Source: Fidelibacterota bacterium
Lineage (GTDB): Bacteria > Fidelibacterota > Marinisomatia > Marinisomatales > TCS55
Length of the DNA: 40,067 nucleotides
Assembly (NCBI GenBank): GCA_018674655.1
Contig: JABGZQ010000036.1
Location: forward strand, 1 to 40,067
Reading direction: 5' to 3'
A program made the translations under genes and the position numbers. Under the pieces are notes generated by a model. It was given only the letters and a program-made list of their open reading frames with translations, was not told where the DNA came from and did no database searches. Position 1 is the stretch's first letter, and each line of letters starts with the position of its first letter. Positions 1-40,067 of this stretch are shown here, piece by piece.

Positions 1-54
1 ATTCTTTCTGGATTCGGACTTTTAGGATTATTAATTACAAGTGAGATTAATTGA
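1..54 (+). CDS. Possible C-terminal fragment of a membrane protein (partial)
   Basis: Frame 1 from the first base reads ILSGFGLLGLLITSEIN and then TGA at 52-54. The hydrophobic, Gly/Leu-rich character resembles the end of a membrane segment, and the other two plus frames are less protein-like. Only 17 codons are visible, so no family can be named. It may simply be open by chance. Confidence 0.3.
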   Translation: MLSGFGLLGLLITSEIN

Positions 55-94
55 ACAATAGAATCAAACATCAATCAGATTATTAGAAAAGATT

Positions 95-190
95 TGTCAT
101 CGCGGCCACCCCGCTAGGATTCAGTAAAAACTATAAATTCATTGTTGGTTTTGGATACCGGATAATTTCTTTGAAATTTCCGGTATGACA
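95..190. repeat. Palindromic intergenic element (REP/MITE-like)
   Basis: The element begins with TGTCAT (95-100) and ends with its complement ATGACA (185-190). Inside are a short GCGG/CCGC hairpin (about 101-113) and a strong hairpin at 155-186: ATACCGGA(T)AATTTC, loop TTT, GAAATTTCCGGTAT, giving 14 base pairs with one bulged T. No T tract follows on either strand, so it does not look like a classical terminator, although it lies just past the serC stop. The layout resembles the dispersed TGTCAT...ATGACA palindromes found between genes in many bacteria. Only one copy is visible here, so calling it a repeat is inference. Confidence 0.45.
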
Positions 191-212
191 GGAATAAGAG
201 ACGGAATATTAT

Positions 213-1289
213 TTACTGATTTTTGTATTCTTGCATCGCCTGGATCAAAGCATCCACCCCCGCCTCGGGCATGGCATTATAAATCGAAGCTCTAAATCCT
301 CCTACAGATCGATGACCTTTCAAGGTCTTTAATCCTCTTCCATCACAAAAGGATAAAAAGTCCGATTCATCTCCCCCATTTGCAAAGATAAAGGGTACAT
401 TCATTAGGGATTGATCCTCTTTAGAAATTGGACTTGCAAAAAGAGGGTTTCGTTCAATTTCCGCATAAAGCTTTTCAGCTTTTCTTTTATTCTTTTCTGC
501 CATGGCTTCTATCCCGCCGTTTTCTTTGAGCCAATGCAATGTGCGGTTCACGGTATAAATAGACATGACCGGTGGCGTATTAAACATGGACCTTTTATCA
601 ATATGCGTTTGGTAATTCATCATGGTTGGAATGGGGCGATTTACCTTGCCCAAAATATCATCCCGAATAATAACCAATGTTACTCCGGCGGGACCCATAT
701 TTTTCTGGGCCCCGGCATAGATCAATCCAAATTGCGATACGTCAATGGGACGGCTGAAAATATCAGAAGACATATCTGCCGCCAAAAATCCATTTGAATT
801 AACCGGCTTCGGGAATGCATGCCATTGAGTTCCGTAGATTGTATTATTGCTGGTCACATGTAAATAAATAGCATCATCACTTTGATTCAAATCTTTCGGA
901 ATATGGTTATAAACTGATTCTTTGGATGAACAAGCCACATTCACATTTCCAAATAATTGGACTTCTTTAATAGCTTTGGATGACCATGCACCCGTATCAG
1001 TGTAATCTGCGGTTTGGCCTTCGCCCAATAGATTCATAGGGATCATTGCAAACTGTAAGGAAGCGCCACCCTGGAGAAACAGCAACTGGTATCCATCGGG
1101 GATATTCAACAAATCACGGGCGAGTGATTCCGTTTCTGCTACCATATCCATAACCGGTGCAGAGCGATGGCTCATCTCCATGAGACTCATCCCATGGTTG
1201 TTAAATTCTTTAGCGGCTTGTGCAGTTGCGACCAATACGGATTGATCCAATACAGCCGGACCGGCACTGAAATTATATATTTTTGTCAT
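213..1289 (-). CDS. serC: Phosphoserine aminotransferase
   Basis: Class V PLP-dependent aminotransferase that converts 3-phosphohydroxypyruvate to phosphoserine in serine synthesis; the family also serves vitamin B6 synthesis. The N-terminus IYNFSAGPAVL is diagnostic for SerC. The PLP lysine sits in GAQKNMGPAG (K196 from the ATG start), and the phosphate/PLP-binding FLQGGASLQF and the C-terminal GHRSVGGFRASIYNA are also present. The 358-residue length is normal for the family. The frame also opens at TTG 1301, but ATG 1289 puts the conserved N-terminus at residue 5 as usual; no clear Shine-Dalgarno precedes either. It is a stand-alone gene with no other serine or B6 gene nearby. It is separated from the sigma-factor operon upstream by a terminator. 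Confidence 0.96.
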   Translation of the reverse strand: MTKIYNFSAGPAVLDQSVLVATAQAAKEFNNHGMSLMEMSHRSAPVMDMVAETESLARDLLNIPDGYQLLFLQGGASLQFAMIPMNLLGEGQTADYTDTGAWSSKAIKEVQLFGNVNVACSSKESVYNHIPKDLNQSDDAIYLHVTSNNTIYGTQWHAFPKPVNSNGFLAADMSSDIFSRPIDVSQFGLIYAGAQKNMGPAGVTLVIIRDDILGKVNRPIPTMMNYQTHIDKRSMFNTPPVMSIYTVNRTLHWLKENGGIEAMAEKNKRKAEKLYAEIERNPLFASPISKEDQSLMNVPFIFANGGDESDFLSFCDGRGLKTLKGHRSVGGFRASIYNAMPEAGVDALIQAMQEYKNQ

Positions 1290-1343
1290 GTTCGAATTCA
1301 AATGATAAGGTACAAATTATGGATAAATTCCCTTTTATTTAAA

Positions 1344-1386
1344 ATAATAAAAAAACCCATCCCGATAAATCGAGACAGGGTTTTTA
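1344..1386 (-). terminator. Rho-independent terminator of the sigma-factor operon
   Basis: Read on the minus strand, AAAAACCC...TCTCGA, loop TTTA, TCGGGA...GGGTTTTTTT forms a stem with a small internal loop, followed by seven T. It lies about 20-60 bases past the stop of the Spy-like gene and before serC, so it ends the three-gene sigma operon. Confidence 0.75.
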
Positions 1387-1406
1387 CTTGGAGAGTTATT
1401 TATAGA

Positions 1407-1916
1407 TTAAAAGCGATTTTTTCGACGCTTCATACCACCGCGTGGAGGTGGCGGTTTATATTTATCCTGCATACGGTCACGGACTTGCTGTTTCATCTGT
1501 CCGTCAAACATGAGCAACTTCACTTGTTGAGTCGGATTAAGTATATCACCTGAATTTTTCACGAAATCAATTCGCGCTTTACTTCTTTTCTGTTCATATG
1601 CGGCAACTTTATTCAACAGTTTAGTCGCTTCAGCTTTTGAAATGTCTTCGCCTTTTTTCACTTTTTTATAAAGCGGTGCAAAAAGTTCTTTTTCTTCTTT
1701 TCGAATTTCCATAACCTGTTTTTGGTGGGCCCGCATACTTGGGAAAAACTTTTCCGCTTGGACTTCTTTCAGTTCAAGATACTCCGTCAATTTCCAGATC
1801 CTCATCATTTCCATTCGTTCATCGTATTGACCGCCGGGACCTCGGAGTTTACCCGGTTGTGCGAACAGGGATCCTATGCCAATAATTGATGCTAAAAATA
1901 GGGTTGTTTTTTTCAT
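1407..1916 (-). CDS. Spy/CpxP-like periplasmic protein
   Basis: A 169-residue exported protein: a signal peptide ending near SLFAQ (about residue 20), then a highly charged helical body. Segments such as YLELKEVQAEKFFPSM and a later LNPTQQVKLLMFD fit the LTxxQ-type helices of Spy/CpxP-family periplasmic chaperone/sensor proteins. The C-terminus is Pro-rich and then very basic (PPPPRGGMKRRKNRF). Its start overlaps the stop of the upstream putative anti-sigma gene by four bases (ATGA, 1913-1916), so the two are translationally coupled. In known envelope-stress systems such proteins buffer misfolded proteins or feed back on the sensor; that role here is inferred. The match is at fold/family level and no catalytic residues are expected. 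Confidence 0.75.
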   Translation of the reverse strand: MKKTTLFLASIIGIGSLFAQPGKLRGPGGQYDERMEMMRIWKLTEYLELKEVQAEKFFPSMRAHQKQVMEIRKEEKELFAPLYKKVKKGEDISKAEATKLLNKVAAYEQKRSKARIDFVKNSGDILNPTQQVKLLMFDGQMKQQVRDRMQDKYKPPPPRGGMKRRKNRF

Positions 1917-2293
1917 TGTATTCCTCCTTCGTGCATTGTTGTCACCGGTTCAAATTCTATGTTATCTAAAAATGCTAATGTTTCCCAGATGTCATCACTG
2001 CTCTCCACTAGATATTCTGCCAAGTCATAAACGTATTCTTCTGTTTCTGAATCCATGACTTCTAACGGTTTCAGATCGTTTGATGCATAGGCCGCAGGAT
2101 CATCCGTTAGTTGATTAGTCGTTATTAATCCAAATACCGCCACAAATGCAGCTGCCGTAATTCCATTGATAATTCCCATTTTTTTCACGTGACGTTTTTG
2201 ACGTTCTCCATGTAATTTTTCTATAAAAGAATCACCATCAGGTGTTTCAAAAATAGATTGGGAAATTTGCTGAAATCGTTTTTCAATATTCAT
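1913..2293 (-). CDS. Putative membrane anti-sigma factor
   Basis: A 126-residue protein with a charged cytoplasmic N-terminus (about 1-37), one predicted TM helix (about 40-60, GIINGITAAAFVAVFGLI) and an acidic C-terminal domain that would face the periplasm (many D/E, for example EEYVYDLAEYL and SSDDIWETLAFLD). I see no HxxxCxxC zinc anti-sigma motif. The call rests on topology and position: it starts three bases after the ECF sigma gene and is coupled to a Spy-like periplasmic protein, the usual order sigma, anti-sigma, effector. Direct similarity to a known anti-sigma family cannot be shown by eye. Confidence 0.65.
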   Translation of the reverse strand: MNIEKRFQQISQSIFETPDGDSFIEKLHGERQKRHVKKMGIINGITAAAFVAVFGLITTNQLTDDPAAYASNDLKPLEVMDSETEEYVYDLAEYLVESSDDIWETLAFLDNIEFEPVTTMHEGGIQ

Positions 2294-2296
2294 AAG

Positions 2297-2818
2297 TCAA
2301 TCCTGCAATTTTTCTTTGAGGGCCGTAACCGCATGGTGATAATTCACTTTGGCCGAATTTTCACTGATCCCCATAATATCGGATATTTCTTTGTAAGGCA
2401 TTTCCTGGGCAATGCGCATGGTTACAACCATCCTTTGGCGGGAAGGGAGCTTAGCCACCCCATCCCATAATTCTTTTTTTCGCCATTCATCTTCATAACT
2501 CGTGTCCATGTATCCCTGTTCCGGGGCCTGATCAAGGTGGAGCATATTGCGCCACTTGTTCCGCCGGAGATAGGTATTGGACATATTGATATTGGCTCGG
2601 AATAAGTATGTTTTGAACTCTGATTCAAATCGAAACTTTTTAAGTGCTTTAAACATTTTGATAAAAACATCCTGGGCAAGGTCTTCTGCCTCAACTTCAT
2701 CTGCGGTGAATTTGATAAAAAATCCGTATGTATTAGGAAGGTGGCGTTTAACCAGTTCATCGAATGATGCTTTATTTCCATCTTGAAATTCCCTGATGAG
2801 TTCGTGATCTGTTTTCAT
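2297..2818 (-). CDS. ECF-family RNA polymerase sigma factor
   Basis: A 173-residue sigma-70 family protein with only regions 2 and 4, as in ECF (RpoE-like) sigmas. Region 2 (about residues 10-85) includes FDELVKRHLPNTYGF, the core-binding DEVEAEDLAQDVFIKMF and FKTYLFRANINMSNTYLRR. Region 4 (about 115-170) has LPSRQRMVVTMR and the helix-turn-helix MPYKEISDIMGISENSAKVNYHHA. It heads an operon with a putative anti-sigma factor and a Spy-like protein, so it is probably held at the membrane until an envelope signal arrives. An ECF-like promoter motif (TTTAAC-N17-GTCTAA) lies only 11 bases upstream of the ATG, which predicts a very short leader and autoregulation. Confidence 0.93.
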   Translation of the reverse strand: MKTDHELIREFQDGNKASFDELVKRHLPNTYGFFIKFTADEVEAEDLAQDVFIKMFKALKKFRFESEFKTYLFRANINMSNTYLRRNKWRNMLHLDQAPEQGYMDTSYEDEWRKKELWDGVAKLPSRQRMVVTMRIAQEMPYKEISDIMGISENSAKVNYHHAVTALKEKLQD

Positions 2819-2829
2819 GCATTTGCTAT

Positions 2830-2858
2830 TTAGACAAGGGTAAACTTAAAAAGTTAAA
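2830..2858 (-). promoter_or_regulatory. Candidate ECF-type promoter of the sigma operon
   Basis: On the minus strand: TTTAAC (complement of 2853-2858), a 17-base spacer, then GTCTAA (complement of 2830-2835). The AAC -35 core and GTC-type -10 with this spacing resemble ECF promoters. Very similar motifs precede both lipoprotein genes downstream. The -10 lies 11 bases from the sigma ATG. Confidence 0.5.
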
Positions 2859-2867
2859 CTTTTATTA

Positions 2868-2908
2868 CAAAAAAAAGAGGCTATCCCAAATAAATGAAAT
2901 AGCCTCTT
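2868..2908 (-). terminator. Rho-independent terminator after the first Spy-like lipoprotein gene
   Basis: Perfect 10-bp inverted repeat AAGAGGCTAT (2875-2884) and ATAGCCTCTT (2899-2908) with a 14-base loop, followed on the minus strand by a run of eight T (complement of 2869-2876, partly in the stem). It lies directly past the stop at 2931 and separates this gene from the sigma operon. Confidence 0.85.
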
Positions 2909-2930
2909 AAAATCCTAATAATTAGGGAGA

Positions 2931-3887
2931 TTATCGAGATCCGCCAGTTTTATCGTCTTTGTCACCTCGTTTGTCGCCGCAATGTTTGGAATACTGCATA
3001 CCTAAAGCTGTGTATATCTTTATAATCTCAATTTGTCTTTCGCTGAATAGTGCTTCAATTTTACTATTCCGATCGGCAATTAGTTGTTTTAACGCATCTT
3101 TTAAATCTTCTCTACTCATGTCTTCAGCTTTTGCCTTTTCTATCAATGCCTTTTGCGCTTCTCCCGATTCATTATTGATGATCTCCAATCCAGATTCCTG
3201 ATCTGATGTCATTTCTAAAGCACTAACCATGGCATCGTGAGCAACCTGTCTCATTTCTTCCATTTTCTGCTTCATGTCTGCCCGCATGTCTTCAAGCTTT
3301 TGTCTTTGTTCATCCGTCAGGAGCGCTTCAATTTCTGCTCGCATGGTTGCTTCCAGTGCCTCTAATTCAGCTTTCGCTGCTTCTCTATCTATAGTGCCAT
3401 CTTTCGCCTTTTTCATTACTTCTTCCATCTGGCTTTTATAAGAGTCCATAATGGATTTAAGAGACTCTCTCTGTGCTTCGTCTAAGACAGCAAAAACCGA
3501 CCGAAGATCCATACCACCTCTATCACCGCCTGGGCCTCCACGTGCCTTGGCATCCATACCACCCCCATATAAATAGGGTACGTTATTGTCATCCATCCAT
3601 CCGAAAAGTTTTTCTTTTTCTTCATTAGAAAGTTTACCCTGCATTTCTGCAGAAACTTTCCATAGGAAGCCAGGATCACGACGATGTTTACCATCTTTTC
3701 CGTGGCGATTCAACGCGTCATTCAGGGCATTAATACTTTTTTTACTGAGCCCCACATCCGTATTTAATCCCTCAGAGAATGCCTGCAGTTCAGGGTCGTC
3801 AACAAGGATTGTTTCATCCTTCATTAACTTATCACAACCGATGGTCGCAATTATTGCAATGGTTAATAATGTAGACAGTTTTTTCAT
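2931..3887 (-). CDS. Spy-like lipoprotein, paralogue A
   Basis: A 318-residue lipoprotein: signal sequence with lipobox ATIGC (lipidated Cys18), followed by Asp at +2. Residues about 45-95 form a conserved block (LSKKSINALNDALNRHG, PGFLWKVSAEM, LSNEEKEKLFGWMDD) shared with the next gene. The rest is mostly charged helix with repeated LTxxQ-like turns (LDEAQRESLKSIMDSYK, LTDEQRQKLEDMRADMKQ, FSERQIEIIKIYTAL), as in Spy/CpxP proteins, and a Lys/Asp/Gly-rich tail with one extra Cys. AAGGA about seven bases before the ATG supports the start. It is monocistronic, with its own terminator and a candidate ECF promoter. A periplasmic chaperone-like or sensor-modulating role is inference; no enzyme motif is visible. 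Confidence 0.75.
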   Translation of the reverse strand: MKKLSTLLTIAIIATIGCDKLMKDETILVDDPELQAFSEGLNTDVGLSKKSINALNDALNRHGKDGKHRRDPGFLWKVSAEMQGKLSNEEKEKLFGWMDDNNVPYLYGGGMDAKARGGPGGDRGGMDLRSVFAVLDEAQRESLKSIMDSYKSQMEEVMKKAKDGTIDREAAKAELEALEATMRAEIEALLTDEQRQKLEDMRADMKQKMEEMRQVAHDAMVSALEMTSDQESGLEIINNESGEAQKALIEKAKAEDMSREDLKDALKQLIADRNSKIEALFSERQIEIIKIYTALGMQYSKHCGDKRGDKDDKTGGSR

Positions 3888-3929
3888 AATCTTATCCTTC
3901 TCAGCTAAAGTTCGGTATCAATTTAGGGC

Positions 3930-3958
3930 TTATACACTCAATATTCGTATAAGTTAAA
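3930..3958 (-). promoter_or_regulatory. Candidate ECF-type promoter of lipoprotein A
   Basis: TTTAAC (complement of 3953-3958), a 17-base spacer, then GTATAA (complement of 3930-3935). It has the same spacing as the motif before the sigma operon and leaves a leader of about 35-40 bases before the ATG at 3887. Confidence 0.5.
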
Positions 3959-3964
3959 AAATGA

Positions 3965-4004
3965 AAGATAAAGGGCCCTCCAAATATAAATTTGGAGCAG
4001 CCCA
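3965..4004 (-). terminator. Rho-independent terminator after lipoprotein B
   Basis: Inverted repeat with outer arms GGGC (3973-3976) and GCCC (4000-4003) and a perfect 8-bp inner stem CTCCAAAT/ATTTGGAG (3978-3985, 3990-3997, loop of four). On the minus strand it is followed by TTTATCTTT. It sits 30 bases past the stop at 4035. Confidence 0.8.
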
Positions 4005-4034
4005 TTTTCTTTTTTTACTGTTTGGAGAGCAGTT

Positions 4035-5009
4035 TTATTTATTATTTCCTCGGTTTCCGCCCTTACCTTTACGACCCTTGCGGCCGCCGCCTTTTTTCCC
4101 TTTTTGACCACGATGTTTTTTCATCCGTAATTCAAGAGCTTTATGGATTTTAATGATTTCAAGTTGGTCATCATTAAATAGCGCTTCCATTTTTTCATTC
4201 TTTGTGGCAAAAATATTTTTCAAACCTTCTCTCAAAGTATCTTTATCAATGTCACCGTTTTTGGCCTGTTCAAACAGTGCCATTGCAGCGTCTTGGGCTT
4301 CTTGATTTGCTTCACCAAAAGCTGTAACCTGTTCAGCTGTCATGCCTATAACATCAACCATAACTGATTTAGATGAATCTTTATAAGCTTGGCGTTCTGT
4401 TACTCGATCAGCTTTATTTTGGTCGATCTGCGCTTTTTGTTCTTCTGTAAGCAAGGCATCAACTTCTGCTTGCATCGCCTCTTTTAAAGCATCCATTTGT
4501 GATCGGGCATCTTCTTTAGAAAGAGAGCCATCTTTTACCTGTTCATGAATTACTTTGAATTTTTCTTTATATGCGACCATGATCGCTTTAAAGGTTACTT
4601 TTTGGTCATCGGTTAATACCCGGACGATACCGCCAAAGTCATTTTTTCCTTTTTTACCACCTTTGGATTTGGCGCCCCGTTTTTTGTTATCACCAAATAA
4701 TGGAATATCTTTTTCGTCCATCTTTTCAAACAGACGTGCTTTTTCTTCATCGGTTAACGTAACAGCCAGTTCGCCAGCGATTTTCCATAAGAAGCCTGGT
4801 TCACGATGTTTCCCCCCGCGTCCATGGCGATTTAGAACATCGTTTAAACTCTTTGTGGATGACTTGCTGAGACCTAAGTCTGAAGCCAATTCAGACGAAA
4901 AGTCTTGAAGTTCCTGACTATCCAAATCAACAGCATTATCCAGCAATGGATTATCACATCCAATGGCCAAAAATAAAAATGTTGAAATGGGTAAGATTAT
5001 TTTTTTCAT
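4035..5009 (-). CDS. Spy-like lipoprotein, paralogue B, with basic tail
   Basis: A 324-residue lipoprotein beginning MKKIILPISTF with lipobox LAIGC (Cys18) and Asp at +2. The frame continues upstream to 5096, but the signal sequence, an AAGGGA before ATG 5009 and a candidate promoter inside the extension all favour 5009. It is clearly paralogous to the neighbouring lipoprotein: shared LNDVLNRHGRGGKHR, PGFLWKIAGEL, LTDEEKARLFEKMDE and C-terminal LEIIKIHKALELRMKKH. It contains four or more Spy-like LTxxQ segments (for example LTDDQKVTFKAIM, LTEEQKAQIDQNK, MTAEQVTAFGEAN). The last 30 or so residues are almost all Lys, Arg and Gly (KGKKGGGRKGRKGKGG), strongly basic. The function is unknown; a chaperone or binding role in the envelope is inferred. 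Confidence 0.75.
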   Translation of the reverse strand: MKKIILPISTFLFLAIGCDNPLLDNAVDLDSQELQDFSSELASDLGLSKSSTKSLNDVLNRHGRGGKHREPGFLWKIAGELAVTLTDEEKARLFEKMDEKDIPLFGDNKKRGAKSKGGKKGKNDFGGIVRVLTDDQKVTFKAIMVAYKEKFKVIHEQVKDGSLSKEDARSQMDALKEAMQAEVDALLTEEQKAQIDQNKADRVTERQAYKDSSKSVMVDVIGMTAEQVTAFGEANQEAQDAAMALFEQAKNGDIDKDTLREGLKNIFATKNEKMEALFNDDQLEIIKIHKALELRMKKHRGQKGKKGGGRKGRKGKGGNRGNNK

Positions 5010-5055
5010 TTTCTGATTCCCTTTTTTGTTATTTTCGAATGTTTCATTTTCTCTA

Positions 5056-5085
5056 TTAGATGCACTAAGCCAGCTATTAGTTAAA
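5056..5085 (-). promoter_or_regulatory. Candidate ECF-type promoter of lipoprotein B
   Basis: TTTAAC (complement of 5080-5085), an 18-base spacer, then ATCTAA (complement of 5056-5061). One base of spacing and one -10 base differ from the other two copies. It leaves a leader of about 40-45 bases before ATG 5009. The rest of the divergent gap (5097-5174) is AT-rich, with nothing else recognised. Confidence 0.42.
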
Positions 5086-5174
5086 CTATTGATCAATATT
5101 TATTTTTTAACATAATACTGTATTAGGCCAAACATATAGTTTTTTATACGATTATTGTTTCACTAATTTTTCAT

Positions 5175-8100
5175 ATGCTCTATTCCAATAGAAACTTCAA
5201 AGCCAACCCCAGCCAGGATTCAGCCATTACCCATCCCCCGGCTCCACTTATGATTTTAGCCGGCGCGGGAACGGGAAAAACATCTACCTTATTGCATCGC
5301 ATCCGTTATCTGGTTAATTCAAAAATAGTTGATTCAAAACATGTTCTATTACTTACCTTTACAGAAAAAGCCACTGCAGAGGCTAATCATACCATTCATC
5401 ATATTCTTGGAAATGAGGCTGAATCAATTTTTGTGGGCACATTCCACAGTTTTTGCCACTCCATTATGCGTCGGTATGGTCCTGAAAACCGTATGGATGA
5501 TGTGCTATGGCAGGAAAGCGATATTCTCTACTATCTCATCCATCACTTTGATGAAATGGATTTTATACAGTCGCGTGTTTTCTCCGATAATCCCGTTAAA
5601 GCCATTCGGGACTCATTCATTCCTTTTTTCAACAGGGTTAGTGATGAACTGCTTTCACCCGCTGACCTGGAAAATAAAATTCAGAATATGGAAGATACCC
5701 AGGATTGGTTTGAAAATAATTTTCCCGGTATCCACCCGGAGAGCACACGGTTCAATGATGTAAGTTACCAGTTAAATGATTTAGTGAAAGCACATGCGTT
5801 TTTCCAAAAAGGTAAGGCCAAAAATAATGCCCTGGATTTTGGCGATATGATTTTCGGGTGTTACGAAGTTCTAAAAAACAACCCTTCCGTTCTTACTCAA
5901 GTTAGAAATGAATTCCGGCATATTTTTATCGATGAATATCAGGATAACAATTACGCTCTGAATAAAGTTGTGAATCTCATTGCAGAAAACAATCCTAGCA
6001 TTACGGTAGTTGGGGACGAGGATCAATGCATCTATTCTTTTCGCGGTGCGAATTACTACAATATTTCAGATTTCCGAAATCGGTATAAATCCCATCCGAA
6101 TTATGCAGAAATTCCCCTGGTGGAAAACCGAAGGTCAACTCAGAAAATTCTTGACCTTGCAAATGCTACAATCAGCCAAAATCCAGATCGAACACCCAAG
6201 AATCTAAAATGCCTCCCCGATGCTAAGACAGGCCCGAAACCACAATGGATTCAGATGAATAAAAAAGAAACATTAGAAGCTTTGCCGGATTTAGTGCATT
6301 CTTTAATCCAGAATGGAAAAGCACTTTATGGTGATATCGCCGTCATTTGCCGTGGGTGGGCAAATGTTAGAGATATGGCCGATGCCTTGCAAAAATCCGC
6401 CATTCCTGTTGATATACATATAGAGAAATTTTTTGATGTACCAATCGTAAAAAATGTCCTTGCCTGGGGACACTTACTATCTAAAGATGATCATGCCCAC
6501 TTTGCATTATACCGGATACTGAGAGAACATTTGGGCGAAACATGGGCAAATACATTTTTTCAATCCATGGAAAAAACCACTATTGAAGAAAAGCTCGACC
6601 AACTGAAGTCACAAGCAAAAGAATCAAAAGAGATCACTTTCGTTATGCAATCATTCGAAACACTTCAGAAATCATTAGGAAAAAAGTTAAAAGCAGACGA
6701 AATGGTTTGGGAAATATTGACTGCTTTGAAAAAAACTCATTTAATGACTTCAATGCGGATGGCGTATAGATATTCTCAAAGGCTTAACCTTGCTAATGCA
6801 GGTAAAATTTTAAATCTTGCTGAACAATTTATCAACAAAGACCCCAATGCATCCTTCAGCAATTGGCTCGATTTTATGGAAGTTATGTCTTTGGCTTCGA
6901 ACCAGAACGCTGCTCAACCGGAACTCGAAAAGGATAATCTCGCTGTGCAAGTAATGACCATCCACCAGAGCAAAGGACTCCAGTTCCCCGTTGTGATAAT
7001 GCCTTTTCTCTACAGTGGAAGTTTTCCTTCAAGTCTAAAGAAACACCCAACCATTAATCGATTACCGACCTCCTGGATGGCTTGGGAGCAGAATGCAGAT
7101 ACCCCATTTCGAATCCTCCACGAACGGGAAGAACGGCGCGTATTTTATGTAGGTATCACCCGCGCAGAAACATATTTATATTTATACGGACCTACGAAAA
7201 GACAATCTCTTTTTACAAAAGAATTAGAAAACCTGAAACCACAGCCCATGGAGATTAAGACCATGAATGAACATGAAGAAAAAACAGTTTCACTGAGTGA
7301 AAGACGCCAAAGACTTTTGGCAGATTTGAACCGGGAAATCGCTGCCAATCAATTGGAAAACGCGCGAATAATTTTGGAAGAGATGGAACGAGATGATCTC
7401 CCCAAAGATTTAACCGATTCAGGTCAACCGAAGGATGTCTCTGGTATACTTCATCTGTCCTCTACCAAAATTGATACCTACAATTCCTGTCCGTTGAAAT
7501 ACAGGCTAAAATACATTGATAAAATCCCTGAAAGAAAAACGCGTGCTACTGGAGAGTTTGGTTCTATTATGCACAGCATATTGGAAGAATTTCACGGACT
7601 TGAAGTTGCAGACCAAACTGAGAAAGTGTTATTTGATCTTCTTGAAAAACACTGGCGTGAAGATTCTTTCGAATACCGCCAGCGCGGGGAAGAATTTCGC
7701 AAGCAAGGTGAAGAATTATTATCCGATTATTTTCGGTTTATACAAGAAAACCCCCCTAATGTTTTGGGACGGGAAAAATCCTTTTCCTATACCATGAATA
7801 ATATTAACGTAAAGATTTCAGGGAAGATTGATCGTATTGATCAAGATGGTGATTTGCTTGGTATTGTAGATTATAAAACAAGTAAAAAGAAGGAAAAATC
7901 CGAAAATAATTTGCAAATGGCATTGTATTCGGAAGCCATTTTACGTGATGCCGTCCCCGGGATCAATGGTAATCCTGGAAATGCAAGTTTACACTTTTTA
8001 CGGTATGGGGATGATCCCTTGTCATCACACAATTTCTCTGAGGATGATTTAGAAATAAGTCGGGAAAAAATTCGTGAAGTTGCAAATGGCATTCGAACAG

Positions 8101-8183
8101 GATCCTTTGAAACTAAAAAGAGTGATTATAATTGTCAGTACTGCGACTATAAAGATTTCATCTGCCCGGCTTGGGAAGATTGA
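5175..8183 (+). CDS. UvrD-family helicase fused to RecB-like Fe-S nuclease
   Basis: A 1002-residue single-chain helicase-nuclease for DNA end processing or repair. SF1 motifs in order: Walker A AGAGTGKTS (29-37), Ia TFTEKATAEA (61-70), GTFHSFCHSI, Walker B FIDEYQD (251-257), III GDEDQCIYSFRGA (280-292), IV ENRRST, V MTIHQSKGLQFPVV and VI RRVFYVGITRAE. A PD-(D/E)XK nuclease follows (about 765-1002): GKIDRID, then VDYKTSK (D899, K901) and QMALYSEA. Cys772, 987, 990 and 997 (C-x2-C-x6-C at the end) match the Fe-S arrangement of AddB/AdnA/Cas4-type nucleases. The order motor then Fe-S nuclease is closest to mycobacterial AdnA; no second subunit is present here. It stands alone between divergent and co-directional neighbours. 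All catalytic motifs look intact. Confidence 0.9.
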   Translation: MLYSNRNFKANPSQDSAITHPPAPLMILAGAGTGKTSTLLHRIRYLVNSKIVDSKHVLLLTFTEKATAEANHTIHHILGNEAESIFVGTFHSFCHSIMRRYGPENRMDDVLWQESDILYYLIHHFDEMDFIQSRVFSDNPVKAIRDSFIPFFNRVSDELLSPADLENKIQNMEDTQDWFENNFPGIHPESTRFNDVSYQLNDLVKAHAFFQKGKAKNNALDFGDMIFGCYEVLKNNPSVLTQVRNEFRHIFIDEYQDNNYALNKVVNLIAENNPSITVVGDEDQCIYSFRGANYYNISDFRNRYKSHPNYAEIPLVENRRSTQKILDLANATISQNPDRTPKNLKCLPDAKTGPKPQWIQMNKKETLEALPDLVHSLIQNGKALYGDIAVICRGWANVRDMADALQKSAIPVDIHIEKFFDVPIVKNVLAWGHLLSKDDHAHFALYRILREHLGETWANTFFQSMEKTTIEEKLDQLKSQAKESKEITFVMQSFETLQKSLGKKLKADEMVWEILTALKKTHLMTSMRMAYRYSQRLNLANAGKILNLAEQFINKDPNASFSNWLDFMEVMSLASNQNAAQPELEKDNLAVQVMTIHQSKGLQFPVVIMPFLYSGSFPSSLKKHPTINRLPTSWMAWEQNADTPFRILHEREERRVFYVGITRAETYLYLYGPTKRQSLFTKELENLKPQPMEIKTMNEHEEKTVSLSERRQRLLADLNREIAANQLENARIILEEMERDDLPKDLTDSGQPKDVSGILHLSSTKIDTYNSCPLKYRLKYIDKIPERKTRATGEFGSIMHSILEEFHGLEVADQTEKVLFDLLEKHWREDSFEYRQRGEEFRKQGEELLSDYFRFIQENPPNVLGREKSFSYTMNNINVKISGKIDRIDQDGDLLGIVDYKTSKKKEKSENNLQMALYSEAILRDAVPGINGNPGNASLHFLRYGDDPLSSHNFSEDDLEISREKIREVANGIRTGSFETKKSDYNCQYCDYKDFICPAWED

Positions 8184-8250
8184 TTTTTTTCTGTTACAAA
8201 TAACGAATAGCATCTAAATTAGTGGACTTTGATTCCATAATGAGGAGGTA

Positions 8251-10695
8251 ATGGTGAAAAAATATATCCTTTTTCTAATGTTGATCGGACTTGGTTTCGC
8301 TGAATCTATCGCTGATAAAACAAAATCCATGGATAATATGGATGGATATTTAAATCTTTATTGGGAAAATGAAACGGGAAAACTATGGCTGGAAATTTCC
8401 GATTTTAATGAAGAATTCCTATATGTGAATTCACTCATGGCAGGGATGGGTTCCAATGATGTGGGCCTGGACCGGGGTCAGTTGGGCAATGGAAGAATTG
8501 TATATTTTCATCGAGTCGGCCCGAAAGTGTTAATGATTCAGCCCAATTATTATTACCGGGCTGTGACTGATGATCCCCGTGAAAAAAAGTCGGTTGAGGA
8601 TGGGTTTGCAAAATCTACCCTTTGGGGGTTTACAGTAGAAGCAGAAGAGGACAACCGTGTTTTAGTTGATGCCACAGACTTTTTTCTGAATGATGCCCAT
8701 GGTATTGTTTCTCGATTAAAAAATCAAAAAATGGGGAATTACAAGGTGGATAAAAGTCGATCAGCCATTCACCTCCCGGCTACCATGAATTTTCCGAACA
8801 ATACGGAAGTGGAAGCTCTCATGACCTACACAGGGTCGAATCCGGGAAAATATGTTAGACAAACCACACCGACGGCAATCGCCATAACGATGAGACTCCA
8901 TCATTCATTTGTTGAACTTCCAAATGACAATTATACGCCAAGAAATCATGATCCTCGAGCGGGATATTACCCCATGTCCTTTCAGGATTATGCTGCACCA
9001 TTGGACGAATCCATTTACAAACGGGTGATAACGCGTCATCGGTTACACAAGAAAAATCCCAAAGCCAGAACGAGTGAAGCGGTTGAACCCATTATTTATT
9101 ATATAGATCCCGGCGTCCCGGAACCGGTGAAATCAGCCATGCTGGAAAGCGGTGGTTGGTGGAATCAAGCCTTTGAAGCGGCAGGATATAAAAATGCTTT
9201 CCAGATGAAAGTACTGCCGAAAGATGCGCACCCCATGGACGTCCGATACAATATGGTTCACTGGGTCCATCGTGCCACTCGAGGATGGTCCTATGGCAGT
9301 TCCGTTGACGATCCGCGTACAGGAGAAATTTTGAAGGGAAACGTATCTCTTGGTTCACTCAGATTGCGCCAGGATTACCTCATTGCTACCGGATTATTGG
9401 CACCTTATGATAATGGCACTGCAGTCCCCGATTATATGCGTGCATTAGCTTTGGCAAGAGTCCGCCAACTTGTGGCACATGAAATTGGCCATACCATTGG
9501 ATTGGCTCATAACTATATCTCCAGTACGGTTGATCGTGCGTCCGTAATGGATTACCCTCACCCAAAAGTCACTGTTAATAAAAAGGGGGAAATCGAATGG
9601 CAGGATGCCTATAGTGTGGGCATCGGGGAGTGGGATAAAATATCTGTCGCCTACGGCTATCAGGATTTCCCAAAAGGAACCAACGAAAAGGAAGCATTAG
9701 AAGAAATCATTCAAGATGGTATCCGTCGCGGATACACATTTATTACAGATCAGGATGCAAGGCCACTGGGTTCTGCCCATCCCACTGCTCACCTTTGGGA
9801 TAATGGAAAAGATCCAGTATCCGAGTTACAAAATTTAATGGCAGTCCGTAAAGTAGCGCTGGATAATTTTGGTGAGAATAATATTAGAATGGGTCAACCC
9901 TATAGTGATATAGAGGATGTACTGGTTCCTATATATTTTCTCCATCGGTTTCAAATTGAAGGTGCAGCCAAAGTGGTGGGTGGATTGAATTTCACTTATG
10001 CCCTTCGAGGTGACGGCCAAATGGTAACAGAATTCCTCGACCCAAAATTCCAAATGGAAGCCTTGGATGGGCTCATCGGTACACTACAACCGGATGCATT
10101 AACTTTAAGAGAGGAACTTCTTCAACTTATTCCTCCCCGTGCTTCTGGGCGAGGCCGAACCCGTGAATCTTTTAATTCCAGAACCAGTGTTACATTTGAT
10201 GGCGTCAGCCTTGCGGAAACTGCCGCCAACCTGACTTGTCGAATGATCTTTCATCCTGCCCGGGCAACACGTTTGGTTGAATACAACGCTCGAAATACCA
10301 AACAACCGGGATTGGAAAAAGTTTTAAACGAAATAATTAAAGAAACAATATTACAATCGGCCCCTACAGGACTTGAGGGTGAAATAAAACGGAATGTTGA
10401 TTTTGTCATCCTCGATCATCTCATGAGTTTGACTATAAATAAAAATACATCCCCCGCTGCCCAATCGATCGCCATGGCGCAAGTGAATTCATTATCACTC
10501 AAATTGTCCCGTAACCGTGGAAAATCATCCCGAGATAAAGCCCATTTCAATATGCTTCAACATCGAGTCAAAACCTTCCTGGATGAACCGGAAGAATTTG
10601 AACCCATAAAAGTACCAAAAGCACCGCCAGGATCGCCAATCGGCACCACATTCGGATGTACATTTGAAAATCCATTCAACAATAATTCTCAATAA
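8251..10695 (+). CDS. Exported zinc metalloprotease (DUF5117/metzincin type)
   Basis: An 814-residue exported protein with a signal peptide (KKYILFLMLIGLGFAES). The zinc site HEIGHTIGLAH (H410, E411, H414, H420) is followed by SVMDYP, a Met-turn, so this is metzincin-like. N-terminal WLEISDFNEEFLYVNSLMAG and the mid segment YYIDPGVPEPVKSAMLESGGWWNQAFEAAGY fit the DUF5117/DUF5118 family of large bacterial metallopeptidases. The start is ambiguous: AGGAGG (8243-8248) is only two bases from ATG 8251 but five from GTG 8254, so GTG may be used. It is followed after 12 bases by the propeller gene, in a likely operon of three exported proteins. A role in extracellular or periplasmic protein breakdown is inferred. 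Confidence 0.85.
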   Translation: MVKKYILFLMLIGLGFAESIADKTKSMDNMDGYLNLYWENETGKLWLEISDFNEEFLYVNSLMAGMGSNDVGLDRGQLGNGRIVYFHRVGPKVLMIQPNYYYRAVTDDPREKKSVEDGFAKSTLWGFTVEAEEDNRVLVDATDFFLNDAHGIVSRLKNQKMGNYKVDKSRSAIHLPATMNFPNNTEVEALMTYTGSNPGKYVRQTTPTAIAITMRLHHSFVELPNDNYTPRNHDPRAGYYPMSFQDYAAPLDESIYKRVITRHRLHKKNPKARTSEAVEPIIYYIDPGVPEPVKSAMLESGGWWNQAFEAAGYKNAFQMKVLPKDAHPMDVRYNMVHWVHRATRGWSYGSSVDDPRTGEILKGNVSLGSLRLRQDYLIATGLLAPYDNGTAVPDYMRALALARVRQLVAHEIGHTIGLAHNYISSTVDRASVMDYPHPKVTVNKKGEIEWQDAYSVGIGEWDKISVAYGYQDFPKGTNEKEALEEIIQDGIRRGYTFITDQDARPLGSAHPTAHLWDNGKDPVSELQNLMAVRKVALDNFGENNIRMGQPYSDIEDVLVPIYFLHRFQIEGAAKVVGGLNFTYALRGDGQMVTEFLDPKFQMEALDGLIGTLQPDALTLREELLQLIPPRASGRGRTRESFNSRTSVTFDGVSLAETAANLTCRMIFHPARATRLVEYNARNTKQPGLEKVLNEIIKETILQSAPTGLEGEIKRNVDFVILDHLMSLTINKNTSPAAQSIAMAQVNSLSLKLSRNRGKSSRDKAHFNMLQHRVKTFLDEPEEFEPIKVPKAPPGSPIGTTFGCTFENPFNNNSQ

Positions 10696-10707
10696 AAGGA
10701 AGTTAAA

Positions 10708-13700
10708 ATGAAACGGAATATCCTATTTATCCTAGTACTGATATCTGCCATCCTTTCTGCTGATGGACTGGATATGAAAAAATTTAAAGGAATGAAAGCC
10801 CGGAGTATTGGTCCCGCCGGTATGAGCGGCCGTGTAACAGCCATTGATGTTGTCCTTTCCAATACGGATGTCATTTATGTCGGTACCGCCTCTGGCGGCC
10901 TTTGGAAATCCGAAAGTGGCGGCATCAAATGGGAACCCATTTTTGATGATCAAAAAGCCGCTTCCATTGGGGACGTAACGGTTGATCCCACCAATCCAGA
11001 CGTGATCTGGGTGGGTACTGGCGAAGGCAATCCGCGGAACAGTCAATCGGCTGGTTTTGGTGTGTATAAAAGTATTGATGGCGGTAAATCTTGGGATTTC
11101 AAAGGGTTGGGTGAAACGCGGAATATTCACCGAGTTTTGATCAATCCCCATAATCCCGATGAAGTATATGTGGGTGCCCAAGGTGCTGCATGGGGCGAGA
11201 GTGAGCACCGAGGTGTGTATAAAACATCTGATGGCGGCGACTCTTGGGAAAAGATTCTCTACATTGATGAAAAAACCGGGATTGGTGAATTGGTCATGGA
11301 TCCCCGTAACCCAGACAAACTGATTGCCAATATGTGGCAGTTTAGACGGTGGCCATGGTTCTTTAAATCCGGTGGTCCAAGTTCAGGAATGCACATCACA
11401 TTTGATGGGGGTAAAACATGGAAAAAACGAACGGATAAAGATGGCCTGCCCAAAGGTGATTTTGGCCGCATGGGCATTGCTATTGCACCGAGCAATCCGA
11501 AACTGATTTATGCCCTGATAGAATCAAAAAAAAATGCACTATATAAATCAGAGGATGGCGGTTTTAAGTGGAAAAAAGTATCCGATAAAAAAATTGGCGG
11601 CCGCCCTTTTTACTATGCGGAAATCTATGTAGATCCGGTGAATGAAAATCGCATTTATAATCTCCATACCTATGTGACTGTTTCCAATGATGGGGGTAAA
11701 ACGTTTGGTTCCCTCATGACGGCTTACGGAGCAAATGGGGTTCATCCGGATCACCATGCATTCTGGGGTCATCCCACCAATCCCAATTTCATAATTGAAG
11801 GGAATGACGGTGGATTGAATTTTTCAATGGATCGGGGTAAAACGTGGCGGTTTGTGGAGAACCTCCCTGTGGCCCAGTTTTACCATATTAATTATGACAT
11901 GGATTGGCCTTACAACGTCTATGGCGGCATGCAGGATAATGGTTCCTGGCGCGGCCCTGCTTATATGTGGCGCTCTGGCGGTATCCGAAATTCATATTGG
12001 GATGAGTTGGCGTTTGGTGATGGATTTGATGTAGTGCCTCACCCCGGGAATTCCCGTTTTGGTTATGCCATGAGTCAACAGGGAAATGTGAGCAGATACG
12101 ACTTGGTTACAGGACATCAGCAAATGATTCGTCCCGTACACCCCAATGGAGAATATCTCCGTTTTAATTGGAATGCGGCCATTGCTCAGGATCCATTTGA
12201 TGAAGATGCCATATTCTTTGGCAGTCAATATGTTCATTACAGTACCGATCGCGGAAACAATTGGGATATTATTTCTCCGGACCTCACCACCAATGATCCG
12301 GAAAAGCAAAAACAGCACGAAAGTGGCGGATTAACTTTTGATGCTACCGGTGCAGAAAACTATACCACCATTCTTGCCATTGAACCGAGTTCATTAGATC
12401 GCAACGTAATCTGGGTGGGTACGGATGATGGTAATGTGCAACTCACTACTGATCGCGGAAAAACTTGGAAAAATGTCGCAAAGAAAATCCATGGTGCACC
12501 TGTGGGCAGTTGGGTAACACAAATTAATGCATCCAAATATGATCCAGCTGAGGCTGTAATAGTCATAAACAATTACCGCCGTAATGATTGGAAACCCTAT
12601 GTTTTCAAAACAAATAATTATGGGAAATCATGGAAGTCCATTGCAGATGAAGAAAAAGTATGGGGTCACGCATTGAGTTTTGTTCAAGATCCAATTGAGC
12701 CAAATCTCCAATTCTTAGGAACAGAGTATGGTCTTTACTTCACCTTGAATAATGCCAAAACCTGGACAAAATGGACCAGTGGCTATCCCACAGTTTCTAC
12801 CATGGATTTAAAAATTCACCCAAGAGAAAATGACCTTGTAATAGGTACATTCGGACGGGCAGCCTACATCCTGGATGATATTCGCCCATTGCGGGAAATG
12901 GCTTCTACCAAAAAAGATTTGATGGATAAACGGCTCCATTTTTTCGAACCACCCACTGCAGTACTGGCAATTAATCGCCAAGCGTCAGGTACACGGTTTG
13001 AAGCCAACGCCATATTTACAGGGGAAAACCGTGGTCGTGGCGCCATGCTGACTTTTGTATTTAATTCAGATAAGAAAAAGAAAGAAAAACCAAAAAAAGA
13101 TAAAGGGGATAAAAAAGGGAAACCGGAAAACAAAAAAGAGAAGGTAACCATGGAAGTCCTTGATGAAGACGGGAAAGTGATTCGTACAGTGAAACACAAT
13201 GTGGAGGCAGGCATAAACCGCGTTTATTGGGGATTACAGCGCAAAGGGGTTCGATCTCCCAATGCACCTAAACCAACCAAGCCAAATGCGAGAGAACCGG
13301 GTGGTCCTCCCGTTTTACCCGGAGAATACACCATTCGTTTGTCCCATGGGACGGACACAACCACCCAAGTTGTGAATGTTATTTTAGATCCACGTGTGGG
13401 TATTAATACGCGTAATCTGGAACAACTCCAGCCCATTTATCAACGGCAAATGGAAATTACAGCGTCAGTTACAAAAGCCATGGATCGCATTCGGGAATCC
13501 AAAAAGATCGTTGAATCTGTGAATAAAATGCTGGATGTAAAGAAGAATAAATCCCATAAGACACTCCAAAAAAATGGGAAATCCATGAGCGACAGTTTAA
13601 AGGTTTTGGAAGAACTGATCGTGAACAAAAAAGGACTCCAGGGTATCGTGAGAAGTCCCCAAATACTCAGTGGCAAGATTAGCGCCCTCAACTGGTATTT

Positions 13701-13887
13701 ATACAGTAACTTGACCGGACCTAATAAAAGTCACGATTATCTGCTTGATTATTCTGAAGCAGAAACGGAAAAAGTCCTCGACCAAGTTAATCAGTTCTAT
13801 AAAGAAGAATGGCCGAAATATCAGACCGCCGTTGAGGATGCGAATCTTTCCCTGTTTAAGGAATTTACACCAATCAAAATAGATTAG
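10708..13887 (+). CDS. Exported sortilin/VPS10-like Asp-box beta-propeller protein
   Basis: A 1059-residue exported protein (signal peptide MKRNILFILVLISAILSADG). About ten Asp-box/BNR repeats are visible, such as YKSIDGGKSWDF, YKTSDGGDSWEK, HITFDGGKTWKK, LTTDRGKTWKN and FKTNNYGKSWKS, so residues about 30-730 should fold as one or two beta-propellers. Such proteins are often annotated as glycosyl hydrolase or sortilin-like, but Asp-boxes are structural and no catalytic site can be assigned. After the propeller comes a Lys-rich linker (about 789-812), a beta-rich segment (VLDEDGKVIRTVKHNVEAGINRVYW divides here, about 815-910) and a helical C-terminus. AAGGAAG precedes the ATG. Its position between a metalloprotease and an asparaginase suggests it binds or processes peptides or glycans. 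Confidence 0.85.
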   Translation: MKRNILFILVLISAILSADGLDMKKFKGMKARSIGPAGMSGRVTAIDVVLSNTDVIYVGTASGGLWKSESGGIKWEPIFDDQKAASIGDVTVDPTNPDVIWVGTGEGNPRNSQSAGFGVYKSIDGGKSWDFKGLGETRNIHRVLINPHNPDEVYVGAQGAAWGESEHRGVYKTSDGGDSWEKILYIDEKTGIGELVMDPRNPDKLIANMWQFRRWPWFFKSGGPSSGMHITFDGGKTWKKRTDKDGLPKGDFGRMGIAIAPSNPKLIYALIESKKNALYKSEDGGFKWKKVSDKKIGGRPFYYAEIYVDPVNENRIYNLHTYVTVSNDGGKTFGSLMTAYGANGVHPDHHAFWGHPTNPNFIIEGNDGGLNFSMDRGKTWRFVENLPVAQFYHINYDMDWPYNVYGGMQDNGSWRGPAYMWRSGGIRNSYWDELAFGDGFDVVPHPGNSRFGYAMSQQGNVSRYDLVTGHQQMIRPVHPNGEYLRFNWNAAIAQDPFDEDAIFFGSQYVHYSTDRGNNWDIISPDLTTNDPEKQKQHESGGLTFDATGAENYTTILAIEPSSLDRNVIWVGTDDGNVQLTTDRGKTWKNVAKKIHGAPVGSWVTQINASKYDPAEAVIVINNYRRNDWKPYVFKTNNYGKSWKSIADEEKVWGHALSFVQDPIEPNLQFLGTEYGLYFTLNNAKTWTKWTSGYPTVSTMDLKIHPRENDLVIGTFGRAAYILDDIRPLREMASTKKDLMDKRLHFFEPPTAVLAINRQASGTRFEANAIFTGENRGRGAMLTFVFNSDKKKKEKPKKDKGDKKGKPENKKEKVTMEVLDEDGKVIRTVKHNVEAGINRVYWGLQRKGVRSPNAPKPTKPNAREPGGPPVLPGEYTIRLSHGTDTTTQVVNVILDPRVGINTRNLEQLQPIYQRQMEITASVTKAMDRIRESKKIVESVNKMLDVKKNKSHKTLQKNGKSMSDSLKVLEELIVNKKGLQGIVRSPQILSGKISALNWYLYSNLTGPNKSHDYLLDYSEAETEKVLDQVNQFYKEEWPKYQTAVEDANLSLFKEFTPIKID

Positions 13888-13903
13888 AGAAATTGAGGTA
13901 ATA

Positions 13904-14938
13904 ATGATTAATAGAAGAAAATTCATCAAAACAATGTCAATGCTGGGACTCAGTATGCCGGCAATGGCAAAATCAATTTCCAGAAATTCAGGAAATAGCT
14001 CCCTAGCTAAACACAATCCAATTATTGTATGCAGCCGTGGTGAAAAATGGGGCAAAAAAGTTCTCAAGCCCGGTTGGTCAATTCTTAAGAAAAATGGATC
14101 CCTTTTAGATGCTGTTGAGCAATCGGCAAATATCACCGAATTAGATCCGGAAGATGGGTCTGTTGGGTTTGGAGGACTGCCAAATGAAAATGGTGTGGTG
14201 CAACTGGATGCTTCTATTATGTATGGGCCGACCCATAATTGTGGATCTGTTGCAGCCATTGAGGGTATCAAAACGCCATCATCTGTTGCGCGCCTGGTCA
14301 TGGAACGAACCGATCATATCCATATTGTGGGCAAGGGTGCCCAGAATTTTGCCAAAACCCATGGTTTTAAAGTTGAAAATCTTTTAACGGAACGGTCAAG
14401 AAAAAGTTGGCTGAGATGGAAAGAGAATTTATCGGATAAAGATGATTGGTTCCCTCCTGCTGATGGCAATTACGATTCAGATCGATCCACCGGAACCATC
14501 AATGTATTAGCCATAGACAGTGCAGGTGATATTGCAGGTATTACCACAACCAGCGGACTGGCCTGGAAAATTCCTGGCAGGATCGGTGATTCGCCTATTA
14601 TTGGTGCAGGTTTATACCTGGATAATGAGGTTGGAGCGGTCGGTGCCACAGGTCGTGGAGAAGAAATTATTCGTACCTGCGGCTCCTTCTTTGTGGTTGA
14701 ACAAATGCGTGCAGGTAAATCCCCCCAGGAAGCCTGTGAAGCCTTGTGCGAACGAATTATTTATATCAACGGTGGTAGAGACAAAGTCAATTTCAATGAC
14801 AAAATTATCGCTGTAAATAAAAATGGCGACGTTGGCTGTGCTTCAATATTAGGTGGAAAAGGACGAGAACCCAAACTGGCCTATTGGTCCAATAAAGGAT
14901 TTAAAGTCTTAAAAGGGACTTACATCATCGAAAATTAA
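13904..14938 (+). CDS. Glycosylasparaginase/isoaspartyl peptidase-like Ntn hydrolase
   Basis: A 344-residue asparaginase type 2 (Ntn hydrolase) protein. The autocleavage/nucleophile site is STGTINVLAID with Thr198, followed by the family's GDIAGITTTSGLAWKIPGRIGDSPIIGAG and ATGRGEEIIRTCGSF. This matches N4-(beta-N-acetylglucosaminyl)-L-asparaginase, which splits GlcNAc from Asn of glycopeptides; isoaspartyl peptidase activity is an alternative. The N-terminus MINRRKFIKTMSMLGL looks like a twin-arginine signal, so it is probably exported folded. It starts 17 bases after the propeller gene with GAGG upstream, likely the same operon. Its stop overlaps the stop of the convergent lipoprotein gene by four bases. 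Confidence 0.9.
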   Translation: MINRRKFIKTMSMLGLSMPAMAKSISRNSGNSSLAKHNPIIVCSRGEKWGKKVLKPGWSILKKNGSLLDAVEQSANITELDPEDGSVGFGGLPNENGVVQLDASIMYGPTHNCGSVAAIEGIKTPSSVARLVMERTDHIHIVGKGAQNFAKTHGFKVENLLTERSRKSWLRWKENLSDKDDWFPPADGNYDSDRSTGTINVLAIDSAGDIAGITTTSGLAWKIPGRIGDSPIIGAGLYLDNEVGAVGATGRGEEIIRTCGSFFVVEQMRAGKSPQEACEALCERIIYINGGRDKVNFNDKIIAVNKNGDVGCASILGGKGREPKLAYWSNKGFKVLKGTYIIEN

Positions 14939-15345
14939 TTAGCCGTAACAGTCCAGGTGATTATTCCTGAGAATTTACTCCCTTTTATGAGCGCTTTTTT
15001 AGGCGAAGTTGTCGCCGATTGATCAATGGCTGTTCCATTACCTGTCACAGTATATTTATATATTAGGCTACCATTTACATCTTCAAGGTTGACATAGGTG
15101 GTATCCTTTCCTTCCCAATCAGTAACAATCAATGTAGATGCCACTGATTTCCCTGCCTGCAAATTGAATGAAAGATCAATGGCTTCATCAAATGTGAAAT
15201 TATCGCCGCGTACACTGAACGAAAAAGCAGATGACGTATTGATTACAACAGGGAGATTCTCCACCAATCCATGATCCGGGTCAGGTGGCCCCACACAGGA
15301 AGACAAGATATAAGATAAAAGGATAAAAGATAAAAATTTCTTCAT
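14935..15345 (-). CDS. Small lipoprotein of unknown function
   Basis: A 136-residue protein with signal sequence and lipobox LSSC (Cys17, Val at +2), then PPDPDHG and a beta-rich, Ser/Thr-rich body (FSVRGDNFTFDEAIDLSF, STLIVTDWEGKDTTYVNL, IYKYTVTGNGTA) that could be one Ig-like or FlgD-like fold. I do not recognise the family. It overlaps the upstream rmuC stop by four bases (ATGA), so it is the last gene of the pepA-HD-rmuC operon. Its end overlaps the convergent asparaginase stop. Confidence 0.65.
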   Translation of the reverse strand: MKKFLSFILLSYILSSCVGPPDPDHGLVENLPVVINTSSAFSFSVRGDNFTFDEAIDLSFNLQAGKSVASTLIVTDWEGKDTTYVNLEDVNGSLIYKYTVTGNGTAIDQSATTSPKKALIKGSKFSGIITWTVTAN

Positions 15346-16439
15346 TCTTCTATTTCCTTGGGTTGATCTCCCTGCCCAAGTTGGAGTTCGTCAATCTTAT
15401 CCATGGGTTTTTCCAATCCCCGGCGACGGGTTCCAGCCAGTTCCTCGTAATGATTAGAAACCGTTCCTAACGTTTTTCCCAATGCATCCAGTTTCTCAAT
15501 GAATTTTTCCCATTGCTCCTTGAACGTTACCACCAGTTTCTGCATTTCCCCTGCCCGTTGCTCCATATGAAAATTTGAAACTGCTTGACGGATGAGGGAC
15601 AAGATTGCATATAATGTGACCGGAGAGCACAGCAATATTTTTTTACCCAATGAAAAATCGATAAGTTCGTGATCCTCCTGGTTCAAAAATGAATAAATAC
15701 TTTCATTCGGGATAAACATAAGTACATAATCCACTGTACCGGCATTGGGATCAATGTATGAGCGTTTTGAAATTGCCTTTACGTGGTCTCTAACATCTTT
15801 CAAAAATGCTTTCTTTTCATTTTCCTGTTCAGATTCATTTTCTGAAGCAAGAAAGCCCTCATAATGGCTTAGGGGGAATTTCACATCCATATTAACATGC
15901 TTTCCATCGGGAAGGTGAAACTTGAAATCTGGACGATCTGATCCTTCCTGGGTTTGTTTCTCGTAATTAATTCCTTCGGTCAATCCGATGAACGCCAGAA
16001 TGTCTTCCACCATTCGTTCACCCCATTGCCCTCTCGCTTGAGAACTGGAAAGAATTTGCCGTAATTGTGAGGTTGTATCAGACAGTTCAGTGATACCTTT
16101 TTTAGACTCAACCATTTGCCCGGTGAGTTCTGCCGTTTGCTTATTCAACCCTTCCAATTGTTTTTTCATTCCATCCAAACTTGAATCAATTAACTTTTTC
16201 TTTTCATCCATTTGGGAGTCAGATGATTTGAGTAATTCTCCAAATTTGTTTTCGGTCAATTTTAAAAATGTATCCAGATTCTGATCCAATGCCTTTTTAG
16301 ATAAATCACCAAATTCTGCTTTAAGCTGATCTCTGCTGGATTGGGCAGCATCAATTTCTTTTTGGCGTAAAAACCAAATAATGGTTGCACCAGCGCCAAA
16401 CCCAACCAGAAATAAAATAATACCAGAGATAAATGTCAT
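15342..16439 (-). CDS. rmuC: RmuC-family DNA recombination protein
   Basis: A 365-residue protein with an N-terminal TM helix (about 3-22), a coiled-coil region (about 30-125, rich in E/K/Q/L) and the RmuC core: RGQWGERMVEDILAFIGL, SDRPDFKFHLPDG, VNMDVKFPLSHYEGFL, DYVLMFIPNESIYSFL and ILLCSPVTLYAILSLIRQA. RmuC limits DNA rearrangements at inverted repeats in E. coli and has a restriction-endonuclease-like core (D-x-K in MDVKFPL); its chemistry is poorly defined. It overlaps both neighbours by four bases (ATGA at 16436-16439 and 15342-15345), so it is translationally coupled to the HD hydrolase and the lipoprotein. Confidence 0.93.
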   Translation of the reverse strand: MTFISGIILFLVGFGAGATIIWFLRQKEIDAAQSSRDQLKAEFGDLSKKALDQNLDTFLKLTENKFGELLKSSDSQMDEKKKLIDSSLDGMKKQLEGLNKQTAELTGQMVESKKGITELSDTTSQLRQILSSSQARGQWGERMVEDILAFIGLTEGINYEKQTQEGSDRPDFKFHLPDGKHVNMDVKFPLSHYEGFLASENESEQENEKKAFLKDVRDHVKAISKRSYIDPNAGTVDYVLMFIPNESIYSFLNQEDHELIDFSLGKKILLCSPVTLYAILSLIRQAVSNFHMEQRAGEMQKLVVTFKEQWEKFIEKLDALGKTLGTVSNHYEELAGTRRRGLEKPMDKIDELQLGQGDQPKEIEE

Positions 16440-17020
16440 GTGGTTTCTACACTTCCTTTTAATCCCAATTCGTCTGCTTTTACTTTGAGCGCATCAATGA
16501 CAAATTGAATATGTTCAGTTAAATCAACGTCTAATTCCTCTATTCCTAAATAAATATCATCCCGACTGACACTGGCGGCGAAAGACTTTTGTTTTAATTT
16601 CTTTTTCACTGATTTTGGCTTCACCTCTAAAATAGATTTTGACGGTCTAACATAAGTAACAGCAAAGATAAAACCCGTTAATTCATCTACAGCAAATAAT
16701 GCTTTTGCCATATCTGTATTCCGAGGAACACCGCTATAGGTGGCATGCCCCATAATCGCTTCTGTAATCGACTCAGGATATCCTTTTTCTTTTAATATTA
16801 CATTTCCACGGGCCGGATGGTCCTCCATCGAAGGATACATTTCATAATCAAAATCATGCATGAGTCCTGTCAAACCCCATTCATCCGGGTCACCATTATA
16901 TTTTTCTGCCATTTTCCGCATGGCCTGTTCCACGCCATAAGCATGTCGCCGAAGACTATCAGACTTGGTGTATTCGTGAAGCAATATAATGGCGTCGTCT
17001 CTGGATGGATAATTGCCCAT
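16436..17020 (-). CDS. HD-domain phosphohydrolase
   Basis: A 194-residue protein with an HD-superfamily metal site: H in RRHAYGVEQAM, HD in LTGLMHDFDYEMYP, then HPARGNVILKEKGYP and IMGHATYSG. Position and motifs fit small HDIG-type hydrolases that act on nucleotides or related phosphate compounds; the substrate is unknown. ATG 17020 shares one base with the pepA stop (TGATG), which favours it over an in-frame TTG one codon earlier. It is the second gene of a tightly coupled operon. Confidence 0.85.
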   Translation of the reverse strand: MGNYPSRDDAIILLHEYTKSDSLRRHAYGVEQAMRKMAEKYNGDPDEWGLTGLMHDFDYEMYPSMEDHPARGNVILKEKGYPESITEAIMGHATYSGVPRNTDMAKALFAVDELTGFIFAVTYVRPSKSILEVKPKSVKKKLKQKSFAASVSRDDIYLGIEELDVDLTEHIQFVIDALKVKADELGLKGSVETT

Positions 17021-18489
17021 CAAACGCCCATCAAATCCACCACCAGACGAATTACCTCACCCGTAGCGGATCCTTTATTATGGTAGGATAAATCTCTGTC
17101 TCCCCAGGCTGTGCCCGCTATATCAAAGTGACACCAGGGAATATCTTCGCCTACAAATGCTTCCAGGAATGCGCCGCCGGCAATGGAGCCGGCCTGCATG
17201 GGTGCGCCCACATTTTTTACGTCAGCTATCTTGGATTTCACCTGTTCCAAATATTCATCCCAAAGGGGGAATTCCCACACTTTTTCTGCAGTGGTTTTTG
17301 ATGAAGATTTAATTGCATTTATTAATGAAACATCAGTCCCCATAATTCCTGTAGCCACATGACCCAGGGCCACCACCACGGCGCCAGTAAGTGTGGCAAA
17401 ATCAATCATATATTCCGGATCGTAATATTTGGATGCGTAAGACAAAGCATCAGCGAGAATGAGCCGGCCTTCTGCATCCGTATTTAACACTTCGATGGTT
17501 TTTCCATTATAGGCTGTGAGTACATCTCCCGGACGGTAGGCCTTATCTCCACTCATATTTTCTGTAGATGGAATGATACCAATAATATTCATTTTGGGTT
17601 TCAGTTCTGCCACCGCTTTCATCACACCCAACACAACACCGGAGCCGCACATATCATATTTCATTTCATCCATTTTTGCCGATGGTTTGATGGAAATACC
17701 GCCACTATCAAATGTGAGGCCCTTTCCCACCAATACTTTGGGTTTTTGTTTTTTGGGTCCACCCATGTATTCCATTATGATAAATTTCGGTGGTACCTCC
17801 GTACCAGAAGCCACGCCAGCCAGCGCGCCCATCCCCATCTTCGTAAATTTTTCACGGTCAAATACGGTCACTTTCATTCCGCCGGATTTCCCGATTTCTT
17901 TCGCATTTTCGGCTAAATGTGTCGGTGTGGCCACATTCCCTGGTCGGTTTTCAACATTTCTGGCAAGACAAACACCATTGGCGATTATAGTCCCTTTTAC
18001 CACCGCTTTTTTATTCCCACCAATGATCGTGGCACCTATCATATCAAAAGGATCGTCATCAGTCGTTTTGAATTCATTGAATTGATAGCTACCCAACACG
18101 AGGCCTTCCGCAGCAGCTTGGGAATGATAATTCTCTTTCGCATCCACCGGCATAAGGAAAGACACGGAATCTATTTTATTCGCATTACAGGCTTTGGATA
18201 CCCCACCGCCTGCTTTTCGAAGCGCTTCTGCATTAAGTTTGCCCCGTTTTCCCATTCCAAAAACAAAGGCAATGGCCCCCTTTTTCCCCACAACTGTTTT
18301 GACTTCCCCCGCTTTACCTTTAATGAGATTCGCAGCTAGAGCATTGGAAAGTCCTCTGCCTAATTCACGGTTTACACCTTGAAATTGTCTGGTAAGTTTT
18401 AGGTCATCATAAATGCCAACCGCCACCGCATCTGACTTGATCTTGCGCCAATCGCCTGAACTATGTTTTAATTGTGAAAGATGTGCCAT
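17020..18489 (-). CDS. pepA: Leucyl aminopeptidase (M17 family)
   Basis: A 489-residue cytosolic metallo-aminopeptidase that releases N-terminal residues from peptides. The C-terminal catalytic domain carries the M17 two-metal and catalytic signatures: VGKGLTFDSGGISIKP, MKYDMCGSG and the hallmark NTDAEGRLILADAL, plus LTGAVVVALG. The N-terminal domain (about 1-160) is less conserved, as usual. ATG 18489 has GAGGA about six bases upstream and is preferred to TTG 18501. It is first in the operon with the HD hydrolase, rmuC and a lipoprotein. The 168 bases upstream to acs (18490-18657) are AT-rich, with no recognisable element. Confidence 0.96.
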   Translation of the reverse strand: MAHLSQLKHSSGDWRKIKSDAVAVGIYDDLKLTRQFQGVNRELGRGLSNALAANLIKGKAGEVKTVVGKKGAIAFVFGMGKRGKLNAEALRKAGGGVSKACNANKIDSVSFLMPVDAKENYHSQAAAEGLVLGSYQFNEFKTTDDDPFDMIGATIIGGNKKAVVKGTIIANGVCLARNVENRPGNVATPTHLAENAKEIGKSGGMKVTVFDREKFTKMGMGALAGVASGTEVPPKFIIMEYMGGPKKQKPKVLVGKGLTFDSGGISIKPSAKMDEMKYDMCGSGVVLGVMKAVAELKPKMNIIGIIPSTENMSGDKAYRPGDVLTAYNGKTIEVLNTDAEGRLILADALSYASKYYDPEYMIDFATLTGAVVVALGHVATGIMGTDVSLINAIKSSSKTTAEKVWEFPLWDEYLEQVKSKIADVKNVGAPMQAGSIAGGAFLEAFVGEDIPWCHFDIAGTAWGDRDLSYHNKGSATGEVIRLVVDLMGV

Positions 18490-18657
18490 CTTTATCCTCA
18501 AATTTTGAATGGATTACATATTAACTATCAATAAAATTAGCTTATCCATGTCCATTTTCAAATATGGGATATAAAAAGTTGTAATAGCCAATCGAATAAT
18601 TTTAAGTTGGAGATATCTTTAAAATACGATGCAAAGCAAAAAGGAATACAAATCTTT

Positions 18658-20595
18658 CTAAATTGCCCCGGCGACCAAACTTTCCACAACCGATGGATCT
18701 GCCAGCGTGGATATGTCACCCATATTATCTGTATCACCTTCGGCAATTTTTCGTAGAATTCGTCTCATAATCTTCCCAGATCGTGTTTTAGGCAATGCAG
18801 GTGTAAATTGAATTTTATCTGGTTTTGCATGGGGGCCAATATCATTGGCAACTCTTGATCTTATATCATTTATGATGACATCAGATGGTTCTTCACCCGT
18901 CATTAATGTAACAAATGCATAGATTCCCTGTCCTTTGATATCATGGGGAAATCCAACCACAGCCGCTTCTGCAACACCCGATGCTTTACCAATGCCACCT
19001 TCTACTTCTGCCGTTCCGATTCGATGACCAGAAATGTTAAGCACATCATCCACCCTTCCTGTAATCCAATAATAGCCATCATCATCACGTCGGGCACCAT
19101 CGCCCGTAAAGTAATACCCAGGAAATTGCGAAAAATAAGTGTCAATGAACCGATCATGATCACCATAAAGTGTTCGCATTTGTCCCGGCCAAGAAGATTT
19201 AATGGCGAGTAACCCGGATACATCATTCCCTTCTATTTCTTCCCCAGATTCTGTCAATAGTACAGGTTCAATGCCGAAGAATGGAAATGTGGCTGATCCT
19301 GGTTTTGTAGGAATAGCCCCTGGCAATGGTGTCATCATAATGCCACCGGTTTCAGTCTGCCACCAGGTATCAACGATTGGACACTTCTCTTTCCCAACAA
19401 TACTATGATACCACATCCATTCAGGTTCTTTAATGGGTTCGCCGACTGTTCCTAATAAACGCAAAGTAGATAAATCATACTTTGTAACCCAATCATTCCC
19501 TTCCTTCATTAATGCCCTTAATGCGGTAGGTGCCGTATAAAATAAAGTGATTTTATGTTTATCCACCACTTCCCAGAATCGGCCATAATCTGGAAAATTA
19601 GGTACACCTTCAAACATCACAGATGTGGCACAATTGGATAATGGTCCATACACAATATACGAGTGACCCGTAATCCAACCGATATCAGCTGTACACCAAT
19701 AAATATCTTCTTTTTTATAATCAAAGACCTGTTCGAAAGAATAATTAGTGTATAAAAGATATCCCCCAGTTGTATGAAGTACCCCTTTGGGTTTTCCTGT
19801 GGATCCTGAGGTATATAAAATGAATAGTGGGTCTTCAGCATCCATTTCTACCGGTTTACAATCGGCATTTACATTAGACATTTCCTCTTTCCACCATACA
19901 TCTCGTCCATCAACCATATCCACCGATTCACCCGTTCGATCAACCACAATAACATGTTCAATTGATGGCGTTTGAGAAACGGCTTTATCTGCGTTGGCTT
20001 TCATGGAAATATCTTGTTTCTTTCCCCGCACACCCGTGTCTTGCGTAATTAATATTTTACATTCGGAATCATTTATACGATCCCTTAGGGAATCCGGGCT
20101 GAAGGCACCAAAAACCACTGAATGGATAGCGCCAATTCTGGCACAAGCCAACATGGCTACTGGTAATTGGGGAACCATTTGCATATATAGACAAACACGA
20201 TCCCCTTTTTCAACACCTAAATTTTTAAGAACGTTCGCAAATTTTTGCACTTCACTCAATAATTCTTCATATGAAAAATGTTGATCTTCAGTTGGATTAT
20301 TTCCTTCCCAAATGAGGGCTGTCCGTTTTCCATTCCCCGCTTCAACATGGCGGTCTAAACAGTTATAGCTTACATTGAGTTTTCCACCCACAAACCATTT
20401 GATATCAGCATTGGCAAAATTAAAATCTCCCACTGAATCCCATTTTTTCATCCAAGATAATCGTTCGGCCTTTTCCGCCCAAAATGCATTTCTGTCTTGA
20501 ACAGAAATATCATACGCTTCTCTGAATTGATCCATATTTCCGACATGCGCATTTGCTGAGAATTCTGAAGATGGGTTAAATACTTTATTCGACAT
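18658..20595 (-). CDS. acs: Acetyl-CoA synthetase
   Basis: A 645-residue AMP-forming acetate-CoA ligase that activates acetate (via acetyl-AMP) to acetyl-CoA. Adenylate-forming motifs are present: A3 LYTSGSTGKPKGVLHT, TAPTALRALMKEG, WWQTETGGIMMTPLPG, YFTGDGARRDDDGYYWITGRVDDVLNISGHR and the C-terminal PKTRSGKIMRRILR, whose Lys is the usual regulatory acetylation site. The N-terminal ACS segment (REAYDISVQDRNAFWAEKA) is complete, so this is full length. AGGAG seven bases before the ATG supports the start. It appears monocistronic, with 132 bases of AT-rich DNA upstream. Confidence 0.97.
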   Translation of the reverse strand: MSNKVFNPSSEFSANAHVGNMDQFREAYDISVQDRNAFWAEKAERLSWMKKWDSVGDFNFANADIKWFVGGKLNVSYNCLDRHVEAGNGKRTALIWEGNNPTEDQHFSYEELLSEVQKFANVLKNLGVEKGDRVCLYMQMVPQLPVAMLACARIGAIHSVVFGAFSPDSLRDRINDSECKILITQDTGVRGKKQDISMKANADKAVSQTPSIEHVIVVDRTGESVDMVDGRDVWWKEEMSNVNADCKPVEMDAEDPLFILYTSGSTGKPKGVLHTTGGYLLYTNYSFEQVFDYKKEDIYWCTADIGWITGHSYIVYGPLSNCATSVMFEGVPNFPDYGRFWEVVDKHKITLFYTAPTALRALMKEGNDWVTKYDLSTLRLLGTVGEPIKEPEWMWYHSIVGKEKCPIVDTWWQTETGGIMMTPLPGAIPTKPGSATFPFFGIEPVLLTESGEEIEGNDVSGLLAIKSSWPGQMRTLYGDHDRFIDTYFSQFPGYYFTGDGARRDDDGYYWITGRVDDVLNISGHRIGTAEVEGGIGKASGVAEAAVVGFPHDIKGQGIYAFVTLMTGEEPSDVIINDIRSRVANDIGPHAKPDKIQFTPALPKTRSGKIMRRILRKIAEGDTDNMGDISTLADPSVVESLVAGAI

Positions 20596-20727
20596 GATTT
20601 ACTCCTAATTATGAAGGTTTTTATAAAGGGTTAAAATAATTTTTCGCGCTAATCCACATAATATATTTATTGAAATGGTATTAGAGTTTCTCATAATGAA
20701 TGGGATCTACCCAACCTAAAACTTATG

Positions 20728-21315
20728 TCAAATTTGGTCATTTACATTCATCAGCTCTTCTCTGTCATCTATATCCTGAAAAATAGCCTTAGACTGAATG
20801 GGAACTTCCTTTACATCTTCGATATATTTTTGAATTAATGGTTTTGCTCCTCGATCACCACTTATTTTTTTTAATTCACTGAATAAATGTGAAGGGAATA
20901 TTACAGGATTCCCACGTTTCCCATTATTGAAAGGGACAATTATTTTATTGCTATCAAATTGTTGAACAAGTTGGTTAATTATTTTAGAGGAAATGAAGGG
21001 CATGTCACCAAGTATGAACATAATACCATCTGAATCAAGGTTTTCCATACCAGACACTATTGAAGTTGCCATTCCCTCCATCCAATTATTATTGTGAATG
21101 AATGAAACTGGGTAATTTATTAATTCCCTTTTCACTGTATTACTATCGTTTCCTAAAACAACCCTTACAGGATCTAAGGATGATTCCACTGCGGCGCCCA
21201 CAGTAGAAGATATAATCGACATACCATTCACATGTAAAATTAACTTATTTTTTTGCCCCATTCGAGTCGAACCGCCTGCAGCCAAAACAATCCCTGCAAT
21301 ATTCTTTTTCATCAT
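20728..21315 (-). CDS. MobA/MocA-like nucleotidyltransferase
   Basis: A 195-residue NTP-transferase-3 protein. The N-terminal VLAAGGSTRMGQKNKL is the nucleotide-binding loop of the MobA/MocA group, and FILGDMPF supplies the metal-binding Asp. The C-terminal part (PVIFPSHLFSELKKISGDRGAKPLI) is typical for MocA-type molybdenum cofactor cytidylyltransferases, which attach CMP to molybdopterin for hydroxylases such as xanthine dehydrogenase. No molybdenum-cofactor or hydroxylase gene lies nearby, so the exact substrate is open. The two possible starts, 21315 and 21312, are adjacent ATGs. Confidence 0.8.
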   Translation of the reverse strand: MMKKNIAGIVLAAGGSTRMGQKNKLILHVNGMSIISSTVGAAVESSLDPVRVVLGNDSNTVKRELINYPVSFIHNNNWMEGMATSIVSGMENLDSDGIMFILGDMPFISSKIINQLVQQFDSNKIIVPFNNGKRGNPVIFPSHLFSELKKISGDRGAKPLIQKYIEDVKEVPIQSKAIFQDIDDREELMNVNDQI

Positions 21316-21412
21316 TTCACAAAATTAGGTTAGAATAAACCATCTATCTTTGTTTATTCAATTTATAGGACTTATTAATCTTCTATAATTTATTGAAATT
21401 TCCCATTCTGTC

Positions 21413-22327
21413 CTATTCAAGAATGTTTATATAGCGGCTTAATATCCACCCATAAACATTGGTATAGGTTTCTTGATTCGAAAGATATACTCTAACTCGA
21501 CCGTACATTCTATCACCGGCTACTCGGGAAATAACTATTTGATCATCTATATTCAATAAAAATAATACCTCCGACCCATTCTCAGGCCCCTTATTAAAAG
21601 ACACCAACTCATCATTCACTTGATAGATTGTTTCTCCATTATCCAATTTGATTGAAGCAATCAAAATGGTTTTTTCACTAACGCCCTCATTTATTAGAAC
21701 ATGACCTTTCCAAGTGGGAAATTTCCCTTCCGTATTAATGGAAATTAATACCGGATCTTTTTTATTCCGTGTAACCGGGACTCTAACCCTTACATAACCA
21801 GAAGAATCACAAACCGCATTCGATAACAATTTTCCATTTTGTGTCACACGTATAATTGAAAATGGAATTGGATTTCCTGATTCTTCTTCCAAAACAGTTA
21901 ATTTGAGTATATCCACTGGAACCAATACTGTAAATGCTTGAAGTATGATATCTTCGCCTCCTGAATTAAACATTCGGTATTGTGGTTCATACTGAGCGCC
22001 CAATGGTTCCAATTTTGCTACATTGCCTAATGGCTCTGCATTTAATATACTAGCCGGGATTATAATTTGAATTACCTCATCCGGAAAAAATATTTTTTGA
22101 ATTAAAAGTTCTGCCGGGTGATTCCGTGGATAAATACTAAGACGATATGCCGTGGGGGCAACATTAATAGTTTTCACTACTGCTGATATAGATATAGTCT
22201 CAGATTCAATACCTTTTGTGTTTGATTGAGATTGGCTGGAATCAACGGCAACAGAATCTTGCGCTGATAAAATCGATAAAAATAAAAAAAGAAGTATTTT
22301 GTGAATATAATTAACAGGATTTCCCAT
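21413..22327 (-). CDS. Exported protein of unknown function with possible SH3-like C-terminus
   Basis: A 304-residue protein; ATG 22327 gives MGNPVNYIHKILLFLFLSILSAQ, a good signal peptide, whereas the longer frame to 22354 adds a charged lead. After a Ser/Gln linker come two beta-rich parts: about 40-140 (YRLSIYPRNHPAELLIQKIF, VIQIIIPASIL) and a carboxypeptidase-regulatory-like segment about 145-215 (IPFSIIRVTQNGKLLSNAVCDSSGYVRV divides here). The end VRVYLSNQETYTNVYGWILSRYI looks like a bacterial SH3-type strand pattern, which would suggest cell-wall contact. The family is not recognised. It overlaps the thioesterase stop by 17 bases, so the two are co-transcribed. Confidence 0.6.
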   Translation of the reverse strand: MGNPVNYIHKILLFLFLSILSAQDSVAVDSSQSQSNTKGIESETISISAVVKTINVAPTAYRLSIYPRNHPAELLIQKIFFPDEVIQIIIPASILNAEPLGNVAKLEPLGAQYEPQYRMFNSGGEDIILQAFTVLVPVDILKLTVLEEESGNPIPFSIIRVTQNGKLLSNAVCDSSGYVRVRVPVTRNKKDPVLISINTEGKFPTWKGHVLINEGVSEKTILIASIKLDNGETIYQVNDELVSFNKGPENGSEVLFLLNIDDQIVISRVAGDRMYGRVRVYLSNQETYTNVYGWILSRYINILE

Positions 22328-22706
22328 GTGTAGATTTATGATAATTTCCATCATTATCTTTTTTAACAGCCACCATTACGACACTTGCCACACATGCTAA
22401 ACGCGGTTTTGAATGACGACTTTCTGCATATGCTTCCACTTTAATTTTAAATGATGTTGAACCGGCCGATATGACAGTCGCAGTAAAACTTACCCAATCA
22501 CCCAAATATACCGGCTCCTTGAATTCAACTTTATCAATTGCACGGGTAACTGCGCCGTCCAGCTCCGTACCCTTTAAAAATCGGAATCCCACCTTTGCCG
22601 CAGCAAGGTCTACCCATGCTATCATTTGTCCGCCAAAAAGGGTTCCGACAATGTTAATATGATCAGGCATGACCATTTGAGAATAGTGTGCTGAGAATCC
22701 TGGCAT
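22311..22706 (-). CDS. Acyl-CoA thioesterase, hotdog fold (YciA/ACOT type)
   Basis: A 131-residue single hotdog-domain protein. HINIVGTLFGGQMIAWVDLAAAKVGFRF is the characteristic stretch of YciA-type acyl-CoA hydrolases, with the catalytic Asp in AWVD. It is followed by VEFKEPVYLGDWVSFTATVISAG and the usual beta strand IKVEAYAES. It should hydrolyse acyl-CoA in the cytosol; chain length cannot be predicted. AAAGGAA lies about ten bases before the ATG. A GC-rich inverted repeat with T tract lies 50-115 bases upstream. Confidence 0.88.
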   Translation of the reverse strand: MPGFSAHYSQMVMPDHINIVGTLFGGQMIAWVDLAAAKVGFRFLKGTELDGAVTRAIDKVEFKEPVYLGDWVSFTATVISAGSTSFKIKVEAYAESRHSKPRLACVASVVMVAVKKDNDGNYHKSTHGKSC

Positions 22707-22746
22707 AAGTCATATTCCTTTCAATTAAATGATGGTCGAAGAGGCA

Positions 22747-22822
22747 AAAACAAAAAGCCCCGCAAATACACCCTCGAGAAAATCTTTTTTTCCCTGAAGA
22801 GCACGCCACACCTGCGGGGCTT
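22747..22822 (-). terminator. GC-rich hairpin with long loop, probable terminator of the polA-UMF1 run
   Basis: Perfect 10-bp inverted repeat AAGCCCCGCA (22755-22764) and TGCGGGGCTT (22813-22822), followed on the minus strand by TTTTTGTTTTTG. It is about 50 bases past the UMF1 stop, so it most likely ends that transcript. The 48-base loop is unusually long and contains a weaker inner GAAAA/TTTTC pairing, so a structured leader RNA for the thioesterase gene, or a small RNA, is an alternative. Confidence 0.65.
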
Positions 22823-22870
22823 CATGGAAATAGTTTATCCAGAAGTTGATATTTATTTCAAGTATTTTTT

Positions 22871-24151
22871 TCATTTCTTCGATAAAAATTCTTTCGCCAT
22901 GCGTTCACCGTCATCAAGATCCACCCTTGAGAGAATGATTCCACCCGCAATAAAGAGAAAAACCAAAGATAAAATCCCCATTCTTGAATTTCCAGTTACC
23001 AATCCCACATAACCCATTAACGGTGGACCGATTATGGTCGCAAATTTACCAAGCATATTATAAAATCCGAAAAATTCAGCTGATTTTTCCTTCGGTATAA
23101 TTCGAGAATACATCGATCGGCTCAAGGCCTGAATCCCTCCCTGGAAACACGCTATAAGAATGGCCAATGTATAGAAATGCCATTGCTCAGTCATAAATAC
23201 ACCAAAAATAGTAATAATTGTATAACCCATGATTGCCACATAAACAGCCTTTTTAATACCAATCTTTGATGCAAACCAATAATACCCTAATGTGGCGGGA
23301 AATGCAATAAACTGGACCAATAACAACGCAGTAATCAATGAGCTTGAGGGAAAACCAAGGCTACTCCCATAGTCCACAGCCATTTTGATAATGGTATCTA
23401 CACCATCTATGTATAACCAGTATGCCAGGAGAAAGGTACCGACCACATGTAAATGTTTTATATCATTTATCGTATCTATTAATTGACGCCACCCTTCACC
23501 TATCGCTGAACCAATTCCGACTGATTCATGAATTTTAGGTTCTTTCACAAAAATGATAATTGGAATTGAAAATATGGCCCACCACACTGCCACAGACACA
23601 AAGGATATTCTAATGGCGATTGTAGCGTTGGGTATTCCAAACATTTCAGGATATTGGTACATGAGAACATTGAACAAAAAAAGTAAACCGCCTCCGATAT
23701 ACCCAATGGAAAAGCCCAGTGAAGAAGCATAATCGATTTTTTTCTTGGATGCCACGCCAGGCAGAAGTGAATCATAAAAAATATTACCCGCTGCATATCC
23801 TATTGACCCAATAATATATAATATAACCGCCAATTGCCAGTCGCCCTGTTTCACCATCCACAATGCACCCGTGCCTAATATTCCAATAAAAGCAAAGGTA
23901 ATTAAAAATTTCTTCTTGGCCGTCCCTCTATCAGCTATTGCGCCTAAAAAAGGTGCAAAAACAGCCACAACAATTGAGGCGATGGAATTGGCCAAACCAA
24001 GATACCATGTGCTTAAAGTGACACTATCGGTGTTTGACCAATATTCTTTAAAAAATACAGGGAAAAATCCGGCCATAACGGTTGTCGCAAACGCACTATT
24101 GGCCCAATCGTAAAACGACCAAGCCCATATGGATTTTTTGGAATCAATCAA
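22871..24151 (-). CDS. UMF1-type (Atg22-like) MFS transporter
   Basis: A 426-residue polytopic membrane protein with about 12 hydrophobic segments. The N-terminal WAWSFYDWANSAFATTVMAGFFPVF is distinctive for the UMF1/Atg22-like branch of the major facilitator superfamily, also reflected in FLGAIADRGTAKKKFL and FFGFYNMLGKFATIIGP. Yeast Atg22 exports amino acids from vacuoles; bacterial substrates are mostly unknown. The start is TTG 24151: an in-frame TAA lies two codons upstream, and the first internal Met falls inside TM1. It is last in the minus-strand run and precedes a strong hairpin. Confidence 0.9.
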   Translation of the reverse strand: MIDSKKSIWAWSFYDWANSAFATTVMAGFFPVFFKEYWSNTDSVTLSTWYLGLANSIASIVVAVFAPFLGAIADRGTAKKKFLITFAFIGILGTGALWMVKQGDWQLAVILYIIGSIGYAAGNIFYDSLLPGVASKKKIDYASSLGFSIGYIGGGLLFLFNVLMYQYPEMFGIPNATIAIRISFVSVAVWWAIFSIPIIIFVKEPKIHESVGIGSAIGEGWRQLIDTINDIKHLHVVGTFLLAYWLYIDGVDTIIKMAVDYGSSLGFPSSSLITALLLVQFIAFPATLGYYWFASKIGIKKAVYVAIMGYTIITIFGVFMTEQWHFYTLAILIACFQGGIQALSRSMYSRIIPKEKSAEFFGFYNMLGKFATIIGPPLMGYVGLVTGNSRMGILSLVFLFIAGGIILSRVDLDDGERMAKEFLSKK

Positions 24152-24180
24152 TTGTTAGTCCCATAAGATAAGGAATATAG

Positions 24181-25323
24181 CTACCACGCTTGAAAATATG
24201 AACTGATTCGAATCCAAGCTGATGTATTTCCATAAGTATGATAGGTCAAATATGGAACGAACCAACGAACACCAATCTCCATTTCAAACGGGACAGGTCC
24301 TATTTGAAGAAATGGATCTACATTCAGAAAATTTATTTTTAATGATTGCGTTGACAATGTTTGCCTCGTGTCATAATTAGAATGCTTTACCATCCAAATA
24401 TCCCATGTTTCACTTTTTGAAAAATATTGATCTCTTCCCGAAAACATCCAATCCATCCCAGTGGTTAAAAACAATCGTTTAGGCCACAGCTCTATTTGAC
24501 CATGAATTGCTCCAAATATTTGCCCACCTTGTTCATAGAGGACAGCATCTCCTATCGCACGTGAAATGGAATCGGCACTTGCATTTTCTATCCATAGAAA
24601 TGAGATAGATGGATTAATGATTTCTCTACTGAATGTTGACAAATTGACTGACCAGTTGATATTTATCAATCGCCCCCAAACTTTTCGATATAATTCACCA
24701 AATGCTTTGATCTGCCATTGCGTAACCCCGCTACCAATAGGTAATTGTTTAAATTGGTTAGGCATCCCTGTATCATCTACATCATTTGCATTATATTTTT
24801 CCCGTTTTTCGCCAAATGGTAGCGTAACATCAATTCCCCCATAAAAGGAATATTTATTTTGCCCACCTCGCCAAGCAGGATTTCCTAACAATAATATTTT
24901 CATTCCCATGGTTACATTACCCATACCATAATTCGATTTTGTCGTGGGATAATATTGGCCCATTAACTGATCCAATGATGATTGAGTCGTATCGTTTGCG
25001 ATGGTCCATGAATGAGTCTGTTCAAATTTTTTCAATCTAGGTATGTTTAAAATAAAAGTGGCCTTATCTGTGAATCCATATTCGATTAAATAAGTTTGAG
25101 ATGTTATATTTTGTTTCCACTCTTGCGTAATTGAATAATCGGTACTATCCAATCGATATATATAATCTTTCCATCCATTTTGGCCATCATGCCCCTTCCA
25201 CTTTCCCGTAGAATTTTCATTGTTGATACTGATACGCCATACATTTTGGGGGATAGTAAAGTGGGTTTGAGAAACCAATAACGTATATATAAATAAAAAA
25301 AGAGAAAGAATTTTCCGAATCAT
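24181..25323 (-). CDS. Putative outer-membrane beta-barrel protein, unknown function
   Basis: A 380-residue protein with a signal peptide (KILSLFLFIYTLLVSQ). The mature part has alternating, aromatic-rich strands (TYLIEYGFTDKATFILNIP, KYSFYGGIDVTLPFG, WQIKAFGELYRKVWG, RLFLTTGMDWMF, FEMEIGVRWFVPYLTY) and ends in an aromatic residue (SYFQAW), as expected for an outer-membrane barrel. No ligand or family can be named. It starts three bases after the NamZ-like gene, so the two are probably expressed together, which could mean a shared role at the cell surface. Confidence 0.6.
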   Translation of the reverse strand: MIRKILSLFLFIYTLLVSQTHFTIPQNVWRISINNENSTGKWKGHDGQNGWKDYIYRLDSTDYSITQEWKQNITSQTYLIEYGFTDKATFILNIPRLKKFEQTHSWTIANDTTQSSLDQLMGQYYPTTKSNYGMGNVTMGMKILLLGNPAWRGGQNKYSFYGGIDVTLPFGEKREKYNANDVDDTGMPNQFKQLPIGSGVTQWQIKAFGELYRKVWGRLININWSVNLSTFSREIINPSISFLWIENASADSISRAIGDAVLYEQGGQIFGAIHGQIELWPKRLFLTTGMDWMFSGRDQYFSKSETWDIWMVKHSNYDTRQTLSTQSLKINFLNVDPFLQIGPVPFEMEIGVRWFVPYLTYHTYGNTSAWIRISSYFQAW

Positions 25324-25326
25324 TGG

Positions 25327-26631
25327 TTATTGATAAATCAGGAATTTTTGACGAAACTCATTGAACTTTAATACATCTTTTAGCCAAAGAGGGGGCAAGT
25401 AGTTTGCTGGTTTTCCTTGTGCAGCAAACACACGTAATTGGCTATGACCAAACAACATATCAATCCGGTTCAACTCATCCCATTTAAACTCCCTAGGATA
25501 CAGTTGATTCGCTAAAACAATAATGGCTGTTGCCGTAGCCAATGGATCATAGCGATTGGGATCTGTAATGACAATATCTACGCCACTACAAACCTTATTC
25601 ACATACATCGGTACCGTTTTATTTTCATCTTTTTTACGTGGCACATATTCCACAACACGGAATTCAACACCAGGTAAATTGAGGGAAACCAATTTTTCAG
25701 CTAAATGATACCCGGAAAGCCATGGGGCACCTGCACGCATATAAGGACGATTCGTACCACTTCCGTCGTTTAAGTTTGTTCCCTCAAGTAATCCGAAACC
25801 CACATACGCTAAATTGGTTCGAATGGTTTTTATTTTTGGCTGAGGGCTAATCCAGGGATGTTCTGACTTGTCCAGCCAATAAGAACGCTTCCAATTCGCC
25901 ATTGGAATGACGGTTAAATTGGCCCGTTTTAAACCCTTGATCCATCCCATTTCATTGGCCATAATCGCAAGTTCACCTAAGGTCATTCCATGGCGAATTG
26001 GCACCAAGTGATATCCTTCAAAAGATTGAAATTGCGGGCGGACAACAGGGCCATCTAATCGATCTCCCCTCAATGGATTGGGTCTATCTAATACCATGAC
26101 TGGCGTATTCCATTCGCTGGCTACTTCCAATATTTTTGTCATGGTTGCCACATAGGTTGAGTAACGAACACCTGTGTCCTGAATATCAATTAAAATTAAA
26201 TCCAATTCACGCATGGACCATTCTGGTGGTTTTACATTTCGTCCAAATACTTCAACTATTCGTGCCTTGTAAATGGGATCATATTTCTGATTACCATGAA
26301 TTTTAAATCGTTTATTTTGGTCAGCGAATAGACCATACTGGGGAAGAAAAATAATTTCCACATCAATCTTTGGGTGTGCTTTTAATAGATCCAACAGATG
26401 TGACCCCTGACGATTGACTGCAGTTTGATTGGTAAATACACCAATCGTCTTTCCATAAAGCGGCTTGAAATCCATTTGCTCCAAAACATCTAATCCATAA
26501 AAGATTGAAGGATGAAATGACAAATCAGGCACGGGCATTACAATACTGTGATTGAATTGCTGCCCCACAAGCAATGATAGCCATAAAAATGCTTTAATAA
26601 CATGTGAACGGATATGGATTTCTCTAATCAT
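25327..26631 (-). CDS. Divergent NamZ/DUF1343 (GH171-like) exported protein
   Basis: A 434-residue exported protein of the DUF1343 family, which includes NamZ, an exo-beta-N-acetylmuramidase of peptidoglycan recycling. Family hallmarks are present: IGVFTNQTAVNRQG, DIQDTGVRYSTYV, VMVLDRPNPLRGDRLDGPV, IRHGMTLGELAIMAN, LLEGTNLNDGSGTNRPY and GAPWLSGY. Several positions usually conserved differ: the PEHG motif reads PQYG (about residues 97-100), and the SPSPN and EGRGT motifs read SPQPK and DGSGT. The signal peptide is weak but plausible (VIKAFLWLSLLVGQQ). ATG 26631 is preferred to GTG 26634. It lies 31 bases after alr, suggesting a cell-wall context. Activity as a muramidase is uncertain because of the substitutions. 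Confidence 0.85.
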   Translation of the reverse strand: MIREIHIRSHVIKAFLWLSLLVGQQFNHSIVMPVPDLSFHPSIFYGLDVLEQMDFKPLYGKTIGVFTNQTAVNRQGSHLLDLLKAHPKIDVEIIFLPQYGLFADQNKRFKIHGNQKYDPIYKARIVEVFGRNVKPPEWSMRELDLILIDIQDTGVRYSTYVATMTKILEVASEWNTPVMVLDRPNPLRGDRLDGPVVRPQFQSFEGYHLVPIRHGMTLGELAIMANEMGWIKGLKRANLTVIPMANWKRSYWLDKSEHPWISPQPKIKTIRTNLAYVGFGLLEGTNLNDGSGTNRPYMRAGAPWLSGYHLAEKLVSLNLPGVEFRVVEYVPRKKDENKTVPMYVNKVCSGVDIVITDPNRYDPLATATAIIVLANQLYPREFKWDELNRIDMLFGHSQLRVFAAQGKPANYLPPLWLKDVLKFNEFRQKFLIYQ

Positions 26632-26662
26632 CACCAGGGAAATCTAATACGATTTATAGGAA

Positions 26663-27766
26663 TTAATCTTGATAGATTCGACGTGTTCTGCCACTAATCC
26701 CTGTTGAAATTACATAGGGTGTTGAATTAATTGACCTGGCAATTTCTTCCATCCGAACACATCCATCCGCTCCATCGCCCATGATAAGTACCTCTTCCCC
26801 AACATGAGGCTCTTGCCCTTCAAAATCAACCATGAACTGGTCCATGCAAATACGACCGGCAATTTTATATTTTTTCCCTTTAAACATGACGTGTCCATTT
26901 TGATACCATGGACGGGGTATGCCATCTGCAAAGCCACATTGAATGACACCAATCGTTGATTCAGATTCTGTCGTAAACACCCCACCATAACTCACCGGTG
27001 TTCCTGCTGGCACCTTCCGGATATTTACAATCGGTGCTTTAAATTCCAAAACTGGTTGAATCGGAATATCCATTGGAACTTCTTGAGATGGAAATGCGCC
27101 ATAAAGTGACATACCAACTCTAACCATATTGGTCACACTTTGATTTAGATTAATTACAGCACCACTGTTTGAAAAATGAATATATTTAAAGGTGAATCCA
27201 ATATTTTCAGCTATTTTTATCACAGATTTAAACTTTGATTCCTGTGCGTGAGCAAAAGATAAATCACCCTCATCGGCTGTTGCAAAATGCGAATAAATTC
27301 CTTCACAAGGAACTTCAGGGTGTTCTTTCAGCTGGTGGATGATGTTTTCTGTATTATGAATATCAATACCAAGTCGTGTCATTCCTGTATCCACTTTTAG
27401 ATGAACAGTCGGACAACCACCATTCTCTTCTACATATTTAATCAAGAGAGGTAAATCTGCCTCATGGCATAAGTTTAATGTTAGTTTGTGAAGGATAGCC
27501 TCTGGTAAGCTATTTGCGTCTATTCGGCTAAAAATCAATATATCCGACTGGACACCCGCCTTTCGAAGCTCAATGCCTTCTTCTATAGAAAAAACGGCAA
27601 AAAACCGGCATCCATGAGTTTCTAGAGCCTTAGCACAAGCCACCCCCCCATGTCCATAACCATTCGCTTTAACTACAGATATAATGGGTAGATTATTTAC
27701 TTTTTCTTTAATCAGATCATAATTTGATTTGAGTCGATCGAGGTGAATAATTGCTTTTGGGCCCAT
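26663..27766 (-). CDS. alr: Alanine racemase
   Basis: A 367-residue fold type III PLP enzyme that makes D-alanine for peptidoglycan. The PLP lysine lies in ISVVKANGYGHG (K33 from ATG 27766). VDTGMTRLGI, YSHFATADEG, SNSGAV and RVGMSLYG follow in order, and the C-terminal domain has the catalytic Tyr in PVSYGG, then ICMDQFMVDF and ISTGISGRTRRIY. Length and motif order are normal. ATG 27766 is preferred to TTG 27772. It sits between a deoxyribosyltransferase-like gene (12 bases) and the NamZ-like gene (31 bases) in a long co-directional run. Confidence 0.97.
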   Translation of the reverse strand: MGPKAIIHLDRLKSNYDLIKEKVNNLPIISVVKANGYGHGGVACAKALETHGCRFFAVFSIEEGIELRKAGVQSDILIFSRIDANSLPEAILHKLTLNLCHEADLPLLIKYVEENGGCPTVHLKVDTGMTRLGIDIHNTENIIHQLKEHPEVPCEGIYSHFATADEGDLSFAHAQESKFKSVIKIAENIGFTFKYIHFSNSGAVINLNQSVTNMVRVGMSLYGAFPSQEVPMDIPIQPVLEFKAPIVNIRKVPAGTPVSYGGVFTTESESTIGVIQCGFADGIPRPWYQNGHVMFKGKKYKIAGRICMDQFMVDFEGQEPHVGEEVLIMGDGADGCVRMEEIARSINSTPYVISTGISGRTRRIYQD

Positions 27767-27778
27767 GATCAATAATAT

Positions 27779-28252
27779 TTAGGTATTCACAGATGGAAAT
27801 TGTGTGGCTAAAAATGTTTTTAATTCCTTAAAACTTGAAAATATTTCACGACTACAGGCCATAATCCAACCGCTTAAATCGTCAATTGGAAGTTTGTTGA
27901 TAAGATAAACTGGCTTCCCACATTCATATGCAATGGTTACTTCCGCATGGGTTCCAGCTCCCTTTCTCGCGCCATCATCCCACAGACAAATAAGGTAGTC
28001 TGTTTCATTACGAACAATATCGATATCACGATTAACGCATTTTCTCATGAAATCTGAATACTTCTGAATATCATTTTTTTTCCAATCACGATAGGATTCA
28101 GCACTATATTCCTTTACTAAATTTTCTGACTCCATAACTGGATTATAAACGGAATGTCCCAATGTTTTATCCAACCATTGAGTAACCTCCTCCCGCCAGC
28201 CAGCACCCTCATCCTCGACAAACTCCATCGCGCCAGATAAATACACTTTCAT
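27779..28252 (-). CDS. Nucleoside 2-deoxyribosyltransferase-like protein
   Basis: A 157-residue protein with the NDT-like Rossmann pattern: N-terminal VYLSGAMEF, the middle NRDIDIVRNETDYLICLWDDG and the catalytic Glu region GTHAEVTIAYECGKPVYLI. Members exchange bases on deoxynucleosides or hydrolyse modified nucleotides; several are only predicted, so the substrate stays open. It overlaps the ABC permease stop by four bases (ATGA, 28249-28252), so translation is coupled, although no functional link is obvious. Confidence 0.78.
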   Translation of the reverse strand: MKVYLSGAMEFVEDEGAGWREEVTQWLDKTLGHSVYNPVMESENLVKEYSAESYRDWKKNDIQKYSDFMRKCVNRDIDIVRNETDYLICLWDDGARKGAGTHAEVTIAYECGKPVYLINKLPIDDLSGWIMACSREIFSSFKELKTFLATQFPSVNT

Positions 28253-28998
28253 TGTCTTAACTTTCGTTTAAGTAAATATCCATTCATCCATGTCCAAACG
28301 ATTGCCACCACGATTGGCGTAATAATGAGTGTCCAATCAAATCGATTAAAAAATATGATACCCCTCAGACTTGTTAGAATCATACTCAAGGGTAAGTTCG
28401 ATAAAATTATTCCAATCGTTTTCGGATAAAATTCAAATTCGACTAAAATCCCCGATCCAAATACAATAACCAGAAACATAGTGACCGACGTAAATATATA
28501 GGTTGAAACCCTATCAGTTAGAACTGAAAAAGTTATAATAATATTGCCCAGGATAAAGGAGTATAAAAAAGCAAAAATGGGTATTATGAAGTAATCTGAC
28601 CAGTCCAATGAATTTGGCAAAAGAATCGTTAAAACCCCCATGGCAATTAAAACATATACAGTTGTTTCAATAATGGATGTAATCAAAAACCCTAAAATTA
28701 ATTGTGTCTTGGTGAATGGGGTTAAAGTCATGGGTAAAAACGACTTTTTATGTATACGTAAATCAAACATATCTCTATATATAATTGAATACATGGACAT
28801 GGAAGCAATTGTTAACACAATTCCAGGAAAAACCCAAATTTCATAGGGTATTTTATCCAATGATTGAATAAAAATATTCTTCATGACCATTGTAATGGAA
28901 ACATGGAGAAGTAGTGGTAAAATAACCATAAATGAAAACGTAATCATTGGTCGGTGTCCCATAAGCCAAAATCTTCGAAATAATAGTGCTTTAATCAA
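28249..28998 (-). CDS. ABC-2-type transporter permease
   Basis: A 249-residue membrane protein with six hydrophobic segments (for example SFMVILPLLLHVSITMVM, IWVFPGIVLTIASMSMYSII, FFIITSVTMF-like region near YIFTSVTMFLVIVFG, and TLIITPIVVAIVWTW), the layout of ABC-2 permeases. It pairs with the ATPase upstream: its TTG start overlaps the ATPase stop (TTGA, 28995-28998). The next Met is residue 13, a possible alternative start. Direction and cargo cannot be told; ABC-2 systems usually export. Confidence 0.82.
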   Translation of the reverse strand: MIKALLFRRFWLMGHRPMITFSFMVILPLLLHVSITMVMKNIFIQSLDKIPYEIWVFPGIVLTIASMSMYSIIYRDMFDLRIHKKSFLPMTLTPFTKTQLILGFLITSIIETTVYVLIAMGVLTILLPNSLDWSDYFIIPIFAFLYSFILGNIIITFSVLTDRVSTYIFTSVTMFLVIVFGSGILVEFEFYPKTIGIILSNLPLSMILTSLRGIIFFNRFDWTLIITPIVVAIVWTWMNGYLLKRKLRQ

Positions 28999-29921
28999 TG
29001 AATACCATCCCGTGCAAATTTGGCATCCATCAAATCTTGAAGGCCAAGTTTATTTACACTGATATCTTTCATTACAGCTGAAGCGGCTGCGTTTAATACT
29101 GCAAAAAATACATTTCTTTCACGACCATAAAAATGAATACTATTGCCAATTCGCGAAGGATTTTTGACCATTGGAACTTTCGATAATTTTTGGAATAAAT
29201 CTTCAGATAATTCTTCAAACTCAATTTGAAATTGATGATAATCAAATGTACTGCCTAAAAGTTTGTCCAAACTGCCATCCAATGTGATGATCCCATCTTC
29301 CAAAACCAAAATTCGATCATGCGCTTCTTCAACTTCTGAGAGTGATTGGCTAACATATAACATGGTCTTTTTCCCCTTCAATCGCAAAAGTAAATCCCAT
29401 GTATGACGATAAGATTCTACATCCATAAATGCCGTAGGTTCATCCAAAATTAAAATATCAGGGTCATGCACCAATGCCCGAAGGATCATTCCTTTCTTTA
29501 CAATACCCGGAGAAATATCCTGTACCATTTTCTTTAAATGTGGAATGATATGGAGCTCGCGAGCTAATTGGATCATCCGCGTATTCACAGTTTCCGTATC
29601 CACACCGTACATTAACCCCATAAACCGTACATTTTGCTCTAAAGTAAGCCAAGGATCAAGGTCTATTTCATGGGGAACAAATCCAATGGATGAAATAATA
29701 TCCAGACGGCGTTTTTTTGAATCTAAACCGTTGATATAGACGTGACCAAACTCTTGATATTCAATCCCTGATATCACTTTTAAAAGCATGGATTTACCCG
29801 CTTCATTATCACCAATAATCGCCACCAATGAACCCCGTTCAATCCCAAAGGTCAGGCTGGCGAGAATCGTTTTATCCCGGATTAATTTTCCAACTTTTTT
29901 AAGTGTAATACTCGCTTCCAT
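28995..29921 (-). CDS. ABC transporter ATP-binding protein
   Basis: A 308-residue protein: an ATPase domain (about 1-225) and a C-terminal extension. Walker A is GDNEAGKSMLL, and Walker B with the catalytic Glu is DILILDEPTAF. The switch position after TMLYVSQSLSEVEEAHD carries Ser-Gln-Ser in place of the usual His. The signature region reads ISPGIVKKGMILRALVHDP, so the LSGGQ motif is clearly degenerate. It starts immediately after the polA stop (no gap) and overlaps the permease gene. ATP binding is likely; efficient hydrolysis is less certain given the two altered motifs. Confidence 0.9.
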   Translation of the reverse strand: MEASITLKKVGKLIRDKTILASLTFGIERGSLVAIIGDNEAGKSMLLKVISGIEYQEFGHVYINGLDSKKRRLDIISSIGFVPHEIDLDPWLTLEQNVRFMGLMYGVDTETVNTRMIQLARELHIIPHLKKMVQDISPGIVKKGMILRALVHDPDILILDEPTAFMDVESYRHTWDLLLRLKGKKTMLYVSQSLSEVEEAHDRILVLEDGIITLDGSLDKLLGSTFDYHQFQIEFEELSEDLFQKLSKVPMVKNPSRIGNSIHFYGRERNVFFAVLNAAASAVMKDISVNKLGLQDLMDAKFARDGIH

Positions 29922-32639
29922 TTAGTGGGCCTCGAACCAGGATTTCCCATTGCCACAGTCTACCACTATGGGAACAGATAATGGCAATGCGCTTTCCATT
30001 TCAACCATGACTATTGCCTGCAATGATTCTAACTCTATATCTGGCACTTCAAACACCAGTTCATCATGAACTTGTAGTACCATCTTTGATTCCATTTTAT
30101 TTGCTTTAATTTTATTTTGAATTGCAACCATGGCCAATTTAATCATTTCTGCATTGGTACCTTGAATTGGCATGTTAATGGCCATTCGTTTGGCCGCTTC
30201 CCTATGGAGATGGTTCTTACTATCAATATCCCACACAGGCCGTCGGCGCCCCAACATGGTTTCTACATATTGGAATTCTCGAGCTTTTTCAACTGTGGAT
30301 TCAATATAGTTTTTGATGCCTGAATACCGATTAAAATAGGCTTCAATTATAGCAACTGCTTCTTTTTGAGGAATACCCAACTCTTGGCTCAATCGAAACG
30401 GACCGGCACCATACAGTAACCCAAAATTAACTATTTTTGCCGTTCGTCGCATCTCCGGAATAACATCTTCCATCGAAATATTAAACACATCTGCGGCCGT
30501 TCGTGTGTGAATATCTTCTCCTTTATTAAATGCATCCACCAATGCCTCATCTTGAGACAGGTGTGCCATAATCCTCAGTTCTATTTGAGAATAGTCAGCT
30601 GAAAATATCTGCCAACCAGTCCTTTCACTGCGAAACGCTTTTCGAATTTCTCTGCCTTCTTCGGTACGAATCGGAATATTTTGAAAATTTGGATTACTTG
30701 ATGATAAACGACCTGTGGACGCCACTGTTTGGTTAAAAGTGGAATGAATTCTTTTGGTTTGTGGATGGATTAATGCGGGTAAAGCATCTACATAAGTATT
30801 TTTGAGTTTATTTAATTTTCGATATTCAAGTACAAGTCCTGGGATTGGGTCTTCATTCTTTAATTGTTGAAGAATATTTTCAGCTGTAGACCTTTTTTTG
30901 ATTTCCCGTAATCCCTTCATATCAAATAAAATAGCCGCCAATTGCTGCGTTGAATTCACATTAAACTCAGTTCCCGCTTCTTTTTGTATATCTGCTACAA
31001 GACTGTCAATCTTTTTTCCCAATTCATCAGACATGGCTTCTAACATTTCACCGTCAACAAACATGCCCATAAATTCCATTTCAAGAAGAACAGGCAACAG
31101 TGGCATTTCCACATCATTAAAAAATTGATCTATCCCTTTCTCTTTCAATTCTTTTTCAAAAATATGGGTGAGTTGAAGCGCCACATCTGCATCTTCTGCT
31201 GCATAAAACGTACATTTTTCCAATTCAACGTCGGCCATAGATATTTGGTTTCGGCCTTTTCCAATCAGATCTTCAATGGGCACCATACGGTAATTCAATT
31301 TTTCTATACTCAGATTATCTAACTTTAAAGATCTAGATTCCGGTTTGAGCAAATGAGCGGCTAACATTGTGTCAAATTGGATGCCTTTTACGTCAATGCC
31401 ATGGCGTTTTAGAATTAACGCATCGAATTTAATATTTTGTCCTGTTTTTGGAATGGAGTCATCTTCTAACATGGGTTTTAGGATGGCCAATACAGAATTG
31501 AGTACATCATCAAAAAGATTAACTTCTTTTTCCTTATATTGAATGGGAATATAAACGCCTGTGTTTGCACGAGTTGAAAATGACAATCCTACAATCTCAC
31601 ATTGCATGGGGTTAACAGACGTGGTTTCTAAATCAAATGATAGCCATTTCCCTTTCTTGATGCCATTGACAAAGGATTTCGATTCATCAAGCGTTAACAG
31701 TGCTTTGTAATCTTTTTCAGGGACATCTTCCTGAATAGGAACCTTTCCCTGAAATGCGTTTAATTGGGTCTGCAATCCCTGAAACTCTAATTCGCTAAAT
31801 AGCGTATCCATTGCATTTATATCAAACCCATTTGTGGCCATGGCTTCGAAATCTTCATCAATGTCCATTTCGGTATCGATGGTGACTAATTCCTGGCTTA
31901 AGAATGCTTTTTCTCGACAATTTTGAAGTCCCTCTCTGGCACGCTTATTTTTAACTTCATCTGCATGGTCTAAAGCATTTTCTAATGTGCCATATTCATT
32001 CAACAATTTTACAGCTGTTTTTTCGCCCACACCCATCACACCGGGAACGTTATCAGACGAATCGCCCATTAGCCCCAATAGGTCAATAATTTTTTCTGGA
32101 GGAAGACCCCACTTTTCGATAACACCATCCCGATCATAAATTTTAATATCCATTTGTCTACCCGAGGGTGTATAAAGAAAAATATGGTCATTAATTAATT
32201 GCATGAAATCTTTATCACCGCTAACAATATATACATCAAAACCGTTTTCTTCTCCACGTTTAGCTAAGGTGCCAATAATATCATCAGCCTCAAACCCCGG
32301 CCGTACCATTGTGGGGATTCGCATGGCGTCCATCAATTTCCATAAATATGGAAGTTGTTCTTTCATTTCTTCAGGCATTTTTTCTCGGGTCGCTTTGTAT
32401 TCAGGATATCGTTCATGGCGAAACGTTTTCTCAGAAGCGTCAAATGCTGCCATCAGATAATCCGGCTTTTCCTGACGTAATAATTTTAATACCTGATTTG
32501 TAAAACCAAACAATGCGGATGTATGCATGCCACTGCTGTTAATCAATGGATTTCGGATTAAAGCAAAATGGGCACGATACAGCATGGCATAGCCATCGAT
32601 AAGGAAAAGTCGTTTTCTATTGGATTTATTGACTGACAT
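29922..32639 (-). CDS. polA: DNA polymerase I
   Basis: A 905-residue full-length family A polymerase for Okazaki fragment and repair synthesis. The 5'-3' exonuclease domain (about 1-295) has FLIDGYAMLYRAHFA, PGFEADDIIGTLA and GLMGDSSDNVPGV. The 3'-5' exonuclease domain (about 315-500) keeps its metal residues: SFDLETTS, GQNIKFDALIL and YAAEDADVALQL, so proofreading should be intact. The polymerase domain has SADYSQIELRIMAHLS, RRTAKIVNFGLLYG and LQVHDELVFEVP. It heads a ten-kilobase minus-strand run and is divergent from the flavin-binding protein gene (gap 32640-32754, AT-rich, presumably both promoters). Confidence 0.97.
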   Translation of the reverse strand: MSVNKSNRKRLFLIDGYAMLYRAHFALIRNPLINSSGMHTSALFGFTNQVLKLLRQEKPDYLMAAFDASEKTFRHERYPEYKATREKMPEEMKEQLPYLWKLMDAMRIPTMVRPGFEADDIIGTLAKRGEENGFDVYIVSGDKDFMQLINDHIFLYTPSGRQMDIKIYDRDGVIEKWGLPPEKIIDLLGLMGDSSDNVPGVMGVGEKTAVKLLNEYGTLENALDHADEVKNKRAREGLQNCREKAFLSQELVTIDTEMDIDEDFEAMATNGFDINAMDTLFSELEFQGLQTQLNAFQGKVPIQEDVPEKDYKALLTLDESKSFVNGIKKGKWLSFDLETTSVNPMQCEIVGLSFSTRANTGVYIPIQYKEKEVNLFDDVLNSVLAILKPMLEDDSIPKTGQNIKFDALILKRHGIDVKGIQFDTMLAAHLLKPESRSLKLDNLSIEKLNYRMVPIEDLIGKGRNQISMADVELEKCTFYAAEDADVALQLTHIFEKELKEKGIDQFFNDVEMPLLPVLLEMEFMGMFVDGEMLEAMSDELGKKIDSLVADIQKEAGTEFNVNSTQQLAAILFDMKGLREIKKRSTAENILQQLKNEDPIPGLVLEYRKLNKLKNTYVDALPALIHPQTKRIHSTFNQTVASTGRLSSSNPNFQNIPIRTEEGREIRKAFRSERTGWQIFSADYSQIELRIMAHLSQDEALVDAFNKGEDIHTRTAADVFNISMEDVIPEMRRTAKIVNFGLLYGAGPFRLSQELGIPQKEAVAIIEAYFNRYSGIKNYIESTVEKAREFQYVETMLGRRRPVWDIDSKNHLHREAAKRMAINMPIQGTNAEMIKLAMVAIQNKIKANKMESKMVLQVHDELVFEVPDIELESLQAIVMVEMESALPLSVPIVVDCGNGKSWFEAH

Positions 32640-32754
32640 GAAGCGTTGAAGTTAATGGAAATTTGAATAATGTTGATGGACAAAACTTTTGGTTTGCTTA
32701 AAATTTCCTCCGCATATTTGAAGCCTCTATTTAATCAAAAACCCCAAGGATGAA

Positions 32755-33390
32755 ATGAGCACATTAAAAACTGAACGAACCCGAGTTAGGCGAATTCCTG
32801 ATAGGGGCTATTATGATAAGAAAACAATTTATCCAATCATCGACGAAGCATTATACTGCCATGTCGGCATTAATCATAATGGTTCCCCAGTCGTTATCCC
32901 TACAATCCATGCTCGGATAAACAACACATTATATATTCACGGATCTGCCGCAAGCCGACTACTACAATCCATTCAAGAGGATTCAAATCTATGTGTAACC
33001 ATTTCCTTGATAGATGGTATTGTGCTGGCGCGGTCTGCATTCCATCATTCGTTAAATTATAGATCTGTAGTCGTCTTTGGGCAAGGTGTAATTGTAAATG
33101 ATTTCCAAGAGAAATGGGACGCACTCAAAGCGGTAAGTGACCATTTGGTACCAAAACGATGGGAAGATGTACGTGAGCCCAATCAGAAAGAAATGGATGC
33201 AACTACGGTAGTTTCAATCTCACTGGAAGAGGCATCGGCAAAAGTAAGATCCGGCCCGCCCGGGGACGATGATGCAGACTATGCCCTCCCAATTTGGGCA
33301 GGGGTTCAGACCATCGAACTAAAAAAAGGTACACTTATACCCGATCCAGTTTTACCCGATAGTATTGGTATCCCGGATTATCTAAAATAA
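32755..33390 (+). CDS. FMN-binding split-barrel protein (pyridoxamine oxidase-like)
   Basis: A 211-residue protein of the Pyridox_ox_2/flavin-nucleotide-binding type. It shows the split-barrel pattern RVRRIPDRGYYDKKTIYPIIDEAL divides here, HVGINHNGSPVVIPTIHARINNTLY divides here, IHGSAASRLL and the strands CVTISLIDGIVLARSAFHHSLNYRSVVVFG divide here. These proteins bind FMN and are often linked to redox detoxification or antibiotic tolerance, but their reactions are mostly unknown. True PdxH substrate motifs are not seen. AAGGA four bases before the ATG supports the start. The serine hydrolase gene follows after eight bases. Confidence 0.85.
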   Translation: MSTLKTERTRVRRIPDRGYYDKKTIYPIIDEALYCHVGINHNGSPVVIPTIHARINNTLYIHGSAASRLLQSIQEDSNLCVTISLIDGIVLARSAFHHSLNYRSVVVFGQGVIVNDFQEKWDALKAVSDHLVPKRWEDVREPNQKEMDATTVVSISLEEASAKVRSGPPGDDDADYALPIWAGVQTIELKKGTLIPDPVLPDSIGIPDYLK

Positions 33391-33398
33391 GAATCACT

Positions 33399-34475
33399 AT
33401 GAATCAGTTGAAGCATATTTACATCCTAATCCTCCTTTTTATTTTTTCCGTTGCCGGGTTACGTTCATCAGGAAGTGGTCCGGAAGCTCGGGCATCACGA
33501 ATCATAGAAAAATTCATGAAAACCCATAAAATGCCCGGTCTATCCATAACTGTTGGAAAAGAGGGTGAAATTATTTGGAGCGAAGGGTTTGGCTTTGCAG
33601 ATGTTGACAAAAATATTTCAGTAACACCCCAAACGCGCTTTCGAATTGGTAGCGTTTCAAAAACAGTCACCTCTGCTGCCATCGGGCGACTTATCGATCA
33701 GGATAAACTGGATCTCAATGCACCCATTCAACAATACGTGGCCTCCTTTCCAGAAAAACGATGGCCCATTACTACTCGACAAACCATGGGACATTTGGCC
33801 GGTATTCGACATTATCGAGGAAAAGAAATGCTCAGTAATACCTTTTATCCGAATATTGCCAGTGGTTTGTCTATATTTGATCAGGATACATTACTCCATG
33901 AACCGGGGACAAAATTCCGCTACAGCAGTTATGGGTGGAATTTGGTGAGCGCTGTGGTGGAAGGTGCTTCCGGGATTGATTTCGTAGCCTATATGGAGGA
34001 TACGGTATTTATAGCATTGGGAATTGAAACACTCATGGCAGAACATCGGGATTCAACGTTGACGCCAATCGCATCATTCTATTCAGTTAATAATGGAGAA
34101 ATTTCAATAGTACCACTTGTGGATAACAGTTATAAATGGGCAGGTGGTGGTTTTGTCGGAACCACAATTGATATGGTTAATTTCATTCATGGATTAAATC
34201 AGACAAATTTTTTAACTAAAAAAACATTGAATGAACTTCAGAAACCATTACGATTAAAAAATGGAAAATCAACAAAATATGGATTGGGATGGGTGACACA
34301 AAAAGATTTTTGGCGAAATAAAATTGTAGGACATAGTGGTGGCTCTACTGGTGGCAGGGCCATGTTGATTCACTACCCCGAAAAGGATGTGACTGTGGCG
34401 ATTCTGGTCAATTCTGGTTCCGGTGGAAATTTGAATAAATTATCCAAACGCATTGCCCGTAGATTTATAAAATAG
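33399..34475 (+). CDS. Exported serine hydrolase, beta-lactamase/PBP4-like family
   Basis: A 358-residue protein with an N-terminal signal (HIYILILLFIFSVAGL). The nucleophile motif SVSK (Ser85-x-x-Lys88) follows TRFRIG; the second motif is Y175-S-S in FRYSSYGWN, where most relatives have YSN or YAN; the third is GHSGG near residue 316. MPGLSITVGKEGEIIWSEGFG is typical for class C-like hydrolases (AmpC, EstB, LACTB). Possible roles are peptidase, esterase or cell-wall carboxypeptidase; antibiotic resistance cannot be inferred. It probably shares a transcript with the upstream flavin-binding protein gene. Confidence 0.87.
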   Translation: MNQLKHIYILILLFIFSVAGLRSSGSGPEARASRIIEKFMKTHKMPGLSITVGKEGEIIWSEGFGFADVDKNISVTPQTRFRIGSVSKTVTSAAIGRLIDQDKLDLNAPIQQYVASFPEKRWPITTRQTMGHLAGIRHYRGKEMLSNTFYPNIASGLSIFDQDTLLHEPGTKFRYSSYGWNLVSAVVEGASGIDFVAYMEDTVFIALGIETLMAEHRDSTLTPIASFYSVNNGEISIVPLVDNSYKWAGGGFVGTTIDMVNFIHGLNQTNFLTKKTLNELQKPLRLKNGKSTKYGLGWVTQKDFWRNKIVGHSGGSTGGRAMLIHYPEKDVTVAILVNSGSGGNLNKLSKRIARRFIK

Positions 34476-34481
34476 TGACAA

Positions 34482-34516
34482 TGAACAGGTAAAAGTTCAC
34501 CGTTTATTTTATTTTA
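34482..34516 (+). terminator. Weak hairpin between convergent genes
   Basis: AAC(A)GGT (34484-34490), an 8-base loop and ACCGTT (34499-34504) form a short stem followed by TATTTTATTTT. It lies in the 38-base gap between the convergent serine hydrolase and TonB receptor genes and could end the plus-strand transcript. Confidence 0.35.
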
Positions 34517-36820
34517 AAATCGATAAGAAATATTCACAAATGAGTTTCGAGTTGCACCTGGCCAATGAAAGGCTTGGAAACCGTTCCATTCGTACCCATA
34601 CCCATAAGTGGAATAAAGTTTATCAAATACATTATTTACTTTTATCAATACGTCCAACCCACCCCATTGGTATTTGGCACCCACATTTAATAAGCCATAA
34701 GGATTAATCATTCCCGGTTCAGAATTTGCATTATCCACATACATATGGCCCACCCGTTTCCAATGGGCAAATAAAATCATATTTTTTCGAACATGATAAT
34801 TAAAATTAATATTAAAAAGTGTGGATGGGTTATTGGGCAGACTTTTTCCATTGGTAAAATAATTCATGACCAATGCGCCATTGGCATTTAAACTAAACTT
34901 AGGGTTAAAAATAAATGCCGCTTCCCACTCAAATCCAGCATGATCAGTGGAATCGGCGGAATAATAATCGTATTCTCCTTCTTGAGATACATTTATATTT
35001 TTTAGCTGTTCATTTAGATATTGAATTCGATAACTGTTGAACCGTGCATGACCTTTTGAAAAAGTAAAATCAATTCCCATTTCTAAATCAGTAATAACTT
35101 CCGCCGCTGCCATAACAGGTTCTGCCCACACATCATCTGCATTAATAATCTGATTATCCGCCGGTTCTTTCTGCGCTTTTCCCCAATTCACAAACCAATG
35201 GAGAGAATCCCCTATCTCCCAAATCATGCCAATCCGCGGATTTAAGAAATCCCAGTTTGCTGATAAACTATGTCCTGCAGCATGACCAATCGTTTCTTGT
35301 TCCAAGGTCCATCGGTGGCTTTGATTTTGAATATCCGCCATGATGGTAAAAGGCTGACCTATGGGATGCCACACCAAATGACCAAATCCTGTCACAGAAC
35401 TTTTCTTACCCACATAGCGATAATACCGATACCAATCGTCACCCAGGACAGCCACCAAATTCACGTCAGAAAATTGGGATACTTCTCCATAGTGATCTCC
35501 CGTATATTTCCGAAATTCTCCACCAATGTCTATACGAAGTTCCTCGTTTTTCCATGTAACCGTGGGTACAACACCATAATAGTTATTATCAATCCATTTT
35601 CTTCGAAGCAAATCAGTGGATAGGTTTTGCTCTTGTGAATCCGTGTATTGATCATTTATATCCAAATTATACGAATAATAATCACGTCCGGTTTTTTGCA
35701 CTTCGTAATATCCTTTTCCCCTAACCAGATAACTGACATTCCGAAAAAATATATTATTTGAAAGACGGGATGTGGTATTGAGTGAATATATTTGTTGAAC
35801 GAAATCATCGGTAAACGCTTGATACCCGGCCCGGCGTTTCATTCTATCGTTTATATCATTTATATGAATTCCATCCCATAAAAGTTGGGTATTTTCATAG
35901 CCAAGGTGCGCCCTGAATTTGTTTGTGAATTTTTCTCCACGATGTTCTAGACCAAAGAACATTCCCTTTTGTTTTGAATTGTGGTTTTCACGGTACCCAT
36001 CTGATTCTACTTGAGAAGTGCGAAATGTTAAACTAAGATCCTCTCCTAAATCTTTTCCTGAACGGTATCTCAGGGATGTCTTAGAGGTATTCCATTCTCC
36101 TGAACCGTAAGAAACTTTTATTTCTCGCTTATCGCTGGCGATTTGGGTATTCACATTGATGGATCCGCCAAAGGCAGATGAACCATAAAGGCTATTCCCA
36201 ATCCCACGTTGAATTTGGACATCACTGGCATCTGCCAAAAGATCACCATGGTCCACCCAATACACTTGATGGCTTTCATTGTCATTCAAGGGAACACCAT
36301 CAATCATGACCCCAATCTTGCTTTGGTCAAATCCACGAATAGAGAGATAAGAATAACCGGTACCGTTCCCACTTTCACTATAGGCCCACACGCCAGGTTC
36401 GGATGCGAGTATCATGGGTATATCCTCCACCGTATATCGTGTTTCAATTTCTTTGGCCGTTAAATTAGAGAAGGATACAGGTGTTACGCCCGCAATTGCC
36501 CGCATTGCATTGACAGTAATTGCATCACTCTCTAACACTGTTGGCTCCATAATAATTGTCATGGATGGACGCGGATTGGTGGAAATCTTTTTATATCCTA
36601 TATATGAAAATGATATTTCAAACCCGTCTTGAACGATTATTGAAAAGGCACCCGTTTCATCTGATGTTGTACCATTATCGCCGGCAACAATATTGACACC
36701 CATAAGATGCACATGCGTTTCACCATCCACAATGATACCATTGACTTCTGTGGATTGTGAAAAAATCTGAGTGAAACCCAGAAAAATATAACCCATTAAA
36801 ATTCGAATATACTGTTTCAT
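34514..36820 (-). CDS. TonB-dependent receptor, TPP-regulated (probable thiamine or precursor uptake)
   Basis: A 768-residue outer-membrane receptor with a signal peptide (MKQYIRILMGYIFLGFTQIFSQ). Next comes a carboxypeptidase-regulatory-like domain (about 25-95, VNGIIVDGETHVHLMGVNI and GAFSIIV). The plug (about 105-225) has LASEPGVWAYSESGNG, YSYLSIRGFDQSKIGVMIDG, VQIQRGIGNSLYGSSAFGG and INVNT. The rest is a 22-strand-type barrel rich in aromatic strands, ending RNSFVNISYRF. A TPP riboswitch ends ten bases before the ATG, so expression should fall when thiamine pyrophosphate is plentiful. That points to thiamine, or its pyrimidine or thiazole precursor, as the cargo. No thiamine synthesis gene or inner-membrane partner is visible in the window. 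Confidence 0.93.
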   Translation of the reverse strand: MKQYIRILMGYIFLGFTQIFSQSTEVNGIIVDGETHVHLMGVNIVAGDNGTTSDETGAFSIIVQDGFEISFSYIGYKKISTNPRPSMTIIMEPTVLESDAITVNAMRAIAGVTPVSFSNLTAKEIETRYTVEDIPMILASEPGVWAYSESGNGTGYSYLSIRGFDQSKIGVMIDGVPLNDNESHQVYWVDHGDLLADASDVQIQRGIGNSLYGSSAFGGSINVNTQIASDKREIKVSYGSGEWNTSKTSLRYRSGKDLGEDLSLTFRTSQVESDGYRENHNSKQKGMFFGLEHRGEKFTNKFRAHLGYENTQLLWDGIHINDINDRMKRRAGYQAFTDDFVQQIYSLNTTSRLSNNIFFRNVSYLVRGKGYYEVQKTGRDYYSYNLDINDQYTDSQEQNLSTDLLRRKWIDNNYYGVVPTVTWKNEELRIDIGGEFRKYTGDHYGEVSQFSDVNLVAVLGDDWYRYYRYVGKKSSVTGFGHLVWHPIGQPFTIMADIQNQSHRWTLEQETIGHAAGHSLSANWDFLNPRIGMIWEIGDSLHWFVNWGKAQKEPADNQIINADDVWAEPVMAAAEVITDLEMGIDFTFSKGHARFNSYRIQYLNEQLKNINVSQEGEYDYYSADSTDHAGFEWEAAFIFNPKFSLNANGALVMNYFTNGKSLPNNPSTLFNINFNYHVRKNMILFAHWKRVGHMYVDNANSEPGMINPYGLLNVGAKYQWGGLDVLIKVNNVFDKLYSTYGYGYEWNGFQAFHWPGATRNSFVNISYRF

Positions 36821-36828
36821 AATATAGC

Positions 36829-36910
36829 CGTTCCTACGCTGGCATTATCCAGATCAGGTACATGGGTGTTTTCTCAGCCATTTTGACCTGGTTCAAAACA
36901 GCACCCCATT
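36829..36910 (-). promoter_or_regulatory. TPP (thi-box) riboswitch
   Basis: On the minus strand the conserved thi-box elements appear in order: GGGGTGC, a variable P3 hairpin (TTTTGAACCAGGTCAAAA), GGCTGAGA, ACACCC, then ACCTGATCTGGATAATGCCAGCGTAGGAA. This is the full aptamer. Its 3' end (TAGGAA, complement of 36831-36836) is also the only Shine-Dalgarno-like sequence before the receptor ATG at 36820, and no terminator hairpin with a T tract fits in between. Control at translation initiation is therefore the likely mode. Confidence 0.93.
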
Positions 36911-37026
36911 TGATATGGGAAATTAATATTTACTGGTTAGGTATTCCAACTGATGGTTTACCCTCATGCTTGTTTCATTCATGACAATTCCCCTATTTTC
37001 ATGTATTAATAACTCAAGGAAAATCT

Positions 37027-38892
37027 ATGTCCAATAAACAATATCCAGAAATTACCATTAAAGCCGTCCTTTTAGGTATTCTGCTTTCTACGATTCTTGC
37101 AGGCGCCAACGCCTACCTCGGCCTTTTTGCCGGAATGACCGTATCCGCTTCCATTCCAGCGGCTGTTATTTCTATGGGAGTTTTATCTTTATTTAAAAAA
37201 TCAAACATATTAGAAAACAATATTGTACAGACGGCTGCATCAGCCGGGGAATCTTTAGCCGCAGGTGTCATTTTTACTATTCCTGCACTTGTACTGCTCG
37301 GATACTGGACAACTTTTGACTATGTTGAAGTGGCCAAGATTGCCGCAATCGGTGGTGTAATCGGTGTCCTGTTCACGGTTCCATTGCGCCGCGCTTTAAT
37401 TGTGACAGCGAAATTGAAATACCCGGAAGGTGTTGCAACGGCGGAAGTTTTAAGGGCTGGTGATGAAGCCAGAAAAGGTGGATCAAATGATGGGTCCGGC
37501 GGTTTAAAAACAATTGGACTTGCCAGTTTGGTTGGCGGTGTCATGAAGGTATGTCAACAGGGATTTGCCATGTGGCATGCAGAAATGGCCGGCGCTGCAG
37601 TGGTGGGCAAATCTATTTTTGGGATTGGAACTGATTTATCTCCGGCCTTGATTTCTGTGGGATACATAGTGGGTAGAAATATCGGGATCCTTGTTGTGGC
37701 TGGTGGATTGATTTCCTGGGCAATTGCTATCCCCATTTATTCTGCCATGGTGGGATTTGAAGGAGATGCTTTGGATTCCGCCTGGAATATCTGGAATTCT
37801 AAAATTCGATATTTAGGTGTGGGCGCCATGGTTGTGGGCGGTGTCTGGTCTCTCATAAAATTATTTAAGCCATTGGTCGAAGGTATCAAAGCCAGTCTGA
37901 ATGCAGTCAAAAATCGTTCCAGTGATAAAGATGTTCCTTTGGAAGAACAGGACATGCCCATCAATTATGTAGCCATTGCACTTCTGGCGCTATTGGTTCC
38001 TGTTTTTCTCCTTTATTTGGATATAATTGGATCCGTAGGAATTGCCGCTTTGTTGTCTGTTATTATGATGGTGTTTGGCTTTTTATTTTCTGCCGTTGCC
38101 GCTTATATGGCTGGTGTAGTTGGCTCATCTAATAACCCAATTTCTGGTGTAACAATAGCTACAATTCTATTTGCATCCCTATTATTATTGGCTATCCTTG
38201 GAACCGGCTCCGGGGTAGGCGCTGCCAGTGCCATAATGGTGGGAGCCGTTGTATGCTGTGCCGCCGCCATTGGCGGAGACAATCTCCAGGATTTGAAGGC
38301 AGGAAATATTCTTGGTGCAACGCCGTGGAAACAGCAGGTCATGCAAATTGTGGGTACCCTGGCAGCCGCAGTCGTACTTGGCTTGGTTTTAGATATTCTC
38401 CATACGGCATATACCATTGGATCTCCCACCCTTTCTGCCCCTCAAGCCACATTGATGAAGTCGGTTGCAGATGGTGTATTTACAGGAAATCTTCCATGGA
38501 ATTTTGTCTATATGGGTGGTGTTATTGCTATCATTTTAATTCTAATAGATTTGAGACAAGAAAAAGTCGGGTCTGACTTTCGGGTTCCTGTATTAGCGGT
38601 TGCTGTGGGTATCTATTTGCCTATCACCTTGACTGTACCCATATTTATTGGCGGAATGATTAACCACTTAGGTAAAAAAGCCGGTGGTTCCAAATCATCT
38701 GAAAAACGCGGGCTCCTTATGGCATCAGGTTTAATTACCGGTGAAGCACTTATGGGTATTCTTGTGGCAGTACCAATTTTCCTTACAGGACAAAAAGACT
38801 GGTGGCCTAATTTTGACGGATTTGGATTGGTGGGACCAGCCTTATTTATTGGCGTAATATATTGGGTCTATAAATCGGTCTCAAAAAAGTAG
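37027..38892 (+). CDS. OPT-family oligopeptide transporter
   Basis: A 621-residue polytopic membrane protein with about 14-16 hydrophobic segments. EITIKAVLLGILLSTILAGANAYLGLFAGMTVSASIPAAV (divided by eye into TM1 and loop) and NNIVQTAASAGESLAAG match bacterial OPT-family proteins, as does YPEGVATAEVLRAGDEA. The family moves peptides or metal chelates with protons; the bacterial cargo is often unknown. AAGGAAAA precedes the ATG. The adenosine deaminase gene starts four bases after its stop, so both are on one transcript. The gap to the divergent receptor (36821-37026) holds the riboswitch and presumably promoters for both directions. Confidence 0.92.
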   Translation: MSNKQYPEITIKAVLLGILLSTILAGANAYLGLFAGMTVSASIPAAVISMGVLSLFKKSNILENNIVQTAASAGESLAAGVIFTIPALVLLGYWTTFDYVEVAKIAAIGGVIGVLFTVPLRRALIVTAKLKYPEGVATAEVLRAGDEARKGGSNDGSGGLKTIGLASLVGGVMKVCQQGFAMWHAEMAGAAVVGKSIFGIGTDLSPALISVGYIVGRNIGILVVAGGLISWAIAIPIYSAMVGFEGDALDSAWNIWNSKIRYLGVGAMVVGGVWSLIKLFKPLVEGIKASLNAVKNRSSDKDVPLEEQDMPINYVAIALLALLVPVFLLYLDIIGSVGIAALLSVIMMVFGFLFSAVAAYMAGVVGSSNNPISGVTIATILFASLLLLAILGTGSGVGAASAIMVGAVVCCAAAIGGDNLQDLKAGNILGATPWKQQVMQIVGTLAAAVVLGLVLDILHTAYTIGSPTLSAPQATLMKSVADGVFTGNLPWNFVYMGGVIAIILILIDLRQEKVGSDFRVPVLAVAVGIYLPITLTVPIFIGGMINHLGKKAGGSKSSEKRGLLMASGLITGEALMGILVAVPIFLTGQKDWWPNFDGFGLVGPALFIGVIYWVYKSVSKK

Positions 38893-38896
38893 ATCG

Positions 38897-39955
38897 ATGA
38901 AAATATCAGACAGCCTTCTGAAAAAACTTCCCAAAGTGGAACTCCATTGCCACTTAGATGGCTCTCTGCGTATAGAAACTATTTTAGACTTGGCTCGGCG
39001 GCACAATGTGTCGCTGCCAAGCTCTGACGCTTCAGGATTGACAAAAATCCTCTCAATTGGAAAAAAACGGGGAACATTGGAAGAATACATTACCCGTTTT
39101 GATATAACACTCAGTGTCATGCAAACACGGGATTCACTCAAACGAATCGCCTACGAATTGATTGAAGATGTGGCCGCCGAAAATATTCGGTATATTGAAA
39201 TTCGCTACTCCCCTATTTTACATACATCCAATGGAATGACATTAGATGAAGCGATCTTTTCTGTTCGGGATGGACTGAAGAAAGGTGAAAAGGATTTTGG
39301 TGTAAGATCTGGTATAATCGTTTGCGGAATCCGGCATATTTCACCGGAAGCATCCTTGAAATTAGCTGATCTTTGCGTCCGATTTAAAAATAAAGGTGTG
39401 GTTGGTTTTGATTTAGCTGGCGCGGAAGAAAACTTTCCCGCCAAAGATCACCGGGAAGCCTTTTATATGATTTTGAATCATAATATCAATGCCACTATTC
39501 ACGCAGGAGAAGCATTTGGTCCTACTTCCATTCATCAGGCAATTCATTATTGTGGCGCCCATCGTATTGGACATGGTACCCGTTTAAAAGAGGATAAAGA
39601 CCTAATGCGTTATGTGAATAATCATCGAATCCCATTAGAGATTTGTCTCACATCCAATTGGCATACATTTTCGGTTCGTTCCTTAAAACACCATCCCATG
39701 CGGTATTATTATGATCAGGGTATTCGGGTTACACTTAATACGGACAACCGTCTAATGTCTAATACCACACTCACCAAGGAATTTGGACTCGCCAGAGATT
39801 TATTTGGGTTTACCCTACATGACTTTCGTGAAGTGACGATTGTCGCCATGAAATCAGCCTTCTTACCTCACAAGATTCGGAAGGAAATGATTAAAAATAT
39901 TGCGGTAGAATTTGAATCTGAATTTGGAATTTTACCGGAATATATTGAACAATAA
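38897..39955 (+). CDS. add: Adenosine deaminase-family hydrolase
   Basis: A 352-residue metal-dependent amidohydrolase of the adenosine/adenine deaminase family, which turns adenosine into inosine in purine salvage. Zinc and catalytic motifs: VELHCHLDGSLR (H17, H19), ATIHAGEAFGP (His and catalytic Glu), HRIGHGTRL and VTLNTDNRLMS. The last motif reads TDN in place of the textbook TDDP; this variant also occurs in other bacterial members, so deaminase activity is still likely, but the substrate (adenosine, adenine or a modified purine) is not fixed. It is coupled to the OPT transporter gene with a four-base gap. The stop is followed by an AT-only palindrome (39951-39968). Confidence 0.9.
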   Translation: MKISDSLLKKLPKVELHCHLDGSLRIETILDLARRHNVSLPSSDASGLTKILSIGKKRGTLEEYITRFDITLSVMQTRDSLKRIAYELIEDVAAENIRYIEIRYSPILHTSNGMTLDEAIFSVRDGLKKGEKDFGVRSGIIVCGIRHISPEASLKLADLCVRFKNKGVVGFDLAGAEENFPAKDHREAFYMILNHNINATIHAGEAFGPTSIHQAIHYCGAHRIGHGTRLKEDKDLMRYVNNHRIPLEICLTSNWHTFSVRSLKHHPMRYYYDQGIRVTLNTDNRLMSNTTLTKEFGLARDLFGFTLHDFREVTIVAMKSAFLPHKIRKEMIKNIAVEFESEFGILPEYIEQ

Positions 39956-39966
39956 TAAATTTATTA

Positions 39967-40067
39967 TTACGATTCTTTAGATTTTATTTTTTTCTTCACT
40001 TTTTCAATTATATTGTGAGTCCACCGTTTAACAGGAGGGAATACACTGCCTAATAATAATAAACCGG
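39967..40067 (-). CDS. C-terminal end of a probable membrane protein (partial)
   Basis: The minus strand from the window end reads GLLLLGSVFPPVKRWTHNI followed by IEKVKKKIKSKES and TAA (39967-39969), 32 codons without a break. A hydrophobic stretch followed by a basic tail fits the end of a membrane protein. It runs off the window, so the family cannot be told. It is convergent with the adenosine deaminase gene, 11 bases away. Confidence 0.55.
   Translation of the reverse strand, partial: GLLLLGSVFPPVKRWTHNIIEKVKKKIKSKES

Follow-up and report, generated by a model that had tools for sequence, protein, structure and literature searches.

The window, a stretch of 40,067 nucleotides, is contig C18 of the genome G000 (a MAG of 2.13 Mb in 111 contigs, 90.8% complete). 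It very probably holds the single-gene thiamine-uptake unit of a thiamine-auxotrophic Neomarinimicrobiota bacterium: a TonB-dependent receptor repressed by TPP at translation, with a symporter and a kinase encoded elsewhere completing the route. TPP-controlled thiamine receptors are already known (OMthi in Bacteroidota, omr1 in marine MAGs, and Caldithrix), and the feature in the window is a further member. What we add is the phylum-wide extent, the implied auxotrophy, and the exchange of receptors; in the literature searched, mostly outside subscription journals, we found no description of TPP-controlled TonB receptors in Marinimicrobia.

The results indicate that an abundant and nearly uncultured ocean phylum as a whole would depend on vitamin B1 made by others. 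They also name the gate (the receptor), the probable inner transporter, and the kinase for this phylum. The arrangement could mark whole-thiamine users in ocean metagenomes, setting them apart from HMP users such as SAR11, and it gives a hint for cultivation: add thiamine.

A TPP aptamer overlapping a receptor gene

The features of the window are as follows.

36816..36918, (-) strand: complete TPP riboswitch aptamer (cmscan, RF00059; re-found genome-wide as a single copy)
36872..36877, (-) strand: CTGAGA of the aptamer (read in the sequence; invariant in 15 aligned leaders)
36856..36858, (-) strand: CCU of helix P4, proposed to act as anti-Shine-Dalgarno (consensus fold and minimum-energy fold)
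36832..36835, (-) strand: AGGA, Shine-Dalgarno-like, inside the aptamer and 11 nt before the ATG (read in the sequence; AGG pairs with the P4 CCU)
36766..36782, (-) strand: terminator-like hairpin followed by T6, within the signal-peptide codons, of uncertain significance (consensus scan)
34514..36820, (-) strand: TonB-dependent outer-membrane receptor of 768 aa, relative of the BT2390 family (Pfam plug, OMthi match, AlphaFold2 model)
37027..38892, (+) strand: OPT-family transporter, divergent neighbour outside riboswitch control (Pfam OPT, E 7e-109)

RF00059 (THI element, TPP aptamer) was the only family at or above its gathering score when the window was scanned against Rfam with cmscan. The match at 36816-36918 (-) covers the whole model (1-105 of 105) with 55.6 bits and an E-value of 2.1e-8. 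This is only 1.3 bits above the gathering cut-off of 54.3 bits because the outermost helix, P1, is weak. CTGAGA is the conserved pyrimidine-binding loop of TPP riboswitches, and the window keeps both binding-site sequences, CTGAGA and ACCTGATCTGGATAATGCCAGCGTAGG, unaltered. Moreover, the binding-site columns and the P2, P4, and P5 pairs are invariant across 15 aligned leaders, the window among them. The receptor ATG (36820) lies 4 nt inside the RF00059 match, so aptamer and gene overlap.

The first-pass annotation, made from the letters alone, had placed a complete thi-box directly before the receptor gene and proposed a covariance search and a look for other thi-boxes. The full-length match adjoining the ORF at 34514-36820 (-) bears out the first point, and a genome-wide RF00059 search found no TPP element in G000 other than that of the window. 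A chance match is excluded, since the element is conserved: 51 of the 61 genomes of the order, which span 15 families, carry exactly one copy each. The closest relative found for G000 is a Candidatus Neomarinimicrobiota MAG, with 94% receptor identity (L135).

Mode of control

The 3' part of the aptamer is conserved as GCGUAGG(G)A, which contains the Shine-Dalgarno-like sequence, and over the measured loci 2-12 nt separate its AGG from the start codon (12 nt in the window). This AGG is paired with the CCU of P4 in 15/15 aligned leaders, and the minimum-energy fold of the window leader shows the same P4 arm with the CCU paired. Between aptamer and start codon, the window has no room for a separate expression platform. 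With the AGG for ribosome binding built into P4, a stem of the aptamer itself, a direct block of translation by TPP is probable, and the sequence and its folds are most simply read as occlusion of the ribosome site. Plentiful TPP would bind the aptamer in the leader RNA, and the folded aptamer would sequester the ribosome-binding sequence of the receptor in P4 and stop its translation; with scarce TPP, the leader would open and the receptor would be made. In Bacteroides thetaiotaomicron, OMthi transcripts barely changed with thiamine (PMC5613172), so that repression could be weak or confined to translation.

Premature transcription termination at a hairpin in the first 60 nt of the coding region, instead of or besides occlusion, seems unlikely to us but is the alternative that fares best. 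A consensus scan located a terminator-like hairpin with T6 at 36766-36782 (-), within the early coding region of the window receptor. Over the phylum, such hairpins after the start codon are enriched in riboswitch-receptor genes (11/70 vs. 9/299 control genes; Fisher p 2e-4, a value that overstates the enrichment, as the rows are mostly related lineages), and codon shuffles in the same test gave 3.3 ± 1.7 against the 11 observed. Besides, aptamer, start codon, and hairpin are found together in dispersed copies in one genome (G085). However, within the window's genus the hairpin is otherwise found only in L142, the nearest relative (L135, 94%) lacks it, and so does the majority of loci. Direct occlusion of the ribosome site remains our preferred reading.

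Besides the window, riboswitch-controlled receptor genes with such a hairpin and T run in their first 60 coding nt were seen in L170, L172, L173, L220, L164, L266, L240, L247, and L142.

Probable thiamine auxotrophy and inner-membrane partner

At family cut-offs, ThiC was found in none of the 61 genomes of the order, G000 included, and in only 5 of 150 phylum genomes; nearly all genomes are drafts, and gene absence here rests on the agreement of the whole clade. A family cut-off search found no ThiE in G000. Candidate ThiE matches in relatives were rejected: they are weak, below cut-off, and confined to the C-terminal part of frames of 165-338 aa. One borderline ThiE-like match in another genome passes the cut-off only with its neighbours in the frame and was likewise not counted as ThiE.

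A thiamine pyrophosphokinase is present in 49 of the 61 genomes, including G000, where it lies on contig C63 (TIGR01378, 108 bits vs. a cut-off of 76). Perhaps thiamine auxotrophy, the earlier annotation had suggested, naming full thiamine synthesis in the genome as evidence to the contrary. With ThiC missing from all 61 genomes of the order, ThiC and ThiE both absent from G000, and the kinase present, gene content makes the auxotrophy of this bacterium well supported.

The kinase gene is followed by a gene for a sodium:solute symporter (PF00474, E 1e-31), on C63 in G000 and in nearly all of 20 kinase contexts. Two deep lineages (L241, L276) carry receptor, kinase, and symporter in the riboswitch operon, and receptor and symporter share it in L233, L245, L247, L267, L268, L270, L271, and L272. 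PnuT is the usual partner of OMthi and omr1 receptors but not a required one, as Caldithrix has a symporter. The suggested search for pnuT returned no PnuC/PnuT match (PF04973) in G000 at E 1e-3, and it is the symporter that stands beside the kinase instead. PnuT was also rejected for the other genomes, where PF04973 matches are only partial and the cases examined are proteins of 73-82 aa with three helices and without thiamine neighbours. The divergent OPT transporter was discarded too, being outside riboswitch control and without supporting evidence as a partner. Thus, the inner-membrane partner is probably the sodium:solute symporter encoded elsewhere, not PnuT.

The small three-helix proteins (73-82 aa; L094-L096 and L098) match only the C-terminal half of PnuC and are perhaps half-size SWEET/PnuC-like transporters.

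In the proposed route, the receptor would move thiamine across the outer membrane on TonB energy, the symporter beside the kinase, on the other contig, would probably take it across the inner membrane, and thiamine pyrophosphokinase would convert the imported thiamine to TPP. The symporter family alone does not fix the substrate, because the TPP-controlled sodium:solute symporter ThiV of SAR11 probably imports HMP and not thiamine (PMC11452348). ThiV is alike in its transporter superfamily, its TPP control, and its marine auxotrophic host, whereas the symporter of the window's genome adjoins a thiamine pyrophosphokinase.

Since no coupling enzyme was found to use precursors, the window receptor most likely imports intact thiamine, as judged from gene content and receptor family. 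Without ThiE precursors cannot be joined, and with the kinase thiamine is usable. Of the predicted uptake of thiamine or a precursor, the thiamine part gained from the grouping with OMthi (below) and from the kinase; the precursor part became less likely with ThiC and ThiE both missing.

That the receptor imports a precursor or breakdown product (HMP, FAMP, thiazole) and not thiamine is very improbable. Marine auxotrophs often need only HMP (PMC11452348), an NMT1/THI5-like binding protein (PF09084, E 1.5e-42) is encoded in the riboswitch operon of the relative L147, and the TPP element of L234 precedes another NMT1/THI5-like gene. However, the ThiE needed for joining precursors is missing together with ThiC, the kinase that is present uses intact thiamine, and the Bacteroides OMthi operon likewise couples its receptor with a thiamine diphosphokinase.

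Receptor identity and known relatives

In Pfam searches, a TonB plug (PF07715, E 1.8e-17) was found in the ORF at 34514-36820 (-), along with a weak match to a CarboxypepD_reg-like domain at the N-terminus. It aligns with Bacteroides OMthi over its full length (27.6% identity over 711 columns, E about 1e-61, precisely 9e-62). G000 encodes 20 plug proteins, and the 19 besides the window receptor are not full-length OMthi relatives; the next best match to OMthi among non-members, the G000 receptor own_L207, has an E-value of 1e-25 over 204 columns of the plug region. With OMthi of B. finegoldii as the query, receptors of the window type were the best matches (E 8e-53 to 3e-83, over most of the length), and reference receptors scored far lower (BtuB E 4e-5, FhuA 0.01, FepA 0.3).

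Grouping with siderophore receptors had been put forward as evidence against the thiamine reading, and the receptor groups with OMthi rather than with FhuA, FepA, BtuB, or the other plug proteins of its own genome. A siderophore receptor was ruled out on this grouping, as the matches to FepA (E 1.6e-9) and FhuA (0.001) cover the plug region only, vs. 9e-62 for OMthi. The cobalamin receptor BtuB was rejected with 59.4 of 599.7 bits (TIGR01779) and 45.1 of 836 bits (NF007926); in the cmscan against Rfam, no cobalamin riboswitch was found upstream of the receptor, RF00059 being alone in the window. Persicobacter plasmid matches were also dropped as OMthi relatives: the stretch examined has no TPP element at the gathering score, and the compared ORF was unmatched.

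The AlphaFold2 model shows a plug and a barrel (pLDDT 82.8). A PDB fold search with it returned TonB-dependent transporters generally, with the PQQ transporter PqqU first and siderophore receptors next, and such a model-based match does not decide the ligand of the window receptor. General family and fold libraries indeed match siderophore, cobalamin, and PQQ receptors about equally, which would suit a receptor that carries something else (siderophore, cobalamin, nickel) under incidental TPP control. We regard this as highly improbable: the best sequence matches of OMthi are window-type receptors and include none of the genome's other plug proteins, TPP control is kept phylum-wide and is common to an unrelated receptor family in the same slot, and other members stand in operons with kinase and symporter.

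For the OMthi family there is experimental evidence: a strain unable to make thiamine needed about ten times as much of it once BT2390 was deleted (PMC5613172). In the plasmid record of B. finegoldii, the OMthi operon reads TPP riboswitch, receptor, pnuC, and thiamine diphosphokinase. The window is alike in having the TPP riboswitch directly upstream, with the aptamer running up to the start codon (in L175, the aptamer spans 3814-3910 and the CDS starts at 3911), a full-length homologous receptor, and a thiamine pyrophosphokinase in its genome. It differs in the phylum, in its receptor (27.6% identical), and in being a single-gene unit; moreover, G000 has no PnuC/PnuT match, a symporter beside the kinase, and no de novo synthesis.

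Caldithrix abyssi (Cabys_3975-3977) combines a TPP riboswitch, a BT2390-like receptor, a sodium:solute symporter, and a TPP kinase (PMC5317091). The same three functions occur here with the riboswitch, and L241 and L276 hold all of them in one operon. Unlike in Caldithrix, the window receptor stands alone with its riboswitch, the kinase and symporter are on another contig, and no gap takes the place of the 163 nt that separate aptamer and start codon there.

TPP-controlled TonB receptors were described in Bacteroidetes genomes and in metagenomes including the Sargasso Sea (PMC2211319); MAGs of SAR86 and Flavobacteriales have omr1 TonB receptors with TPP riboswitches (PMC10881298). These share with the window the riboswitch and TonB receptor in thiamine-dependent marine bacteria, and Neomarinimicrobiota are not named in the parts of PMC10881298 and PMC2211319 consulted.

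Two receptor families behind one riboswitch

A second receptor family (type B, as opposed to the window type, type A) follows the riboswitch in G014-G016, G020-G022, G027, G028, G033, G035, G042, G043, and G054. Type B receptors are 40-93% identical among themselves and resemble the window type mostly within the first 250-300 residues, at about 24-29%. Searches with both types over the 61 genomes gave nearly complementary results: the two types coexist in G016 alone, where one riboswitch is followed by type B, an NMT1-like gene, and type A (L147), a possible intermediate of a receptor swap.

The OPT gene flanks the riboswitch-receptor gene in most relatives, marking a conserved slot, and many loci of either type occupy this same place, divergent from OPT and ahead of polA. 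Both types are also found in operons with the symporter. Among plasmids, the closest match to type B comes from Sulfurovum mangrovi (Campylobacterota; L282). It lies behind a TPP element of 71.6 bits and is followed by pnuC and by a kinase related to thiamine kinase, the latter scoring under the thiamine-kinase cut-off. This operon resembles ours as a TPP-controlled TonB receptor with pnuC and kinase as thiamine salvage neighbours; it differs in that its receptor is not of the window's family and is about 29% identical to type B. With both types beside the symporter and the Sulfurovum relative TPP-controlled beside pnuC, the two families are independently tied to thiamine.

We consider it likely that the riboswitch is the fixed element and the receptor the exchangeable one, with OMthi-like type A and type B replacing each other, often in the OPT-polA slot. 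If both bind thiamine, the same vitamin gate was supplied in situ by two unrelated receptor lineages, perhaps under pressure from phages or bacteriocins that exploit the receptor. The swap of the two families behind a single riboswitch brings receptor exchange within reach of testing. Predicted thiamine TonB receptors are known to fall into several sequence clusters (PMC2771747), and we found no description of exchange within one riboswitch slot in the literature searched. The tree of the neighbouring OPT gene was dropped as a yardstick for counting swaps, since OPT is exchanged too, and taxonomy labels were used in its place. For instance, in the close genomes of L146 and L152 the receptors are 93% identical and the adjoining OPT genes very different.

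Distribution across the order and the phylum

In the phylum set of 150 genomes (completeness at least 85%), 118 carry a TPP element; a few have two, and G085 has ten. The contexts examined were 41 in the order, a number in other classes and families, and another 19. The gene next after the riboswitch is a TonB-dependent receptor in 40/40 testable contexts of the order, once after a small ORF, and at 75 loci of the phylum, a count that leaves out contig ends and the nine extra G085 copies (in L169, the receptor follows a 101-aa ORF). The view that such receptors are mainly found in Bacteroidetes does not hold against these 75 loci, which span Neomarinimicrobiota.

Among the contexts examined, the exceptions after the riboswitch are genes that are Thi4-like (L244) or ThiD-like (L237), a gene for an NMT1/THI5-like binding protein (L234, which matches the PF09084 protein of L147 at 24%), and an operon starting with an AIR-synthase-like gene (L235a); the names Thi4-like, ThiD-like, and AIR-synthase-like are our reading of the sequences. 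Taken together, the contexts are consistent with the thiamine reading of the riboswitch.

We give very little credence to the idea that the aptamer has decayed to a relic and the receptor is constitutive. In its favour, the score is just over the cut-off with P1 weak, streamlined sister genomes of family f15 have no detectable TPP element, and G060 has a type-B-like receptor at the same place without one. Yet the window retains the binding-site letters and the pairs of P2, P4, and P5, and most relatives keep a single copy.

In family f15, no TPP element is detectable in most of the streamlined genomes, which are about 1 Mb in size. In G060 (L262) and G050, a small ORF containing Cys/His lies ahead of the receptor. 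L236 (G074) has tandem TPP aptamers (1167-1264 and 1383-1484) ahead of a single receptor gene, with about 120 nt between them. In one relative, OPT and the riboswitch flank a 191-aa P-loop protein similar to zeta-type kinases (L142:5882-6457).

Finally, G085 (family f8) has, besides its native copy (L220:3743-3849), about nine extra, partly decayed aptamer copies before unrelated genes (L221-L227), and a DNA search gave 14 places. Several of these copies have a common upstream stretch, plus the start codon and the terminator-like hairpin downstream, and the dispersed copies look like a mobilised riboswitch leader cassette.
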